Shown here: in pieces, positions 1-64,000 of the stretch | Numbering within the stretch: position 1 is the first letter of the stretch | Layout: each line of letters begins with the position of its first letter | From: Candidatus Melainabacteria bacterium RIFCSPHIGHO2_02_FULL_34_12 | GTDB lineage: Bacteria; Cyanobacteriota; Vampirovibrionia; 2-02-FULL-35-15 | Assembly: GCA_001784555.1 (NCBI GenBank) | Contig: MFRM01000017.1 | Coordinates: forward strand, 40,020-104,019 | DNA: 64,000 nt | Direction of reading: 5' to 3' | Notes under the pieces: model-generated | Database searches by the model: none | What the model was told of the DNA's origin: nothing | What the model saw: the letters and a program-made list of their open reading frames with translations, nothing else | Made by a program: the position numbers and the translations under genes

Positions 1-747
1 ATGTCAATTGGAGAGATAAAGGAATTTTCAGCACAAAACAATGTAAGTGAAATGTCACTTTTGGCTCTTCAAAGAAGATTAACTTCACTTGTAGATTCAG
101 TAAAATATCTAAAATCAGTAACTACTTCTGATAGCATAAAACAAATAATAAACTTACTTACAAACGGTAAAAGTGTAGTTTTACAATTTGGCAGACAGAA
201 CAACTTAAAAAGCTATCTTCTGGCATCAAACATTATTACCAGACAGATACATAATGCCTACGTAGAAATGATGGAAACTCACTTGCAGGACAGAAATAAA
301 TTTAAACAACCAAATAGATTAGTTATCACAATTGAAGAAGCTCATAAGTTTCTTTCACCTCAGGTAGCAAAATCCGGCACATTTGGAACCATTGCACGTG
401 AGCTTAGAAAATATAATGTTACTCTCTTAATCGTAGATCAAAGACCCTCAGGAATAGATAATGAAATCATGTCCCAGATTGGCACCAGAGCTACTTTACT
501 CTTAAATGATGATAATGACATAAACTCAGTTTTTGTAGGTGAATCTGGAGGCAACGCTTTAAAAGATATTCTTTCACAATTGAATCCTAAGCAGGAAGTA
601 CTTATGTTCGGCTATGCAATGCCCATGCCCATAGTAGTTAGAACCAGACGCTATGACAGTGAATTCTATAAAGCCATGAGTGAGGAAGAAAAGTTATCAA
701 AAGACGATTTAATTAAACGTGGAGAGTTAGCTGCCATGGAACTATAG
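1..747 (+). CDS. HerA/DUF87-like P-loop ATPase, C-terminal part (probably truncated by left window edge)
   Basis: ORF starts at base 1; contains RLVITIEEAHKFL (Walker B-like), ARELRKYNVTLLIVDQRPSGID and IGTRATLLLNDDNDI, typical of HerA-like ATPases. Confidence 0.75.
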   Translation: MSIGEIKEFSAQNNVSEMSLLALQRRLTSLVDSVKYLKSVTTSDSIKQIINLLTNGKSVVLQFGRQNNLKSYLLASNIITRQIHNAYVEMMETHLQDRNKFKQPNRLVITIEEAHKFLSPQVAKSGTFGTIARELRKYNVTLLIVDQRPSGIDNEIMSQIGTRATLLLNDDNDINSVFVGESGGNALKDILSQLNPKQEVLMFGYAMPMPIVVRTRRYDSEFYKAMSEEEKLSKDDLIKRGELAAMEL

Positions 748-760
748 AAATATTTAAACG

Positions 761-1336
761 TTAAGCAGCTTTTCTTAACTCTGCCTCATGATGTCCGATA
801 ATAATTCTTGAATTTATCAGCAATTCAATTTGCTCTGTTGGTAATTGAAAAAACTCATTTAAAATATCTGTTGCAGTAGTTTCACATTCTGTTATTTGCT
901 TTTCTAAGACAGATAACTCATTGCCTGCCAATTCATATACTTTTAATGCAGCAATAAAACCTAGAGGATAAATATCATCTGTTTGAGTGGCTAATAAGTC
1001 TCCATATGCATGATAAAGAGCCTCCATAACATCTGAAACAGAAGCTTTACCTACAAAAATAGTGTTTATGCCTAAATCATTTAATCCCAGCTTTGCTTCT
1101 TTAATTCTAAAAAAAAGATCTCCTTGACATAGATCATTGATAATTTGATGTGCTCTTGACATTGTTGTAGCCCATACTGGTAATCCAGCATGTATTCTTC
1201 CTGCAACAGGGCAAGCTTTAACAACTTCTTCAAGATGCTCAAATGAATCAGGCTTTACACCAGCAAGTCGCTTTCTAGCTAATAAAACCATTAAGCTATT
1301 TAAATTAGGCGTTGGAGTAACTGTTAAATTTGGCAT
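761..1336 (-). CDS. hypothetical protein, 191 aa
   Basis: Complete ORF; no recognised motif. Confidence 0.6.
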   Translation of the reverse strand: MPNLTVTPTPNLNSLMVLLARKRLAGVKPDSFEHLEEVVKACPVAGRIHAGLPVWATTMSRAHQIINDLCQGDLFFRIKEAKLGLNDLGINTIFVGKASVSDVMEALYHAYGDLLATQTDDIYPLGFIAALKVYELAGNELSVLEKQITECETTATDILNEFFQLPTEQIELLINSRIIIGHHEAELRKAA

Positions 1337-1483
1337 AATAATTAGTTTATTTATACTCTTACAATTCTTACATTATTAAATATACTAAAAATAAGTATGT
1401 AAAATAAAGATAAAATCTAAATATTTTCTAAAGATTGCATTTAAAAAGTTTATTAAATATGTTTAATATATCTATCTAATAGA

Positions 1484-4078
1484 CTAATCAAACAAACTTA
1501 ACTGCCCAGATTCAATCTGAGATTTTATAGAGTCTTTTTTTAGCGATGCTTTTGACTTGCCATACATGGTAGCCATAATGCTCTGAGCCCGCTCTAGAAG
1601 GGGCTTTGGCAAGCCTGCCATTTTAGCCACCTCTATTCCATAACTTCTATCAGCACCACCTGGAATTACTTTTCTTAAAAAAATCACATGACCTTCTTCT
1701 TCTTTTACTGTGACTTGATAATTACAGATTGACGAGTATAAATCTGCAAGACCATTTAGTTCATGAAAATGTGTTGCAAAAACAGTTCTGGGATTTTTAT
1801 TTTTTACCAGATACTCAGCCAATGCCCATGCAATGGCTACACCATCATAAGTACTGGTTCCTCTTCCTACTTCATCCAGTAAGATTAAACTTCTTTCAGT
1901 CATTCTGTTTATGATGGCACTGGTTTCAACCATCTCTACCATAAATGTAGACTGCCCTTGTGCAATATCATCCGTAGCACCTACCCGGGTAAATATCTGA
2001 TCCACTATTCCAATTTTTGCATAATCACATGGTACAAAAGATCCCGCCTGAGCAAGAATAATATTTAATGCAATTTGCCTCATATAAGTACTCTTACCAG
2101 CCATATTTGGTCCGGTTAAAATTATTAGTTGTTGTTTTACCTCAGATTTTCCTGACTCAAGAAACACATCATTTGAAACAAAGTTATTAAAACCGACTTT
2201 TTTTTCAATAACAGGATGCCTGGAGCCTTTTAACTCTATTAAAGATGAATCATCCAAAGCTGGTCTTTTATAGTTATTTATAATTGCAGTCTGCGCAAAT
2301 GAAAATAAAGCATCTAGAGTAGAAATATTAAATGCAATCTCTCTGATGATTGAGCTGTATTCTTTTACTTTTTCTCTAATCTGACAAAATATTTCATATT
2401 CAAGAGATTTAATTTTTTGTTCGGAATGAAGTGCTTTTTGTTCAAATTCTTTAAGCTCTTCAGTAATAAATCTGGATGAATTAACCATGGTTTGCCTGCA
2501 TATGTATTCTTTTGGCACCAACGATAGATTCCCCTTGCTGATTTCAATAAAATAACCAAATGACCTGTTAAATCCTACTTTTAAGTTCTTAATTCCTGTT
2601 TTTTGTCTTTCAATTGACTCAAATGACTTCAGCCAGCTATCCCCATTTTCAATAATTTCTTTTAGTTGTTTAATTTCAGGATTAAAATCAGGCTTAATTA
2701 GATTTCCTTCAGTAAGAATATTCGATGGGTTATCTATTATTGCTCTTTCAATAAGTTCAACTACAATATTTATTTCTTTTGGATAATTAATTATATTTTT
2801 AAATAACGGTAGAGTAAGATTCTTAATTACATTTGCAATGCTTGGGATTTCCATTAATGAGTTTTTTAATGCTGTAAGCTCTTTTGCATTTACACTAGAT
2901 GCAGACAGTCTTGAACTAATTCTTTCAAGATCAAATATTTTTTCAAGTGAATTTGATAAATCATAAAAGATAGACTTATTTTTTATAAGCTCATCCACGC
3001 AATTTAATCTCTGACTAATGGCATTAATGTCAAGCAATGGCTGCTCAAGCCAGTTTCTAAGCTTTCTTTTACCCATTTGGGTTTTTGTAAAATCAATTGC
3101 CCAAAGAAGCGAGCCTTCATATGATGAATCTTTAGCTCCTTCTGTTAATTCAAGATTTTTTCTGGTCGTTTTATCCAGACTAAGATAAGAACTTATTGAA
3201 TAAGGAATAATTTTTTCAAAAGACGGTCTTTCATTTACTTGCGTAGTATCAATATATGAAAGAATTGCTCCAGAAGAAACAAGACCAGCAAAAAACTCTT
3301 CATCAGTAAGGCTACTCAGTGAGGTTATTTTAAGTTCTTCTGCAATTCTTTTTTCAGCAAAATCCTTTTTAAAATATGTTGAATCAATACCTGTACAATA
3401 CCAGTTTTGTTTAATGTAATCATCTATTTCCAGAACCTTTTCTTTAACTATAAAGCCTTCTTGCTTTTTCATGTTTGAAGGAACAAGGATTTCTGAAGGA
3501 TTAATTCTGCCTAGCTCAGAGAGTAACTGCTCATAATTTATAACTGTAAAATAAAACTCTCCACAAGAAATATCAGCATATGCAAATCCATATAATTTAT
3601 TCTTATTATCTTTAAAGACTGAAGCAATGTAATTATTCTTGCTCTGTGGAAGCCAGTCGGTTTCAAGAACTGTACCTGGAGTTAATAATTTTGTCACCTC
3701 TCTTTTAACAATAGTTCTAGTAAGTGCAGGATCTTCCATTTGTTCACAGATGGCAACCTTAAATCCTTTATCCAGGAGTCTTGAGACATAATTAACAATG
3801 GCTTTAGCAGGTACGCCTGCCATTGGAATCCTACCCCCAGGATAACTTGATTCTGCTCTTCCGGTTAAAGTTAATTCCAACTCTTTTGAAATTATTTTTG
3901 CGTCTTCAAAAAATGTTTCATAAAAGTCACCCACCCTAAAAAAAAGTAATACATCTAAATCATATTTATATTTAATTTCGAGAAATTGCTTCATGAGTGG
4001 TGTAAACTGATCTACGTTACGAGGCCACTGCGTAATTTCTTCTGAACCTGATTGCTTTTCAATTAAGCTTATATTCAT
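1484..4078 (-). CDS. mutS: DNA mismatch repair protein MutS (start taken at internal ATG 4078; ORF track start 4090)
   Basis: DVLLFFRVGDFYETFFEDAK N-terminal motif, TGPNMAGKSTYMRQIALN Walker A, LILLDEVGRGTSTYDG, TVFATHFHEL. Confidence 0.97.
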   Translation of the reverse strand: MNISLIEKQSGSEEITQWPRNVDQFTPLMKQFLEIKYKYDLDVLLFFRVGDFYETFFEDAKIISKELELTLTGRAESSYPGGRIPMAGVPAKAIVNYVSRLLDKGFKVAICEQMEDPALTRTIVKREVTKLLTPGTVLETDWLPQSKNNYIASVFKDNKNKLYGFAYADISCGEFYFTVINYEQLLSELGRINPSEILVPSNMKKQEGFIVKEKVLEIDDYIKQNWYCTGIDSTYFKKDFAEKRIAEELKITSLSSLTDEEFFAGLVSSGAILSYIDTTQVNERPSFEKIIPYSISSYLSLDKTTRKNLELTEGAKDSSYEGSLLWAIDFTKTQMGKRKLRNWLEQPLLDINAISQRLNCVDELIKNKSIFYDLSNSLEKIFDLERISSRLSASSVNAKELTALKNSLMEIPSIANVIKNLTLPLFKNIINYPKEINIVVELIERAIIDNPSNILTEGNLIKPDFNPEIKQLKEIIENGDSWLKSFESIERQKTGIKNLKVGFNRSFGYFIEISKGNLSLVPKEYICRQTMVNSSRFITEELKEFEQKALHSEQKIKSLEYEIFCQIREKVKEYSSIIREIAFNISTLDALFSFAQTAIINNYKRPALDDSSLIELKGSRHPVIEKKVGFNNFVSNDVFLESGKSEVKQQLIILTGPNMAGKSTYMRQIALNIILAQAGSFVPCDYAKIGIVDQIFTRVGATDDIAQGQSTFMVEMVETSAIINRMTERSLILLDEVGRGTSTYDGVAIAWALAEYLVKNKNPRTVFATHFHELNGLADLYSSICNYQVTVKEEEGHVIFLRKVIPGGADRSYGIEVAKMAGLPKPLLERAQSIMATMYGKSKASLKKDSIKSQIESGQLSLFD

Positions 4079-5068
4079 ATGCAAAAACAATTTTATCTAA
4101 CTATTTTACTCTGTACTTATAATAGAGCAAAACTATTAAAACCATTGCTTGAAAACCTGATTAAACAGGTAAATAAAGTAGAAAAACAAAATAATTCTAA
4201 TATTGAAATACTATTAATAGACAATAACTCTAGTGATGAAACAAAAGAAATAACACTTAACTTCCAGAAGAACTGCAACTTCTTAAGATATGACTTTGAA
4301 AGCAGACAAGGACTTGCAAAAGCCAGAAACAAAGGGATTGAAATTTCTAAAGGGGAAATAATCATATTTATTGATGATGATATTGTTCTCGATGAAAATT
4401 GGCTAGCTGAAATCATAACCTCAATAAATAAATATCCATATAAAGCTTTTGGAGGAAAAGTAATTCCCTTATGGGAAAAAGAAAAACCATCCTACATAAA
4501 TCTGCATGGACCTTTTTCACTGAGTCAAAAAATATTTCCTTCACACGATAACGGTGAGAAAGAAATATGTTATCCAATCTCAAAAGAAGAGACAAATCCT
4601 ATTGGCGCAAACATGTGGATTTACAAGGAATTATTTATAAAATTTGGAGGGTTTAGAGAGGATCTTGGAAGAGTTGGATATGGAGGCATTCCATGCGAAG
4701 ATACAGAATTTTGCTCCAGATTACTAAAGAACAAAGAACCTATATTTTATTATCCAAAAGCCATCGTCTATCATCCTGTTTCTTCTTACAGAATGAGTAT
4801 AGAATTTATTAAAAGCTGGCACTACAGAAATGGCATATCTACCGTTAGAAAAGGCGGAAGGGGATTTATAATATTTGATTTTATAAGATTTGTATTGAGA
4901 TTATTTATTTATATACCATTCTTTATATTTTTTTATTTCATTGGTTTATTGACTTTTAATAAGACGGTAAAGCTCTGGTCTGAATTTAAGTTAATCAGAG
5001 TTTTGGGACAGCTAAGAGAATTCCTTAGAATATGGCTAAAGATACCACTTAAAGATCCTACCTTTTAA
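4079..5068 (+). CDS. family 2 glycosyltransferase with C-terminal membrane segment
   Basis: LTILLCTYNRAKLL, IIIFIDDDIVLDENWL, GYGGIPCEDTEFCSRL; hydrophobic FIYIPFFIFFYFIGLL near the C-terminus. Confidence 0.9.
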   Translation: MQKQFYLTILLCTYNRAKLLKPLLENLIKQVNKVEKQNNSNIEILLIDNNSSDETKEITLNFQKNCNFLRYDFESRQGLAKARNKGIEISKGEIIIFIDDDIVLDENWLAEIITSINKYPYKAFGGKVIPLWEKEKPSYINLHGPFSLSQKIFPSHDNGEKEICYPISKEETNPIGANMWIYKELFIKFGGFREDLGRVGYGGIPCEDTEFCSRLLKNKEPIFYYPKAIVYHPVSSYRMSIEFIKSWHYRNGISTVRKGGRGFIIFDFIRFVLRLFIYIPFFIFFYFIGLLTFNKTVKLWSEFKLIRVLGQLREFLRIWLKIPLKDPTF

Positions 5069-5121
5069 CAATACTCTACTCAGCAACTTATTAATTTAAA
5101 CATTCATTTTGAATTTACAAT

Positions 5122-5282
5122 AAACGACTTCCCTAAAATCGGCTATCCATGTAGCAAGACTACATGGTATTACGCCGATTTTTGCCTGCAGCAACGGTTG
5201 TCGCATTATAAGGAAGTCGTTTGTTTTCCTTCGCTTATATCCCTGCAGCAAGACTGCAGGGTATTACGCTTCAGTCAAATAA
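5122..5282. repeat. R1 dispersed compound palindromic repeat, copy 1
   Basis: Outer arms AAACGACTTCC(5122-5132)/GGAAGTCGTTT(5212-5222); inner arms AAAATCGGC/GCCGATTTT; hairpins CCATGTAG-CAAGA-CTACATGG (5147-5167) and CCCTGCAG-CAAGA-CTGCAGGG (5241-5261), each followed by TATTACGC. Confidence 0.9.
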
Positions 5283-6912
5283 GACTTTCAATAGTTATTA
5301 GACCAAGACTATGCAACAATTCTGCCTGTGAATTATTATAGTTAATTACAGCATCTACCTCTGACGCAAGAGCATCAGCATATTGTTTTTGTGCATTTAA
5401 CAATTCAAGATTAATTCCAACACCATTTTCTAATCTTAACTTAGCTAATCTCAATGCCTCAGAAGCAGCATTAACTCTGCGTTTTGTCACATCAAGTAAT
5501 TTTTCATTAGCTTGAACGTTTAAATATGCTGTTCTTACTTCTTGCTCAATATTCTGATTAATTTTATTTAGAACAATCTTTGCTAGATTGGCTTGATATC
5601 TTGCCTGATTTATTCGAGAAACAGTCGGTATACCTAAGCCATCTGCAAGCTCCCAGTCAATTTGAACACCTAAAAATTTACTCGTCATTAATGAATCATC
5701 GATTTTATTAAGGAAGGGATCACCTGCTCCTCTAACAACATTTGAAACATTGGTAATATCAGACAAGTCAACCTGAGGATCAAAAGTCTGATACATTCTT
5801 CTGCCTCTAGTGACCATTTGTGCAACAGGACTTCCGTCAGGATTTAAACGAATGGCATCAGGAACAATCTCATTTACTTTAGTTCTGTGAAAAAAGACAT
5901 TTCCTGTCCCGCCAAACTGACCAAAAAAGTTTGCACGGGGAAGAAAAGCTGAATACGCAGAACCAATATAATATTTTTGAGCACTATACTCATATTGAGC
6001 TTTTTTAATTTCAGACCTGTTCTCCATAGCCACAGAGAGTATCTCAGAGATTGGCTTATCAATATCAAAAAGCTTTTTCACTATTAAATCCTTTTCATCA
6101 GGTTTTATATGAATACCTTGTTCCAAGTTCAATATTCGAGCAAGATTTATCGATGCTTCCCTAAATTCTGACTGCTGAACAATATATTTCTGCTCTTGCT
6201 CGGCAAGCTGCGCTTCAGATTGTAAAACATCAAATTTGGTTCCAGCTCCTGACTTTTCAAGATTTTTATTTAACTCAAGCTCACTTTGAGCTTCCTCAAC
6301 TGATTTTGCAAAAACATTTAGTTGTGCTTTTTCTTTAAGGAGTTGATTGTAAGCCTTAGTAACTATAAGAAAGATATCTTTTTGAGAAGCAGATAAGTTT
6401 TCATCTGCTGATTTATATAATTTTTTTGCAGCCAGAGTATTAAATAAACCTTTTCCACCTTCAAAAAAATGGTAATCAAACCTCATATAAGCATTAGCAT
6501 TGCTTGTAAGAGCCATTACAGGAAAAACACCACCAATTAAAAATTGACCATCTAGCCTCTGTCCTAAAAGACCCAGCTTATAGTCAGGGAACCAGTTTCC
6601 AATATTTTCCCAAAGCTTCCACTTATTTATGTTTTTTTGATATCTTGACTGGATAAGATCCAGATTCTGTAAAGCTGCTATATTTAAGACCTTTTCTAGA
6701 TTTAATTCAAGAGGTACATCAATTCTTGCTTCAAGCATTATCGGTGAAATTATCTTGCTAGAAAAAATTGATTCATTCTCAGATTCTTTTAATTCATTTG
6801 ATAAAACAGGTAAAGAAGTTAAAATTAATATTGAAATAAATGCTAAACTTTTGAATGATTTTATAGTCTTCATCATGGGGTTATAAATGCCTCTAGTTAT
6901 TATAAAGCTCAT
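5275..6912 (-). CDS. TolC-family outer membrane efflux protein (true start may be at MMKTIKS, near 6876)
   Basis: Signal peptide, long coiled-coil organisation, repeated LNKNLEKSGAGTKFDVLQSEAQLAEQE / LAKLRLENGVGINLELLNAQKQYADAL typical of TolC repeats. Confidence 0.9.
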   Translation of the reverse strand: MSFIITRGIYNPMMKTIKSFKSLAFISILILTSLPVLSNELKESENESIFSSKIISPIMLEARIDVPLELNLEKVLNIAALQNLDLIQSRYQKNINKWKLWENIGNWFPDYKLGLLGQRLDGQFLIGGVFPVMALTSNANAYMRFDYHFFEGGKGLFNTLAAKKLYKSADENLSASQKDIFLIVTKAYNQLLKEKAQLNVFAKSVEEAQSELELNKNLEKSGAGTKFDVLQSEAQLAEQEQKYIVQQSEFREASINLARILNLEQGIHIKPDEKDLIVKKLFDIDKPISEILSVAMENRSEIKKAQYEYSAQKYYIGSAYSAFLPRANFFGQFGGTGNVFFHRTKVNEIVPDAIRLNPDGSPVAQMVTRGRRMYQTFDPQVDLSDITNVSNVVRGAGDPFLNKIDDSLMTSKFLGVQIDWELADGLGIPTVSRINQARYQANLAKIVLNKINQNIEQEVRTAYLNVQANEKLLDVTKRRVNAASEALRLAKLRLENGVGINLELLNAQKQYADALASEVDAVINYNNSQAELLHSLGLITIESLI

Positions 6913-6956
6913 ATTTTACAAAATAACACTTAAACAAGAACTAAGACTAATTTATC

Positions 6957-7982
6957 ATGTACAACATAATTCAAAAATTCGTAAAACTTATACCTATAAT
7001 TTTAGTGGGTTTTATTGCATGGTTTTCATACCATTTATGGTTACAACAGCATCCTCGCCAAATCATATTATCGAATAGCATTGAAGCTAAAGATGTAAGA
7101 GTAAGTCCAAAAGTAGGAGGCCGAATTAAAAAAATCTACATTAAAGAAGGCGATTACGTTAGAAGAGGACAGATAATACTTGAGCTGGAAGGAGATGAAA
7201 TAATTGCTCAGTTAAACCAGGCAAAAGCAAATAGAGATAAAGCATATTCAGAATTAGCTGATTTAAAAAAAGGAGCCAGGTCACAGGAACTTGCACAAGC
7301 AAAAGCCCAAACAATTCGTTCAAAGGCACTACATGAAGAAGCTAAAGCAAAATATACAAATGCATTATCAGATTACAAGCGTATGGAAAGCTTATTTAAA
7401 GATGGTGCAATATCAAAACAAACCTATGATAATTATAAAACACGATTTGAAGTTGCTGAGAAAGAAGTAATCAGCTCTGAACAAGATTACATAAACGCCA
7501 GAGAAAACGAATCCCTTGTTATAGAAGGTCCCAGGAAAGATCAGGTAAATGCACTTGCATCTCAGGTTGAATACTTCAATGCAAAAATAACTGAGCTTGA
7601 AAAATATGTAAATGAGCTTACTGTAATTTCACCTATTAATGGCGAAGTGAGTAGTTTCGATTTAAAAGTCGGAGAGCTAATAAAATCAAATCAACAATTA
7701 GCCACAATAACTGACCTAAGCGATATTTATGTAAGGGTATATATACCCAGCAATAAGCTATCAAAAATAAAATTAAATCAAAAACTAAAAGTAGTTGCTG
7801 ATGCATATCCAGGTGAATACTTTGATGGTCACATAAGTTATATTGGCTCGCAGGCAGAATTCACTCCACGAAACATTCAAACAGCAGAGGAAAGGACAAA
7901 TCTTGTATATCCTATAAAAGCTCAAATCCAAAATAAAGAAAATAAATTACGTGATGGAATGTATGTTTCTGTAAAACTTTAA
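6957..7982 (+). CDS. HlyD-family periplasmic adaptor (membrane fusion) subunit
   Basis: N-terminal TM, GRIKKIYIKEGDYVRRGQIILELEGDE lipoyl half-motif, coiled coil, LTVISPINGEVSSFDLKVGELI. Confidence 0.92.
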   Translation: MYNIIQKFVKLIPIILVGFIAWFSYHLWLQQHPRQIILSNSIEAKDVRVSPKVGGRIKKIYIKEGDYVRRGQIILELEGDEIIAQLNQAKANRDKAYSELADLKKGARSQELAQAKAQTIRSKALHEEAKAKYTNALSDYKRMESLFKDGAISKQTYDNYKTRFEVAEKEVISSEQDYINARENESLVIEGPRKDQVNALASQVEYFNAKITELEKYVNELTVISPINGEVSSFDLKVGELIKSNQQLATITDLSDIYVRVYIPSNKLSKIKLNQKLKVVADAYPGEYFDGHISYIGSQAEFTPRNIQTAEERTNLVYPIKAQIQNKENKLRDGMYVSVKL

Positions 7983-8002
7983 TCATCTAACAAGCTAAGA
8001 TA

Positions 8003-8737
8003 ATGAATCCAGAAATTGCAATTAAAACCACAAATCTTTCAAAAGAATTTGATAAGAAATTAGCAGTTAACAATTTAAATATTCAGATAAATAAAGGTGA
8101 AATATTTGGGTTTTTGGGTCCTAACGGATCCGGGAAATCCACGACTATAAAATTACTCTGCGGGTTAATAGCACCTTCTGCAGGTAATGCTACTGTAAGA
8201 GGATACAGCATTTTAACAGAAGGCGAGGAAATTAGACGGAATATTGGTTATATGTCTCAGCGATTCAGTTTATATGATGACCTTACAGTAAAAGAAAATT
8301 TAAATTTTTACGGTGAGCTCTATAAAGTAAACAAAATTGAACGAGAAAAAAGAATACTTGAATTAATGGAACTTACAAATATTACAGATGAAAAAGACAA
8401 GCAAACAAAAAAGTTATCCGGCGGTTTCAAACAAAGGCTTGCGTTTGCATGTGCACTGGTACACAAACCAGAAATCATATTCCTTGATGAACCAACAGCA
8501 GGAATAGATCCTGTCGCCAGAAAAGAAATGTGGGATTTATTTTTTAAACTTACAAAAGAAGGTTTAACTCTTTTTATTACCACTCATTACATGGACGAGG
8601 CAGAAAGATGTTCTAAATTAGGTTATATTTTTAACGGAAGACTCATCGCCTATGGACTGACTTCTGAACTTGCAGGTTCTACAAAGGAACTTGAAGATTT
8701 ATTTGTTCAAATTACCAGGAGGCAAAAAATTGAATAG
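8003..8737 (+). CDS. ABC transporter ATP-binding protein
   Basis: GFLGPNGSGKSTTIKLL Walker A, KLSGGFKQRL signature, PEIIFLDEPTAGIDP Walker B. Confidence 0.96.
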   Translation: MNPEIAIKTTNLSKEFDKKLAVNNLNIQINKGEIFGFLGPNGSGKSTTIKLLCGLIAPSAGNATVRGYSILTEGEEIRRNIGYMSQRFSLYDDLTVKENLNFYGELYKVNKIEREKRILELMELTNITDEKDKQTKKLSGGFKQRLAFACALVHKPEIIFLDEPTAGIDPVARKEMWDLFFKLTKEGLTLFITTHYMDEAERCSKLGYIFNGRLIAYGLTSELAGSTKELEDLFVQITRRQKIE

Positions 8738-9878
8738 TAATAAAAGATTGTTATTTCAAGGCAATTTTTTTTGGGGTTTAAAAGCCATTGCAAAAAAAGA
8801 GATCATACACATATTTAACGACAGGCTGACCCTGTCGCTTTCATTGTTAATTCCTGCAATCCAATTAATGATCTATGGTTATGCGATAGACATGGATATA
8901 AAACACATAAGAAGCGCAGTCTTGGATTTTGATAGAACAAATTATTCTAAATTAATTGCCGAGAAATTGCAAAACTCTAAATATTTTGACATTAAATATT
9001 ACCCGAGTAATGAAAACGAGCTCATAGATAAAATTGTGGATGGAAAAGTAAAGGCTGGTTTTGTAATACCTGCAGACTTTCAAGCAAATGTTCTCTTAAA
9101 TAATCCAACACAAATTCAGATTCTTGTGGATGGCTCAGACTCAACAGTTGCACAACAAGCCTCAAACACAGCTGCATTAATTATCCAGAATTTTGGATCA
9201 ATGATCTTAGAAGAATCTATAGGATTAAATACTAAATTAATTGACCCAAGGACTAGAGTCCTTTTTAACCCTGATCTAAAAAGTGCAAACTTTATGATTC
9301 CAGGACTGCTTGGCGTAATACTTCAAATTATAACCACCTTTTTAACTGCACTAGCAATTGTAAAAGAAAAAGAAAAAGGAACCCTTGAACAACTTATGGT
9401 TACTCCAATTGGACAGGGCGGACTTCTTATAGGGAAACTGATTCCCTATGCATTTATAGGCATAATGCAATTTACACTAGTAACCCTTATTATGGTTTTA
9501 TTATTTAAGGTTCCAATTCATGGGAGCATAATTTTACTGTTTCTGTTATCAATGGTTTTTTTGTTTACAAGTCTTTCTTTAGGATTATTAATTTCAACAG
9601 CTGCAGAAAATCACTCCCAAGCCATACAGCTTCTACAACTTGTTATTATTCCTTCCATCCTATTAAGCGGATTTATATTTCCCAGAGAAAATATGCCCTT
9701 AATAATGAATATGATTGGTTATTTTATTCCATTAACTTATTTTTTAGAGATTCTAAGAGGAATTATCTTACGTGGAGCAACTTTTGGCAGTTTGCTTCAT
9801 AGTTTAATACCCTTAGTACTTTATGGACTGGTAATAATGTGGCTTGCAATTAACAGATTTAAGAAACAAATAGCTTAA
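8730..9878 (+). CDS. ABC-2 type transporter permease; likely TTG start at 8730 overlapping the ATPase stop
   Basis: AGGAGG followed by TTG at 8730; six-TM ABC-2 architecture, IVKEKEKGTLEQLMVTP motif; ORF track start 8670 overlaps the ATPase by 68 bp. Confidence 0.9.
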   Translation: MNSNKRLLFQGNFFWGLKAIAKKEIIHIFNDRLTLSLSLLIPAIQLMIYGYAIDMDIKHIRSAVLDFDRTNYSKLIAEKLQNSKYFDIKYYPSNENELIDKIVDGKVKAGFVIPADFQANVLLNNPTQIQILVDGSDSTVAQQASNTAALIIQNFGSMILEESIGLNTKLIDPRTRVLFNPDLKSANFMIPGLLGVILQIITTFLTALAIVKEKEKGTLEQLMVTPIGQGGLLIGKLIPYAFIGIMQFTLVTLIMVLLFKVPIHGSIILLFLLSMVFLFTSLSLGLLISTAAENHSQAIQLLQLVIIPSILLSGFIFPRENMPLIMNMIGYFIPLTYFLEILRGIILRGATFGSLLHSLIPLVLYGLVIMWLAINRFKKQIA

Positions 9879-9910
9879 TTTCTACATTTCTACATTTCCA
9901 CATTTCTACA
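9879..9910. repeat. period-8 tandem repeat (TTTCTACA)x4
   Basis: TTTCTACA TTTCTACA TTTCCACA TTTCTACA read directly; overlaps the bioB stop codon. Confidence 0.9.
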
Positions 9911-10865
9911 TTGCATCTAACTTTAATTTTTGAAACAGTTCCTTATCCTTACTAAAGGATGGATTATCAGTAGTTAAAAGTTTTTCGCCTGTAAATATAC
10001 TGTTAGCACCAGCCAGAAAACAAAGTGCCTGAAGTTCTTCACTCATTTCTAATCTACCAGCAGATAATCTGACTTTTGCTTTTGGTATAAATATTCTGGC
10101 AGTTGAAATAGAACGCACAATTTCAAAAGAATCAATAGGCTTCTGCCCTTCAAGTGGCGTACCCTTTACAGTAACAAGAGCATTTATGGGAACTGATTCA
10201 GGCTGCGGAGATAAATTAGCTAATGTTTTAATTAATTCAATTCTGTCTTTTCTATCTTCACCAAGACCAACAATTCCCCCGCAGCATACCTGAATCCCTG
10301 CATCTGAAACATTTTGAATGGTCTCTAATCGATCTTTATATGTCCTTGTAGTAATTATTTCTTTATAATATTCTTCCGAGGTATCAAGATTATGATTATA
10401 TGCAGTTAAGCCTGCATCCTTTAACCGTATAGCCTGCTCATAAGTTAACATTCCAAGAGTACAACAAACCTCCATCTTTAACGCAGCAACATTACTTACA
10501 ATATTTAAAATATCATCAAAATCTTTATTATCAGGTACATCTCTCCAGGCAGCACCCATACAAAATCTGGTAGCACCATTTTCCTTTGCATGTAATGCCT
10601 GTTTCAATACTTCATCCTTATGGAGAAGCTTATATTTTTCAATTTCTGTATTATATCTGGAACTTTGTGGACAATACTTACAATCTTCAGGACAATTACC
10701 GCTTTTAATATTACTAAGTGTACATAATTGTATTTTATTTAAAGGCTGATTTAGTCTATGAATTGAATGTGCTCTAAAAACAAGCTCCAGAAAAGGCAAA
10801 TCATAAATTTCAGCAACATCATCATAAGGATATAGATTCTTTAGGTTTTTAATTTTAACAGGCAA
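9906..10865 (-). CDS. bioB: biotin synthase (radical SAM)
   Basis: SNIKSGNCPEDCKYCPQSSRYNT radical SAM CxxxCxxC, YNHNLDTSEEYYKEIITTRTYKDRLET, GGIVGLGED. Confidence 0.97.
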   Translation of the reverse strand: MPVKIKNLKNLYPYDDVAEIYDLPFLELVFRAHSIHRLNQPLNKIQLCTLSNIKSGNCPEDCKYCPQSSRYNTEIEKYKLLHKDEVLKQALHAKENGATRFCMGAAWRDVPDNKDFDDILNIVSNVAALKMEVCCTLGMLTYEQAIRLKDAGLTAYNHNLDTSEEYYKEIITTRTYKDRLETIQNVSDAGIQVCCGGIVGLGEDRKDRIELIKTLANLSPQPESVPINALVTVKGTPLEGQKPIDSFEIVRSISTARIFIPKAKVRLSAGRLEMSEELQALCFLAGANSIFTGEKLLTTDNPSFSKDKELFQKLKLDAM

Positions 10866-11731
10866 TTTTTTTCTCCGGAAAATATAATTTTATCAGCTTT
10901 CATATTTATAGTTAAAAATGTAATATTTAAGACCTCTTCAAAAGATTGTTTTAAGTAATTCTCAGCACTGTGAAAGTCAATATTACAAGGTCCTAGCGTA
11001 ACGTCAACTAAATAATTAAGTGTCCCATTCACTGGGGGTGACGCCGGAAGGGAGGTGTCCATCCGAGGAGCTACTGCACCGCAGGATGGAGGGGAACCTA
11101 CAGGCGGCAGGACCCGCAGTGAATGGCGCAAGGTATGAAAACTTTGTTGACAATGTACTAGTTCACGGATTTTATTTAATTTTATTGATCCATGCTGCAA
11201 AATAGAATGTTTTTTTCTGCACTGAGCACTGCCAATAATTTTAGTATTATTTACAACAATATCAGCTGATGTCTTTGAATCAAAACAATTAAATTTACTA
11301 TCGTAGGATTTATCCGAATATCCAAAATCAGCAATTAATCCGTATTTATTTAAAAAAGAAATAAGGATACTTCCAATTTCAAAATATATTTTTCTGGCAC
11401 TTCCTGAATGATTAAAAACAAGAGAATATGTTATTTCAGACTCCGACGTATCATGATAGACAGCCTGACCACCTGTTATACGGTTAACCATATTTATATT
11501 ACAAAGATCGGATTTATAATTATGTTTTTTTATCTGACTCGCTCCCAGTGATAAAGTAGGCACTTCCCAGCCATATGTCCGCAGAACAGGTAATTTAATA
11601 TTGCCTTTATTCATTTCATCTAAGAGAAAAGCATCTAAAAGCATGTTTTGCAAGCCGGAAGAAATGCCTGTTTGCAAAAATATCCACTCTTTTGAAATGT
11701 TACTTAAATAATTTGAATCTTTTTTTATCAA
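10841..11731 (-). CDS. lipoate-protein ligase A-like protein, carrying an in-frame 34-codon palindromic insertion
   Basis: LRTYGWEVPTLSLGASQ, VNRITGGQAVYHDTSE (RRxTGGGAVYHD-like), KIIGSAQCRKKHSILQHGSI; GC-rich insert translated HSLRVLPPVGSPPSCGAVAPRMDTSLPASPPVNG. Confidence 0.85.
   Translation of the reverse strand: MIKKDSNYLSNISKEWIFLQTGISSGLQNMLLDAFLLDEMNKGNIKLPVLRTYGWEVPTLSLGASQIKKHNYKSDLCNINMVNRITGGQAVYHDTSESEITYSLVFNHSGSARKIYFEIGSILISFLNKYGLIADFGYSDKSYDSKFNCFDSKTSADIVVNNTKIIGSAQCRKKHSILQHGSIKLNKIRELVHCQQSFHTLRHSLRVLPPVGSPPSCGAVAPRMDTSLPASPPVNGTLNYLVDVTLGPCNIDFHSAENYLKQSFEEVLNITFLTINMKADKIIFSGEKNCLLKLKT
11025..11126. repeat. 102-bp GC-rich palindromic element inserted within a CDS
   Basis: Terminal inverted repeat CCATTCACTG(11025-11034)/CAGTGAATGG(11117-11126), extended by GGGT/ACCC after one mismatch; nested arms GTCCATCC/GGATGG; ~65% GC by hand count in an AT-rich gene. 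Confidence 0.85.
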
Positions 11732-12815
11732 GTTTTTTTAACTCCTCTTTACTTAGATCAACAAGATTTTGATTTGAAGCGATTTCAATTACTTTATTAA
11801 AAGAATTTATAGCTTCTTGCTTATTTTCAAGAACTGCATTTAATATGCCTAGATGAAAATAAGCTTCAGAATAATTCAGATTTAAATCTACAGCTTTTTG
11901 TAAGTTAGCAATTGCAGCAGTTAAATCTTTATCTTTTTCATGGTTTAAAGCTATATTGAAATAGACATCAGGAAATTGATTGTTTATTTCAATAACCTTG
12001 GAAAACTCAGCGTTTGAATCTGTCACTAAATCTTTATGATAATAGACGATTCCAAGTAAATTATGAGCAAGAAGAAGTAGTTTATTGTCCTTAAGCTCAT
12101 TAGGCAAAGCATTGCAGTCATCTAAAATTGATTTCAATAACCCAATTGCTTCATCATAATTATTTTTATCCAGAGAGATTCTTGCAAGGTTGTATTTTGC
12201 CGCTAAAAAATCAGGATGCTCAGCTATTATTTCCTTATATATATTTTCGGCACTACTCAGATTTCCTTTAGCATATTCCGTTGCTGCAATATTATATTTT
12301 TCAGTAATTTTATTATTTAATTCCTGTTTTTGCTTCTCTGATTCATTCTTTTTTTGCTCTGCATCAAGAACGTCTTGCTTAACAACAAAAACTATGGTTA
12401 CTTTATTTTTAATCGTAGAAATCACTTTTGGAGCCACCTGATTCTCCGGCAATAAATCAAAATCAATCGAGATGCTTTCTGTTTGTAAATCTATATTTTT
12501 ATTTACAGAAAGAGTCACATCTTTTATAAATGTTAATTGTTTGAGAAGATTACTAATCATTTCTTCATCTAACTTAAATTGTTTATGGTATTTAGCATTT
12601 ATAAACTTAACATTTAATTTGCTTGGCTCCTGAAGAAACACTACTTGTGGATATTTTTTTGCAACCTCAACAAATAGATGATTGTTTTCTGCTTTAAAAG
12701 AAATGATTTCAGAGAGAGAACTTTTGTCTTCTGCAAAAACCATTAACACTGTCAAAATTGACAGTGTTAATAAAGTAAATAATTTCAACTTCATGTTTAT
12801 ATTTTTAAAGAACAT
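11700..12815 (-). CDS. exported tetratricopeptide-repeat protein
   Basis: Signal peptide KLFTLLTLSILTVLMVFA; repeats such as YNIAATEYAKGNLSSAENIYKEIIAEHPDFLAAKYNLA and AYFHLGILNAVLENKQEAINSFNKVIEI. Confidence 0.85.
   Translation of the reverse strand: MFFKNINMKLKLFTLLTLSILTVLMVFAEDKSSLSEIISFKAENNHLFVEVAKKYPQVVFLQEPSKLNVKFINAKYHKQFKLDEEMISNLLKQLTFIKDVTLSVNKNIDLQTESISIDFDLLPENQVAPKVISTIKNKVTIVFVVKQDVLDAEQKKNESEKQKQELNNKITEKYNIAATEYAKGNLSSAENIYKEIIAEHPDFLAAKYNLARISLDKNNYDEAIGLLKSILDDCNALPNELKDNKLLLLAHNLLGIVYYHKDLVTDSNAEFSKVIEINNQFPDVYFNIALNHEKDKDLTAAIANLQKAVDLNLNYSEAYFHLGILNAVLENKQEAINSFNKVIEIASNQNLVDLSKEELKKLDKKRFKLFK
12743..12770. repeat. 28-bp palindrome (13-2-13) inside the signal-peptide coding region of the TPR gene
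   Basis: TTAACACTGTCAA-AA-TTGACAGTGTTAA read directly. Confidence 0.9.
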
Positions 12816-13985
12816 TTAAACAGCTTCTCCCAGGCGAGGATCAAGTTTTTTCATTTCAATCTCCGTATTAATACGCTCAATCGGCTCAGACAAATAAAAT
12901 GTTTTATTTTGGATTTCATTACGAATCAACCCTGCAATTTCAATAGCTCCTGACATACTGGACAATGGCGCTGACAAAGTAGGTTTATTATTAATTAAAA
13001 TCGTACTTGTTCTAAGTTCACTATAACTGCATTGTCCAAAGATTGGCTTTGTTCTGCGTGGAATTGAAAAATCAACAATTGTCGTATGAATTTTATCGTC
13101 GGTTATAGATAGAGAATGAGCGATTTCTTCATTTAAAACCGGGACAGGAATACCAATGCCTATATAAAGAACCGGTCCAAAAGACTTCAAATAACCGCCC
13201 CTTACCCATTTTGGATTCATTGAATTAATATCACAATTTGCTGATAAGGTTGTACCTGTAGCAAGAGGAATTCCAAATTTATTTCTTTTTTGGAGAGGAT
13301 TATGATTTGTACCATGACCAGTTATAAAACCCTGCGAACCTGCTATCCAGATTTTTGTTCCTATACCCACTGTTTTACAAAATGGATCATTAATAAGTGG
13401 GTTAAGGTAACTTGAAGAATTATAAGTAGAATTTTCAAGCTTTCCTATTAAAGTACCCATGTATGAATTAATGTCTTTATCTCCAGAATTTGCAGCAACA
13501 ATATTATTTTGGGTAACTGCCTGATTAAGTATTAATCGAGCTTGATTTAATTGCTTCAGATTAAACCACGTTTCAAATTCTTTATTTGTAAAAACTTCTA
13601 AATGTTTTCCAAATCCTTTTAAATGTATGTCTTTCCCTTTTACTAATTCCTCCAATACATGAGAGCCTCCATACTCATGATTTTCTATAGATGAAGCAAC
13701 ACAGGATAAAACCAAATCCGTAGGTCCGACAGGATATGCATGAATATCGTTAATATATGCTTGGGAAAAATAAATCAATGGATCGGTTTGACCAAAACTT
13801 AAATACAATAATGCATTTACATGCATTTCAAAAGCACTACAAACAACTACATCTATATTTTCCAGTAAGTACTTAACTCCTTTTTCCTTAATTACTTCCT
13901 TAGATTCAAGCGCAGTCAGTACCTTTGCTGTGCCTGTCTTAATCTTTTCATTTATCTCGCTGTACGATCTATTCATATCAATCAT
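12816..13985 (-). CDS. DUF39 / HcyBio family protein (homocysteine biosynthesis, aspartate semialdehyde sulfurtransferase family)
   Basis: VDVVVCSAFEMHVNAL-like segment, AYINDIHAYPVGPTDLVLSCVASSIENHEYGGSHVLEELVKGK, GTKIWIAGSQGFITGHGTNHNP. Confidence 0.8.
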   Translation of the reverse strand: MIDMNRSYSEINEKIKTGTAKVLTALESKEVIKEKGVKYLLENIDVVVCSAFEMHVNALLYLSFGQTDPLIYFSQAYINDIHAYPVGPTDLVLSCVASSIENHEYGGSHVLEELVKGKDIHLKGFGKHLEVFTNKEFETWFNLKQLNQARLILNQAVTQNNIVAANSGDKDINSYMGTLIGKLENSTYNSSSYLNPLINDPFCKTVGIGTKIWIAGSQGFITGHGTNHNPLQKRNKFGIPLATGTTLSANCDINSMNPKWVRGGYLKSFGPVLYIGIGIPVPVLNEEIAHSLSITDDKIHTTIVDFSIPRRTKPIFGQCSYSELRTSTILINNKPTLSAPLSSMSGAIEIAGLIRNEIQNKTFYLSEPIERINTEIEMKKLDPRLGEAV

Positions 13986-14006
13986 TTTAGCAGCTAGAAT
14001 ATATAT

Positions 14007-14972
14007 GTGGATATAACAAAAGAAACAAAAGTAGGGGTTATTTGTGGTGGTATATCAAGCGAACGAGAAATCTCACTCAGGTCAGGATTAAATTCATTTA
14101 ATGCACTAAAGAAAATAGGCTATAAAAATACAGCTCTTATAGACATAAAATCTCCAGATGATATTTTTAATTTAAAAAATAAGATTGAAATTGCCTTTTT
14201 ACTTACACATGGAAAATACGGCGAAGATGGTGCTATTCAGGGAATCCTTGAATGGTTAAAGATTCCCTATACGGGTTCATCTGTGCTAGCTAGTGCTATT
14301 TCAATGGACAAATGGCTAACTAAACTAATAGCAAGAAGTAACAACATTTCTACTCCAAAAGGACAGGTAATCAATAAATCACATAAGCAAAACATTAGCC
14401 TGGAAATGGAAAGCATTTGGCATGATCTAACAAAAAAAGAACAAGCAGTATTTTTAAAACCCAGAGACGATGGATCTAGCGTAAACACCTTTAAAATTAA
14501 AACTCTGGAAGAATTAAAAAATAAAATAAACAGCATCGATTTAAATGCATCTGATTATATTGTTGAAGAGTTTATCCCCGGAAGAGAACTTACAGTAAGC
14601 TTACTTGAAGTTAAAAATCAGCTAAAAGTCCTTCCTGTTCTTGAATTAAAACCAAAAAATGAATTCTATGATTTTGAAGCAAAATATACCAAAGGACTTA
14701 CAGAATTTATTCTTCCTGCAAAATTAGACACTCAAGCTCTTAAAGAACTGGAAGATAAAGCCCTGGGAATTTTTACAAGTGTGGGATGTTCTTCTTTTGG
14801 AAGAGTTGATTTTATATTGGATCAAAATAATATTCCATATTTATTAGAGATAAATTCATTACCCGGCATGACAGATACCAGCGACCTCCCTGCACAAGCA
14901 AACCATGCTGGAATTAAATATGATGAGCTTGTTGAAATAATTCTTTTTTCTGCAAGGCTTCACAAACATTAA
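14007..14972 (+). CDS. ddl: D-alanine--D-alanine ligase (GTG start)
   Basis: VICGGISSEREISLRSG, LLTHGKYGEDGAIQG, YTGSSVLASAISMDKWLTK, LLEINSLPGMTDTSDLP. Confidence 0.97.
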   Translation: MDITKETKVGVICGGISSEREISLRSGLNSFNALKKIGYKNTALIDIKSPDDIFNLKNKIEIAFLLTHGKYGEDGAIQGILEWLKIPYTGSSVLASAISMDKWLTKLIARSNNISTPKGQVINKSHKQNISLEMESIWHDLTKKEQAVFLKPRDDGSSVNTFKIKTLEELKNKINSIDLNASDYIVEEFIPGRELTVSLLEVKNQLKVLPVLELKPKNEFYDFEAKYTKGLTEFILPAKLDTQALKELEDKALGIFTSVGCSSFGRVDFILDQNNIPYLLEINSLPGMTDTSDLPAQANHAGIKYDELVEIILFSARLHKH

Positions 14973-15134
14973 ATAAACCGACTTCCTTAAAATCGGCTAT
15001 CCCTGCTGCAAGCAACAGGGTATTACGCCGATTTTTGACTTCGTCACCAGTCGTCGGGATTTGGAAGTCGGTTTGATTTCGCTTGCTAAATCCCTCGTGG
15101 CAAGCCACGGGGTATTACGCTTCGCTCAAATAAG
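14972..15134. repeat. R1 dispersed compound palindromic repeat, copy 2
   Basis: AAACCGACTTCC(14975-14986)/GGAAGTCGGTTT(15063-15074); hairpins CCCTGCTG-CAAG-CAACAGGG (15001-15020) and CCCTCGTGG-CAAG-CCACGGGG (15092-15112), each followed by TATTACGC; ends TTCGCTCAAATAAG. Confidence 0.92.
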
Positions 15135-15138
15135 TTTC

Positions 15139-15248
15139 ACTGAAAAAGTCACTTTTTTATGCTCAGCATATGCCCTTTCGCTCCCTTACACCCTAGGAGG
15201 GATACGCTCGCTCCAGGGCATATGCTGAGCTTTTGTGACTTTTTCAGT
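15139..15248. repeat. 110-bp nested palindrome between ddl and dnaB
   Basis: ACTGAAAAAGTCAC(15139-15152)/GTGACTTTTTCAGT(15235-15248) and GCTCAGCATATGCCCT(15161-15176)/AGGGCATATGCTGAGC(15215-15230), both perfect. Confidence 0.92.
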
Positions 15249-15267
15249 AGTTTAATAACTCAGCTTT

Positions 15268-16656
15268 CTACACAAACGTTCTTGCAGGATTCCTAAACTT
15301 TGTAATATTTGGCTGGAATAAAATAGTTAACCGCCCTGTTGGACCATTACGTTGTTTTGCAATTATTACTTCAGCCTCGCCTTTATTTGTAGTTTCCGGA
15401 TTATAGTATTCATCCCGGTAAATAAACATTACAATATCTGCATCTTGTTCTATTGAGCCACTTTCACGCAGGTCCGATAACATTGGTTTTTTATTCTGAC
15501 GTGCTTCAACTGCTCTTGAAAGCTGGCTTATAGCAATTACAGGTACATCAAGTTCACGAGCAAGCGCCTTTAGACCACGCGAAATATCAGATATTTCCTG
15601 AACCCGATTATCAGCTCTATGTCCTTCCATAAGCTGCAGGTAATCTACTATAACAAGATCTAGTTTTCCAAGTTCAGTTTTTAATCTTCTGGTTTTAGCT
15701 TTCATTTCCATGACAGTTAAAACTGCTGTATCATCCACATAAATCTGAGCATCACCTAAATCTCCAAATGCAATACCTAGCTTGGTCCAATCATCCTGCT
15801 GCAATTGACCAAATCTCATTTTATTTGCATCTACCGCTGCCCTTGAACATACCATTCTCTGTATAACCTGTTCTTTTGACATTTCAAGACTAAACAGAGC
15901 AACTGTTTTTTTTTGTACTACACCAACATGCTCAGCTACATTTAAGGCAAATGCTGTTTTACCCATACTGGGTCTGGCAGCAAGAATAATTAAATCTGAT
16001 TTTTGCAATCCCGAAGTAAGTGCATTTAAGTCATAAAAACCTGTATCAAGTCCCAGAAGTTCACCCTTGTTTTGTTCACGCTGCTCAAGCCTTTCCCAGG
16101 TATCATTTACAAGACTACTGATTTGAACCAAGGTCTGACTGGTTCTTTTTTGTCCAAGATTAAAAATTAGCTGTTCAGCTCTTTCTACAGCATTCTCAGC
16201 CTGAGATTCTTCATATCCAATTTTTGCAATGGAGTTACCAGCATAAATAATTTCACGTAACAAGTATTTTTCATATACAATTTGAGCATATTTTTCAGCA
16301 TTTACAGCAAGAGGAGCATGAGAAAGCAAAAGTCCAATATAAAGCCTTCCTCCAACCTCATCTATTTGATTATTATTCTGCAAGTATTCAGACAATGTTA
16401 AAGGGTCTACAGGATCATTCTTATCATATATTTTCAGTATGGCATCATAGATCATCTGATGGGATGGTTTGTAAAAATATCTGGAATTAGGAAGTATTTC
16501 AATAATCTTATTCAGGCAATCGCTCTGAGCAAGGACAGCACCTATTACAGCTTGTTCAGCTTCTTGGGACTGCGGCAGAAGCAAATAATTATCTTCATTT
16601 GCACCATGAATAATATTACTTGCAGCAAACCTGTTACCAATATTACTTTTTTCCAT
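15268..16656 (-). CDS. dnaB: replicative DNA helicase DnaB
   Basis: LPQSQEAEQAVIGAVL, LIILAARPSMGKTAFALNVAEH, LVIVDYLQLM, VIAISQLSRAVE, DLRESGSIEQDADIVMFIYRDEYY. Confidence 0.98.
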   Translation of the reverse strand: MEKSNIGNRFAASNIIHGANEDNYLLLPQSQEAEQAVIGAVLAQSDCLNKIIEILPNSRYFYKPSHQMIYDAILKIYDKNDPVDPLTLSEYLQNNNQIDEVGGRLYIGLLLSHAPLAVNAEKYAQIVYEKYLLREIIYAGNSIAKIGYEESQAENAVERAEQLIFNLGQKRTSQTLVQISSLVNDTWERLEQREQNKGELLGLDTGFYDLNALTSGLQKSDLIILAARPSMGKTAFALNVAEHVGVVQKKTVALFSLEMSKEQVIQRMVCSRAAVDANKMRFGQLQQDDWTKLGIAFGDLGDAQIYVDDTAVLTVMEMKAKTRRLKTELGKLDLVIVDYLQLMEGHRADNRVQEISDISRGLKALARELDVPVIAISQLSRAVEARQNKKPMLSDLRESGSIEQDADIVMFIYRDEYYNPETTNKGEAEVIIAKQRNGPTGRLTILFQPNITKFRNPARTFV

Positions 16657-16850
16657 TTTTTCTCAGTTCTTCCCAACTTCTCATATAGGCACAAATAAAA
16701 TAAACTGTATTTTAATAGATTAATTGTAGCAAGTTGATCATATAGAATCTTCACAGTAAATTCAATAACAAATATTGTTAAAAAGTTGTAAAATTATAGC
16801 GTTCTAGCTGACAAAAACTTATTTGCCTTAAACAAGTCAGGATGAAATAA

Positions 16851-17405
16851 ATGGAAATTATAGATGAAGCAAGAAATATCGTCTTAATAGGACTCATGGG
16901 GTCCGGGAAATCAGCCATTGGAAGAACTATTGCAAAAAAACTAGGAAGAAGGTTTATAGATACAGACAGATATATAGAAAGAAAAGCCGGAAAGACGGTT
17001 GCTGAGATATTTCAAACAGACGGAGAATCTGCTTTTCGAAATTTTGAAAAGGAGTCAATAAAAAAAATATCTCAATATGTCGGAATAGTTATTGCTACTG
17101 GCGGCGGAGCGATTAAAGATCCAGAAAACTTCAGGTTTTTAAAGGAATCTGGATGGATAATTGCTCTATATGCATCTCCTGAAACTTTATACAAAAGGAT
17201 CAGCGGAAAGAGAATAAGACCTCTTTTATTGAATGAAAAAAATCCAATCAAAAAACTTGAAGAAATATCTAACGAACGCAAGCAAATGTATGCGATGGCA
17301 GACTTTCAGGTAGATACAGAAGACAAGGACATAAATCAAATAGCAGATGAAATAATAAGCTTATTGAACGTTAGTAATTTTAGCCCGATACAGGATGCTG
17401 GGTAA
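16851..17405 (+). CDS. aroK: shikimate kinase
   Basis: NIVLIGLMGSGKSAIGRTIAKKLGRRFIDTD, ATGGGAI, RPLL. Confidence 0.96.
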   Translation: MEIIDEARNIVLIGLMGSGKSAIGRTIAKKLGRRFIDTDRYIERKAGKTVAEIFQTDGESAFRNFEKESIKKISQYVGIVIATGGGAIKDPENFRFLKESGWIIALYASPETLYKRISGKRIRPLLLNEKNPIKKLEEISNERKQMYAMADFQVDTEDKDINQIADEIISLLNVSNFSPIQDAG

Positions 17406-17423
17406 AGATAAAAGATGAAAGAT
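17402..17423. repeat. period-7 tandem repeat AAAGATA/AAAGATG x3 spanning the aroB start codon
   Basis: TAAAGATAAAAGATGAAAGATGAAA, with the annotated aroB ATG at 17415. Confidence 0.7.
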
Positions 17424-18524
17424 GAAATTATAAAAGTCAGTTTAAAAGAAAAAAGTTATAAGGTCTTTATAAGAAACAAAATTCTGAATGATTGTGGATT
17501 ATATTTAGAACCATTGAATTTAAGTAAAAAGATTTTACTTGTTTCTCAGAATAAAGTACCAAAATCATACCGCGACCAGACAGAAAAAAGTCTCAAAAAA
17601 TCAGGATATAAAGTGTTCAAGATCATTCTTCAGTCCGGAGAAACATATAAAAACAAAGAATCATTATTAAAAATAATAAAATCTGCCGTTAAAAACAAGT
17701 TTGAAAGAAACGATTCATTTCTTGCGCTGGGCGGGGGAGTAATAAGCGATCTTACAGGTTTTGCTGCTTCAATTTACTATCGTGGAGTAAATTTTATATG
17801 CCTCCCCACTACGTTGCTTGGCATGGTAGATGCATCTATAGGAGGCAAAACCTCAATAAATATTAAAGAAGGGAAGAATCTGCTTGGGACATTTTATCAA
17901 CCCAGGGTTATTTTAATTGATCCCTATTGCATAAAAACATTACCAGAAAAAGAACTTTTAACAGGAATGGGAGAAGTCATTAAATATGCCTTACTTGAAA
18001 GAACTGCCAGAAAGATATTTTCCGGGCAAAGCTTTTTTAATTACTTAAGGAAAAACAAAAATAACATATTGAAAAAATCACTAACTGAAATTTTAAAAAT
18101 CATTACTCATTCTGCCAAGATTAAGGCAAAAATCGTAAGCAAGGATGAAAAAGAATCAAACTTAAGAGCAATACTTAATCTTGGACACACCTTTGCTCAT
18201 GGAATTGAACAAGCTTATAATTATAAAAAATACACTCATGGAGAAGCCGTTAGTATCGGAATGTGCTTAGCTTCAAAACTTGCCTATAATCATGGCTTTA
18301 TTAAAAAACACCTGGCTGATTTAGTAATTGAATTAATTGATTCCTACAAACTGCCAACAGAAACAGAAAACGAAAAGACCGAAAGTATAATCAAATCAAT
18401 GCTTCTTGATAAAAAAGTAAAAGACGGAAAGCTTAGATTTATATTGCCTTATCAAAATATTGGAACCGTAAAAATAATCAGTACTATTCCCATAACAGAA
18501 GTCAAAGCATTGCTTGAATCATAG
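17415..18524 (+). CDS. aroB: 3-dehydroquinate synthase
   Basis: LALGGGVISDLTGFAASIYYRGVNFICLPTTLLGMVDASIGGKT, LNLGHTFAHGIE, HGEAVSIGM. Confidence 0.97.
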   Translation: MKDEIIKVSLKEKSYKVFIRNKILNDCGLYLEPLNLSKKILLVSQNKVPKSYRDQTEKSLKKSGYKVFKIILQSGETYKNKESLLKIIKSAVKNKFERNDSFLALGGGVISDLTGFAASIYYRGVNFICLPTTLLGMVDASIGGKTSINIKEGKNLLGTFYQPRVILIDPYCIKTLPEKELLTGMGEVIKYALLERTARKIFSGQSFFNYLRKNKNNILKKSLTEILKIITHSAKIKAKIVSKDEKESNLRAILNLGHTFAHGIEQAYNYKKYTHGEAVSIGMCLASKLAYNHGFIKKHLADLVIELIDSYKLPTETENEKTESIIKSMLLDKKVKDGKLRFILPYQNIGTVKIISTIPITEVKALLES

Positions 18525-18529
18525 ATTTT

Positions 18530-18690
18530 TTATTTGAGCGAAGCGTAATACCCAGTGGCTTGCCACTGAGATATAAGTGAGCGAAATCAAACCGACTTCC
18601 AAATCCGACGTCCGGTGACAAAGTTAAAAATCGGTGTAATATCCTACTGCTTGCGGCAGGAACGACCAATTTTAGAGAAGTCGGTTTATT
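18530..18690. repeat. R1 dispersed compound palindromic repeat, copy 3 (inverted relative to copies 1 and 2)
   Basis: TTATTTGAGCGAAGCGTAATACCC start; hairpins CAGTGG-CTTG-CCACTG (18553-18568) and CCTACTG-CTTG-CGGCAGG; AAACCGACTTC(18589-)/GAAGTCGGTTT(18677-18687). Confidence 0.9.
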
Positions 18691-20636
18691 TTTTCTAAAG
18701 TTTCTTCATATGACTGGGCAAACCAAACAGGGATTGGAGCTATAATTCTTTTTCCAATAAGCTTTTCATCTATCTTTTTTGCAAAATCAAAGAATGATGC
18801 CATATTAATAACTTTTCTTACATCAGTTAATTTATTTGCTCCTTTAAATTGTTCAAAAAAGTAATTGCAGCCTTTATATCTGACACCATCCTGACTTCCA
18901 TAGCTATAAGCACGGCAGGTAAAGGGTCTGTTTTCATATATATTACATTTGTTATCACCAAGGAAAGGGCATTCAAATACAAAATCAGTAGGGAATTCTT
19001 TATTTAAATCAAAACTTTCCCCATGCATAAATGGCGGTTCTTTGCCATATCTGTTCTTATACAGATTTACTATATCTCTGGAAACTTTATATATTTTATT
19101 TTTAATTTCATCACTTTGCCCAGAAAGCCAATCGTTCATATAAGAATATTCAATAAATGAAACATAAGGGAAAGTTTTTGTGCAACAATCCTGGCAACCA
19201 GTTTCAACACAAGTCATTGAGTTTAATCCATATTCCATGTCAAAAATGCTAATTAGTTTTTTGGTTTGTTCAAAAGCAATTCTTAGTAATTTGAAATTTT
19301 CATTTGTATTTTCCGAAATCTGGTAATTTAAGTCCAGATTTACAAGCTTACAGTGAAAACCCATATCTTTATCAGGTAAATATTTTTGCCTGTAGAGTAT
19401 AAGCTCTTTCTCTGCGGAATCCTCTAATCCTCTGATTCTATAGATCCAAGCCTTTATCCTATGGACCTCTTCATCGATGCATCCTGAAAGCATTTTCTCT
19501 GCCTTATCAAGCTCATTGTTTTTAATCAGCAACTCAGCTATATAAAGCTGCAAGAAAGGCAATACTGCAAAATAGCCTAATTCCTGAAATCTTTGAATTA
19601 GCAACTCTGCTGTAGTTTCTCGCTTTGAGTAAATTAATTTTTTAATTACTTCTATAATTTCTCTGGAAATCATTTTTTGATTTGGGAATTGTGCTTTATC
19701 TAATGAAGCACCCATAAAGGCTGAATATATAAAATACAGTGCTATAAATTGAGGCTCATACCCAGGAATTATTTTATTAAACGATTCGGAGAATTTTTCT
19801 GCATTCCCCATAATTAAATAAGACAACGAAATAAAAAGCAGTGCATTAGGATGTGTATTTTTTATGGCTAGCACTTCATTTAAGACCTGAACAGCTTTAT
19901 CATATTCTGACAAATGATAATGAATCATTCCCAAATAAAGATTTTTATTTATGTTGTCATCTGAAAGGATTTTATTAATGTGTTTATAAAGATCCAGAAT
20001 AGCTGTTTTATCATCCAAAAGCGTGAAGGCTGAATAAACGACATGGTAATTTTGAATTTCATAAGGAAAAGTATTTAATAGTTTAAATGAAAATCTGATC
20101 AGTCCTTTAAGTTTTGACTGGTAATAAAGCCGTTCCAGAATCCAAAACTTCTCAGGCTTTTTATTTTTCCAAAAAGCGTTATTAGAATTATTTTCTAAAT
20201 TGCTTTGATTAATTAACTCAGCAGTTTTTTGTCTTAGCTCCTCAGCATGATTCAACACTAATACAGACTTATCATCAGACAGCCACTTGACAATATCCAA
20301 AGAAAATAAAACAATATCCCATGCCTTATGTTCAAATGCAATCTCTGCAAACAGTAAATAATTTTTTGGATTAACCGGTTCAGCCTGACACGCAGACATA
20401 ACAAGATCACAGGCATAAGCAGGGTTTTTACTCTTTATTAAATCTGCCAAAAGACATTTTGATTTAACATATCCATGTGTTTTTTTTTCAAGAAAACTTA
20501 ATAAAAACTTTTCACGTTCATCTAAATCTGATATTAAGGCAGCTTCATTTACCAGATTTTCATCATTTTTTTTCTTTTCAATAGAAGCTTCAAGACCAGA
20601 TGATGTAACTCCTAATAATTCTAAGGATTTTTTCAT
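18672..20636 (-). CDS. TPR-like protein with C-terminal YkgJ-type cysteine-cluster domain
   Basis: C-terminal CVETGCQDCCTKTFPYVSFIEYSYM ... CPFLGDNKCNIYENRPFTCRAYSYGSQDGVRYKGCNYF; helical repeats upstream. Confidence 0.8.
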   Translation of the reverse strand: MKKSLELLGVTSSGLEASIEKKKNDENLVNEAALISDLDEREKFLLSFLEKKTHGYVKSKCLLADLIKSKNPAYACDLVMSACQAEPVNPKNYLLFAEIAFEHKAWDIVLFSLDIVKWLSDDKSVLVLNHAEELRQKTAELINQSNLENNSNNAFWKNKKPEKFWILERLYYQSKLKGLIRFSFKLLNTFPYEIQNYHVVYSAFTLLDDKTAILDLYKHINKILSDDNINKNLYLGMIHYHLSEYDKAVQVLNEVLAIKNTHPNALLFISLSYLIMGNAEKFSESFNKIIPGYEPQFIALYFIYSAFMGASLDKAQFPNQKMISREIIEVIKKLIYSKRETTAELLIQRFQELGYFAVLPFLQLYIAELLIKNNELDKAEKMLSGCIDEEVHRIKAWIYRIRGLEDSAEKELILYRQKYLPDKDMGFHCKLVNLDLNYQISENTNENFKLLRIAFEQTKKLISIFDMEYGLNSMTCVETGCQDCCTKTFPYVSFIEYSYMNDWLSGQSDEIKNKIYKVSRDIVNLYKNRYGKEPPFMHGESFDLNKEFPTDFVFECPFLGDNKCNIYENRPFTCRAYSYGSQDGVRYKGCNYFFEQFKGANKLTDVRKVINMASFFDFAKKIDEKLIGKRIIAPIPVWFAQSYEETLEKINRLL

Positions 20637-20761
20637 TTTTTCACTTTTTCACTTATAACCTCTTCTTAAAATTATCCCCATCAACCTTTAAGTATCACAG
20701 AAACAATTAAATATTTGAGATTAAAGTATAGAAAGAAAGAACTTGGCAGTTACCCCTAAAA

Positions 20762-20795
20762 AACAAAAAAGCCTGCAGAAGCAAGCTTTTTTGTT
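20762..20795 (-). terminator. intrinsic terminator-like hairpin downstream of the ferredoxin gene
   Basis: AACAAAAAAGC(20762-20772)/GCTTTTTTGTT(20785-20795) with TGC/GCA inner pairs and AGAA loop. Confidence 0.75.
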
Positions 20796-20814
20796 AATTT
20801 TATGCTTTCCCTGA

Positions 20815-21051
20815 TTAATAGACTTGTTTACTTGGCTCCCAGGTATCTAGAATAGCTCCTTCTACTGGACAGGCAGCTAAACAAGCACCACAATCTATGC
20901 ATGTTTCATTATCTATATATGTGTAATCTGTACTCTTTTTATTTTTTTTCTTTTGTCCGTCTTTTTCAACCCAGTGTATGCAATCCACCGGACATACTGG
21001 TATACAATCAGCTTTTGCTTCACAGATATCACTAACTATCGTATAAGACAT
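20815..21051 (-). CDS. 4Fe-4S dicluster ferredoxin
   Basis: CEAKADCIPVCPVDCIHW and CIDCGACLAACPVEGAI. Confidence 0.93.
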   Translation of the reverse strand: MSYTIVSDICEAKADCIPVCPVDCIHWVEKDGQKKKNKKSTDYTYIDNETCIDCGACLAACPVEGAILDTWEPSKQVY

Positions 21052-21507
21052 TTTATTTCTCCTCTTCTCTGAACAACCTTTATAGCGTGGGAATTTACAG
21101 TTTCCCAGTAACTATCATAATCAAAATTAACAAATTTGACTTTGATTATTAACTTTACAAGCATAAACCAAAAAGAACTAATTACTAATTAATTGATAAC
21201 AATTCTTATGTAAGTTATTACTTGGCTGTTTGACGTTCTCAGCTCTTTTATAGAAAGGGCTGGCAACCTATGCATCGTCCTGCAAATGAATTAAACAAGC
21301 CTCAGGGTTTTATACTTTGTTTCATATAAAGAATCACATATAAATATAAAAAAATTATGAAGATTTAATAGGATATAACTATTTTTATATAAACTCAAAA
21401 GCTAAGGACTGCATCCTAGAAATAATTAAAACAACATGAATATACAGTCAATAAGGAATTTTTTGGCATATAACTATAATTGAAAAATATAGAAAGAGGA
21501 GTTAAAA

Positions 21508-23439
21508 ATGGGAAAGCTAATAGGAATTGACTTAGGAACTACAAATTCAGTTGTAGCTGTTATGGAAGCAGGAAAGTCTACTGTAATTCCTAATGCAGAA
21601 GGCAACAGAACTACTCCTTCTGTAGTTGCTTTCTTAAAGTCAGGAGAAAGAGCCGTAGGTCAAATTGCAAAAAGGCAAAGAGAATTAAATCCTGAAAAAA
21701 CTGTTTCAAGTATTAAAAGATTTATGGGGCATACTTATGATGAAACAGAACAAGAAAGAAAATATGTTTCATATAAAACAAAAAAAGCAAAAGACAATGC
21801 TGTAATTGTAGATATTGAAGAAAAAGAATATACCCCTCAGGAAGTATCAGCAATGATTCTTCGAAAATTGAAAGAAGATGCTGAAAAATACATTGGCGAG
21901 AAGGTAAGTGCAGCAGTAATAACTGTTCCGGCATATTTTAATGACAGTCAAAGACAAGCTACCAAGGATGCAGGAACCATAGCAGGCCTAGATGTTTTAA
22001 GAATTATAAACGAACCAACGGCAGCAGCACTTGCCTATGGGCTTGATAAAAAAGAAGATGAAACAATTCTGGTCTTTGACCTTGGCGGAGGAACCTTTGA
22101 CGTCAGTATTTTAGAAGTAGGAGATGGGGTATTTGAAGTAAAATCCACAAGCGGTGACTCAAGACTTGGCGGAGATGATTTTGATCAAAAAATCGTAAAC
22201 TGGATAGCAGATGAATTCCATAGACTTGAAGGCATTGACCTAAGAAAAGACAGGCAGGCACTGCAAAGACTTACTGAAGCTGCAGAAAAAGCAAAAATTG
22301 AATTATCCAGCCTAACAGAAACTACAATTAGTTTGCCATTTATTACAGCAGATCAAAATGGACCAAAACATCTTGAAATGAAGCTTGCAAGGGCAAAATT
22401 CGAAGATCTCTGTCATGATTTATTTGAACGTGTTAAAGGCCCTCTAAAGAGAGCATTAGATGATGCAAGAATCACCACCAGTGAAATTGATGAAATAGTA
22501 TTAGTAGGTGGTTCTACTAGAATTCCTGCAGTTGTTAAACTTGTAAAAGATTTTACCGGCAAAGAACCTAATCAAGGGGTAAATCCTGATGAAGTAGTTG
22601 CTGTAGGTGCAGCAATTCAAGCAGGTATTTTAGGTGGAGAAGTAAAAGATGTAGTATTACTTGATGTTACTCCTCTTAGTTTCGGAATTGAAACATTAGG
22701 TGGAGTTTTTACCAAACTTATCGACAGAAATACTACTATTCCTACCAGAAAATCAGAAATATTCAGTACAGCTGATGACAATCAAACCAGAGTTGACATT
22801 AAAGTTTTTCAGGGAGAAAGACCAATAGCATCTGATAATAAACTACTTGGAGAATTCCATCTTGAAGGAATATCATCTGCGCCAAGAGGCATACCTAAAA
22901 TCGAAGTTACTTTTGATATAGATGCTAATGGGATTTTAAGCGTTACTGCAAAAGATCAGGCAACAAGTAAAGAGCAAAAAATAACAATTACAGCATCTAC
23001 AAACTTATCAAAAAATGAAATTGACAAGATGGTCAAAGAAGCAGAATCACATTCTTCCGAAGACCAAAAACGTAAAGAAGAAATTGAAGAAAGAAACAAA
23101 GCAGACAGTCTGGTTTACAGGGTTGAAAGACAACTTTCAGAATTGAAAGATACTCCTTCAATCCCTGAAAAGTCAAAAGTTGAACAATCTTTAAACGAAC
23201 TCAGGCAGGCAATAAAAGACAATGCAGACATAAATAAGATCAAACGTCTTACCAATGATCTTCAGGAAGCTGTTTATACTCTTACTACAAAAGTATCCCA
23301 ACAACAAGGTCAAGATCGTCAAGATCAGCAAAAAAGTACTGAAAACACCAGTGACGAAGAACCTGTTGGTGCAAAAAAATCCACTACAAATGGCGGCGAC
23401 GATGATGTAATTGATGCTGAATTTAAACCCTCTAACTAA
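21508..23439 (+). CDS. dnaK: chaperone DnaK (Hsp70)
   Basis: [80 protein letters not shown] upstream. Confidence 0.98.
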
Positions 23440-23449
23440 GATCCACAAT

Positions 23450-25309
23450 ATGCTTCATATAAACCTACTCTGCCATAGAATTAAATATTTGGCAGCATGC
23501 ATTTACATTACCTCAGTAATAATTACTATTTCTTCTTGTGCAAATGCACAGGTTCAATTACCATTGCCAGGTAACTTTAATAATCTTACTCTTAATGGCA
23601 GAGCATTAGAAAAGACTTTTGACTTTGAAGTAAATGAAGCTTCAAGTCCAATAACACAGAATTTTACACTCGATAAAACTGGTGTTATTTTACATTTAAA
23701 ACCAGCTCCAAAGATCAAAGATGAAAATACCACCTTAAAAATCATAGATGAAAACGGTACAGAAGTACAAACTTATAAATATATAGATAACACCTTATTT
23801 GGACTTGTTGATCCAGCTAAAACATATTCAATTATTCAGCATATAAAGCCTGACTGTACAAATATTACAAACAACCTAAATCTTCCTTCCGAAAATTTGA
23901 TCTGTCCTGATTATGAAGAGTTCAAAATATATGGAAATATAATGATATCTTCCGACACCAGCCTTAGAATCAGGCTTCAGTCCCCTTCAGAGTATTACTC
24001 TGCTTCAGTAAGCTTGCCGGAGAATAGTTCTCAGGCTGAAAATTTTAAATTTGTTGAAATTAAAAAGAATTTTAATACCACTGATACAACAAACAATTTC
24101 CAAAATAACCAGGAGAATATTGCAAACCTGCTTGGAATTGGAAAAGGTGGTATTTGCATAGCTGGAAGTTTAACCACAAAAAATCCAAAAGAAATAACTG
24201 ACTGTTTATTCAACAATCCAAATATAAATTCAATATTTTATTTTAAAGATAATTTTAATAACAAACAAATGCAAAACGAATCAACGAATCTTGTGTTTTC
24301 ATATATTCCAAGAATATTTGAAAAGTCAGGATTTTCATATTTTTTTAAATACGACGAGAGCTTTTTAACATCAAATCCAGGCAAAGAAATAATAGATTCT
24401 GAAAGCTCAGAGAATCTTAGTTTTGAAAGTTATCTTTCCTCTACAACATTAAAGCTTGGAAACTTTAACAATTCTAAGACAAAAATCAATAAGAATAGTT
24501 ACAAATTAAACACTCCTCTTGAGGTAGATAAAAATCTTATTAAAGTTACCTTTAATATTCCGCTGGACAACCTGGAAAGTATTGTAAGCCCTTATTCCGA
24601 TCAAAACAAAAAAAGCGTCCTGTCAAATCTTACAATTTCAGGGAATGACAATATAAACATAAATAAATTCACCATTTCAACAGACAATAATGTTTTAATT
24701 CAGAATCTTATCGAGCCTGAAGAAGCAAGCAGAAATCAATCAATACCTGCTGATGAACCCTTAAATAGTCCACTCAGTGATTTAAAAATCACTACTTATT
24801 TAAAAGCTGATATTTACACAATAAGCACAATAAAAACTTATAGTTCTGTTGAGCAAAATATAGCACCCAGCGTTAATGAAAAGGGCAAGCCCATTGAAAC
24901 AATAAACAACAAATCATTTCTTCAATTATTGATTACTAAAACCTTTTCGCCAACTGATCTTTCAGAACCAAATATAAATCTAGACCTAAATAGTTCGTCT
25001 CTCTTATTAAAAGATAATTCCTTAACTGAACAATTTACATTATCAGGATTTCTTGCCCCACCAGATTTTAGACCGGTAATAGAAGAAAACTATAGGGCTA
25101 ATATAAGTCTATTTAAGACCTTTGACATAGGAAACAATAATTTAATAACAATTAAATATGCAGATTTAAGAACAAAAGACGAATCCAAACTTGTAAATTT
25201 TTTCAATATTCCATTTATCCCAAAAGGAATTTATAAAGTTGAAATATTGTTTAATGGAGACAGAGAATTATTTTTTGAAATTGCTAATGTTAAAAATAAG
25301 CAAAAATAG
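23450..25309 (+). CDS. hypothetical exported protein (probable start at ATG 23450; ORF track start 23411 overlaps dnaK)
   Basis: N-terminal hydrophobic signal YLAACIYITSVIITISSCANAQ, Ser/Asn-rich mature region. Confidence 0.7.
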   Translation: MLHINLLCHRIKYLAACIYITSVIITISSCANAQVQLPLPGNFNNLTLNGRALEKTFDFEVNEASSPITQNFTLDKTGVILHLKPAPKIKDENTTLKIIDENGTEVQTYKYIDNTLFGLVDPAKTYSIIQHIKPDCTNITNNLNLPSENLICPDYEEFKIYGNIMISSDTSLRIRLQSPSEYYSASVSLPENSSQAENFKFVEIKKNFNTTDTTNNFQNNQENIANLLGIGKGGICIAGSLTTKNPKEITDCLFNNPNINSIFYFKDNFNNKQMQNESTNLVFSYIPRIFEKSGFSYFFKYDESFLTSNPGKEIIDSESSENLSFESYLSSTTLKLGNFNNSKTKINKNSYKLNTPLEVDKNLIKVTFNIPLDNLESIVSPYSDQNKKSVLSNLTISGNDNININKFTISTDNNVLIQNLIEPEEASRNQSIPADEPLNSPLSDLKITTYLKADIYTISTIKTYSSVEQNIAPSVNEKGKPIETINNKSFLQLLITKTFSPTDLSEPNINLDLNSSSLLLKDNSLTEQFTLSGFLAPPDFRPVIEENYRANISLFKTFDIGNNNLITIKYADLRTKDESKLVNFFNIPFIPKGIYKVEILFNGDRELFFEIANVKNKQK

Positions 25310-25473
25310 TCAAGCTTAATCTTACATTTAATGTATATATACGATTTGAGGAATCTTTGATTTATCGCTTAAATATTAAACCATTTTAAATATTGCAATG
25401 GTTTGCAAATCTTATTGTAATCTAATAATTAGCACTATATTCGCTCCATAAAATAATTGAAATTAAGTTTACT

Positions 25474-26745
25474 ATGCTAGAACCAATAGGACAAACACCA
25501 CCAAAAAGACCAAAAGCTTCAGTCCTTCCAAGAGCACTTGTCAAAAGAATTACAATGAAACCCCCTCCTCCACCTAGAGAACTCTCACCTAGTGAGCTCT
25601 TAGCAAAAGAAGAGAAAGAAAAGAAAGCAGAGAGAGAACGGCAGAGAGAACATGATAGATTGCATATGAACCCAGCAGAATTTAAGATAAAAGAAGAATT
25701 AGGTGCTGTGGGATATAAATGGTTACTTACTATGAGAAGCGTTTATCGCGGTTATTATGTAAGAGGCCTTTTTTTACTACATGATTTAGTTAGTGAGGTG
25801 TGGGAAGATTACAAAGTCTTAATGACGAATAAATATGATCTTATTGATCGTACATTTAGTTATTCTGAAAATTGGAGAGAATTAGTTGGTCAAAGAGAAA
25901 AGGAAAGAACGATCGGACCATTTGATCCACATCGCGGATATACTCTACATTATCAACAACTTGCAATGGCTAGCTTTAGAACAGGAATTCTTGAACAACT
26001 AGAAATAAAGGGAAGTCAGTATAGAGAAAATCCTGATCCAAGATTAGGTGTTGGTTTTCCACCTGGTCATATTTGTCAAACAGATTTTGAAAGGCTAGCG
26101 AAGGAATGTCCTGCTAAAAGAGCTCCTTTAAATAGAATCTATGATTTAACACATAGAATTGATACTAATCTTTCTATCCTTGCACAAATGTCTGATCTGT
26201 TTCTCCCTGAGAAAGAACAAAACGATGTTAATCGTTCTATCGAGGCAGGAATGCTGAAGCTGCTTGTTACCGTTTCACCAGCTGGTAAGTGGACCCCTGC
26301 TACTGCAGAAGAAGAGAGAGAATTTTTATCAGCTGTACCTGATAACAGGCTTACTCTAGAAGAATTTGAACTGTTTCATACGCTGTCCACTAAGATTGAA
26401 GTATTCGAAGAAGCTGATGGTGCTCATTATGCTGATTGTAAGATTCCATCAAAGACTAGTAAATTATTGATAAATTTTGCTGCATGTTGTAGAGAAGCTG
26501 CAAAATTGTGGAAGGGAAGATTAGAAGATCAGAATACAGACTTTGGAATATTAAATTTATGTATGTCACAAGGAGAATCAGAGCTTTTTGATTTTGCCTA
26601 TGGACCTCTGTGGATACTTATGAATAAGGAAAATTTAATAGATGTCTTTGGTATTAAAGAAATCCATTTCCAAGTTCAAGACCCTAATTGCAAATTCGAA
26701 TGGGACGAACGGTCTGGTTGTTTCAAACCTAAAAAACCAAGATAA
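25474..26745 (+). CDS. hypothetical protein with Pro/Lys-rich N-terminus, 423 aa
   Basis: Complete ORF; MKPPPPPRELSPSELLAKEEKEKKAERERQREHD; no recognised domain. Confidence 0.65.
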   Translation: MLEPIGQTPPKRPKASVLPRALVKRITMKPPPPPRELSPSELLAKEEKEKKAERERQREHDRLHMNPAEFKIKEELGAVGYKWLLTMRSVYRGYYVRGLFLLHDLVSEVWEDYKVLMTNKYDLIDRTFSYSENWRELVGQREKERTIGPFDPHRGYTLHYQQLAMASFRTGILEQLEIKGSQYRENPDPRLGVGFPPGHICQTDFERLAKECPAKRAPLNRIYDLTHRIDTNLSILAQMSDLFLPEKEQNDVNRSIEAGMLKLLVTVSPAGKWTPATAEEEREFLSAVPDNRLTLEEFELFHTLSTKIEVFEEADGAHYADCKIPSKTSKLLINFAACCREAAKLWKGRLEDQNTDFGILNLCMSQGESELFDFAYGPLWILMNKENLIDVFGIKEIHFQVQDPNCKFEWDERSGCFKPKKPR

Positions 26746-26761
26746 TTAAAATTACTTAGCT

Positions 26762-27781
26762 TTAAGCTGGAGCTAATACCTTAATCAAGCGATCAATCTC
26801 TTTTACTAGATTTCTAAAGTTCTCAAAGTTTAATGTTTGTGGCCCATCTGATAATGCTTTTTCAGGTTCAGGATGAACCTCGATAATTAATCCATGTGCA
26901 CCTGCCACTACGGCTGCCTTAGCAAGCGGTGCAACCAGATTCCATTTTCCTGTAGCATGACTTGGATCAAATATAACTGGAAGGTGTGAAAGTCTTTTAA
27001 TTACAGGAATTGCTGCTATGTCTGCAGTATTTCTCGTATATTTATTATCAAATGTTCGAATTCCTCTTTCGCACATAATAATTTGTGTATTTCCTTTGTC
27101 CATAATTCTCTCAGCAGCAAGAAGCCATTCATCAATGGTAGCTGCTAAACCTCTTTTAAGTAAAACTGGCTTGTTTGTTTTTCCTATCTCATTTAGCAAG
27201 GTAAAATTCTGCATGTTTCTTGCCCCAACCTGTAAAATGTCAGTGAAGTTACATATCATTTCTAAGTCTCTTGCATCCATAATCTCAGTAACAACTGCAA
27301 GCCCAGTCTCTTTCCTGGCAACATCAAGAAATTCAAGTCCTAATTTACCCAACCCTTCAAAAGCCCTGGGTCCGGTACGTGGCTTAAATGCACCACCTCT
27401 TAAAACTTTTGCACCACATTCTTTAGCAACATTTGCAATAGCCAGGAGATTTTCTTGGTTTTCTACACTACAAGGACCTGCAATAATTACAGGAGGATTA
27501 TCTCCGCCAAATTTAATATTTTTACCAACAGTTACAACAGTATCTAAGTGATGTGCATCTCTACTGGCAAGCTTAAACGGAACTTGGATTCTTTGTACTG
27601 TTCTTACACCTTCAAGAATTTCAAATTGATCAGTTGAATATTTTGATGTTTCTCCAATTGCAGCAATGACAGTCTGAACAACACCCTTATTTAAAATTGT
27701 TTTCATTCCGAGATCATGTATATGTTTAACTACTTTATCTACCTGCTCTTGCGTAGATTCCGGTTCCATAATAATAATCAT
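26762..27781 (-). CDS. aroF: 3-deoxy-7-phosphoheptulonate synthase (DAHP synthase, AroF/AroA-beta type with N-terminal regulatory domain)
   Basis: VIIAGPCSVENQENLLAIA, GAKVLRGGAFKPRTGPRAFEGLG, LQVGARNMQNFTLL, IFDPSHATGKW. Confidence 0.95.
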   Translation of the reverse strand: MIIIMEPESTQEQVDKVVKHIHDLGMKTILNKGVVQTVIAAIGETSKYSTDQFEILEGVRTVQRIQVPFKLASRDAHHLDTVVTVGKNIKFGGDNPPVIIAGPCSVENQENLLAIANVAKECGAKVLRGGAFKPRTGPRAFEGLGKLGLEFLDVARKETGLAVVTEIMDARDLEMICNFTDILQVGARNMQNFTLLNEIGKTNKPVLLKRGLAATIDEWLLAAERIMDKGNTQIIMCERGIRTFDNKYTRNTADIAAIPVIKRLSHLPVIFDPSHATGKWNLVAPLAKAAVVAGAHGLIIEVHPEPEKALSDGPQTLNFENFRNLVKEIDRLIKVLAPA

Positions 27782-27919
27782 TCTTATTTCCTCACTTTTA
27801 GCCTATAAAAATAAGCGTAGGTCAATAATAAAACCTGATTTATAAAATCACTAATATCTAAATGTTTTGTTAATAATTACTTCTTGGATATTACTATTTA
27901 AGGCTTAATGGCTTATTTA

Positions 27920-28123
27920 TTAGGATTTTTGATTTGGTTGTGTTTTTTCTTGCTTTAAACGTGTAGCGTACTCGGCTAGATTTAAAATGGGTGACTCATT
28001 ATCATCAGGGGGCATATACTGTGATATTCTGTTGCTGCCGTCCCTCGAAAATGAACTTCTGTCGTGATTAGCACCTATTGCTGCAATTATATCTTTTTGA
28101 CTTGTAGTTGGTCTTATTATCAT
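27920..28123 (-). CDS. small hypothetical protein, 67 aa
   Basis: ORF only. Confidence 0.4.
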   Translation of the reverse strand: MIIRPTTSQKDIIAAIGANHDRSSFSRDGSNRISQYMPPDDNESPILNLAEYATRLKQEKTQPNQKS

Positions 28124-28270
28124 ATTTTAATTGTATTCTTCATTAATTACCCAAGTCATCATTCTACAGTATAGTATTTAAAATTATTTATAAGCTTAAT
28201 ATTATTTTTAGGTTCTAATATACTATAAATATAATAAGTTTAATTGATATATCTTCATTTTATTTATGTT

Positions 28271-28735
28271 TTATTCTCCTGTATATATTTTTAATCTATA
28301 CAGATTGTCTCTTTCTGGACCTGAATTTTTATTTGAACTTACAGGTGGGAAATTGTCAACTTCAAGAACATTTGCATAATTATCTTGACTAGAAATACTT
28401 TCAGCTTTTAAATTTTGATCGTTCATTTGAATAAGGCCAAATATCATTGCCAGAGCTGCTGTAGAAACTAACTGTAACTTAACTCTAGAAAGAGCAAGAA
28501 GAATCTTTTCAAAAGAAAATATTCCTTTAAAAGCTGCCCATGCAGATATTCCAGATATGCCGGCTGCAACAACTACTGCTGCTGTTCTCTCAGGGGTTAA
28601 AGTAGAAGCTACCAAAGCTCTTTCAAATAAATTCATTTGAGGCATTCTGTCTACTGTGTCATCGCTATGCAAAGGACGTTGTGTAAATCGTACAACTCGA
28701 TCAGAAAAAGATTTATTCGGCCCAGAAATTTTCAT
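28271..28735 (-). CDS. small hypothetical membrane protein, 154 aa
   Basis: Two hydrophobic segments (AAVVVAAGISGISAWAAF; LVSTAALAMIFGLIQM). Confidence 0.6.
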   Translation of the reverse strand: MKISGPNKSFSDRVVRFTQRPLHSDDTVDRMPQMNLFERALVASTLTPERTAAVVVAAGISGISAWAAFKGIFSFEKILLALSRVKLQLVSTAALAMIFGLIQMNDQNLKAESISSQDNYANVLEVDNFPPVSSNKNSGPERDNLYRLKIYTGE

Positions 28736-28850
28736 GACTTCAATCTATGAATGCTTTGAAAATTTTTTGTTTCCAAATGAAATTTAGTAGTAGTAGAGGA
28801 AATGTCGATACGCTAGGGATGGGGTGAGAGTTATTTGAGTAATTAAGCAA

Positions 28851-31139
28851 CTATGTCGTAGCAAATCCCCCCTGAAAAAGATCCCCAAAAAGATCAGCTA
28901 GTTGATCAGCTCCTAATTTAACTTTTTCTCCTTTTTCAGCAGCTTTAAATATATAGCTAAATAGTTTATAAAATGGGCTTTTGTTTCCATTTGTAGTTTT
29001 GAACATTGAAAGTATTTCAGAAGTACACATAGCAGTAAATTCACTAAGCGGAATTTCTACCATATGATTAATCTTTAGAGCTGCCGAAAATCCAGTAAGA
29101 CCCGAAACAGTTCTTGGGTCTGAAGTAGGCTCCAGCGCAATTTTAACCTTACCTCTACTTTTATCAATACTAAAGCCATGTGTATATGAAACAAGCTTAC
29201 CTGCTTCTAGCTCAACTTGTGAAACTCCTCTTGAAGTAAACACTCCTGAGTCATGTCCATAAATTTCACCTAAGATCTTTATGACTTCATCAGCACCTAT
29301 ACCATCACCTTGTAAACAACTCAACACGCGCTCCCTTATATCTAACTTATGATCTCTCAAATATCCCTTAACAAGTTCCTTTGCAACTCCATCTTTTAAA
29401 AGACCTTGGTATGTTAGATCATTTAATTCCTCGGCTTTAGCCTTTCTTGCAACTTGTGCTGCAACACAAATATCTCTTAATCCATCTATAGATAATTTAC
29501 AACCTGCAGCTTTTATCTTTTCATTTATTTTTTCTTCATTACCAAAGCTAGCCCATTGAGCATCAGTACATCCTAAGCGCTTTTCTCCATTTTCTGCAGC
29601 ACTTTCTCTTACAGCATCTGCTATATTACCCAAGGTTGTAGCACAATCAGGAACTGCTTTTTCTTCAATATAACGTCCATTCAAGAGATTAGAACCATAT
29701 TTTGAAGAAATTTCTACTAACAAAATGTCTCTAAGTTCTTTAATTCTAGTTGAAAACGGTGTATCAGCCGCTGGCTGATAAATTTGAGATAATACTTCCG
29801 GATCAAAGGTCAGTAACAAATTTTTTGCTAATATTTCAGCCTGCTCTTTCGGAGCAGGGTCATTTATTTCAATCTCAACAACTCCTAATCTTTCATTATG
29901 TGGAACAATTTTATCCTTTATAACTTGTGCCTTCTGTTTATCATCTAAACCGGCTGTGATCACATCAGTAAGTTCTGCTATATATTCTGCTCTTGTTTTG
30001 TTTGCAGTTAATATTATTGGACACTTTTGTTCTTTTACATTAATCAATGAATTAATCCCTGTTAATATTCCATATAGTTGTTGAATATCAACGCCTTCCT
30101 TAGCCATCTCACCTAACTTATCATATTCATCTATAAAGAATGCCAATTCTTCATTCTGGTGTTTCGGATCGTCCTTATATTCTTTAATTAGAGCCTTCAC
30201 ACGAGTAAGAAGCATATCAAACACTAATAATGGATTACTTGCTCTTTGCCTAAAAGCATCACCCACTCCTTTACCAGCTTTATCAGCTAATGCAGCTTTA
30301 TCATATTCAACTCGCCTAAGTTCATCCGCTCCTTTTACTAATGCTGGTACACTAATTTCTATAATCACAGGTTTTTTATTTCTAGCTTCAACTTTTCTTG
30401 CCCAGTTAGAAAGAATAACCTTAGCTCCAGTACTTTTTCCTGAACCAGACATACCACAAATAAATGCTGTTTCTGGTCTATTTGGTATTTGACTTCTGTT
30501 AAAAACCTTTCCTTGAATATCTCTTCTATATGTTAATTTTTTTTCTAAATCAGCTGCATCAGCATGAATTCCTTCTACTGACATCTCTGAATAAATATCT
30601 CTACCAGCCTTATTACTGATTCTCTTCTCTTGTAATCTACCTGCTTTGTCTGAACCCAATGCAAAATCTTCTTGAAATCTTGTAAGTTGACCAACAAAAG
30701 AAAGTACTGGTCCACCATACATAAGAACATTGCCTATAAGTCCTAAAATAGAACCAAAAATAGATCCTTCACCTGGAACATGACGCTCATTTCCATTTTG
30801 ATCAGTCACAGTTCTAGTTGCAGGTGAAATTTTATTCTTTATCCATTTAACAATTGCTCCAGGTATTACAGCCATATATCCATAGGTTAGAATTTGATTT
30901 TTAATAAAAAGCCAAATTTTACTAAGAGTATTTTGTTCCTGTTTTTCACCAGAGACTTCTTCTCTGTAGGGAATTTCATAATCACCAAAAGGACCATATG
31001 CTGCCCCACCAATTATTTGCTGTCCAAATTTATTTGATATTGCTTCGGAAATAAACTCGCCACCTTTTTGAAGCCAGCCCAACTGTGCTGCTCCGTCAAA
31101 GCCACCTATTCCACCAATACCTATGTTTAATAAAAACAA
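28851..31139 (-). CDS. membrane-anchored AAA/P-loop ATPase, 762 aa, unknown function
   Basis: FICGMSGSGKSTGAKVIL Walker A, ELAFFIDEYDKLG Walker B, CPIILTANKTR sensor-like; N-terminal hydrophobic YGYMAVIPGAIVKWI and GSILGLIGNVLMYGGPVLSFVG. Confidence 0.8.
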   Translation of the reverse strand: MFLLNIGIGGIGGFDGAAQLGWLQKGGEFISEAISNKFGQQIIGGAAYGPFGDYEIPYREEVSGEKQEQNTLSKIWLFIKNQILTYGYMAVIPGAIVKWIKNKISPATRTVTDQNGNERHVPGEGSIFGSILGLIGNVLMYGGPVLSFVGQLTRFQEDFALGSDKAGRLQEKRISNKAGRDIYSEMSVEGIHADAADLEKKLTYRRDIQGKVFNRSQIPNRPETAFICGMSGSGKSTGAKVILSNWARKVEARNKKPVIIEISVPALVKGADELRRVEYDKAALADKAGKGVGDAFRQRASNPLLVFDMLLTRVKALIKEYKDDPKHQNEELAFFIDEYDKLGEMAKEGVDIQQLYGILTGINSLINVKEQKCPIILTANKTRAEYIAELTDVITAGLDDKQKAQVIKDKIVPHNERLGVVEIEINDPAPKEQAEILAKNLLLTFDPEVLSQIYQPAADTPFSTRIKELRDILLVEISSKYGSNLLNGRYIEEKAVPDCATTLGNIADAVRESAAENGEKRLGCTDAQWASFGNEEKINEKIKAAGCKLSIDGLRDICVAAQVARKAKAEELNDLTYQGLLKDGVAKELVKGYLRDHKLDIRERVLSCLQGDGIGADEVIKILGEIYGHDSGVFTSRGVSQVELEAGKLVSYTHGFSIDKSRGKVKIALEPTSDPRTVSGLTGFSAALKINHMVEIPLSEFTAMCTSEILSMFKTTNGNKSPFYKLFSYIFKAAEKGEKVKLGADQLADLFGDLFQGGFATT

Positions 31140-31411
31140 CTATTTACTCTCCTGAAATATTACTCTTAAATACTCTTCTTAAATAACTCAGACCATATTT
31201 AATCCGATATTAACAAATTAAACTCTTAAAAGTAAATGGTTAAAGAAAAGATTTTCCTTAATGTTTTTCACACATAAAAAATCAACGGCATTTATAATAA
31301 AACAGAAGAGAAATATCGAAATTACTCAAATATGAAAAAAACATTAAGCCTACTGATTTCCTTAACCTGGTTTCTTAACCATAGGTATTCTGATGTTATA
31401 CTTCAAATATC

Positions 31412-31645
31412 ATGAATGAAAATTTTGACAACTTATTAAGTTCAATAAACAGCCTCCCAAAGTCAGAGCAAGACAAGCTTTTTAATTATCTTCTGTATAA
31501 AAAATCTGCTCTTTCACAAGACAAAAAAGAACTGATTGAATTTATGACAGCATCCTCTGAAAGAATTAAACAATGGATGAAAAGAACCGATAATCTTATA
31601 GAAAAAATGGATGACTTTTTTAATGACCTTAAGAAATCAGCTTAA
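31412..31645 (+). CDS. small hypothetical protein, 77 aa
   Basis: ORF overlapping the next ORF; helical/charged. Confidence 0.5.
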   Translation: MNENFDNLLSSINSLPKSEQDKLFNYLLYKKSALSQDKKELIEFMTASSERIKQWMKRTDNLIEKMDDFFNDLKKSA

Positions 31646-31994
31646 TGACAATTTACTAAAAGTTAAAGATAAAGTCTTAAAAGCTGAAGAAGCATATAAA
31701 TATTGTTTTTCATTAATACAATCATTTTTTGCTAACGAGTTAATTGATGATGATCTAAATAGAATTTTTGCTTTAAAAAAGGTTGAAATTGAAAGCACAT
31801 ATGAAAAATTAGAAAAGTTAACTGATTATTACAAAGCTTTTGAAAATCACAAAGACATAATCTCAGGGAATGATAGAACAATTAAAAATACATTTGAATT
31901 ACTTATTGAATTAAAAGATGAATTCAATAATCTTATTGCTGAAATTCAGGGATTTGCAATTTTTCTTGAAAATAGCCTAAAAGAAAAACAATGA
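31611..31994 (+). CDS. small coiled-coil hypothetical protein, 127 aa
   Basis: ORF overlaps ubiA-like start by 4 bp (ATGA), suggesting co-translation. Confidence 0.55.
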   Translation: MTFLMTLRNQLNDNLLKVKDKVLKAEEAYKYCFSLIQSFFANELIDDDLNRIFALKKVEIESTYEKLEKLTDYYKAFENHKDIISGNDRTIKNTFELLIELKDEFNNLIAEIQGFAIFLENSLKEKQ

Positions 31995-32845
31995 AAACTA
32001 TAACCAATTTTCTTAACTTAGTTAAATTCGAACACTCAGTTTTTGCCCTGCCATTTGCTCTCTCAGGAGCAATTCTGGCAGTTAAAAATGGCTTTCCTGA
32101 AATCACTACCATCTTATGGATTGTCTTAGCTATGGTCTCAGGAAGGTCGCTGGCTATGAGCTTAAATAGAATCATTGATAAAGATATTGACTCTAAAAAT
32201 CCCCGCACAAAGTTAAGAGAACTACCAAAAGGAATCTTAACCTTAAATCAGGCTATTTTATTTTCTATAATTTCACTTTCTGTTTTTATTTATTCAGCAC
32301 TGCAACTGCCTAGAATTTGTTTATATCTACTTCCAATAGCAGCAGTGTGGTTTTATGTTTATCCATTTACAAAAAGATTTACTTTTTTATCACATCTATG
32401 GCTTGGAATTGCAATTGGGGCTTCAGTAATTGCCGGATGGATTGCAGTTACTGGAAGTATTAATTCTATTATTCCATTTATTCTTTCATGTGCAGTAACT
32501 TTCTGGGTAGCCGGATTTGATGTCTTATATGCCTGTCAGGATTATGAGTTTGATAAAAAAAATGATCTTCACAGCATACCCAGTAAATTTGGAATTAAAA
32601 ACGCTCTTTTAATCTCAAGAGTTTTTCATTTAACTACAGTTACACTTTTGATCATTCTTGGATACTTTATAGAAAGTAGTTTTATTTACTGGATGAGTGT
32701 TATATTTGTAGCTTCTATGCTTACATATGAACAAAACCTCGTTAAAGAAAATGATTTGTCAAAATTAGACCTGGCATTTTTTACGCTTAACGGCTGGGTA
32801 AGTATGGGATTTCTAGGGTTTATGGTTATGGAGAAAGTGTTTTAG
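31991..32845 (+). CDS. ubiA: UbiA-family prenyltransferase (4-hydroxybenzoate polyprenyltransferase-like)
   Basis: KFEHSVFALPFALSGA, AMSLNRIIDKDIDSKNPRTKLRELP, CQDYEFDKKNDLHSIPSKFG. Confidence 0.92.
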   Translation: MKTITNFLNLVKFEHSVFALPFALSGAILAVKNGFPEITTILWIVLAMVSGRSLAMSLNRIIDKDIDSKNPRTKLRELPKGILTLNQAILFSIISLSVFIYSALQLPRICLYLLPIAAVWFYVYPFTKRFTFLSHLWLGIAIGASVIAGWIAVTGSINSIIPFILSCAVTFWVAGFDVLYACQDYEFDKKNDLHSIPSKFGIKNALLISRVFHLTTVTLLIILGYFIESSFIYWMSVIFVASMLTYEQNLVKENDLSKLDLAFFTLNGWVSMGFLGFMVMEKVF

Positions 32846-32868
32846 TTTATATGAAAGGAGAGCATAAA

Positions 32869-32924
32869 ATGTCATTGCTAGGATGAGATTGCCACGCCTC
32901 ATTTCATTCGGCTCGCAATGACAT
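32869..32924. repeat. short palindromic element with ATGTCATTGC/GCAATGACAT ends
   Basis: Perfect 10-bp terminal inverted repeat (32869-32878 / 32915-32924), interior GATTGCCACGCC...TTCGGCTCGC. Confidence 0.75.
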
Positions 32925-32930
32925 GAAGTC

Positions 32931-33914
32931 ATGCCAAAAGTTTTTGTAACCGGGGCTACCGGATTTATAGGGAATAACCTTGTTAGTAAATTACTTGAAA
33001 AAGGCTATGCCGTAAAGATTTTAGTAAGAGATAAATCTCTTCTGGATTTGTTTAAATGGAAGAATGATGTAGATATTTTACCGGGAGATATCTTAGAACC
33101 TGAAACATTTCAGGGAAAAATAAATGACTGTGAAATTATTATTCACGGGGCAGCGTTAATTGCCTTCTGGAATAGAATCTGGGATAAGCTTTACCAGGTA
33201 AATGTAATTGGGACAAGAAACATCCTGGACGAAGCATTAAAATCAGGTTGTAAAAAATTTATTCATATTAGCTCTGTTGCTGCTATAGGATATGGAGAAA
33301 AAGGTGAGTCTATAAATGAAGATCATTCATTTAACTGGAGTAAACATAAGATTTGCTATATGGAAACCAAACACGAAGCTGAAATTGAAGTCCACAAAGC
33401 TATTGCAAAAGGACTAAATGCCACCATGGTAAATCCTGCAAATGTATGGGGAGTGGGGGATTTTAGAGGAAGACGAGTACCCGTTATTAAAGTAGTTAGG
33501 CTCAGACAGCCATTTTATGTTCATGCCGGGACAAACTTTGTAGATGTAGATGCAGTCTGTGAAGGCATTATCAATGCAATACTGCTTGGAAAATGCGGCG
33601 AAAGATATATTCTGGGCGGAGAGAATCTTGAAATAAAAGATTTTCTTTCTACCATTGCTAGTGAGCTTGGAGTATCAAAACCATTTATAAAACTACCTAA
33701 ATTACCTATTGTTTTAGCTTCATATACACAGGAAGCTCTTGGAATGTTTACAGGAAAATCTCCAAGACCAGCCGCTTCACAGCTTTGTTTTTTTGGTAAA
33801 AATATTTACTATGACAGCAGTAAAGCTGCTACAGAATTAAAGATGCCTATAATTCCGTTTAGAGAGTGTATACATAAAACAATAAAATTTTACCAAGAAC
33901 AAAAACTACTATGA
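32931..33914 (+). CDS. NAD-dependent epimerase/dehydratase (extended SDR)
   Basis: VFVTGATGFIGNNLVSKLLEKG, HGAALIAFW, SSVAAIGYG, YMETKHEAE. Confidence 0.9.
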   Translation: MPKVFVTGATGFIGNNLVSKLLEKGYAVKILVRDKSLLDLFKWKNDVDILPGDILEPETFQGKINDCEIIIHGAALIAFWNRIWDKLYQVNVIGTRNILDEALKSGCKKFIHISSVAAIGYGEKGESINEDHSFNWSKHKICYMETKHEAEIEVHKAIAKGLNATMVNPANVWGVGDFRGRRVPVIKVVRLRQPFYVHAGTNFVDVDAVCEGIINAILLGKCGERYILGGENLEIKDFLSTIASELGVSKPFIKLPKLPIVLASYTQEALGMFTGKSPRPAASQLCFFGKNIYYDSSKAATELKMPIIPFRECIHKTIKFYQEQKLL

Positions 33915-34024
33915 GCGCGTGTCGGAGTGTCGGAGTATCGGCGTACTTCATAACGTAAAAGAATTCCTAGATCCGTTCTCTGTCCTCTCGCCGATACGCC
34001 TTTACGCCGGTTCGCCGTTACGTT

Positions 34025-35446
34025 CTATTTCCCTTCACATTTATGAATCTTTATAAAATTACTTTCACCACGTGCTGCAATAGGAAGACCACCAGTAACT
34101 ATAACAATGTCTCCTTTTTTAACCAGCTTATGCTCTATCAATGTTTTTTCAACCAGGTTCATCATGGCTTCAGTATCGTAAACATCCATTAGTAAAATCG
34201 GTGTAGTTCCCCAGCAAAGACTTAGCTGGCGACTAACCATTTCGTTCTGTGTTAGTGCTAATACTTTTACTGGCGGTCTTTGTTTTGAAACCAGCTTTGC
34301 AGTTGTCCCTGAAAGGGTAAAGGATGCAATAGCTGTTGCTTTTACACGTTCAGCCAGCTCACAGGCACTTCTTGCTAGATTTTCCTGGACAGTTTTAACA
34401 TCATGCCTTAATCTGGGTGCTACTGATTCTGCTTCAAGAGCAATCTTATGCATAGTTTCAACAGTAAGGGCTGGGTACTTACCGCTGGCAGTTTCCCCAG
34501 AAAGCATAATGGCATCTGTTCCATCAAAGATTGCATTTGCTACATCGCTAACCTCTGCCCTAGTGGGTTTTGGAGAATTAATCATAGATTCAAGCATCTG
34601 CGTAGCAGTAATAACCAGCACATTGTTTTCATTTGCCTGCTGAATAATTCTTTTTTGAATTGTAGGAAGTTTTTCAGGTGATAATTCTACGCCTAGATCA
34701 CCTCTGGCTACCATAATTCCATCAGCTACCTTTAAAATATTAGACAAATCATCTAATGCCTGCGGTTTTTCAATTTTTGCAATTATTTTTACAAATGAAT
34801 TCTTAGGAAGTAACTCTCTTAAAGCTAATATATCCTTAGCTGAACGTACAAAGGATAATGCAATTAAATCAACTTTATTATCAAGTCCATGTTTTAAATC
34901 TTTTTTATCTTTGTCAGTAAGCGGATTAAGATCTTTTAAATGTGTATCAGGAAAATTAACTCCTTTTCCGTCTTTCAGCTCTCCGCCGAAAAGGACCTGA
35001 CACTGGAGCTCTTTTGAATTTACTTTTCCAAGCACTTTCAGCTCAATCTTACCGTCATCCAAAAGCACTCTGTGAGAAGAAGTCAAGGTGTCAATGATCT
35101 TATTAAAATTAACTATTTGGAATTTTTTGTCCGTACCGGTAACAAATTCACTAGTTAAAATGATTTTTGATTTATCTTTTAAAGACACAGAGCCGTTTTT
35201 TAATTTTCCGACACGAATTTTTGGACCCTGAAGATCCAGCAAAATACCAATTTCTTTTTTTAATTTACCTGAGACTTTACGAATATTTTTTATCGTAAGA
35301 GTTCTCGTCGCAAGATCACTGTGAGAACAGTTTATACGGAAGACATTGGTCCCTGCTTTTATTAAAGCTTCTATGACATCAGGCTCTCTTGATGCAGGTC
35401 CTATCGTTGCAATTATTTTTGTTAGTCTGGATGTTTTCTCAGGCAC
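34025..35446 (-). CDS. pyk: pyruvate kinase
   Basis: TKIIATIGPASR, VFRINCSHSD, GIMVARGDLGVE, AIMLSGETASGKYP. Confidence 0.98.
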   Translation of the reverse strand: MPEKTSRLTKIIATIGPASREPDVIEALIKAGTNVFRINCSHSDLATRTLTIKNIRKVSGKLKKEIGILLDLQGPKIRVGKLKNGSVSLKDKSKIILTSEFVTGTDKKFQIVNFNKIIDTLTSSHRVLLDDGKIELKVLGKVNSKELQCQVLFGGELKDGKGVNFPDTHLKDLNPLTDKDKKDLKHGLDNKVDLIALSFVRSAKDILALRELLPKNSFVKIIAKIEKPQALDDLSNILKVADGIMVARGDLGVELSPEKLPTIQKRIIQQANENNVLVITATQMLESMINSPKPTRAEVSDVANAIFDGTDAIMLSGETASGKYPALTVETMHKIALEAESVAPRLRHDVKTVQENLARSACELAERVKATAIASFTLSGTTAKLVSKQRPPVKVLALTQNEMVSRQLSLCWGTTPILLMDVYDTEAMMNLVEKTLIEHKLVKKGDIVIVTGGLPIAARGESNFIKIHKCEGK

Positions 35447-35451
35447 TGCTA

Positions 35452-36378
35452 TTAGCTTTCCAGTATCATTTTTTTAATTTGTGCAGAAAGTTTTAATGCA
35501 TTTGAGAATTCTCTCTGCCACATATTTCTGCCAAATATAAGTCCTGTAGCTCCGTTATCCATTGCAGCTCTTGCTTTGTGCAAAAGATCTTCATCACTTT
35601 GTTTACTTCCACCGGAAAACAAAACCATAGTTTTCCCTGCTGCATGGACTACTTTTGCAATAGCTTCCTCATAGGATAGCTTAAGAGTATTGTAAGGCTT
35701 AGGAAGTTTATCAAGTTTTGCTTCATCAATCTTTGGAACATTGATTTTAACTATATCTGCTCCAAACTCGCATGCTAGTCTGCTTGCATAATCAACTGCA
35801 TAAAGACTGTCTTTTCCACCCTTTGCTTCAATGGCTAAACCTCTTGGATATGCCCAGACCACTAGCGGCATACCATATTTTTCACAGTCATATCTGACTT
35901 CGTTTAATTGTCTAATATCACGATCCTGTGAAGGCGAGCCTACATAAAGCGTGTAACCAACTGCATCTGCACCAAGCCTTACTGCATCTTCAACACATGC
36001 CGTAAGAGGAGAGAATGCATTATCATCTGATGGAACATTTGTCTTACCGTTAATTTTTAAAAGCAGCGGTACTCTTCCTACATATTTTCTGGAATATTTC
36101 GCTGCAAGTCCTATATGCAGTGCAATTGCAGAAAAGCCACCCTCAAGTGCCAGCCTGTATTGAAAATCAGGATCTTCGCTAGGCGGATTTACATAAAAAT
36201 TCAATGGTCCATGTTCAATCCCCTGATCAATAGGGAGAATCATCAGGGTTCCATTAGCTGGACCATGTTCATAAAGCATTCTAAATAATCTGGTCTTTTT
36301 ACCTATTGAAATGTCTAAATCATCTAATTTTGGTCTTTTAACTTTCATTTTAAATTCTGCTTTACCTGCTATTGCCAT
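35452..36378 (-). CDS. class I (DhnA/FbaB-type) fructose-bisphosphate aldolase
   Basis: LMILPIDQGIEHGPLNFY, LLLKINGKTN, ADIVKINVPK, GATGLIFGRNMWQRE. Confidence 0.92.
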   Translation of the reverse strand: MAIAGKAEFKMKVKRPKLDDLDISIGKKTRLFRMLYEHGPANGTLMILPIDQGIEHGPLNFYVNPPSEDPDFQYRLALEGGFSAIALHIGLAAKYSRKYVGRVPLLLKINGKTNVPSDDNAFSPLTACVEDAVRLGADAVGYTLYVGSPSQDRDIRQLNEVRYDCEKYGMPLVVWAYPRGLAIEAKGGKDSLYAVDYASRLACEFGADIVKINVPKIDEAKLDKLPKPYNTLKLSYEEAIAKVVHAAGKTMVLFSGGSKQSDEDLLHKARAAMDNGATGLIFGRNMWQREFSNALKLSAQIKKMILES

Positions 36379-36632
36379 TTATATACCCTCTCCTTTATTG
36401 TATTCATTAATCAAATCTTCTAACTGTCTTCATTGATAAACTTTACTATATTTTTTAGATATTTCATAATATTATAACTTGTTAATAATTTCTCAACTTA
36501 CATAACAAAATCAAGACCCCAATATACTCTTTTAATAGAGCAGAGCCACCGGAGTAATAAAAACTGTCAATGCACTATATTCATATTAAGAAACAAAAGT
36601 ATAATTACTTTTACTATAAGGTGGATAAAAAT

Positions 36633-37727
36633 ATGAGCAAAAAAGTAAATTTGATTTTAATATTAATTTTGTCTTTGTTTTTAATTAACTCCACATTTAA
36701 CGATACTCAATCTAAAATACTAATTGACTCTGACACCATAGCAAATATTGCAGAAGAAGTAAGTAACTCAGTCGTTAATATTGACACATCACTTGAAGTT
36801 AAAGCTGAAGAGCCAAAAGAAAAAAGTTTTAATTTTGAGCCTCAACCAGAAGCTGGAGGTGGCTCAGGAGTTATCATCAGAGAGAATGGTTACATCCTTA
36901 CCAGTTACCATGTAGTAAAAAATACAGATAAAATTAATGTCACTTTAAGAAATGGGAAAAAATATGAAGGTAAATTAGTTTCTAAAGACAGTTACAGTGA
37001 TATTGCAATAATAAAAATAAATGAAAACAATCTCCCAAAAGCAAGATTTGGAGACACAAATTTATTAAGACCAGGAGAATGGGTAATTGCAATTGGCTCT
37101 CCACTTGGACTTGAACATACAGTAACATTTGGAATAATCAGTGCTCTATCCAGGCATGTAGGAGTGACTTTTGGAGCTGCACAAGGTGCATACAAATACA
37201 TTCAAACCGATGCTGCAATAAATCCAGGTAATTCCGGTGGGCCTCTTGTTAATTTAAACGGCGAGATAATAGGAATAAACACTTTTATAATTGGGAGAAA
37301 TGCTCAAAACTTAAACTTTGCAATACCTGGGAATTATGTAAAAGAAATTGCAGATAAATTAATTTCAGAAGGCAGCATTAAACATCCTTATCTAGGAATT
37401 AAAATGACACGCCTTGAAGATGAACAAATAAAAACAGAAAGTATACCAAAAGATATAAAGGGTGCATATGTAGTAGAAGTAGTTCCTAATAGTCCTGCAC
37501 ACTTAAATGGAATACAACCAGGAGATATAATCCAAAAACTTGATGGGATATTAATAGACGATCCTACAAAAATTGCTGAAATTATAAGAAATAAAAAAGT
37601 AGGTAACAAGATTCACCTAAAGGTACTAAGAAATGGAGAAGCTAAAATTATAAAATTACTCATTGGGGATCTTCCGGATGAAGAAGATCTTACAAAAGAA
37701 GAGACAGAAGACAAAGAGAAGAAATAA
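36633..37727 (+). CDS. trypsin-like serine protease with PDZ domain (Deg/HtrA family); likely start ATG 36633
   Basis: GGGSGVIIRENGYILTSYHVVK (catalytic H), DIAIIKI (D), INPGNSGGPLVNLNGEIIGINT (S), PDZ NSPAHLNGIQPGDIIQKLDG; AGGTGG RBS before 36633. Confidence 0.95.
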   Translation: MSKKVNLILILILSLFLINSTFNDTQSKILIDSDTIANIAEEVSNSVVNIDTSLEVKAEEPKEKSFNFEPQPEAGGGSGVIIRENGYILTSYHVVKNTDKINVTLRNGKKYEGKLVSKDSYSDIAIIKINENNLPKARFGDTNLLRPGEWVIAIGSPLGLEHTVTFGIISALSRHVGVTFGAAQGAYKYIQTDAAINPGNSGGPLVNLNGEIIGINTFIIGRNAQNLNFAIPGNYVKEIADKLISEGSIKHPYLGIKMTRLEDEQIKTESIPKDIKGAYVVEVVPNSPAHLNGIQPGDIIQKLDGILIDDPTKIAEIIRNKKVGNKIHLKVLRNGEAKIIKLLIGDLPDEEDLTKEETEDKEKK

Positions 37728-38042
37728 CTACTTACTTACCTTACACAAAGATCTTAAATAATCATAACTATATATACCTGTGCTGTGGTTATCTGTCCAT
37801 GTAAAAGATAATGCATAATTTCCAACGATTTCAATATTTGTCAAATTTATATCTTCTGGAATATTTTCAATTTTAACTAGCCTTTCACCTGTAATTTCAT
37901 GCCTACATAAAGCACACATACATAAAGCTCTAAGCTCACGCAAACTATACAAACATTCTTTGCCATCATTCCAGATTATTTTAAGTTCACTTTGTGAATT
38001 TCTGGTAATAAGTTTGGGTACATGATACTCCATATACTTCAA
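37728..38042 (-). CDS. DUF971-like protein
   Basis: SELKIIWNDGKECLYSLRELRALCMCALC ... YALSFTWTDNHSTGIYSYDYLRSLC. Confidence 0.75.
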   Translation of the reverse strand: MKYMEYHVPKLITRNSQSELKIIWNDGKECLYSLRELRALCMCALCRHEITGERLVKIENIPEDINLTNIEIVGNYALSFTWTDNHSTGIYSYDYLRSLCKVSK

Positions 38043-38043
38043 A

Positions 38044-38853
38044 TCACAAAAATCTTGAATGCTTTAAAATTTCAGAGCATTTACATTTTTTCCTGTCATG
38101 AGGGATAATTTCAATTAACTTAAAAAGAACTTTTCTTAATTTTTCCAGATTTTGTTGAAATACTATCATTACCTCATTATGACTTACAGGCTGTACATCA
38201 CCAACCAGTCCTGAATCATAATCAGTAGCCAGTGCAATATTTACCACACACATTTCAAGCTCTTTAGCTAAATGTGCTTCTGGGTATTGAGTCATATTTA
38301 TCGTAGTCCACCCCATACTTGTAAACCATTTAGATTCAGCTTTTGTACTGAAGCGAGGTCCTTGTATAACTACAATAGTGCCAGTTTTATGACAGGTAAC
38401 TTTATTTTCTTCAGTAGCTTTAATTGCAAGTTCTCTTAATTCAGGACAATATGGATCTGCTGCACTAACATGCGTAGCTATAGGACCATCATAAAAAGTA
38501 TCAATTCTGCCCCTCGTTCTATCTATGTATTGATCACTTATTACAAAGTCACCAGGTTTAATTACCTTTTGCAAACTTCCTACAGCACATGGACTTATTA
38601 TTCTACTTATTCCAAGTTCTTTCATTGCCCAAAGATTTGCCCGGTAATTAATTTTTTGAGGAGGAATAGAGTGCTTTCTTCCGTGTCTTGGTAAAAAAGC
38701 TACAGTCTTATCGCCAACTTTGCCTAGAAACAAATTATCCGAGGGAGGACCATAGGGTGTTTCTACCGAAACTTCTTCAATCTTTTCAAGAAAATCATAA
38801 AACCCAGATCCACCAAATATTCCGATATCTGCTTTTTTATTTGTCATTATCAA
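38044..38853 (-). CDS. mtnP: S-methyl-5'-thioadenosine phosphorylase-like
   Basis: IGIFGGSGFYDFLE, FLPRHGRKHSIPPQKINYRANLWAMKELG, GPRFSTKAES, INMTQYPEAHLAKE. Confidence 0.95.
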   Translation of the reverse strand: MIMTNKKADIGIFGGSGFYDFLEKIEEVSVETPYGPPSDNLFLGKVGDKTVAFLPRHGRKHSIPPQKINYRANLWAMKELGISRIISPCAVGSLQKVIKPGDFVISDQYIDRTRGRIDTFYDGPIATHVSAADPYCPELRELAIKATEENKVTCHKTGTIVVIQGPRFSTKAESKWFTSMGWTTINMTQYPEAHLAKELEMCVVNIALATDYDSGLVGDVQPVSHNEVMIVFQQNLEKLRKVLFKLIEIIPHDRKKCKCSEILKHSRFL

Positions 38854-38868
38854 ACCTCATCTTTTCCT

Positions 38869-40155
38869 TTATCTTTTAAGAATTTGTCTTTCTTTTTCCT
38901 TTTCAAAGAAGTCTAAGTAGGAATTTTCACGCAACGCACAGATATTAATAAGATAACTTACAAAAGATTTTAATTTTTTATATATTCCGCAAAAAGACAG
39001 CACATATATAAACCTATGAATTAGCCACCCAAGAATACCTGTAAGATAAAAACCTTTTATATCGACAATCGAACTATTAGCACCTAGAAACATAGTATTA
39101 ATATGGAAATTCGTTCTTAACGGATTTAATGGATTATTGTTTATTTTAGAAAGGATATTTGAAGCACAAAGCTGTGCCTGAGTAATGGTTGAAATTATAT
39201 TTGGTGAGGCTGTTTCATTTAAATCCATACATTTTGAACAATCGCCAATTACAAAGACATCATCAAAACCATCTGCCTGAAGATAAATATTAACTGATGC
39301 ATTGCCGTGATCATCTTTTCTTAGATTCAATGATTTCATAAGAGCACAATAATCATTTGAGGCAGAAAGTATTACTGTACCAGATTCAATTTCTCTTTCT
39401 TGATTTATTAAAACTTTTCCTTTTGAAAAGTCAGTTATTTTAGAGTTTAAAAGTAACTGAATCCTTTTTTTGTTTAAATTACAAAAAATATGTGTTTTAA
39501 AAAACGGGTCTTTATCCGGGAATAAATTTTGCCGTGCTTCAATTAAGTATATTTTTACCTGGGATTTATAAAGCTCCGGATAATAATGTTTTAAGAGATG
39601 GATAACATAATCAGATAGTGCACAAGCAATTTCAAGTCCTCTTACATCCGCACCTACTACGCAAAAAGTAAGCAAAGAAGATTTTTTATTTTGATCATTT
39701 TCAAGAGCTGCTTTTTCTAATGTTTTTTGTACGTGAGTTCTTATTTGCAATGCATCGATAGGCGAATTAAGACAGAAAGAATTTCTCTTATAGCTTTCTT
39801 CATTTTCATTAATAGAATCTTTTTGGGGGGCTAATACCAGATATGAGTAATCAAATATACCTTGATTTGTTTTAACAATTTTCTTTACAAGGTCAATGTC
39901 TTTAACATCTGCCTGCAAATAAGAAACACCTGGTTTAATAATGCCAACACTTCTTAAGCCACAAGTAACATCATTAATCGACACTGAATCGCATAGAATT
40001 TGAGTAAGTAATTCATTTATAAAATAATAACTTTTGTCAGTAATCCATAAAAGTTCAGCGGGTTCCCTGGTTCTGGAAAGAGATTGCTCAAGATTATGGT
40101 AAGCTGCTGCACTTGCATAACTGCTACCAATAATTACTATTTTTTGCTTACCCAC
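38869..40155 (-). CDS. NDH-2-like FAD/NAD(P)-dependent oxidoreductase, divergent
   Basis: VIIGSSYASAAAYHNL, FDYSYLVLAP, VFVIGDCSKCMDLNETASPNIISTITQAQLCASNI; divergent dinucleotide motifs. Confidence 0.75.
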   Translation of the reverse strand: MGKQKIVIIGSSYASAAAYHNLEQSLSRTREPAELLWITDKSYYFINELLTQILCDSVSINDVTCGLRSVGIIKPGVSYLQADVKDIDLVKKIVKTNQGIFDYSYLVLAPQKDSINENEESYKRNSFCLNSPIDALQIRTHVQKTLEKAALENDQNKKSSLLTFCVVGADVRGLEIACALSDYVIHLLKHYYPELYKSQVKIYLIEARQNLFPDKDPFFKTHIFCNLNKKRIQLLLNSKITDFSKGKVLINQEREIESGTVILSASNDYCALMKSLNLRKDDHGNASVNIYLQADGFDDVFVIGDCSKCMDLNETASPNIISTITQAQLCASNILSKINNNPLNPLRTNFHINTMFLGANSSIVDIKGFYLTGILGWLIHRFIYVLSFCGIYKKLKSFVSYLINICALRENSYLDFFEKEKERQILKR

Positions 40156-40255
40156 AACTTACTAATTTTACCCTTTTATACTTGTGTCGTGCAAAAGCGT
40201 CCTTGATTAATATAGTGTAAAGTCTAAATTAAAAGCATTAGATTTAAATTGCTGA

Positions 40256-40852
40256 CTAAACAGTTAATAATTCAAAGTTTATCTCATTTTTAATTTCTTT
40301 AGATACTTTTAAACATAATTCTGGCATGCCTTTTGAACCTGACAATGAAACTATATCTGCTTGTTTTATGTTTTGTGATCTAGCCCATTCTAATGAAATT
40401 TTTAAAAGCATTGCTGCTATACCTTGTCTTCTGTATTGCGGCTTTGTATAAATATCTTCAATAACACCTTTTAATACAAGCTCAGAAGAAGGTAACGTAA
40501 CTGATTGTAGATATAAAAATCCTCTCACTTCATATTCATTTTTCTTTTGAGCAACTAATAATAAATTACTTCTTTTTTCAACCTTATTCTGGACAAAATA
40601 ATGCCAATCTTTTTTTTCTGCATTAAAAGAATATCTCTCTGGTGCAAATATTTGCTGAATGCTTGCAAGATTTGCCCACAGCTCTCCAAGTTCTTTTATA
40701 TGATTATCATTTGCAGAAGATATTACAATATCATCCTGTTCAAATAAAACATAATTATTAATGTCTGAAACTTTTTTTAAATTTGCAAGTTCTTCAGAAA
40801 TACTATTACAAACATCAGGTAAGTGATTCGCCAAATTTTGATTTAACTCCAT
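40256..40852 (-). CDS. GNAT-family N-acetyltransferase
   Basis: IEDIYTKPQYRRQGIAAMLLKISLEWARSQNIKQADIVSL. Confidence 0.88.
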   Translation of the reverse strand: MELNQNLANHLPDVCNSISEELANLKKVSDINNYVLFEQDDIVISSANDNHIKELGELWANLASIQQIFAPERYSFNAEKKDWHYFVQNKVEKRSNLLLVAQKKNEYEVRGFLYLQSVTLPSSELVLKGVIEDIYTKPQYRRQGIAAMLLKISLEWARSQNIKQADIVSLSGSKGMPELCLKVSKEIKNEINFELLTV

Positions 40853-40986
40853 GTATAATCCTTTCTAAGCTAATCTAACTATTTAACTTTTATAGACGTA
40901 TTTATAAAAGTTTCGATGAATATATAAAGTTAAGGTCTTAACCTTTTTGACTTTTATTAAATAAATTTCATCTCTATTTCAACATC

Positions 40987-41016
40987 AAAGCCCCCTGCTT
41001 TGTACAAGAGGCTTTT
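40987..41016 (-). terminator. terminator-like hairpin downstream of the peroxiredoxin gene
   Basis: AAAGCC(40987-40992)...GGCTTTT; A-tract on + strand gives U-tract on - transcript. Confidence 0.55.
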
Positions 41017-41039
41017 ATTAACTTGCTGTTAACTTATTT

Positions 41040-41624
41040 CTATGCTTTTCCCAGAGTCTTTCCACCTGGTGTCCAGCCCACAGGACATAATTCTCCTGTC
41101 TGGAATGCAGTCAAAACTCTAAGAGTTTCATCTATACTTCTTCCAACCTGAAGATCATGAACAGTTGCTGCTCGTACCTTACCTTCCGGGTCAATTATAA
41201 AAGTACCTCGTAAAGAGATACCCTTATCCTCTAAGAGGATGCCATAATCTTGGCTAATTTTTTTCGTCAGGTCAGACATTAGAGGAAAGTTTAATTTTCC
41301 TAAGCCCCCTTGTTCACACCAGCCCTTATGTGAATAAACACTGTCAATACTGGCGCCAATAAGTTGTGCATTTTTCTTTTTAAACTCTTCTGCTTTTTGA
41401 CTGAACTCTAGAATTTCAGTAGGACATACAAAAGTAAAATCAAGTGGATAGAAAAATAAAACTACCCATTTACCTTTATAATCTGATAAAGAAATTTCTT
41501 TGATTTGTCCGTCCACATATGCCTGTGCTTTAAATTGTGGTGCTTGCTGACCAACTATTGGTTTTGAACAGCTTTGTTGAATAATAGCTAATGAGCTACC
41601 ATTTTTTTCTTGTATAGTTACCAC
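41040..41624 (-). CDS. 2-Cys peroxiredoxin (AhpC/TSA)
   Basis: [15 protein letters not shown] peroxidatic Cys, [12 protein letters not shown] resolving Cys. Confidence 0.97.
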
Positions 41625-41747
41625 GAATATTTCCTCCTGTTTAATAATCTGTTTTCTGTAATTTATTTACTATAAGATTTTACTTCTAAATAAATAAATA
41701 AATCTATGCTTACAGTATTAAAGCTCTGTATTACTAAATAAGTCTCT

Positions 41748-42851
41748 CTAATTATCTGACATTTGAACACCTAAGCCAGGTTCAAGGGAAGGAATTACTT
41801 TATTATTTACAAACATTAAACCTGAGAATGGGTCATTTGCTAAGAGTAAATGACCATCAAGATCCACATAATCAGCCATTGGAGCCAGATGTGCTGCTGC
41901 AGAAATAGAACAAGAAGATTCAATCATACACCCCAACATTACCTTCAAATTATATCCTCTTGCAAGCTTTATCATATTTACTGCTTCAATAACACTGCCT
42001 GCTTTCATTAATTTAATATTAATTCCATGAACCTTACCTAGGACAGACTCAATATCATTGCCTACCATACAATCCTCATCTACAAAGATTGGAATTGGTG
42101 AAGAATTATAGATTTCTGACAGTAAGTATGCCTGTCCTTTCGGAAGAGGTTGTTCTAAAAGTTCTACTTTATATTTCGGTAATATATCCAGCATTTTTTT
42201 TGTGGTTTCCAAATTCCAACCACCATTTGCATCTACTCTTAAAATGCAATTTAAATTTTTAGTGGCTTTATGTACAGTCTCTAAAATATTTATATCAGCT
42301 TCTTCTCCTTTTCCTAATTTAATTTTTAATATGCGGTGACCTGCTTTAATGGCTTTTTGAACTTTTTCTTCTATTACAAGTAGATTATCCAATCCGACAG
42401 TAAATGACGTTTGCGGTATATTTTCATAATCATCATTTAACACAACAAAAGGATCTTCATAAAAGAGATATTGATATAAGCTTCGATTATTTATTTTGCC
42501 AATTAAATCCCAGAACGCAATCTCAAGACCTACTTTAGCTGCATATGATAATCCAAGAGGATTAAGAGAGGACGAAAAATTATTTAGATCATCTTTTAAT
42601 TTTTGAATGTTAGTCACATACTCTTCAGGTGATTTATATTTTAGAAATGATTGTATGAAATTGATTACACTGTCCTGACTCTCACCATAATAAGAAGAGG
42701 GAGCAGACTCACCGTATGCAGTAACATCTCCATATGTTATGGTAATTAAAACATTTTTAGCAGAATCCATCGAGCCCCTAGAAATTCCAAAAGGATATTC
42801 TAATTTAAGATTAAAGGGGCGAACATTTATTTTTATTTTGGATTTAGACAT
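41748..42851 (-). CDS. enolase-superfamily epimerase/racemase (dipeptide epimerase / DgcA-like)
   Basis: ILKIKLGKG (KxK), LRVDANGGW, LEQPLPKG, PIFVDEDC, INIKLMKAGSVIEA, MLGCMIESS. Confidence 0.88.
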   Translation of the reverse strand: MSKSKIKINVRPFNLKLEYPFGISRGSMDSAKNVLITITYGDVTAYGESAPSSYYGESQDSVINFIQSFLKYKSPEEYVTNIQKLKDDLNNFSSSLNPLGLSYAAKVGLEIAFWDLIGKINNRSLYQYLFYEDPFVVLNDDYENIPQTSFTVGLDNLLVIEEKVQKAIKAGHRILKIKLGKGEEADINILETVHKATKNLNCILRVDANGGWNLETTKKMLDILPKYKVELLEQPLPKGQAYLLSEIYNSSPIPIFVDEDCMVGNDIESVLGKVHGINIKLMKAGSVIEAVNMIKLARGYNLKVMLGCMIESSCSISAAAHLAPMADYVDLDGHLLLANDPFSGLMFVNNKVIPSLEPGLGVQMSDN

Positions 42852-43882
42852 GCATTTAAAAGTTTTTCAGCCGTATACTTAACAGGATCAGTCACAGGCA
42901 ATAAAGTTTCATCCTCTGCTTTTTTTATTAAATCAGATGTTTGTTTTTCATCAAGCCCATAAGTATTCAATGCTATACCAACAACCTTTGCTTTTCTGAC
43001 AGGCAATGAAATATTTTCATAAACATTAATAAATTGCTTTAATGATTCAATTTTTATTTTTGTATTGCGAAGATATTCATAATTTGCCTTATGACATAAG
43101 ATTAATTTATTAGGCACAGAACCATGATAAAGTGCAAGCGTTACGCCTGACCAGGCAGGATGAAGAATTGAGCCTTGTCCTTCTACAAATGCAAATGCAT
43201 ATTTTTGTTTGGCAGCTTTGATTATTTCTTCTTCTATAGCTCCTGCCATAAAATCTCCGACTATAGCATCAATTGGTATACCATCACCACTTATCATCAT
43301 TCCGGTTTGACCTGTAGCAATAAACTTTGCAGACTTGCCAACAGCTTTAGCACTTTTTGTAAGCTCAAGAGCAACTGTCATTTTACCAATAGCTGCATCT
43401 GTACCAACCGTTAAAACAACATTGATTGGATAATCAAGGACTAAGGCATTAGCAGTAGGAAATTTATGATTGGTTTTTCTGACATCCCATATATAGACTC
43501 CTTCATCTTCTGATGTTTTTTTTATTTCAGAAATATCAGAAAGAAAGTCATGCAATCCATTTATAATATTTAATTTGAGTTTCAAGGCATTTCTAATATC
43601 AGGCAACCATTCAAGAGGAAACTTGCCCCCAGCTGGAGCAATTCCTATTAATAAACAATCTGCATTTTTGTGATACTTAACTGCATTTTGTATAGAGTCA
43701 TAAATTGGTATTGGCAGCAAATCTTTAATTACCGAGGAAGTTGTTTTACCATCTAATTTTCTGTCTATAACAGCAACAGTTTCACACAATCCATATTTAA
43801 TAAAACCAATACCGGTTTTTGCACTTTCTCCTCCAAATGAATCCTGAGCATATATAATCACTTTATTCTTTGAAGTAAGCAT
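42833..43882 (-). CDS. DUF1611 family protein (D-glutamate N-acetyltransferase DgcN-like)
   Basis: VVLTVGTDAAIGKMTVALEL P-loop-like, FIATGQTGMMISGDGIPIDAIVGDFMAGAIE, FVEGQGSILHPAWSGVTLALYHGSVPN. Confidence 0.85.
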   Translation of the reverse strand: MLTSKNKVIIYAQDSFGGESAKTGIGFIKYGLCETVAVIDRKLDGKTTSSVIKDLLPIPIYDSIQNAVKYHKNADCLLIGIAPAGGKFPLEWLPDIRNALKLKLNIINGLHDFLSDISEIKKTSEDEGVYIWDVRKTNHKFPTANALVLDYPINVVLTVGTDAAIGKMTVALELTKSAKAVGKSAKFIATGQTGMMISGDGIPIDAIVGDFMAGAIEEEIIKAAKQKYAFAFVEGQGSILHPAWSGVTLALYHGSVPNKLILCHKANYEYLRNTKIKIESLKQFINVYENISLPVRKAKVVGIALNTYGLDEKQTSDLIKKAEDETLLPVTDPVKYTAEKLLNACLNPK

Positions 43883-43884
43883 AT

Positions 43885-46017
43885 TTATACTAATAATTTT
43901 ATAAACATTTCTACTAAATCAGGATCCCACTGTTTTTCTTTTCCGGATTTTAATCTGCTTACTGCTTCATCAAACGATAAAGATGATCGATAAGGTCTGT
44001 TACTGGTCATTGCCTGATATGCATCAACAATACATACAATCCTTGCCCCCAATGGTATCTCAGCTTTGGATATACCATGTGGATAACCAGATCCATCCCA
44101 ATATTCATGGTGATATAAAACTAAATTAGCAACTTTCTCAAGAGGTCCTATGGGTTTTAATATCTTAGCTCCAATTACAGGATGTTTCTTCATTACTTCA
44201 TATTCTTCTTTTGTAAGCTTCCCCGGCTTACATAATATACTTTCAGGAATACCGATTTTTCCAATATCATGCATTAAAGCAGCTAATCTAATCCATTCCA
44301 TTTCTTGGTAATCAAGCCCTAAAGATTTTGCAAGCATAAATGCATATTCAGATACCCGCTTGCTATGACCTTCCGTGTATGAATCTTTTGCATCCAAGGC
44401 AAGAGCTAAACTCTGAACAGAATCTAAAATATCAGCACTGTATGTGTTTTTATTCTGCTCTAAATCGCTGACCTGCTTTTTAATAGTTTCAATTACTTCA
44501 GGTCCGGTTTTTAGGCTGGAACTTTTTACGATTATTTCCGGGAGGGCATGAGTAAGAAGCTGTTGCCATCTGCCTTTCAGCTGACCATGGATTTCATCAA
44601 AACCTGATATTTGTAACTTTCCCCTGGATTTTGATAAAATCATGCCCTGCTCAAGAATAGTCAGAAGTTCAGCAATAGAGTCAGTATGAGTAGGATATGT
44701 TACAAAAGAAAAATTATAGTCAACTGTACCAATGCCTAGAACAGAAACATTGCTTAAATAATCTTTGATTTTTTCTGCTTCTACTCTGGCACAATTTTGA
44801 TCAACACCTCTCATTATCACGATAAACTCATCATTACTATATCTGGCGATTTTATATTTATCTCCAATCAATCTATTTAGATATCTCAACGTCTGAGACA
44901 AAACCAAATTACCAGCAACAAAACCCATTTTCAGATTAATGTCCCTAAGTTTTTCAATATCAATCATCAATAAACTAAAGGGGGATTTCAAAAGATTTGA
45001 CTCAGCTTGACAATGACTGACTTCTCTTAAAAAGTCATCAGCTCCAATTAAATTACTATCAAAATCTTTTATAGAAGGGGCTTCTGAAGAAATAACCACT
45101 CCTAACATTCCGGATGCTTGTTTAATATATGATATTTCTTCTTCTGTCCAGAAACGATCATAGTCACATTGATGCAGAACTATAACCCCTACAGCTTTTT
45201 CTGAAGCCTGAATAGGATAGCCTAAAATAGATTTAATCGAGAGAAGGGATTCAATGTTTTGGTTAATCACATTATCACTTAATAAGTTAACCGAACTTAA
45301 TACGATAAGTTCACCTAGAGATATATTCTCAAGCCACCTTTGCTCAATATTTGGGACCACTGATATTGCCTCAAGGCACCCATTCTTTATGTATTCAAAG
45401 GTAAGAGCATTATTTAAGTTTAATCTGTTTAAGTCAGAAAATATTTTCACCTGGACCCTGCTGGCATTAAAGACTTTTGCTATTTCACTGGCGACCAAAC
45501 TGATCTTTTCTTTTAAAGGACCTTTGACAGCAAGAATATCATTAATATGCAACAGACTTTGTTTAAATAAATAATTTTTTTCAGCAAGTACATAAGAAGC
45601 TCTTATAGCAAAAGAATTTGTTATCAATGCAATCAGCTTATGAAATTCTCCTAACAAATTTTCAGCCGGTTTTTTTAGCCAATAAATCTCAAGTCGCCCT
45701 TCAAAAGAAAGAGGAATTATATATTTATCATTTTGCCAGTATGGTGATTCCTGTTCATTTTCTCTTTGATTATTATCATGTGATTCTTTGAAATTCTTAT
45801 TGTTAAAAGACAAAGGGTCATTTGAAGCAATAGCATATAAATTATCTGAATAAGCACAAAGAAAAACATATTCAGCATTCATAATCTGCTTTAACAAATT
45901 AACAGTTTTTTGTAACCATAATTTGCCTGAGCGTGGCTCTAATAAATTCTGAATTAATTCATAAGTCACACCTTCTGTTAAGGAGTTAAAGCTTAATGTT
46001 GCAACATTCTTTGTCAT
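43885..46017 (-). CDS. GAF + GGDEF-like + HD-GYP signalling protein
   Basis: GGDEF-like ARYSNDEFIVIMRG (degenerate), HD-GYP AALMHDIGKIGIPESIL ... LYHHEYWDGSGYPHGI. Confidence 0.93.
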   Translation of the reverse strand: MTKNVATLSFNSLTEGVTYELIQNLLEPRSGKLWLQKTVNLLKQIMNAEYVFLCAYSDNLYAIASNDPLSFNNKNFKESHDNNQRENEQESPYWQNDKYIIPLSFEGRLEIYWLKKPAENLLGEFHKLIALITNSFAIRASYVLAEKNYLFKQSLLHINDILAVKGPLKEKISLVASEIAKVFNASRVQVKIFSDLNRLNLNNALTFEYIKNGCLEAISVVPNIEQRWLENISLGELIVLSSVNLLSDNVINQNIESLLSIKSILGYPIQASEKAVGVIVLHQCDYDRFWTEEEISYIKQASGMLGVVISSEAPSIKDFDSNLIGADDFLREVSHCQAESNLLKSPFSLLMIDIEKLRDINLKMGFVAGNLVLSQTLRYLNRLIGDKYKIARYSNDEFIVIMRGVDQNCARVEAEKIKDYLSNVSVLGIGTVDYNFSFVTYPTHTDSIAELLTILEQGMILSKSRGKLQISGFDEIHGQLKGRWQQLLTHALPEIIVKSSSLKTGPEVIETIKKQVSDLEQNKNTYSADILDSVQSLALALDAKDSYTEGHSKRVSEYAFMLAKSLGLDYQEMEWIRLAALMHDIGKIGIPESILCKPGKLTKEEYEVMKKHPVIGAKILKPIGPLEKVANLVLYHHEYWDGSGYPHGISKAEIPLGARIVCIVDAYQAMTSNRPYRSSLSFDEAVSRLKSGKEKQWDPDLVEMFIKLLV

Positions 46018-46077
46018 TAAAGAATAATTTTATCATTAGAAGAGCTCTGGTCGATTAATGGCATATGCTGACATGGC

Positions 46078-46107
46078 AGTAGAGACTTGCTGCAGCAAGT
46101 CTCTACT
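46078..46107. repeat. 30-bp perfect palindrome downstream of nadA
   Basis: AGTAGAGACTTGCTGCAGCAAGTCTCTACT, flanked by ATGCTG(46065-46070)/CAGCAT(46125-46130). Confidence 0.9.
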
Positions 46108-46134
46108 AGGCACTCTACCAGGCACAGCATTTTA

Positions 46135-47187
46135 TTAGACAGCCAGAGGAACTTTGGGACCTTCCCAATAGTTTTTATTTTCAGGTGAGGCTTCTGTTAC
46201 TTCAAACATTTTTGTAATCGAATGAGCTGCTCTGTCAAATATCTCCGGGTTAATTTCAATTTTATTTTTTTCTTCTTCAAGAGCAGAAATAAGAGTCTCT
46301 AATTTGTGATATTTCATATTTGGACACAGTGGAATCGGAAAAGTGGTAACAATTGTTTTATGCTGCATATCACGCTGCATCCTGGCTACAAGTCCTTGTT
46401 CTGATAAAATAATAAATTTTTGTTTGCTGTGATTTGTAACATATTTATAAATTTGAGATGTACTTCCAACAAAATCAGCCAGTCTCCAGACTTCCGGGTC
46501 ACATTCAGGATGTGCGACAACCACTGCATCTGGATACTTTTCCCTCATGTGCAAAACTTCTTTTGGTGTGATTTGATAATGGGTAGGACAAAAACCATCA
46601 TAAATATGCAATTTTTTATCTGGAACTTGTTCTTGGACCCAGACTCCTAATCCTTTATCTGGCACAAAAATAATTTCTTTTTCTTTAAAGGAACGGACAA
46701 CCTGAACTGCATTTGTACTTGTACAACACATATCAGACTCTGCTTTAACAGCTGCACTGGAATTAACATAGCAAACTACAGGAATGCCAGGATGCTCTGC
46801 TTTAAAAGCACGTAAATCACCGATAGATATCATATCTGCCATAGGACAACCAGACTGAAGATCTGGCAATAATACTGTTTTTACTGGATTTAAAAGCTTT
46901 GCGGTTTCTGCCATAAAATGAACACCACAAAAAATTATAATATCAGCATTTGTCCTGGCAGCAAATCTGGAAAGAGCAAGACTATCCCCAACATGGTCTG
47001 CAATATCCTGTACTTCTAGTCTTTGATAAATGTGAGTTAGAATTACTGCATTTTTTTTCTTAGTCAGCTGCCTGACTTGATTTTTTAATGCATTTATATC
47101 GCGAACAGGTATGCTGTTTCTATTTCCATTTCCATTCCCATTAGTATTTGGAATCTTTAATGATGGTGTTTCTGATTCTGTTGTCAT
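46135..47187 (-). CDS. nadA: quinolinate synthase
   Basis: VILTHIYQRLEVQDIADHVGDSLALSR, FCGVHFMAETAKLL, CPMADM, VVAHPECDPEV, CPNMKYH. Confidence 0.97.
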   Translation of the reverse strand: MTTESETPSLKIPNTNGNGNGNRNSIPVRDINALKNQVRQLTKKKNAVILTHIYQRLEVQDIADHVGDSLALSRFAARTNADIIIFCGVHFMAETAKLLNPVKTVLLPDLQSGCPMADMISIGDLRAFKAEHPGIPVVCYVNSSAAVKAESDMCCTSTNAVQVVRSFKEKEIIFVPDKGLGVWVQEQVPDKKLHIYDGFCPTHYQITPKEVLHMREKYPDAVVVAHPECDPEVWRLADFVGSTSQIYKYVTNHSKQKFIILSEQGLVARMQRDMQHKTIVTTFPIPLCPNMKYHKLETLISALEEEKNKIEINPEIFDRAAHSITKMFEVTEASPENKNYWEGPKVPLAV

Positions 47188-47225
47188 AGCAAAATAATAT
47201 TTTTTACTAATTATATGTCCTTATT

Positions 47226-48857
47226 TTAAAAATAGCATAAAGTAACTTGTGATTTTTCTTCTTCCCAGGTCAGTTCAAAATTTTGTGCAATTAAGGAATG
47301 TTTATAGCTTTCAGCCAAAGCTGGATAATCCTGCCTAAAATGAACACCTAAGCTATGTCTTCGCTCAAGAGCCAATGTACAAATCAAATTAGACAATAAA
47401 ATCATATTTTTAAATTCTTGTATCTTAATATTTTGACCTAATTTGTCTACATAATATTTTTCCGAAAGATTATGTAACCAAAATTTATGTTCTCTTAATA
47501 ATCTTTCATTTCTTACAAGTCCTAAAGAATTTAAATTTCTTAGTTGTAATTCATTTAATATATTTTCAATGTCATTATCATCATATTGATTTTCATCGAA
47601 TTCAACCGAGCACATTTCTTCAGCCTGAGAAAGATTTAATTCTTTTTGAGTTAAAAGAGATTCTACTAATAAATGAGGGACTACAACACATTCAAGCAAT
47701 GAGTTACTTGCAAGCCTATTAGCACCATGAAAACCATTTGATGCAATTTCACCTAATGCCCATAGACCAGGGATATTTGTTTTTCCATATAAATCAGTTT
47801 TTATTCCACCAATAAGATAATGTGCAGCAGGAGCCACAGGTATACCAGCCCCAAACAAGTCTACTTCTCTTTCTATACATGCCTGGTAAACAGTTGGAAA
47901 CCTGGTTTTAAAATATTCCTTATTAAAACTGCTAATATCCAGATAGACAAATCCTGATTTTGCTTTTTCAATTTTTTCTATTTCAGAAAGAATTGCCCTG
48001 GAAAGAACATCTCGCGGTGCCAATTCTCCCATTTTGTGATATGAAGTTGCAAAATACTCACCCTTTATATTTTTAAGCCTGGCACCTTCTCCACGGATTG
48101 CTTCTGTTATTAGTAAAGGTTCTCCATTTACATGCATTACAGTAGGATGGAACTGAATCATTTCCATATCCTGTAAATAAGCACCTGCACTATATGCAAG
48201 AGCAATACCATCGCCTGTACTGACCTGAGGGTTAGTAGTAAGTTTAAATAACCGCCCCGCTCCCCCGCTTGCAATGATTACATCACCTGCAAAAACAGAA
48301 TATTTATTACCTGTTACATCACAGGCCAATACACCATTTATTCTGCCAAATTCGTTTTTTAATAACCTAATTACTGCAGTGCCCTGAGAAATAGAAACAT
48401 TAGACTCTCTGCATGCCTTATCAATAAGAGCTTTCGTAATAAATCTTCCGGAAGCATCACCACCTATATGACAAACCCTGGCAAAAGAATGTGCAGCTTC
48501 TTTTGTTAAGTGAGGAATAGCATCATCAGTTAAATCAAATCTTATTCCATATGATATTAATTTTTCATAAGCAAGAATAGAGTTTTTAATTATTTCACGA
48601 GCTACAGAAACATTACAAAGGGACGTTCCTGCTTTTAGTGTATCCTGAAGGTGTCTCTCAAAACTATCACCAGTACTTAAAGGAATTGCAATACCTCCCT
48701 GAGCATATAAGCTTGAGCTTTCTGTTACTGCCTCCTTAGTAAAAATACATACCGATTTCCCGGCAACAGACAGTTCAATAGCACAGATCAAACCACTTAT
48801 TCCAGAGCCAATAATTACTACATCAAATTTTTCAACTGGTTTAAATCTTATCTGCAT
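47226..48857 (-). CDS. nadB: L-aspartate oxidase (start taken at internal ATG 48857; ORF track start 48947)
   Basis: FDVVIIGSGISGLICAIEL, SSSLYAQGGIAIP, IQFHPTVMH, PAAHYLIGGIKTDLYG, HGANRLASNSLLECVV. Confidence 0.96.
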   Translation of the reverse strand: MQIRFKPVEKFDVVIIGSGISGLICAIELSVAGKSVCIFTKEAVTESSSLYAQGGIAIPLSTGDSFERHLQDTLKAGTSLCNVSVAREIIKNSILAYEKLISYGIRFDLTDDAIPHLTKEAAHSFARVCHIGGDASGRFITKALIDKACRESNVSISQGTAVIRLLKNEFGRINGVLACDVTGNKYSVFAGDVIIASGGAGRLFKLTTNPQVSTGDGIALAYSAGAYLQDMEMIQFHPTVMHVNGEPLLITEAIRGEGARLKNIKGEYFATSYHKMGELAPRDVLSRAILSEIEKIEKAKSGFVYLDISSFNKEYFKTRFPTVYQACIEREVDLFGAGIPVAPAAHYLIGGIKTDLYGKTNIPGLWALGEIASNGFHGANRLASNSLLECVVVPHLLVESLLTQKELNLSQAEEMCSVEFDENQYDDNDIENILNELQLRNLNSLGLVRNERLLREHKFWLHNLSEKYYVDKLGQNIKIQEFKNMILLSNLICTLALERRHSLGVHFRQDYPALAESYKHSLIAQNFELTWEEEKSQVTLCYF

Positions 48858-48910
48858 TTCAATTTCCCAGAGTTTATGAAGGATTACATTAAAAAGCTTA
48901 TCAAAGAAAG

Positions 48911-49744
48911 CTACAACAGCTGCTCTTCCAGAGAAAAATCTATCCAATTTGAGTGTTTAATAAAATAACTTGTCGAAATATAATCAACACCAGTAACAGC
49001 ATATTTCTTAATATTGTCAATTGATATTTGTCCGCTGGCTTCAGAATATATATTTCCCGGCAATAGCTTTAAAGCATTTTTTAAGCCCTGTGGATTCCAG
49101 TTATCAAACATAATAATATCTGGTTTTACAGAAACAGCTTCATGCAATTCTTTAAGATTGCTTACTTCAACTTCAATTTTAGTTTTTTTTGAAATTTTTC
49201 TTCTAGCTTTTTTTACTGCATTACCAATACCACCTGCAGCTTTTATATGATTATCCTTAATTAGAATCATCTCACTTAAGTTAAATCTATGATTTTTAGC
49301 TCCCCCGCATAAAACTGCATATTTTTCTAAGGTTCGTAGATTTGGAGTAGTCTTTCGAGTATCAAGCAGAGTAACTTTTAATCCTTTTGTCTTATTTACA
49401 AGCCTTGAAGTACATGTAGCAATTCCAGAAAGATGCCCAATAAAATTCAGCGCAGTTCTTTCAGCTTTTAAAATTGATCTTGTGTTTCCATAAACAGTTG
49501 CAAGGGTTTTACCTTTACTAATAAGCTGACCATCCTTAAAACGAGGCTTAATAATTAAATTTTTATCCAGTGCTTTAAAAACTTCTTTAAATATTCCTAT
49601 TCCGCAAAGAGTACAATTTTCATTTAAGATTAGAGCAAAAGTTGATTTATGCTTCTTTGGTATAAGCAAATCTGTGGTTATATCTCCTTTATGTCCAAGA
49701 TCTTCTTTTAACGCACTTAAAATAATCCGAGAAACGCTTTTCAT
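48911..49744 (-). CDS. nadC: nicotinate-nucleotide pyrophosphorylase (carboxylating)
   Basis: LKEDLGHKGDITTDLLIP, LDTRKTTPNLRTLEKYAVLCGGAKNHRFNLSEMILIKDNHI, EVEVSNLKE. Confidence 0.97.
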   Translation of the reverse strand: MKSVSRIILSALKEDLGHKGDITTDLLIPKKHKSTFALILNENCTLCGIGIFKEVFKALDKNLIIKPRFKDGQLISKGKTLATVYGNTRSILKAERTALNFIGHLSGIATCTSRLVNKTKGLKVTLLDTRKTTPNLRTLEKYAVLCGGAKNHRFNLSEMILIKDNHIKAAGGIGNAVKKARRKISKKTKIEVEVSNLKELHEAVSVKPDIIMFDNWNPQGLKNALKLLPGNIYSEASGQISIDNIKKYAVTGVDYISTSYFIKHSNWIDFSLEEQLL

Positions 49745-49753
49745 ACAAATAAA

Positions 49754-51637
49754 TTATAAAGGAGAGGGGGTTTGTTCAGGAGTTTGGGTTGCATTAAGAA
49801 CAGCTTGCTTTGCAATAAATTCCTGCTTAATTTGTTCAAATAATTTTTCTTCAGGAAACAGAACTCTTTGTCCTACTCGTAATGTAAATTTTTTATCACC
49901 TTTTACAAGCTCAATAGTAGGATCATCACTTCTTGATTTGCTCTTGGAAATCTGCTTAACATACCAGTCTTCCAATGGATCCAACACAGATATTTCTGTC
50001 CTGTTAGGAACAGCCATACTTAATACAGCTTTAAGCTTAGTTTCACGTGTTAGTTTATCATCATCAACTTTTACACTGTAATCAGCCACATAAACATTTA
50101 CCAGTGCCAGATTTTTATTTTCTACACTTACGATTCCCACCAGTTCAACTTGTTTTCTTTGGAGAGGAATCTCAGGCAATGGTTGTTCTTTGGCTTCTTC
50201 CTTGGCTTTTTGTTCAATGACTGGCTGTAAAATCAAATCCTGTCCAAAAGGATCAGATCTGGTTTCTATAGATTCTCTTGCTTTTAAGATTAAAGCTTCT
50301 CGTTCTTTATCAGTAATAGGCTTAAATATTTCTTTTTCAGAAACTTTTTTTCCGTTAGATTCTGTAAATCGTTTTTCATCTTTTTGAGCATTCAGTGCTT
50401 TCTCTTTTTTCGTAAAGAAATCTCTTACAACAACCTTTTCATCATCAGGATAGTCTTTATTTCCCTTAAACAAATTAGGAAGAGCATAAGTCCAGAATAA
50501 ATAACCAATAGTAGCAGCCACTCCACCTGCTATAACTATTCTTACTGGTGTAAGTTTGGACCCGCCGGAATTTTGAAACATTTTATTTGCTCCTCGTATG
50601 TTTCCTAGACCTAAGTCTACCTTATTAATTTCACCCCAAAAAGTACTGCTTTTCATTTCCTTTATATTTAGTTTTTCACTAAACATATCAGGAATCTGAG
50701 GGTCGGGAACATTAGGCATAATTGCTTTAAGTACTGGAGTATTAGAAATCTTATTTGCTTGTGGCTCAAGATTTTGGCTTACATATGGAAGCTCAAGTAT
50801 TGGTTTTATTGTTTCCTCTTTATCCATGACCTCAAGTTCCGGCAAGGGTTTATCTTTCTCAGTAACTAGTTCTTTAGTTTCAGGCTTTTCAGCTAATTCA
50901 GCTAATTCATCCGTAAGTTCTGACTCAAGACCACCACTAAATATACTTTCTAGCCCTTCATATTTATGCTCTTTAATTCCCCAGGGAAATTTATTTTCTG
51001 TTTTTGGGGCTTCTTCTAATGGCTCCTCTTCAGAAAGAGGATCTTCTTTTTTAGCTAAATTTTCTTTTAGAAAATATGGCTTCTTTTTTGTTTTGTTTTT
51101 TTCCTTTATTTCTTTTTTCTTTTCTGTTGTTACCTCAAGGCTTTCTGCTTTCTTTTTGTTTTCTGGTTTCGGAGGCCAAACAAAAGACTCACCCTCGCTT
51201 GATGAACTAACAATGTTTTCTTTGGTTGCTTCTGGAGTTATTACCTCAGGTGAGATTATTACACTTTCTTCTTCCTGAATTATTTGGGATTCAAGATTAA
51301 ATGTGATGTCCGGTTCTTCAGAGCTCTGAGGTAGTGTTGGAATATCATCCTTGTCAATTTTTCTTCTGAGTGGGTTTACTGAAGTTTCCTCATAATTAAG
51401 TGTCGAGGTTTTCCTTCGTGGAATTGCTGAGGGAAAAATCGCATCATCAAGGGATACTTTAATAAGCTTTGTAGCTGTAAACTGCTTGTATAAATTTTGA
51501 AATCCGGATAGTTTAATCTTTTTAAAATTGATACGAGGCACTAATGACTTAACGTCAGACAATGTATAAGATAAGAGCATCCTCTCAAGATTATTTTCTT
51601 GGACCATGATTTCTTTTTTATCAGAGAATATTTTCAT
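49754..51637 (-). CDS. single-pass membrane protein adjacent to a PilB-like ATPase; possible PilP/GspC-type pilus accessory protein
   Basis: TM VRIVIAGGVAATIGYLFWTYALP; acidic/Lys-rich N-terminal half; C-terminal VELVGIVSVENKNLALVNVYVAD ... KKFTLRVGQRVLF. Confidence 0.55.
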   Translation of the reverse strand: MKIFSDKKEIMVQENNLERMLLSYTLSDVKSLVPRINFKKIKLSGFQNLYKQFTATKLIKVSLDDAIFPSAIPRRKTSTLNYEETSVNPLRRKIDKDDIPTLPQSSEEPDITFNLESQIIQEEESVIISPEVITPEATKENIVSSSSEGESFVWPPKPENKKKAESLEVTTEKKKEIKEKNKTKKKPYFLKENLAKKEDPLSEEEPLEEAPKTENKFPWGIKEHKYEGLESIFSGGLESELTDELAELAEKPETKELVTEKDKPLPELEVMDKEETIKPILELPYVSQNLEPQANKISNTPVLKAIMPNVPDPQIPDMFSEKLNIKEMKSSTFWGEINKVDLGLGNIRGANKMFQNSGGSKLTPVRIVIAGGVAATIGYLFWTYALPNLFKGNKDYPDDEKVVVRDFFTKKEKALNAQKDEKRFTESNGKKVSEKEIFKPITDKEREALILKARESIETRSDPFGQDLILQPVIEQKAKEEAKEQPLPEIPLQRKQVELVGIVSVENKNLALVNVYVADYSVKVDDDKLTRETKLKAVLSMAVPNRTEISVLDPLEDWYVKQISKSKSRSDDPTIELVKGDKKFTLRVGQRVLFPEEKLFEQIKQEFIAKQAVLNATQTPEQTPSPL

Positions 51638-51664
51638 CAGCTTAATATTTTATTTGCTGATGCT

Positions 51665-53365
51665 TTAGGGTAGGGGAATTACTCTGAGTAATTCTTCTAG
51701 AGTGGTTTTTCTCTTTCGTACCTTTTGAACTCCTGCATGAGCCAGTGTTGGAACTCCCTGCCTAGTTAATTCAGCTTTAATATCATTCAGATTTGCTCTT
51801 TCCTGAATCATCTGCTGAAGTTTTTCATTAACAGGCATAATTTCAAAAACACCTTCTCTGCCAGAATATCCCAGGTTATTACATTTCTCACACCCCTGAG
51901 CTTTTGCAAACATTTCGTTTGTTGAAGACGTTAAATGCAATAACTCAAGTTCCTCAGCTGACGGTTTATATTCTTTATGACATGAACAAACTTTCCTAAC
52001 CAATCTTTGGGCTAAAACACCAATTAATGCACTGGAAATAAGGTAAGGCTCAATTCCCATATCCATTAATCTGACAATAGTACTTGAAGCATCATTAGTA
52101 TGTAATGTACTTAGGACTAAATGTCCTGTTAATGCAGCCTGAATTGCAATTTCTGCAGTTTCAAGGTCACGAATTTCCCCAATCATTACAATGTCTGGAT
52201 CCTGACGAAGTATACTTCTTAACCCAGCAGAAAAAGAAAGACCAGCCTTTGCATTTACCTGAACCTGATTAACCCTGGCAAGCTGATATTCTACAGGATC
52301 TTCTACCGTTACAACGTTTTTTGTAGTATCCACCAGTTTAGCCAGGCTGGTATATAAAGTGCTTGTTTTACCTGAACCTGTTGGCCCGGTAATTAATATC
52401 ATTCCCTGACTTCTTCCTAGCCACTCCTCATAAAGAGCAAGTCTTCCTTTAGGCATTCCAAGATCCAAAAGATTACTGAAATTATTTTCATGAGGGAGCA
52501 TTCTAATTACACATTTTTCACCGTGCAATGTAGGAAGAGTTGAAACACGGAGATCAACTCTCTGTCCACCTAAAATCTCAGTTACACGACCATCCTGCGG
52601 CTGTCTTTGCTCAGCAATATTTAAATCAGCAATGATTTTTATACGTGCAATAACTACTTTTCTTAAATCCTGAACAGTGGAAAAATATCTGCAAACATCT
52701 CTTAAAATACCATCAATTCTGAATCTTACAATCAATCCTTTTGTGGTCGGCTCAAAGTGAATATCACTGGCTCTTTGGTTTAAGGCTTCACCCATTAACG
52801 CTCTTACATCATTTGCAATTGCTCCTTCGTCAGTTGCCATGATTTGGCGAATAGGTATTCTTTCAATGGTAGCTTCTAATTCAGCACCAAGCTTTGCTTG
52901 CGGAGCACTTAAGGAAGCTTCCTCAGGTTTTTGTTGCTGCATCTGCATCCCTGGTTTTTGTTTCAGGGTGGTTTGTGGTGATGCTTTTCCATCATATTGA
53001 GAAGTTTTAGTAGGTATATTTGCAGATGTTTTTCCTATAAGTGCAAACCATTTATCCCAGCTTTCTATGCCTATGTTTTTAAATTCAATCTGGCAACCAT
53101 TTAAGAAATCTGAAAGTAAATTCCTTAAAGAAGGATCATGATTTTCAGGCACACCTACATAGAGTTTATTGTTCCAAAATAGAAGTGGAATGGCTTGTTC
53201 TGCAGGCCATGAAGAAGGCATTGCAGAAAGTAATTGTTTATCAAGGTACTCAAAATTTAAATTTCCAAGTTGATCAACAAGCAGAACCAGTGCATTATCT
53301 AATGTGGTCTTCCCGTTTTTTAACAGTTGAGTTAAAGATAATTTAGAAGGATTTGCAATCACCAT
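51665..53365 (-). CDS. pilB: type II/IV secretion or pilus assembly ATPase (GspE/PilB family)
   Basis: MILITGPTGSGKTSTLYTSL, VTVEDPVEYQLARVNQVQVN, ILRQDPDIVMIGEIRDLETAEIAIQAALTGHLVLSTLHTNDA, Cys motif CSCH...CEKC. Confidence 0.95.
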   Translation of the reverse strand: MVIANPSKLSLTQLLKNGKTTLDNALVLLVDQLGNLNFEYLDKQLLSAMPSSWPAEQAIPLLFWNNKLYVGVPENHDPSLRNLLSDFLNGCQIEFKNIGIESWDKWFALIGKTSANIPTKTSQYDGKASPQTTLKQKPGMQMQQQKPEEASLSAPQAKLGAELEATIERIPIRQIMATDEGAIANDVRALMGEALNQRASDIHFEPTTKGLIVRFRIDGILRDVCRYFSTVQDLRKVVIARIKIIADLNIAEQRQPQDGRVTEILGGQRVDLRVSTLPTLHGEKCVIRMLPHENNFSNLLDLGMPKGRLALYEEWLGRSQGMILITGPTGSGKTSTLYTSLAKLVDTTKNVVTVEDPVEYQLARVNQVQVNAKAGLSFSAGLRSILRQDPDIVMIGEIRDLETAEIAIQAALTGHLVLSTLHTNDASSTIVRLMDMGIEPYLISSALIGVLAQRLVRKVCSCHKEYKPSAEELELLHLTSSTNEMFAKAQGCEKCNNLGYSGREGVFEIMPVNEKLQQMIQERANLNDIKAELTRQGVPTLAHAGVQKVRKRKTTLEELLRVIPLP

Positions 53366-53609
53366 ATATTAATTATTCCCTATTTATTTTCGAAACATTA
53401 GTTTTTAAAAATTCTTGACGTAAAACTGAAGTAACATTTTCAATTATTTCAATTTTTAAAATAAAATATCATTTTATTAATTATCAAAACAACCTGTGCT
53501 ATAAAATCTCCTATATTTTGAGGATATCTGTACTAATGTTAATACCAAGAAATCTTGAATTTTTACCATGTTTTGTACTTATTATCATCAAGTGACCAAA
53601 GGTTAAGAG

Positions 53610-54920
53610 TTAACTAAAAGCCTCTATTTCATCCACCTGCTTAGGAGTTCCTTCAGTTAAAACCTTATTTCCTGACTTTGTAATTAAAATATCATCTTCA
53701 ATTCGAATCCCTATACCTTTAAATTTCTCCGGTACATCATCCAATTCACTGGAAATATATATCCCTGGTTCAACTGTCATTACCATCCCAGATACAAGTT
53801 TTATTGATTTATCATTTTTATCAAGGTATGGGCCTGCATCATGAACATCCAAACCAAGCCAATGGCTTAATTTATGCATAAAATATTTTCTGTATTTTTT
53901 CTTAGCAATAATTTCCTGAATGCTTCCTTTTAAAAGCTTTAAATCCTTTAATCCTTCAACAAGAATTTCTACAGCCTTATTATACGAATCTATAAACCTT
54001 TTTCCTGGTTTCATAAGTTCTATTGATTTAATTTGTGATTCCAGAACAATTTCATAAAGTGCTTTCTGAGGTGCAGTAAATTTTTTATTTGCTGGAAATG
54101 TTCTCGTTAAATCCGACGCATAGTATTTATATTCACATCCTGCATCAATTAAAATCAAATCATTTTTTTTAATTTTTTCAGAGTTGTTAATGTAATGAAG
54201 AATGGTAGCGTTTTTCCCGGCTCCAACAATAGATGAATATGCAGGTCCCAAAGAACCTGATTTTTTAAACTTATATTCAAGAATTGCTTCTAATTCGTAT
54301 TCGTACATTCCAGGCTTTGCATAAGACATAGCTAAGATATGTGCATCCTTTGATATATCAGCTGCTTTTTTCATACAATCAATTTCAAGCTCATCTTTTA
54401 TAAGTCGCAGGCAGGACAGAATTTCAAAAGGCTCATTTACTCCTTTAGGAGATCTTGCTCCAGATCTGTTGCTTTTTCTTATATCATTAATTAATTTTAA
54501 TATTTTCTGATCATGGTCAGGATATTTTCCAAGAGAATAATAAATGTATTCTTTACCTGAAATAAAGTCTTCCAATTTTTCAAAAAACTTTGAATATTCA
54601 AATGCTAAATCAGCCTTAAATATTGATTTTGCACCATTAATACCAATTTGTTTACCAGTCCAGATTTCTTTTTCTCTGTCTTTGGGTTCAACAAATAATA
54701 CATAAAAAGATTTGTGTCTTTCTTTTATAAGAAGACAAGCCGAGTTAGGCTCATCAAAACCAGTTAAATAATAAAAATCCGAATCTGGCTTAAATCTGTA
54801 TTCAACATCATTTGATCTTATTGAAGCAGGTTTATTCAGAAGGATAAGTATTGAGTTTTCAGGAAGTTCGCTTAATACTTTCTTCCTCCTTCTCATGTAA
54901 TATATATAATCTTTTTTCAT
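53610..54920 (-). CDS. pepP: Xaa-Pro aminopeptidase (M24B)
   Basis: DFYYLTGFDEPNSACLLI, LILIDAGCEYKYYASDLTRTFP, HKLSHWLGLDVHDAG, MVMTVEPGIYI. Confidence 0.94.
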   Translation of the reverse strand: MKKDYIYYMRRRKKVLSELPENSILILLNKPASIRSNDVEYRFKPDSDFYYLTGFDEPNSACLLIKERHKSFYVLFVEPKDREKEIWTGKQIGINGAKSIFKADLAFEYSKFFEKLEDFISGKEYIYYSLGKYPDHDQKILKLINDIRKSNRSGARSPKGVNEPFEILSCLRLIKDELEIDCMKKAADISKDAHILAMSYAKPGMYEYELEAILEYKFKKSGSLGPAYSSIVGAGKNATILHYINNSEKIKKNDLILIDAGCEYKYYASDLTRTFPANKKFTAPQKALYEIVLESQIKSIELMKPGKRFIDSYNKAVEILVEGLKDLKLLKGSIQEIIAKKKYRKYFMHKLSHWLGLDVHDAGPYLDKNDKSIKLVSGMVMTVEPGIYISSELDDVPEKFKGIGIRIEDDILITKSGNKVLTEGTPKQVDEIEAFS

Positions 54921-54921
54921 T

Positions 54922-54953
54922 TTTACAACTTTACAACCTTACAACTTCACAAA
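54922..54953. repeat. period-8 tandem repeat (TTTACAAC)x4 immediately upstream of the pepP start
   Basis: TTTACAAC TTTACAAC CTTACAAC TTCACAAA read directly. Confidence 0.85.
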
Positions 54954-54974
54954 TACCCTCAACAACTTTTAGAC

Positions 54975-55844
54975 TTATTCACCAAAAGGATTTGCTGGTC
55001 GCGTAGTGTCACCTGAAGCAGGGGAGGGAGAATTTTTAGCTGCAGGAGTTACCGCAGCCGCAGCTGGTAAAGAATTTTGCGCAGGTGGTTGTGCAGTACT
55101 TCCTGTGGTTTGTAATGTTTGTGATGTACCAGCTCCCTGGCTTTGTGGAGAAGGTACAGATGAATCAGCTGGTGTCTTAGTAGTATCAGAAGAAGGTGAT
55201 TTTGCAGCAGGAGAACCTACAGCTGCAGGAGGTGGCGGAGGCGGTGTATTTTGCTGAGTCGTAGTCTCTTTAAGAGATTCATCCCTGCGATCTTTTTTAG
55301 ATTTTTGATTTGTATTTGTACCTGAAAAATATGATGGTACAGTCTTTGCACCAAATGTTGGTTTTGATTTTACAGAAGCAGCTTTATCATCAGCAGTATT
55401 TGGTTTCATTAAGTATGCAATTCCATCAACATCTATAATTTCCACCCTTGCTGTCGGATTAAATAATATTTTAGACACAGAAAAATTTTGTAATTCATCC
55501 AAATAATCACCTGCCGCATATTCAACAGGCGGATCTTCAGGTGTAGTAACATTCTTAATAAGCGTCTTTGGTTTATTACCTATTAAATAAATTGCAATTA
55601 TTTTATATGTTTCAGTAGGATCTACTTTTGATTTTGACTCTGCCTCAGCCTCAGCTTCATCCTCTGATTCTTTAGAAATCTTGTTATCTGTTTTTCCCCC
55701 AACTACCTTATCTTCTTTTACAGCTTTATTTACTACATCCTTAATAACATCAGAATCTGAAAAAGCAATAAGATAAAAGTTTGAAAACAACAAAGAAGAA
55801 ATCAGTAAACATGTAAGATATATTTTAAGCATTATTGAATTCAT
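54975..55844 (-). CDS. exported protein with Pro/Ala/Ser/Thr/Gln-rich low-complexity C-terminus; possible PilP-like
   Basis: N-terminal hydrophobic segment; YKIIAIYLIGNKPKTLIK ... VEIIDVDGIAYLMKPN; C-terminal PPPPPPAAVGSPAAKSPSS... Confidence 0.6.
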   Translation of the reverse strand: MNSIMLKIYLTCLLISSLLFSNFYLIAFSDSDVIKDVVNKAVKEDKVVGGKTDNKISKESEDEAEAEAESKSKVDPTETYKIIAIYLIGNKPKTLIKNVTTPEDPPVEYAAGDYLDELQNFSVSKILFNPTARVEIIDVDGIAYLMKPNTADDKAASVKSKPTFGAKTVPSYFSGTNTNQKSKKDRRDESLKETTTQQNTPPPPPPAAVGSPAAKSPSSDTTKTPADSSVPSPQSQGAGTSQTLQTTGSTAQPPAQNSLPAAAAVTPAAKNSPSPASGDTTRPANPFGE

Positions 55845-55887
55845 ATTTTATAACAGTAATTTTGAGATTAATTCCACTGTTTTTACT

Positions 55888-55996
55888 CAGCTGGCTCTGC
55901 GGTGACGTTGCTCCTCGAGCCAGCTTTGCATAGTGCACTTGGATAAATCAATCTTAACGTTTTTTAGGTTTTGCCGAACAAGTCGGACAAAACCTT
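55888..55996. repeat. R2 dispersed palindromic repeat, copy A
   Basis: AGCTGGCTC(55889-55897)/GAGCCAGCT(55917-55925); AGGTTTTG-CCGA-ACAAG-TCGG-A-CAAAACCT (55966-55995). Confidence 0.85.
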
Positions 55997-56196
55997 TATC
56001 AATTAATTGTTTTACTCTAATCATTACAATATACCTGAGCAGTTACATTCTACTTAATTAAGACGATCAGTCTATTAATTTCTTACCCAAAAGCCTAATC
56101 AAATTAAGCTATCAATATATCTTACAGTCATATGCATAACTTTTTACTTAAATACAGGAAAAAATAGCAAAAAAAAGCTCTATAATTCTTTCTGTA

Positions 56197-57720
56197 ATGA
56201 TTTGGGTCAAAGATATTATCTCAATTCTCTATCCTGAACTTCTTGTTCTCTTAGCTTTAATACTTGCAATATTTCTGTGTACAACAAAATTTAAGGATAT
56301 TATCTGGGTTATATCTGTAATGTTTATGTTTACTGGTATTCTCCATATCATAAGGTATCAGTTAAATTTCAATTCTCCTGTACAAATACTAAATGGAGCT
56401 TTTATTGCAGATTCCCTAAGCACTTATTTTAGGTTAATTACACTAGTTACCGCAATATTCATAGTACTTGCATCCGTAAAATACACTGAAGGCTTTTTCC
56501 ACAAAAGTGAGTTTAATATTATTCTTCTTAGCTCAGTGCTTGGAATGATGATACTTGTAGGAGCTAATGATTTAATAACTTTATTTGTCGGGCTTGAAAC
56601 ACTTGGCTTAAGCTCTATTATGCTGGCTGGATATTCAAAATATGACCTGCGCAGTAATGAAGCATCACTAAAATATCTTCTAAATAGCGCAAGTGCATCA
56701 GCAATATTTTTATTTGGTTTATCAATAATTTATGGACTTACCGGTTCAACGCAGTTTTATGAAATCAAATACAAACTTCTCCAGCTAATTAATACCGAAA
56801 CTTTAAATTACCCTATTATTGCTGTCACCTTAATTCTTATTATCAGTGGATTAGGATTTAAACTTGCTAGTGTACCGTTTCATATGTGGTCACCTGATGT
56901 TTATGAAGGTGCACCTACTCCTGTAACAGCATTTTTAGCCACTGCATCTAAAGCAGCAGGAGTTGCAATAACTTTAAGAATATTATTTGTATTATTTGAT
57001 TTTGCACAAAATATCTGGCAGCCTTTAATCCTTTTGCTCGCACTTTTATCAATGGTAGTAGGGAATTTAATTGCACTGGGTGAGATTATAAACAAATCAT
57101 CCATAAAAAGGCTTATGGCTTATTCTTCCATAGCTCAAGTGGGTTACATACTTATGGGATTAGCTCTGGCAAAGCCCGATACAATTTCAGCAAGCTTATT
57201 TTATTTAACCATCTATCTTGTAATGAATATCTGTGCGTTTTTATGCATTATAGAATTTGGAAACGAAGCAAACACAGATTCCATTTCTGATTATAGCGGG
57301 CTTATAAAAAAGAGACCTTGGCTTACATTTGCATTTGCAATTAGTTTATTTAATCTGGCAGGTTTACCGATTCCTCCAGCTGGGTTTATTGCAAAATTTA
57401 TTTTATTTAAATCAGCATTTGAAGCTGGCTTACCTGGAATAATTATGGGCTCTATTGCTTTAACAACCACTATAATTTCTGTATTTTATTACCTCTATAT
57501 TGCAAAGCTAATGATAGTAAATGAACCTTCAGTTGCAGTTTTAAACATAGATTCTAATAAAGACGCCACCGGGAAATCCAGAGAATTAAATGCAGCAATT
57601 ACACTCGTAACAGCAACACTTATTTTTATAAGTATAATAAGTAACCCAATTTTACAAATTACAAATAAAACCACTGAAAGTATTACAAACAGAAATCAAT
57701 ATTTAAGCCTTAAAAAGTAA
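56197..57720 (+). CDS. nuoN: NADH-quinone oxidoreductase subunit N (NuoN-like)
   Basis: Polytopic; LKYLLNSASASAIFLFGLSIIYG, LASVPFHMWSPDVYEGAPTPVTAFLATASKAAG, RLMAYSSIAQVGYILMG, LFNLAGLPIPPAGFIAKF. Confidence 0.94.
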   Translation: MIWVKDIISILYPELLVLLALILAIFLCTTKFKDIIWVISVMFMFTGILHIIRYQLNFNSPVQILNGAFIADSLSTYFRLITLVTAIFIVLASVKYTEGFFHKSEFNIILLSSVLGMMILVGANDLITLFVGLETLGLSSIMLAGYSKYDLRSNEASLKYLLNSASASAIFLFGLSIIYGLTGSTQFYEIKYKLLQLINTETLNYPIIAVTLILIISGLGFKLASVPFHMWSPDVYEGAPTPVTAFLATASKAAGVAITLRILFVLFDFAQNIWQPLILLLALLSMVVGNLIALGEIINKSSIKRLMAYSSIAQVGYILMGLALAKPDTISASLFYLTIYLVMNICAFLCIIEFGNEANTDSISDYSGLIKKRPWLTFAFAISLFNLAGLPIPPAGFIAKFILFKSAFEAGLPGIIMGSIALTTTIISVFYYLYIAKLMIVNEPSVAVLNIDSNKDATGKSRELNAAITLVTATLIFISIISNPILQITNKTTESITNRNQYLSLKK

Positions 57721-57813
57721 TAACGACGACCTTTAATATGCTTTTTGTAAAAATCTTAACAACCTCTTAATTAAACAAATTTAGGATTGTTTATATAGGG
57801 GCGAAGAGAGAAC

Positions 57814-58107
57814 ATGGCATTAAAACTAGCAAGAATAGATCCACTAAATGCTTTAAGAGGTATGAGAGGCATTACTAAAATGATGGCAACAAATGATCTA
57901 AACATAGCCAGAGTAGAAGCCGCTTCTCTAGATGCCGTTATGAGAGACCCATCGGCATCGACAACATCAGGTGAATTAATTCTAGGAAAGACAATAACTT
58001 CAGTATTATTTAGATCGTTAATGGACATGATTGAACCACATATTAAAAGAACTTTAGAATTTTTAAAATTTATGAAAAGCATCAACAAATTATCTGCTTC
58101 TGCTTAA
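57814..58107 (+). CDS. small protein with KxxRIxPLN...RGI N-terminal motif, 97 aa
   Basis: MALKLARIDPLNALRGMRGITKM; shares the motif with the next ORF. Confidence 0.6.
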   Translation: MALKLARIDPLNALRGMRGITKMMATNDLNIARVEAASLDAVMRDPSASTTSGELILGKTITSVLFRSLMDMIEPHIKRTLEFLKFMKSINKLSASA

Positions 58108-58191
58108 ATTAATCTTTTGCTTTACATACCATCTTTACAAAACCATAACGATGGAGATTTAGCATTTTAGATATAGAGTTCAGGAGGAATT

Positions 58192-58587
58192 ATGTCATTT
58201 AAAATAAACAGAATAATGCCACTAAATCAAGCTCAAAGCTTCAGAGGAATAAAAAACTCTAATCAAGCTAAAGCTCAACCTGCTTTTTGCCCAGAAATAC
58301 CAAATCATTTCTTAGATAAAGATTTAAATCCATCAAATCCAAGCTCATGGAGTAGTGCAATATCCAATTTAATGTCAGATGCATTAGGTTCATTGTTTTG
58401 CCTGGAAGCTGAAAGCACAGGAGGTATCTTTGGAGATCCTGCATATAATCCTTACGAAAACAGACATAAAAGATTCATAGCAATGGCATTGCTTGGGAAA
58501 ATGTACACTTTACTTCCACTAGTAAATTCAATGACAGAAGAAAATAAAAAAGCAAATAAAATGGAAAATCTTGCTTTAGCTGCTTGA
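58192..58587 (+). CDS. small protein with KxxRIxPLN...RGI N-terminal motif, 131 aa
   Basis: MSFKINRIMPLNQAQSFRGIKNS; strong AGGAGG RBS before ATG. Confidence 0.65.
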   Translation: MSFKINRIMPLNQAQSFRGIKNSNQAKAQPAFCPEIPNHFLDKDLNPSNPSSWSSAISNLMSDALGSLFCLEAESTGGIFGDPAYNPYENRHKRFIAMALLGKMYTLLPLVNSMTEENKKANKMENLALAA

Positions 58588-58589
58588 AG

Positions 58590-59816
58590 CTACTTCATAT
58601 TCTCAATAATTGCATCAGCAAACTCGCTGGTTTTTAATAACATTGCACCCGTCATTTGTCTTTCAAGATCATAAGTAACTTTTTTTTGTTTTATAGTTTT
58701 AGCAATTGCCTCTAATATCAACTGTGATGCCTTCTCCCAGCCAAAGTAATCAAACATCATTACTCCAGAAAGAATCATTGAACCAGGATTCACTTTATCC
58801 AGATTTGCATATTTTGGAGCAGTTCCATGGGTAGCTTCAAAAATTGCAATTTCATCCCCCATATTTGCTCCTGGTGCAATTCCAAGTCCGCCTACCTGAG
58901 CTGCACATGCATCAGACAGATAATCTCCGTTTAAATTCGTCGTGGCAATTATAGAATATTCTCCAGGCCTTATTAAAAGCTGCTGAAACATATTGTCAGC
59001 AATCCTATCTTTAAAAACAATTTTTCCTTCCGGTATTTTTCCATTATATTTTTCTCTTATGTCTTTTTCAGTAACTATATAATCTGGAAACTCTTTATCT
59101 GCAACTTCATAACCCCATTCACAAAATGCCCCTTCCGTATATTTCATTATATTTCCCTTGTGAACCAGAGTTACTGAAGGTTTTTTGTTCTTCATCGCAT
59201 ATTCGATAGCCTTACGTACGAGGCGCTTACTTCCAAATTCAGAGATTGGCTTAATGCCAACACCAGAGCCTTCTCTAACGTCCTGCTTAAGTTCTTTTAA
59301 AAAAGCAATTAATTTTACTGCTTCATCTGAGCCAGGCTTAAATTCAATTCCACTATAAACATCTTCGGTATTTTCTCTAAAAATAACCAGATCAACAAGT
59401 TCAGGATGTTTCGTAGGCGTAGGAACTCCTTCAAAATGTTTAATTGGGCGGACACAGGCATATAAGTCAAAGATTTGTCTAAGTGCTACATTTAAACTTC
59501 GAATTCCACTGCCAGTCGGCGTAGTAAGAGGACCTTTTATTGCAACCTTATACTCCCTAATTTTCTCAAGAGTTTCAGCAGGTAACCAGCTTTTTGTAGA
59601 ATTGTATGCTTTTTCACCAGCAAGAACTTCAAGCCAATTAATTTCTTTCTCACCTTTATAAACAATTCTGATAGCTGCATCAAGAACTTTTCTTGCAGCT
59701 CTAGTTATGTCCGGACCTGTTCCATCCCCTTCAATAAAAGGAAGAATTACTTTATTTGGCACTATAATTTTGCCATCTTTAAATGATATTTTTTGTGCTT
59801 CTGTTGTAGCTGTCAA
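58590..59816 (-). CDS. icd: isocitrate dehydrogenase (NADP-type)
   Basis: [84 protein letters not shown]. Confidence 0.97.
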
Positions 59817-59840
59817 TTTTCATCCTTTATTCAAAACAAA

Positions 59841-59912
59841 AGCGGAAGACGGGGTTCGAACCCGCGACCTTCTCCTTGGCAAGGAGACATTCTACCACTG
59901 AACTACTTCCGC
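59841..59912 (-). tRNA. tRNA-Gly (anticodon GCC), no encoded CCA
   Basis: Reverse complement GCGGAAGTAGTTCAGTGGTAGAATGTCTCCTTGCCAAGGAGAAGGTCGCGGGTTCGAACCCCGTCTTCCGC forms a full cloverleaf; anticodon loop TTGCCAA. Confidence 0.97.
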
Positions 59913-59924
59913 GAAATTCTATAG

Positions 59925-60010
59925 CAGCTGGTTCTGCGGTGACATAGCTCCTCAAACCAGCTTTGCATAGACCGCTCGGTTTGCCAAATAAATTGGACAA
60001 ACCTCGCTTT
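59925..60010. repeat. R2 dispersed palindromic repeat, copy B
   Basis: CAGCTGGTTCTGCGGTGACATAGCTCCTCAAACCAGCTTTGCATAG matches copy A; GGTTTG-CCAA-ATAAA-TTGG-A-CAAACC (59978-60003). Confidence 0.85.
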
Positions 60011-60081
60011 ATTAAATTGTATTTATTCAACCCCATTGATTTCTAAATATCAATGATAAATTTAACATATTATAAATTCTT

Positions 60082-60972
60082 ATGCCAGAGAGTGATTATT
60101 TAGTAAAAGCAGTTTCAAAAAATGGTGCGTTTAGGAGCATTGCTGTTTCCACGAGTAATCTTACGGAAGAAGCACGGCAAAGACATAATTTATCACATAC
60201 AGCTACAGTTGCTCTTGGAAGAACTTTGGCCTGTGGAATATTGCTGTGCAATACATTAAGAAAGCAAAAAGGACATCTTACTTTAAAAATAAAAGGAAAC
60301 GGGCCGCTTGGAACTATTTTATGTGATGCAAGCAGTGAAGGTACCATAAGAGGTTATGTTGAAAATCCACAGATTGAATGTTTTGACAATAAAGGACTGG
60401 TGGATATCGACAAGGCAGTAGGAAAAACCGGCTATATTCATGTAATTTATGACACAGGCAAAAGTATTCCATATCAGGGCTCTGTTGAACTTATTTCCGG
60501 TGAAATTGCTAAAGATGTTGTAAATTATTTGGCAACATCTGAACAAATTCCTTCTTATATATCATGTGGAGTTTACCTTGAACCAACTAGCGGGAAAGTC
60601 ATGCAGGCTGGTGGAATCTTTATTCAAGCTCTACCAGGTGCAAAAGAAGATGACCTTAAAATTGTTGAAGAAACTATTTCAAAATTAGATCCGTTTTCTA
60701 TTTTGCTCAGATCAGGATTAAACCTGGAACAAATAATAAAAAAAGCACTTGCTGACTTTAAAGTGGATATTCTAACCGAATATGAAGGGCTTTGTTTCCA
60801 TTGTGGCTGTAGTCAAGGCAGATTTGAAAGTGCTATAGCATCCATTGGAAAATCTGAAATTAAAAAGATTATTGAAACGACTGGTTATGTAGAAGGCAGA
60901 TGCCAATTTTGTAATAATGTTTATCTAGTGAAAAAAGAAGAGCTTGAAAGACTTCTTAATAGCCCTCAATAA
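60082..60972 (+). CDS. hslO: Hsp33-type redox chaperone
   Basis: LSHTATVALGRTLACGILL, LTLKIKGNGPLGTILCDASSEGTIRGYVENP, CxC CFHCGCS and CxxC CQFC. Confidence 0.95.
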   Translation: MPESDYLVKAVSKNGAFRSIAVSTSNLTEEARQRHNLSHTATVALGRTLACGILLCNTLRKQKGHLTLKIKGNGPLGTILCDASSEGTIRGYVENPQIECFDNKGLVDIDKAVGKTGYIHVIYDTGKSIPYQGSVELISGEIAKDVVNYLATSEQIPSYISCGVYLEPTSGKVMQAGGIFIQALPGAKEDDLKIVEETISKLDPFSILLRSGLNLEQIIKKALADFKVDILTEYEGLCFHCGCSQGRFESAIASIGKSEIKKIIETTGYVEGRCQFCNNVYLVKKEELERLLNSPQ

Positions 60973-61738
60973 CAGGCTGAAACATGTAATCCCTGGGCTG
61001 AGTTCTTGCATCCTGATATTCTGCCTGATCAAATTTTGCATCTGCATATTGTGCTGCAGCTCCAATAGCAATTGGGACATTAGGCAATAAAAGATTTGGA
61101 AATATTTGTCTTTGTTCTATAGTAGCAAAGTGTTGGAAATATCCAGGATATTGAAATGGCGTTAAGCCAGTAAATGTTGCAAGTTTTAATAAAAATCTCC
61201 CGAAAGTTCTTCCTCTTGGAGGTGGTGTATATCCTAATCCGCCATGTGCAACGCTTCCAGTAACAGCACCTGGATAATAAAGATTTTCAAATATTGGATT
61301 TGCTTCTGTGGGTTGAATTATACTAGGCGGTACATTTCCAGCATTAACACTGACTTCAGGACCCATAGTTGTATCAATGCCGCGAATTAATTGTCCTTCC
61401 GGAGAATATAAACCTACAAACCCACTTGGATGTTTAATTATTACTTGCGCAGGATTAACCTGAGAAGTTAAAGCTTTAAGATCAGATCTATAAGGAACAC
61501 TAAAAAAATCAAAACCAGCAAGTGATGAAACTTCCCTGTAAGACAGTTCTGATTCACTTAAGCCTACAAGCAATACTACTGGATTATTAAAAGATGGAAC
61601 CTTACTTGGATCAAGCTGAGTTTGTGCTTTAATCGCTAAAGATGTATCTTCTGAATATGAAGGCAATGAAAAATTAAGTGCCATAATACATAGAACTAAT
61701 CCAAGAATATTTTTGATTTTTATATCTTTTATTTTCAT
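60956..61738 (-). CDS. hypothetical exported protein, 260 aa
   Basis: Signal peptide NILGLVLCIMALNFSLPSYS. Confidence 0.65.
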   Translation of the reverse strand: MKIKDIKIKNILGLVLCIMALNFSLPSYSEDTSLAIKAQTQLDPSKVPSFNNPVVLLVGLSESELSYREVSSLAGFDFFSVPYRSDLKALTSQVNPAQVIIKHPSGFVGLYSPEGQLIRGIDTTMGPEVSVNAGNVPPSIIQPTEANPIFENLYYPGAVTGSVAHGGLGYTPPPRGRTFGRFLLKLATFTGLTPFQYPGYFQHFATIEQRQIFPNLLLPNVPIAIGAAAQYADAKFDQAEYQDARTQPRDYMFQPVIEGY

Positions 61739-61797
61739 TTTTACTCTTTTACATTTTTACTCTTTTACATTTTTACTCTTTTACATTTTTACTCTTA
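61738..61797. repeat. 16-bp (2x8) tandem repeat TTTTTACTCTTTTACA, ~3.5 copies, abutting a start codon
   Basis: Read directly between 61738 and 61797. Confidence 0.9.
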
Positions 61798-61919
61798 TTT
61801 TGATAATAACGCAAAGAGAACCAATATCCCCTGGGCTTAAGAATAGACCTGATAGGTTATGATAAGTTAAAATAGTAAAATCAAAATTGATAAATAAGAG
61901 ATAACCCTAGGAAATATAA

Positions 61920-62696
61920 ATGAACTCATTTGATGAATTAGTAAAAACTGTGGCAAAGTTAAGATCCCCTGAGGGTTGCCCCTGGGACAAAGAACAAACT
62001 CATAAAACATTAAAAAGATACTTAATAGAAGAAACCTATGAAACCCTGGAAGCAATAGACAGTAATGATCCAAAAATGTTAATGGAAGAGCTGGGAGATG
62101 TTTTACTTCAGGTAATATTACATGCACAAATTGCTTCTGAAAAAAATGACTTTAACATTTCTGACGTATCTGATTCTATAAACAAAAAAATGATTAAAAG
62201 ACATCCTCATGTATTTTCAAATACTGTTGTTAACTCTACTGAAGATGTCTTAAAAAATTGGGAAATTATAAAAAAAGAAGAAAAACCTCACAGAAAAGAG
62301 ATTTTAGACGGAATACCTAATTCATTACCCGCACTTTTAAAAGCATTTAAAGTATCAAAAAAAACAGCTAAAGAAGGTTTTAACTGGAAAGAAGAAAAGG
62401 AAATCTGGGATACCTTTAATAAAGAAGTAAATGAGTTTAAAGAAGCAACAACATTAAAAGATGATTCAAAAATTCAAGACGAACTTGGTGATTTGCTTTT
62501 TATGGTTGTAAATTTAGCCCGGTGGTACAAAACAGAACCAGAAGAAGCTTTAAGTAATAGCATTAAGAAATTTGCACAGAGATATACCAGAGTTAAAGAA
62601 TTAGTGGTAAATTCTAAGAAGAATTTAAATGAACTTTCGTCAGAAGAACTTAATACTCTCTGGGAAAAAGTCAAAAAGGAGAATAATCTTGAGTAA
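61920..62696 (+). CDS. mazG: nucleoside triphosphate pyrophosphohydrolase MazG
   Basis: LRSPEGCPWDKEQTHKTLKRYLIEETYETLEAID, MEELGDVLLQVILHA, DELGDLLFMVVNLARW. Confidence 0.96.
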   Translation: MNSFDELVKTVAKLRSPEGCPWDKEQTHKTLKRYLIEETYETLEAIDSNDPKMLMEELGDVLLQVILHAQIASEKNDFNISDVSDSINKKMIKRHPHVFSNTVVNSTEDVLKNWEIIKKEEKPHRKEILDGIPNSLPALLKAFKVSKKTAKEGFNWKEEKEIWDTFNKEVNEFKEATTLKDDSKIQDELGDLLFMVVNLARWYKTEPEEALSNSIKKFAQRYTRVKELVVNSKKNLNELSSEELNTLWEKVKKENNLE

Positions 62697-63102
62697 AAAT
62701 AATTCTAAAAGACCTGATAAGCTTGAGCTTATTCATAAAGCAATTATGGCAGGGATTGGTGCAACAACATCAAAAGAAAAAATAAGAAAAACTGCAATGG
62801 GAATATATGATGATATACAAAAAATCATCACAGGACTACTTAAAGATCTTGAGTCAAAAGGTAAATTAAAAGCAAAAGAAGCAAAAAGTCTATTAAAAGA
62901 TCTTCAGAAAAAATCCGAAGTTGAAAAAATTAAAATTTACAAAAAACTTCAAAAAGAAGGAAAGAGCTTATTCAAATCTACCCGAAACATAGTTTTAACA
63001 CCACTTTCAGCGCTTAAAGAAATCACAAGCTCATTAACCAAGTCAACCAACGGAAGAAAAAAAGCCTCAAAATCAAAAACAAAAAGAAAGAAAAAGAAGT
63101 AA
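62689..63102 (+). CDS. small basic protein with Lys-rich tail (phasin-like helical body?); likely TTG start at 62689
   Basis: AAGGAG then TTG overlapping the mazG stop; C-terminal STNGRKKASKSKTKRKKKK. Confidence 0.6.
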   Translation: MSKNNSKRPDKLELIHKAIMAGIGATTSKEKIRKTAMGIYDDIQKIITGLLKDLESKGKLKAKEAKSLLKDLQKKSEVEKIKIYKKLQKEGKSLFKSTRNIVLTPLSALKEITSSLTKSTNGRKKASKSKTKRKKKK

Positions 63103-63107
63103 ATTAT

Positions 63108-63701
63108 TTACTTTTTATTTTCAGCAATAATTTTTTCAGCTACTGTCTTAATAGGAATCCGATCATCCATTGAAATTTTTTGCAAATGATGCATTGCAGC
63201 TGGTTCGTCTATTGAATGGGATTTCATAATAATTCCCTTAGCTCTTTCAACAAGTTTTCTTATTTCAAGTTTCTCTTTAAGATCAGATATATCCTGATGT
63301 AAGCCTTCCATTTCCTTAGCCCGGTGTTTAGCTGTTTCTATAGAAGCAATTAAATCCTGTGGCTTTACAGGTTTTGTAAGAAAAGAAAATGCACCCACAT
63401 CACCAGCTTTTTGAATTAATTCCGGCTGATTATAAGCAGTTAAAATCACAGTAGGTATTCGCTTATTTAAGGCTATTTGAATCTCTTCAGCAGCTTCAAG
63501 TCCGTTTATATTTGGCATTTTAATATCAAGAACCATAAGATCCGGTACTGTTAATTTTGCCAGCTCAAGCGCATGATATCCGTCTTTTGCCTCAGCTACA
63601 ACTTCATAGCCAGCTTCCTCAAGTATCTCTTTTATATCCTGTCGTATAAGAGCCTCATCGTCTGCAATTAATATTTTTGTTCTATTATTCTTTTCTTGCA
63701 T
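63108..63701 (-). CDS. response regulator with REC and C-terminal ANTAR-type RNA-binding domain
   Basis: ILIADDEALIRQDIKEIL, VPDLMVLDIKMPNING; C-terminal RKLVERAKGIIMKSHSIDEPAAMHHLQKISMDDRIPIKTVAEKII. Confidence 0.92.
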   Translation of the reverse strand: MQEKNNRTKILIADDEALIRQDIKEILEEAGYEVVAEAKDGYHALELAKLTVPDLMVLDIKMPNINGLEAAEEIQIALNKRIPTVILTAYNQPELIQKAGDVGAFSFLTKPVKPQDLIASIETAKHRAKEMEGLHQDISDLKEKLEIRKLVERAKGIIMKSHSIDEPAAMHHLQKISMDDRIPIKTVAEKIIAENKK

Positions 63702-64000
63702 TTACTTTTGCCTCAATTTCAACTTCTGTTCCTTTTCCATCTGATTTACTAAGTGAAATTTTACCATTTAAATCCTCCGTAACCAATGTATTTATTATGT
63801 GCCACCCTAAACCGCTTGGTTTTTCTTTATCAAATACAGAAGGCATTCCTGAACCATTATCATTAACTATTAAAGTGAAATTGTTTTCTTTTGTATCATC
63901 CAGCATAATATTTACCGATATTTCACCCAATGTAAGCTCATTAAATGCATGCTCATAACAATTTGAGATAAGCTCATTTACAATAAGTGCAACACTAATT
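63685..64000 (-). CDS. sensor histidine kinase, C-terminal HATPase part (truncated by right window edge)
   Basis: Frame stays open to the edge: ISVALIVNELISNCYEHAFNELTLGEISVNIML...DNGSGMPSVFDKEKPSGLGWHIINTLV (N and G boxes, HisKA_2/HWE-like). Confidence 0.85.
   Translation of the reverse strand, partial: ISVALIVNELISNCYEHAFNELTLGEISVNIMLDDTKENNFTLIVNDNGSGMPSVFDKEKPSGLGWHIINTLVTEDLNGKISLSKSDGKGTEVEIEAKVNARKE

Follow-up and report, generated by a model that had tools for sequence, protein, structure and literature searches.

A compound-hairpin repeat of Vampirovibrionia as a probable non-autonomous mobile element of the IS200/IS605 type

Results

The repeat described here is very probably a non-autonomous mobile element of about 160 nucleotides of the IS200/IS605 type, resembling IS608 and belonging to the kind represented by the PATEs. 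Its mobility and the involvement of a TnpA transposase are inferred from the signature of cleavage sites, guides and hairpins that the sequence carries at both ends.

The window, i.e. the whole stretch of 64,000 nucleotides that was analysed, lies in a 2.1-Mb metagenome-assembled genome (G000); the other genomes are numbered from G001 onward, f1 denotes the host family and f4 a second family of the class. By its DnaB, whose nearest named relatives (Obscuribacter, Gastranaerophilales and Vampirovibrio) reach at most 57% identity, the host probably belongs to the class Vampirovibrionia (Melainabacteria). The window contains three ~160-bp compound-hairpin copies with stems, CAAG loops and GTATTAC tails, all as given in the preliminary description. 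Top strand designates the strand drawn there, which is the window + strand for copies 1 and 2 and the − strand for copy 3. The presumed active strand is its complement, and thus the + strand of the window for copy 3. The parts were labelled S1 (outer stem), S2 (inner stem), H1 (right-end hairpin), H2 (left-end hairpin) and H3 (small hairpin), as well as CL and CR (left and right cleavage sites) and GL and GR (left and right guides), all read on the active strand.

5119..5282, + strand: copy 1 (model R1, 144.8 bits, E 1.4e-27; fold z −6.9); element proper 5120-5278, retained target ATAA (TTAT on the active strand) 5279-5282
14972..15133, + strand: copy 2 (R1, 190.6 bits); element proper 14973-15129
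14973..14976, − strand: copy 2, CR, TTAT (ATAA on +); TTAT at CR in 56/59 copies
14975..14986, no strand: copy 2, S1 5′ arm on +, AAACCGACTTCC (helix 1 covariation)
14989..14997, no strand: copy 2, S2 5′ arm, AAAATCGGC, with the 3′ arm at 15027-15035 (helix 2)
15001..15020, − strand: copy 2, H1, right-end hairpin, active-strand loop CTTG (helix 3 covariation)
15021..15024, − strand: copy 2, GR, AATA (alignment columns)
15036..15046, no strand: copy 2, H3, TGAC-TTC-GTCA (helix 4 covaries)
15063..15074, no strand: copy 2, S1 3′ arm on +, GGAAGTCGGTTT (helix 1 covariation)
15092..15112, − strand: copy 2, H2, left-end hairpin, active-strand loop CTTG (CAAG at 15101-15104 on +); fold, helix 5 covariation, AT on the 3′ side in 24/24
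15113..15116, − strand: copy 2, GL, AATA (TATT on +, within the GTATTAC tail; alignment columns)
15117..15129, − strand: copy 2, spacer of 13 nt from CL to the left guide (13 nt in 57/59 copies, 14 in 2)
15130..15133, − strand: copy 2, CL, the retained target TTAT (ATAA on +); TTAT at CL in 57/59 aligned copies
18530..18690, − strand: copy 3, inverted (R1, 166.1 bits); target TTAT 18530-18533, element proper 18534-18689 with its terminal TTAT at 18686-18689

Copy 2 is one of four near-identical copies in G000 (the others being L019-L021), and the first two T's of its CR double as the base of S1. In copy 1 the loop reads CAAGA in both hairpins. Copy 1 does lack the C/G pair reported as missing from its outer stem; this is, however, a subfamily trait rather than an event of this copy, the pair being likewise missing from the G000 copies L025 and L032 and from copies of G004 and G008. 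The fixed GTATTAC tail is real as well and contains the complement of the guide tetranucleotide. Copies 1 and 3 supply stop codons of adjacent reading frames, and the sequence GGTATTACGC is over-represented.

Several further features of the window were observed. Directly after copy 2, positions 15137-15255 form a large imperfect palindrome (CACTGAAAAAGTCAC..GGGCATATGCTGAGC..GTGACTTTTTCAGTAG), possibly another mobile repeat. A GC-rich direct repeat of 55 bp occurs at 55888-55942 and 59925-59979 (84% identical), one copy of which adjoins the tRNA gene at 59841-59912. Moreover, a ligase-like ORF (10841-11731) contains a proline-rich insertion that keeps the frame (LPPVGSPPSCGAVAPRMDTSLPASPPVNG) and may be an in-frame repeat, and TTTTTACTCTTTTACA at 61732-61795 is a 16-bp tandem repeat.

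Fold and covariation

On the top strand, S1 encloses S2, which bears H1, together with H3, while H2 lies outside S1. Single-strand folding of the window copies was far beyond that of shuffled sequences (z −4.5 to −6.9, with none of 200 shuffles as good). The structure was set by hand and with a covariance model based on 18 copies, as RNAalifold on a MAFFT alignment gave a poor structure owing to the mis-registration of one subfamily. Among the 18 sequences, two-sided changes were found in 22 of 41 pairs (score 0.337, as compared to 0.136 in shuffles and at most 0.104 in slid controls). The analysis was extended to 58 distinct rows fitted to the model, from the building of which the second subfamily and the ACGAC subfamily had been left out. 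Here, 28/41 pairs showed two-sided changes, amounting to 352 two-sided cells versus 130.6 in shuffles and no more than 53 in slid controls. These changes affected nine of the twelve pairs of helix 1 (S1; 95% of cells paired), 5/9 pairs of helix 2 (S2) and 7/8 pairs of helix 3 (H1), and helix 4 (H3) alternates between GAC/GTC, GCC/GGC and GCT/AGC. With more copies aligned the covariation is thus strong, and the proposal that selection acts on the folded form is borne out.

In all copies, a GTCGG-like segment located past H3 and ahead of the S1 3′ arm repeats part of that arm. It seems to change with the arm among subfamilies, so that S1 may be able to pair in an alternative way.

The non-Watson-Crick cells are unevenly distributed: on the top strand A.C occurs 74 times and G.T 33 times, which places the wobble pairs on the complementary strand. 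Counted by pair, the same mismatches amount to 18 versus 8, which alone is not significant. In addition, 29 of 33 copies folded more stably as the complementary strand, whether RNA or DNA parameters were applied; constant loop differences may contribute to this. Mismatch bias and fold stability agree with the guide evidence below in favouring the complementary strand as the probable active one. Consequently, the strand drawn in the preliminary description is probably the inactive one.

Cleavage sites and guides at both ends

TTAT stands at the start and at the end of nearly every full copy. On the active strand the element follows the plan 5′-TTAT | 13 nt - AANA - H2 (CTTG loop) - AT ... AANA - H1 - AT - ~24 nt - TTAT | 3′, where guides and sites were read from alignment columns. 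Its ends, AATAAACCGAC and CTCAAATAA, are direct rather than inverted and there are no inverted terminal repeats; the palindromes H1 and H2, near both ends, share their orientation. The tetranucleotide directly 5′ of each hairpin foot is AATA, AAAA, AACA or AAGA. Across 24 divergent copies this guide has A at positions 1, 2 and 4 (with a single G), and its third position holds T, A or C. The sequence 3′ of H2 is AT in 24/24 of these copies, and that 3′ of H1 is ATA in 19/24.

In IS608, the fourth base of the guide pairs with the fourth base of the site. The published contacts between guide and site are A16:T-3 and A17:T-4, with base triples completed by A42/T43, which lie immediately 3′ of the hairpin (PMC5934647). 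TTAT together with AANA obeys this rule, and position 3 is free, as the rule predicts. Site and guide fit the rule at the left end of 57 and at the right end of 55 of the 59 copies, so that two left and four right ends depart from it. The spacing between CL and GL is equally constant (13 nt in 57/59 copies, 12-14 in f4). In five f4 copies CR reads TCAT and GR reads GATA, while the left ends of the same copies stay TTAT/AATA. The pair TCAT/GATA corresponds to the two-sided compensatory change predicted by the IS608 rule, though it may represent one inherited change and not repeated events.

Copy number, distribution and signs of mobility

BLAST with copy 2 retrieved from G000 the query itself and 17 matches, comprising 16 copies and one weak match on the opposite strand. 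Relatives were present in seven of the ten other f1 genomes and in none of 49 other genomes of the class. The covariance model, run with an E cut-off of 0.1, gave 36 matches in G000, of which two are weak and fall on known copies in the opposite orientation; about 34 are genuine, so that further copies do exist genome-wide. The model also found 24 matches in G001 and one to seven in each of six further f1 genomes; the f1 genomes G005, G006 and G007 gave none. A second G000 subfamily comprises 14 copies, identical at 156-164 of 164 positions, which have the fold in common with the first subfamily at a sequence likeness of only about 68%. When 382 genomes of the class were searched with a stricter filter, five genomes of f4 also matched, and their copies reproduce the layout in full, the stems being unrelated. 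In 386 genomes of the phylum, searched with the stricter filter, the matches were confined to f1 and f4, and neither viral contigs (searched with two exact patterns) nor plasmids gave a match.

The element is intergenic and of high copy number, none of 40 copies lying inside an ORF. Neighbouring genes are codirectional in 14, divergent in 12 and convergent in 6 cases, roughly in proportion to the share of intergenic bases; the preference for convergent genes hinted at by the three window copies is not upheld genome-wide. Lagging-strand targeting is not supported, as the copies show no orientation bias relative to GC skew, which is itself weak and follows the gene strand.

Near-identical copies occur in groups at unrelated sites, with identities of 97.5-99.4% in subfamily 1 of G000, 96-98% in G001, 97-100% in G042 and 95.7-98.8% among five copies of G004. 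Judged from their sequences, these groups point to a recent multiplication of an element that looks recently active. At the L048 site of G009, the element is absent from the congeners G006 and G010. In G010 the predicted donor sequence can be aligned through the junction with no gap, showing a single ATAA-like target but diverged flanks; in G006 a short deletion covers the junction.

Terminal-only forms, in which H1 and H2 are fused, were found at L249, L217:3258-3328 and L216:5095-5173, and shorter ones, reduced to S1 and H2, at L034, L042, L052, L226, L228, L229 and L231. Two G001 copies with unrelated flanks (L222:601-753 and L223:601-755) are truncated at exactly one shared point (TCGCTATCCC) within the S2 arm, the point at which a tandem duplication in L219 begins; a second processing site is possible. 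Separately, two degenerate copies in G004 (L250:1852-1991 and 3740-3879) lie 1.9 kb apart with identical flanks and reflect the tandem duplication of a segment around ORFs that are repetitive and of low complexity.

Relation to REP elements and other explanations

The preliminary description had named REP/BIME elements mobilised by RAYTs as the nearest known concept. Its view of a mobile, structured DNA repeat with a selected fold in the orbit of Y1 transposases holds, but the assignment to REP/BIME and RAYT is unsupported, since guides, TTAT ends, direct hairpins and terminal-only forms match PATEs. We consider it improbable that a REP/BIME/REPIN-like element is mobilised here by resident RAYTs (TnpA-REP). 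RAYT-like ORFs are present in G000 and their chemistry would be closely similar; moreover, the element is intergenic, palindromic and multi-copy and, like REP/BIME/REPIN sequences (PMC2817692, PMC3116915), combines palindromes having a 5′ tag with Y1 enzymes as the presumed movers. However, a search for Y1/RAYT genes and their flanks placed the element near no RAYT locus of f1, and the model matched none of the 28 Y1/RAYT loci of this family. Instead, these loci bear palindromes of their own (GTAG/GTAGGGGC), and most of those scanned contain a GC-rich palindrome in the gene, nearly always of the GTAG type. The f1 RAYTs have invariant W-Q-(8)-R residues, and the W-Q-R residues have been linked to the reading of GTAG (PMC6006769). 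The tags of the element are AATA, AAAA, AACA and AAGA and not GT(A/G)G, its hairpins are in direct and not inverted order, and it is a discrete 160-nt unit with two cleavage sites. Finally, G006 and G007 have RAYTs without the element, while G002, G004 and G008 have the element without an intact RAYT. In G004 there is only a 30-residue remnant, yet five near-identical copies are present.

With respect to the RAYT ORFs themselves, those at L016:1470-1500, L175:1712-1741, L172:1713-1742 and others have GTAG-type REP palindromes within or beside the coding sequence, which sit between the two halves of the Y1 domain.

Still less probable is a structured RNA that is transcribed as a regulator, terminator or ribozyme and selected for its RNA fold. 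The strong covariation, the folding as RNA, the strand preference and the position of some copies next to gene ends would all suit it. Nonetheless, the copies have no fixed gene or orientation context and vary in presence between congeners. They bear a signature of cleavage sites and guides at fixed spacing, and a tRNA was the sole Rfam match in the window. A DDE-type MITE with specific duplication of an ATAA target, which the short, multi-copy, non-coding nature of the repeat and ATAA at both ends might suggest, can be dismissed almost entirely, given direct ends without terminal inverted repeats, a target that is nearly always ATAA (TTAT) and not variable, and subterminal same-strand hairpins with matching guides.

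Search for a helper transposase

In the element-bearing f1 genomes no intact IS200-type tnpA was found, bearing in mind that MAG assemblies may lack such copies, and no tnpB of a TnpB-bearing IS605 partner was found in f1. IS200-type TnpAs of f1 were detected in G006 and G007; their hairpins differ, and both genomes are without the element. The covariance-model search yielded no longer, full-length autonomous relative with the same ends. As multi-copy transposons are often lost from metagenome assemblies, the absence of a helper is weak evidence.

Several candidates were inspected. The genes between the paired matches on contig 19 of G004 and those near the clustered matches of G001 are not transposases by inspection. 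Y1 ORFs of 308-318 aa in f4 (L144-L146 and L161) have inverted ends reading GGGTCGTATCC / GGATACGACCC; they represent a different group of Y1 elements and were rejected as partner, their GGGTCGTATCC ends being unlike those of the element. In G020, a genome of another family of the class (f6), the right-end hairpin of an IS200-like element (CAATAC-CCCGTAG-CTTG-CTGCGGGG-TTATT) resembles the ends of the element, while its left end has no clear fit.

Discussion

The data favour a single-strand transposon substrate of the IS200/IS605 type. Accordingly modelled on IS608, a Y1 (HUH) TnpA supplied in trans would bind H1 and H2 on single-stranded DNA, and each guide would pair with its own TTAT, guide base 1 with site base 2, guide base 2 with site base 1 and guide base 4 with site base 4, leaving guide base 3 free. 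TnpA would then cut 3′ of both TTATs, and the excised ssDNA circle would reinsert 3′ of another TTAT without target duplication.

In line with the ends of IS608 and the IS200/IS605 family (PMC5934647), the element has subterminal same-strand hairpins, a 4-nt guide 5′ of the hairpin foot, 4-nt sites, AT just 3′ of the hairpin and, as it appears, insertion 3′ of a fixed tetranucleotide. It differs from IS608 in having neither tnpA nor tnpB, in its long structured right end, in its sites and guides (TTAT with AANA, as opposed to TTAC/AAAG and TCAA/GAAT) and in the spacing between CL and GL (13 nt versus 15 nt).

The closest likeness is to the PATEs of Haloquadratum walsbyi, which have no inverted repeats, carry paired near-terminal palindromes and give rise to terminal-only forms by recombination of these palindromes (PMC3119063). 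As in PATEs, there are no inverted terminal repeats, the near-terminal palindromes are similar to each other, coding capacity is lacking, an evident target duplication also seems to be absent, groups of high identity occur, the element appears to have moved though helpers seem missing, and the terminal-only deletion forms would stem from recombination between the two palindromes. In contrast to PATEs, the element is bacterial (Vampirovibrionia), its right-end hairpin is nested in two more covarying stems accompanied by a third hairpin, and the same genomes show no IS605-type relative with matching ends. The kind of element is therefore already known; what is new is the family in its lineage, the clasp-like compound right end and the missing helper.

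S1, S2 and H3 constitute extra covarying structure around the right end, beyond that of typical IS200/IS605 ends. This clasp is kept in two bacterial families, the element sequences being otherwise only about 60% alike. S1 would hold both ends of the element together, and since it pairs the first two bases of CR on the active strand, it would compete with the right guide for them. It is conceivable, albeit doubtful, that the clasp has a function within the transposition machinery, namely as a pre-formed synapse of the whole ssDNA element that masks the two CR bases until TnpA or strand exchange opens it. The element would then represent a self-regulating, self-synapsing substrate of the IS200/IS605 type that had not been described before.

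Taken together, the copies provide a natural data set from several families in which the guide/site code of IS608 can be read from sequence variation alone, including three fixed guide positions, a free one and, at just one of the ends, a matched change. Likewise, a repeat that resembles a structured RNA or a REP sequence can be recognised as the substrate of a single-strand transposon, including its strand. In this poorly known, largely uncultured class, the element suggests a Y1 transposase directed at TTAT, a specificity not recognised so far.

Follow-up and report, generated by a model that had tools for sequence, protein, structure and literature searches.

Two positions in a window of 64,000 nucleotides from contig MFRM01000017.1 of a Candidatus Melainabacteria genome carry a repeat with two hairpins, whose stems differ in sequence between the copies and yet remain paired, and the question is whether such a repeat is a structured RNA or a DNA element recognized as a hairpin, the two readings left side by side in an earlier note on this DNA. 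Both copies were found where that note had placed them. Within the window, two instances of the 29-base core around loop 1 were counted, whereas 100 shuffles gave none (0.00 expected). In copy A, hairpin 1 (55889–55925, plus strand) consists of the arms AGCTGGCTC (55889–55897) and GAGCCAGCT (55917–55925) around a conserved 19-base loop, and hairpin 2 (55966–55995, plus strand) of AGGTTTTG-CCGA (55966–55977), the loop ACAAG and TCGG-A-CAAAACCT (55983–55995), with a one-base bulge. In copy B, hairpin 1 (59926–59962, plus strand) pairs AGCTGGTT (59926–59933) with AACCAGCT (59955–59962) across the loop; the alignments then place a conserved linker, TTGCATAGACCGCTC (59963–59977, plus strand), before hairpin 2 (59978–60003, plus strand), in which GGTTTG-CCAA (59978–59987), the loop ATAAA and TTGG-A-CAAACC (59993–60003) again leave one base bulged, and a conserved tail, TCGCTTTATTA (60004–60014, plus strand), after it. 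Both copies fold better than shuffled sequences, with z scores of −2.8 to −4.2 as RNA and −3.4 to −5.2 as DNA.

The two copies belong to one family, as the earlier note had proposed, but they are not the same kind of insertion. Copy A is a MITE of 168 bp (55879–56046, plus strand) that contains the two-hairpin core and matches the covariance model. It is bounded by the terminal inverted repeats GTTTTTACTCAG (55879–55890, plus strand) and CTGAGCAGTTAC (56035–56046, plus strand) and flanked by an 8-bp target duplication, ATTCCACT (55871–55878) on the left, which is identical at 7 of 8 positions to ATTCTACT (56047–56054) on the right. The note had therefore located copy A correctly but drawn it too short. 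In the region upstream of nuoN, the copy A element is absent from the nine relatives compared; one of the related genomes, G009, has a different small hairpin there. Copy B, in contrast, is a bare core (59913–60015, plus strand, left limit approximate; model match 59924–60015, 105 bits) that starts no more than ∼12 bp from the 5′ end of a tRNA-Gly gene (59841–59912, minus strand), as the start of other core copies (L092 and L103) also adjoins tRNA 5′ ends. Its junction is shared with G002 (L013), the position is empty in G001, G004, G007, and G009, and no gene-tail repeat was detected at tRNA-Gly.

Other repeats were seen alongside these two. A separate dispersed repeat, whose variable stems and nested inverted repeats surround GGTATTACGC, occupies 5115–5283, 14969–15134, and 18530–18691 of the window and is probably the one listed as R1 in the earlier note. 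A long inverted repeat at 15140–15250, with arms of ∼50 bp (AAGTCAC...GCATATGCCC), has the appearance of an additional MITE. Within an ORF at 10841–11731, a GC-rich hairpin stretch (11020–11125, minus strand) has a loop, CTGCGGTGCAGTAGCTCCTCG, that resembles loop 1 of the element, and weak matches of equal score recur elsewhere in the genome. Outside the window, a tandem array of hairpin 2-like units (GCATTTGCCGAGTAAATCGGACAAATGC) lies near hslO in G006 (L218, about 2460–2740).

The element is gene-free, spans ∼115–170 bases, and comprises two hairpins joined by a conserved linker. In 74 copies aligned by fitting to the covariance model, all 19 stem pairs are doubly changed; 266 double-change cells were observed compared with 80 (sd 6) in shuffles, and 90% of stem cells are paired compared with at most 61% once the partners are slid. 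The same picture of covariation was obtained with an independent MAFFT alignment of 20 copies. Thus, the compensatory changes first noticed between the two window copies hold throughout the expanded alignment, and the idea that the element is just flanking sequence of a recent duplication is excluded by copies that sit in unrelated contexts in eight genomes. Judged from these alignments, the stems are conserved through pairing and not through sequence. Hairpin 2 carries a one-base bulge on its 3′ side, mostly A, and a five-base loop, usually ATAAA. The 19-base loop of hairpin 1 is kept in the main subfamily; in other subfamilies, loop 1 has been swapped out and the linker and hairpin 2 are retained. 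RNA helices normally hold more wobble pairs than were found here: the 1227 stem cells include 1177 Watson-Crick pairs, 9 G.T, and 25 A.C, and this near-absence of wobble pairs makes the stems look like DNA hairpins rather than RNA. Two further structural roles were considered and dropped. A pseudoknot between loop 1 and the linker is not claimed because its positions, although 92% paired, show zero double changes and copies with a replaced loop 1 still have the linker; a terminator role was discarded because, reading along the direction of transcription, neither hairpin is followed by a T run.

The window's own genome has 14 instances of the core, which is also present in six further genomes of the same Melainabacteria family; records that contain the exact core are, where named, mostly Candidatus Melainabacteria. 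A covariance model recovered the core together with diverged subfamilies. A broader model found ∼90 copies in 8 of the 11 genomes of this family (17, 18, 23, 12, 7, 6, 5, and 2 copies per carrier) and 0 copies in 106 other genomes of the class, where stricter filters were applied that weak relatives could escape. No match to the element was seen in viral contigs, phages, or plasmids, and the search of Rfam returned no family match to it, tRNAs being the only matches above threshold. Exact matches to the loop in Actinomycetota, Zixiibacteriota, Deltaproteobacteria, Verrucomicrobia, and Alphaproteobacteria are attributed to chance because the model finds nothing at those five loci; by our own estimate, ∼7 chance matches to the pattern are expected. 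A single core match in G058, outside the family, was also rejected as spurious, the hairpin being absent on inspection. Within the collections and literature searched, the element family is new.

Members of the family were found in two settings. In one, 14 copies, 93–169 bp long (usually about 140–170 bp) and without coding capacity, have inverted ends, a GTWWTTACTCAG-like repeat and its inverted counterpart. The 8-mers flanking these copies match at seven or more of eight positions in 9 of the 14, compared with 0 of 182 mispaired controls. MITE-type copies show no consistent relation to neighboring genes, and no autonomous parent transposon with MITE ends was found in regions with matching ends.

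In the other setting, the bare core of ∼115 bp lies between two versions of the 3′ end of a gene. Eleven model-supported copies are of this kind, at the genes for UPF0047 (L005), tRNA-Thr (L006), tRNA-Phe (L030), tRNA-Ser (L040), and tRNA-Met (L128), at ddpX twice (L011/L135 and L032/L136), at prfA (L010), fusA (L037/L158), and trpB (L041/L146), all three named by protein inspection, and at an unidentified gene (L102). The orientation is identical at all ten target genes, with hairpin 2 toward the intact gene. The gene-tail repeats, 30–83 bp in length, start within the gene at the A-rich end of the element and run to the stop codon or the tRNA end, or close to it. Those in tRNA-Thr, -Phe, and -Met begin at AGCAG, immediately ahead of the anticodon arm, and that in tRNA-Ser begins at the T arm. 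An unsupervised repeat scan of the retrieved loci also recovered gene-tail repeats around the core and yielded further inserts at ddpX (G010 and G009) and fusA (G005), in which the two-hairpin order was recognized by eye and the model score is weak or none. The inserts between gene-tail repeats measure 87–158 bp and lack coding capacity. Many core copies, copy B among them, show no gene-tail repeat. Every genome used is a metagenome assembly; misassembly is an unlikely source of the gene-tail repeats because several assemblies, made independently, have them at different loci.

The two tails of a pair look like diverged orthologues rather than the products of a fresh duplication. Across six coding cases, they differ at 30 synonymous and 9 nonsynonymous positions (p = 3e-14; 80% of sites are nonsynonymous), and this synonymous excess indicates that selection maintained both tails as gene ends during their divergence. 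At trpB, the 3′ flank GGTTAAGAAATYATAGACA, which directly follows trpB in several relatives, comes after the far tail, so the far, displaced tail is the native one there, and the tail joined to the gene came in with the element or through exchange of the surrounding DNA. The same ddpX position is occupied in G004, G008, G009, and G010; G001 retains a remnant, and in G000, G002, and G003 the site is empty. The fusA position is filled in G000, G001, and G005 but not in G002, G003, and G007.

Three gene-end loci have peculiarities of their own. In G001, the fusA position used in G000 contains a different insert of ∼100 bp, also between two fusA tails (L160), and several small element families may thus share gene-end sites. 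An orphan ddpX 3′ end lies beside a truncated core elsewhere in that genome (L142, G001:C32:162354), in which the rest of ddpX was not found. At the tRNA-Met locus (L128, G000:C17, about 115743), ARAGORN calls a second, chimeric tRNA-Met composed of element sequence and the displaced tRNA tail.

Overall, we favor, with a probability of roughly 0.6, the reading that the family is non-autonomous mobile DNA, a two-hairpin core that travels in a MITE or sits bare at gene ends, where it resembles an attP and is moved in trans, probably by a tyrosine recombinase. In this scheme, the core plus a gene tail would act as a minimal attP and integrate in Campbell fashion at the 3′ end of the gene, with the recombinase, most likely a tyrosine recombinase, supplied in trans. 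The core would be recognized as folded single-stranded DNA, as integron attC sites are; because only pairing is conserved, the folded single strand is probably the substrate. The recombinase, the circle, and the single-stranded substrate are all steps that we infer. IMEs typically restore the 3′ ends of their target genes through one direct repeat, and such restoration is typical of integration by tyrosine recombinases (PMC5704250). The window's genome contains an integrative element of 12.4 kb in tRNA-Pro (G000:C3:183177–195642; L235, L237) that encodes a 387-aa protein with HTH and tyrosine-recombinase domains; its repeat, which spans the anticodon arm to the tRNA end, is of the same kind as the gene-tail repeats of the core and starts at almost the position where those in tRNA-Thr, -Phe, and -Met start. 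In relatives, integrases related to this protein are located at tRNA-Arg, -Asp, -Thr, -Ala, and -Pro. No element-linked recombinase was found among the loci analyzed, and the ends of the integrase-bearing elements searched contain no core. The only integrase found beside a copy flanks a MITE-type copy (L076/L009); it was rejected as a partner, its adjacency being taken as coincidence, as the copy in question is of MITE type and has an 8-bp duplication of its own. We tentatively take the reading one step further: the gene-end copies could represent a new class of satellites that consist of an attP alone, gene-free units of ∼115 bp that would fold as single-stranded DNA, move between species with a captured gene tail, and integrate at the 3′ end of that gene by means of a tyrosine recombinase from the host or a helper, so that the ends of essential genes would be exchanged as the units move.

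The main rival, which we consider rather unlikely, dispenses with a site-specific recombinase. Gene-tail repeats would have arisen by template switching during replication, from the gene end to the element and back upstream, or as very long target duplications; homologous recombination would then have spread the alleles, the recipient's tail replacing one of the two during the exchange and so accounting for the synonymous divergence. The far tail could serve as a homology arm, the repeats vary from 30 to 83 bp with no clear common junction sequence in the genes, and the target genes are many, unusually so for one site-specific system. Template switching does not, however, readily yield a single orientation at ten genes with one fixed element end at the junction, the use of the same ddpX position in at least four genomes, or the placing of the tRNA junctions at the anticodon or T arm, where tyrosine-recombinase sites usually lie. 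Decay of larger integrative elements until only their ends remain, as CIMEs, would fit the presence of integrase-bearing elements at tRNA genes in the same genomes and the likeness of the flanking repeats to attL and attR; this explanation is hardly credible for inserts of one compact size (87–158 bp) whose hairpin order is constant and whose core covaries, features that independent decay would not yield, and for a core that is missing from the ends of the integrase-bearing elements searched.

That the element is instead a structured RNA, either a small RNA gene or a cis-regulator whose dispersal is incidental, would agree with the very strong covariation and the conserved 19-base loop. We judge it very improbable because G.U pairs are almost lacking, whole subfamilies replace loop 1, the MITE-type copies keep no consistent neighbor, mobile-element ends are present, and Rfam holds no match. 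Of the two possibilities originally raised, the DNA element is thus favored, and the RNA is disfavored by the mobile ends, the duplicated gene 3′ ends, the presence or absence of the element at given sites, and the scarcity of wobble pairs. For RNA discovery this is a caution, since the type of covariation by which structured RNAs are called has in this case most likely been produced by a mobile DNA element. If the mobile-DNA reading is true, a two-hairpin attachment site is all that mobility by site-specific integration requires, and sites of this type can spread by dozens through a bacterial family, swapping the 3′ ends of essential genes (fusA, prfA, trpB, and tRNAs) for orthologous tails; this would also be a case outside integrons of DNA recombination sites conserved by structure only.

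MITEs and integrative elements are known kinds, but their combination, and the small gene-end form, were to our knowledge not known before. Copy A and 13 others resemble MITEs in being short and gene-free, with terminal inverted repeats and a fixed 8-bp target duplication; they differ in that they contain a covarying two-hairpin core, found also without MITE ends, and in that the parent transposon was not found. The bulged hairpin recalls the subterminal hairpins of IS200/IS605-derived elements, which leave no target duplication, but the 8-bp duplications argue against that assignment for copy A. Like IMEs and CIMEs, the gene-end copies use the 3′ ends of tRNA and housekeeping genes as insertion sites, and one direct repeat restores the gene; unlike IMEs and CIMEs, they are ∼115 bp rather than kilobases long, have no recombinase gene, use many target genes, and form a multicopy family (PMC5704250). 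Integron attC sites and gene cassettes share with the element a recombination site kept as a hairpin in structure rather than sequence, with an extrahelical base (PMC2727003); the element has no integron platform (the integrase search used PF00589, which is not IntI-specific), no R or L boxes (GTTRRRY/RYYYAAC) were seen at the stem feet on inspection of the alignments, and the likeness is one of possible working, not of membership. SEs, strand-biased circularizing integrative elements of the tyrosine-recombinase type, circularize a copy of one strand, a step similar to that proposed for the core; they are several kilobases long with their own recombinases, unlike the element, and the abstract describing them does not mention gene-tail exchange (PMC9345347). 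Rickettsia palindromic elements and REP/REPIN sequences are likewise short, dispersed palindromic repeats of bacteria, and the Rickettsia elements integrate within protein-coding genes as in-frame fusions, whereas here a second tail restores the gene end (PMC10969869, PMC3733652).
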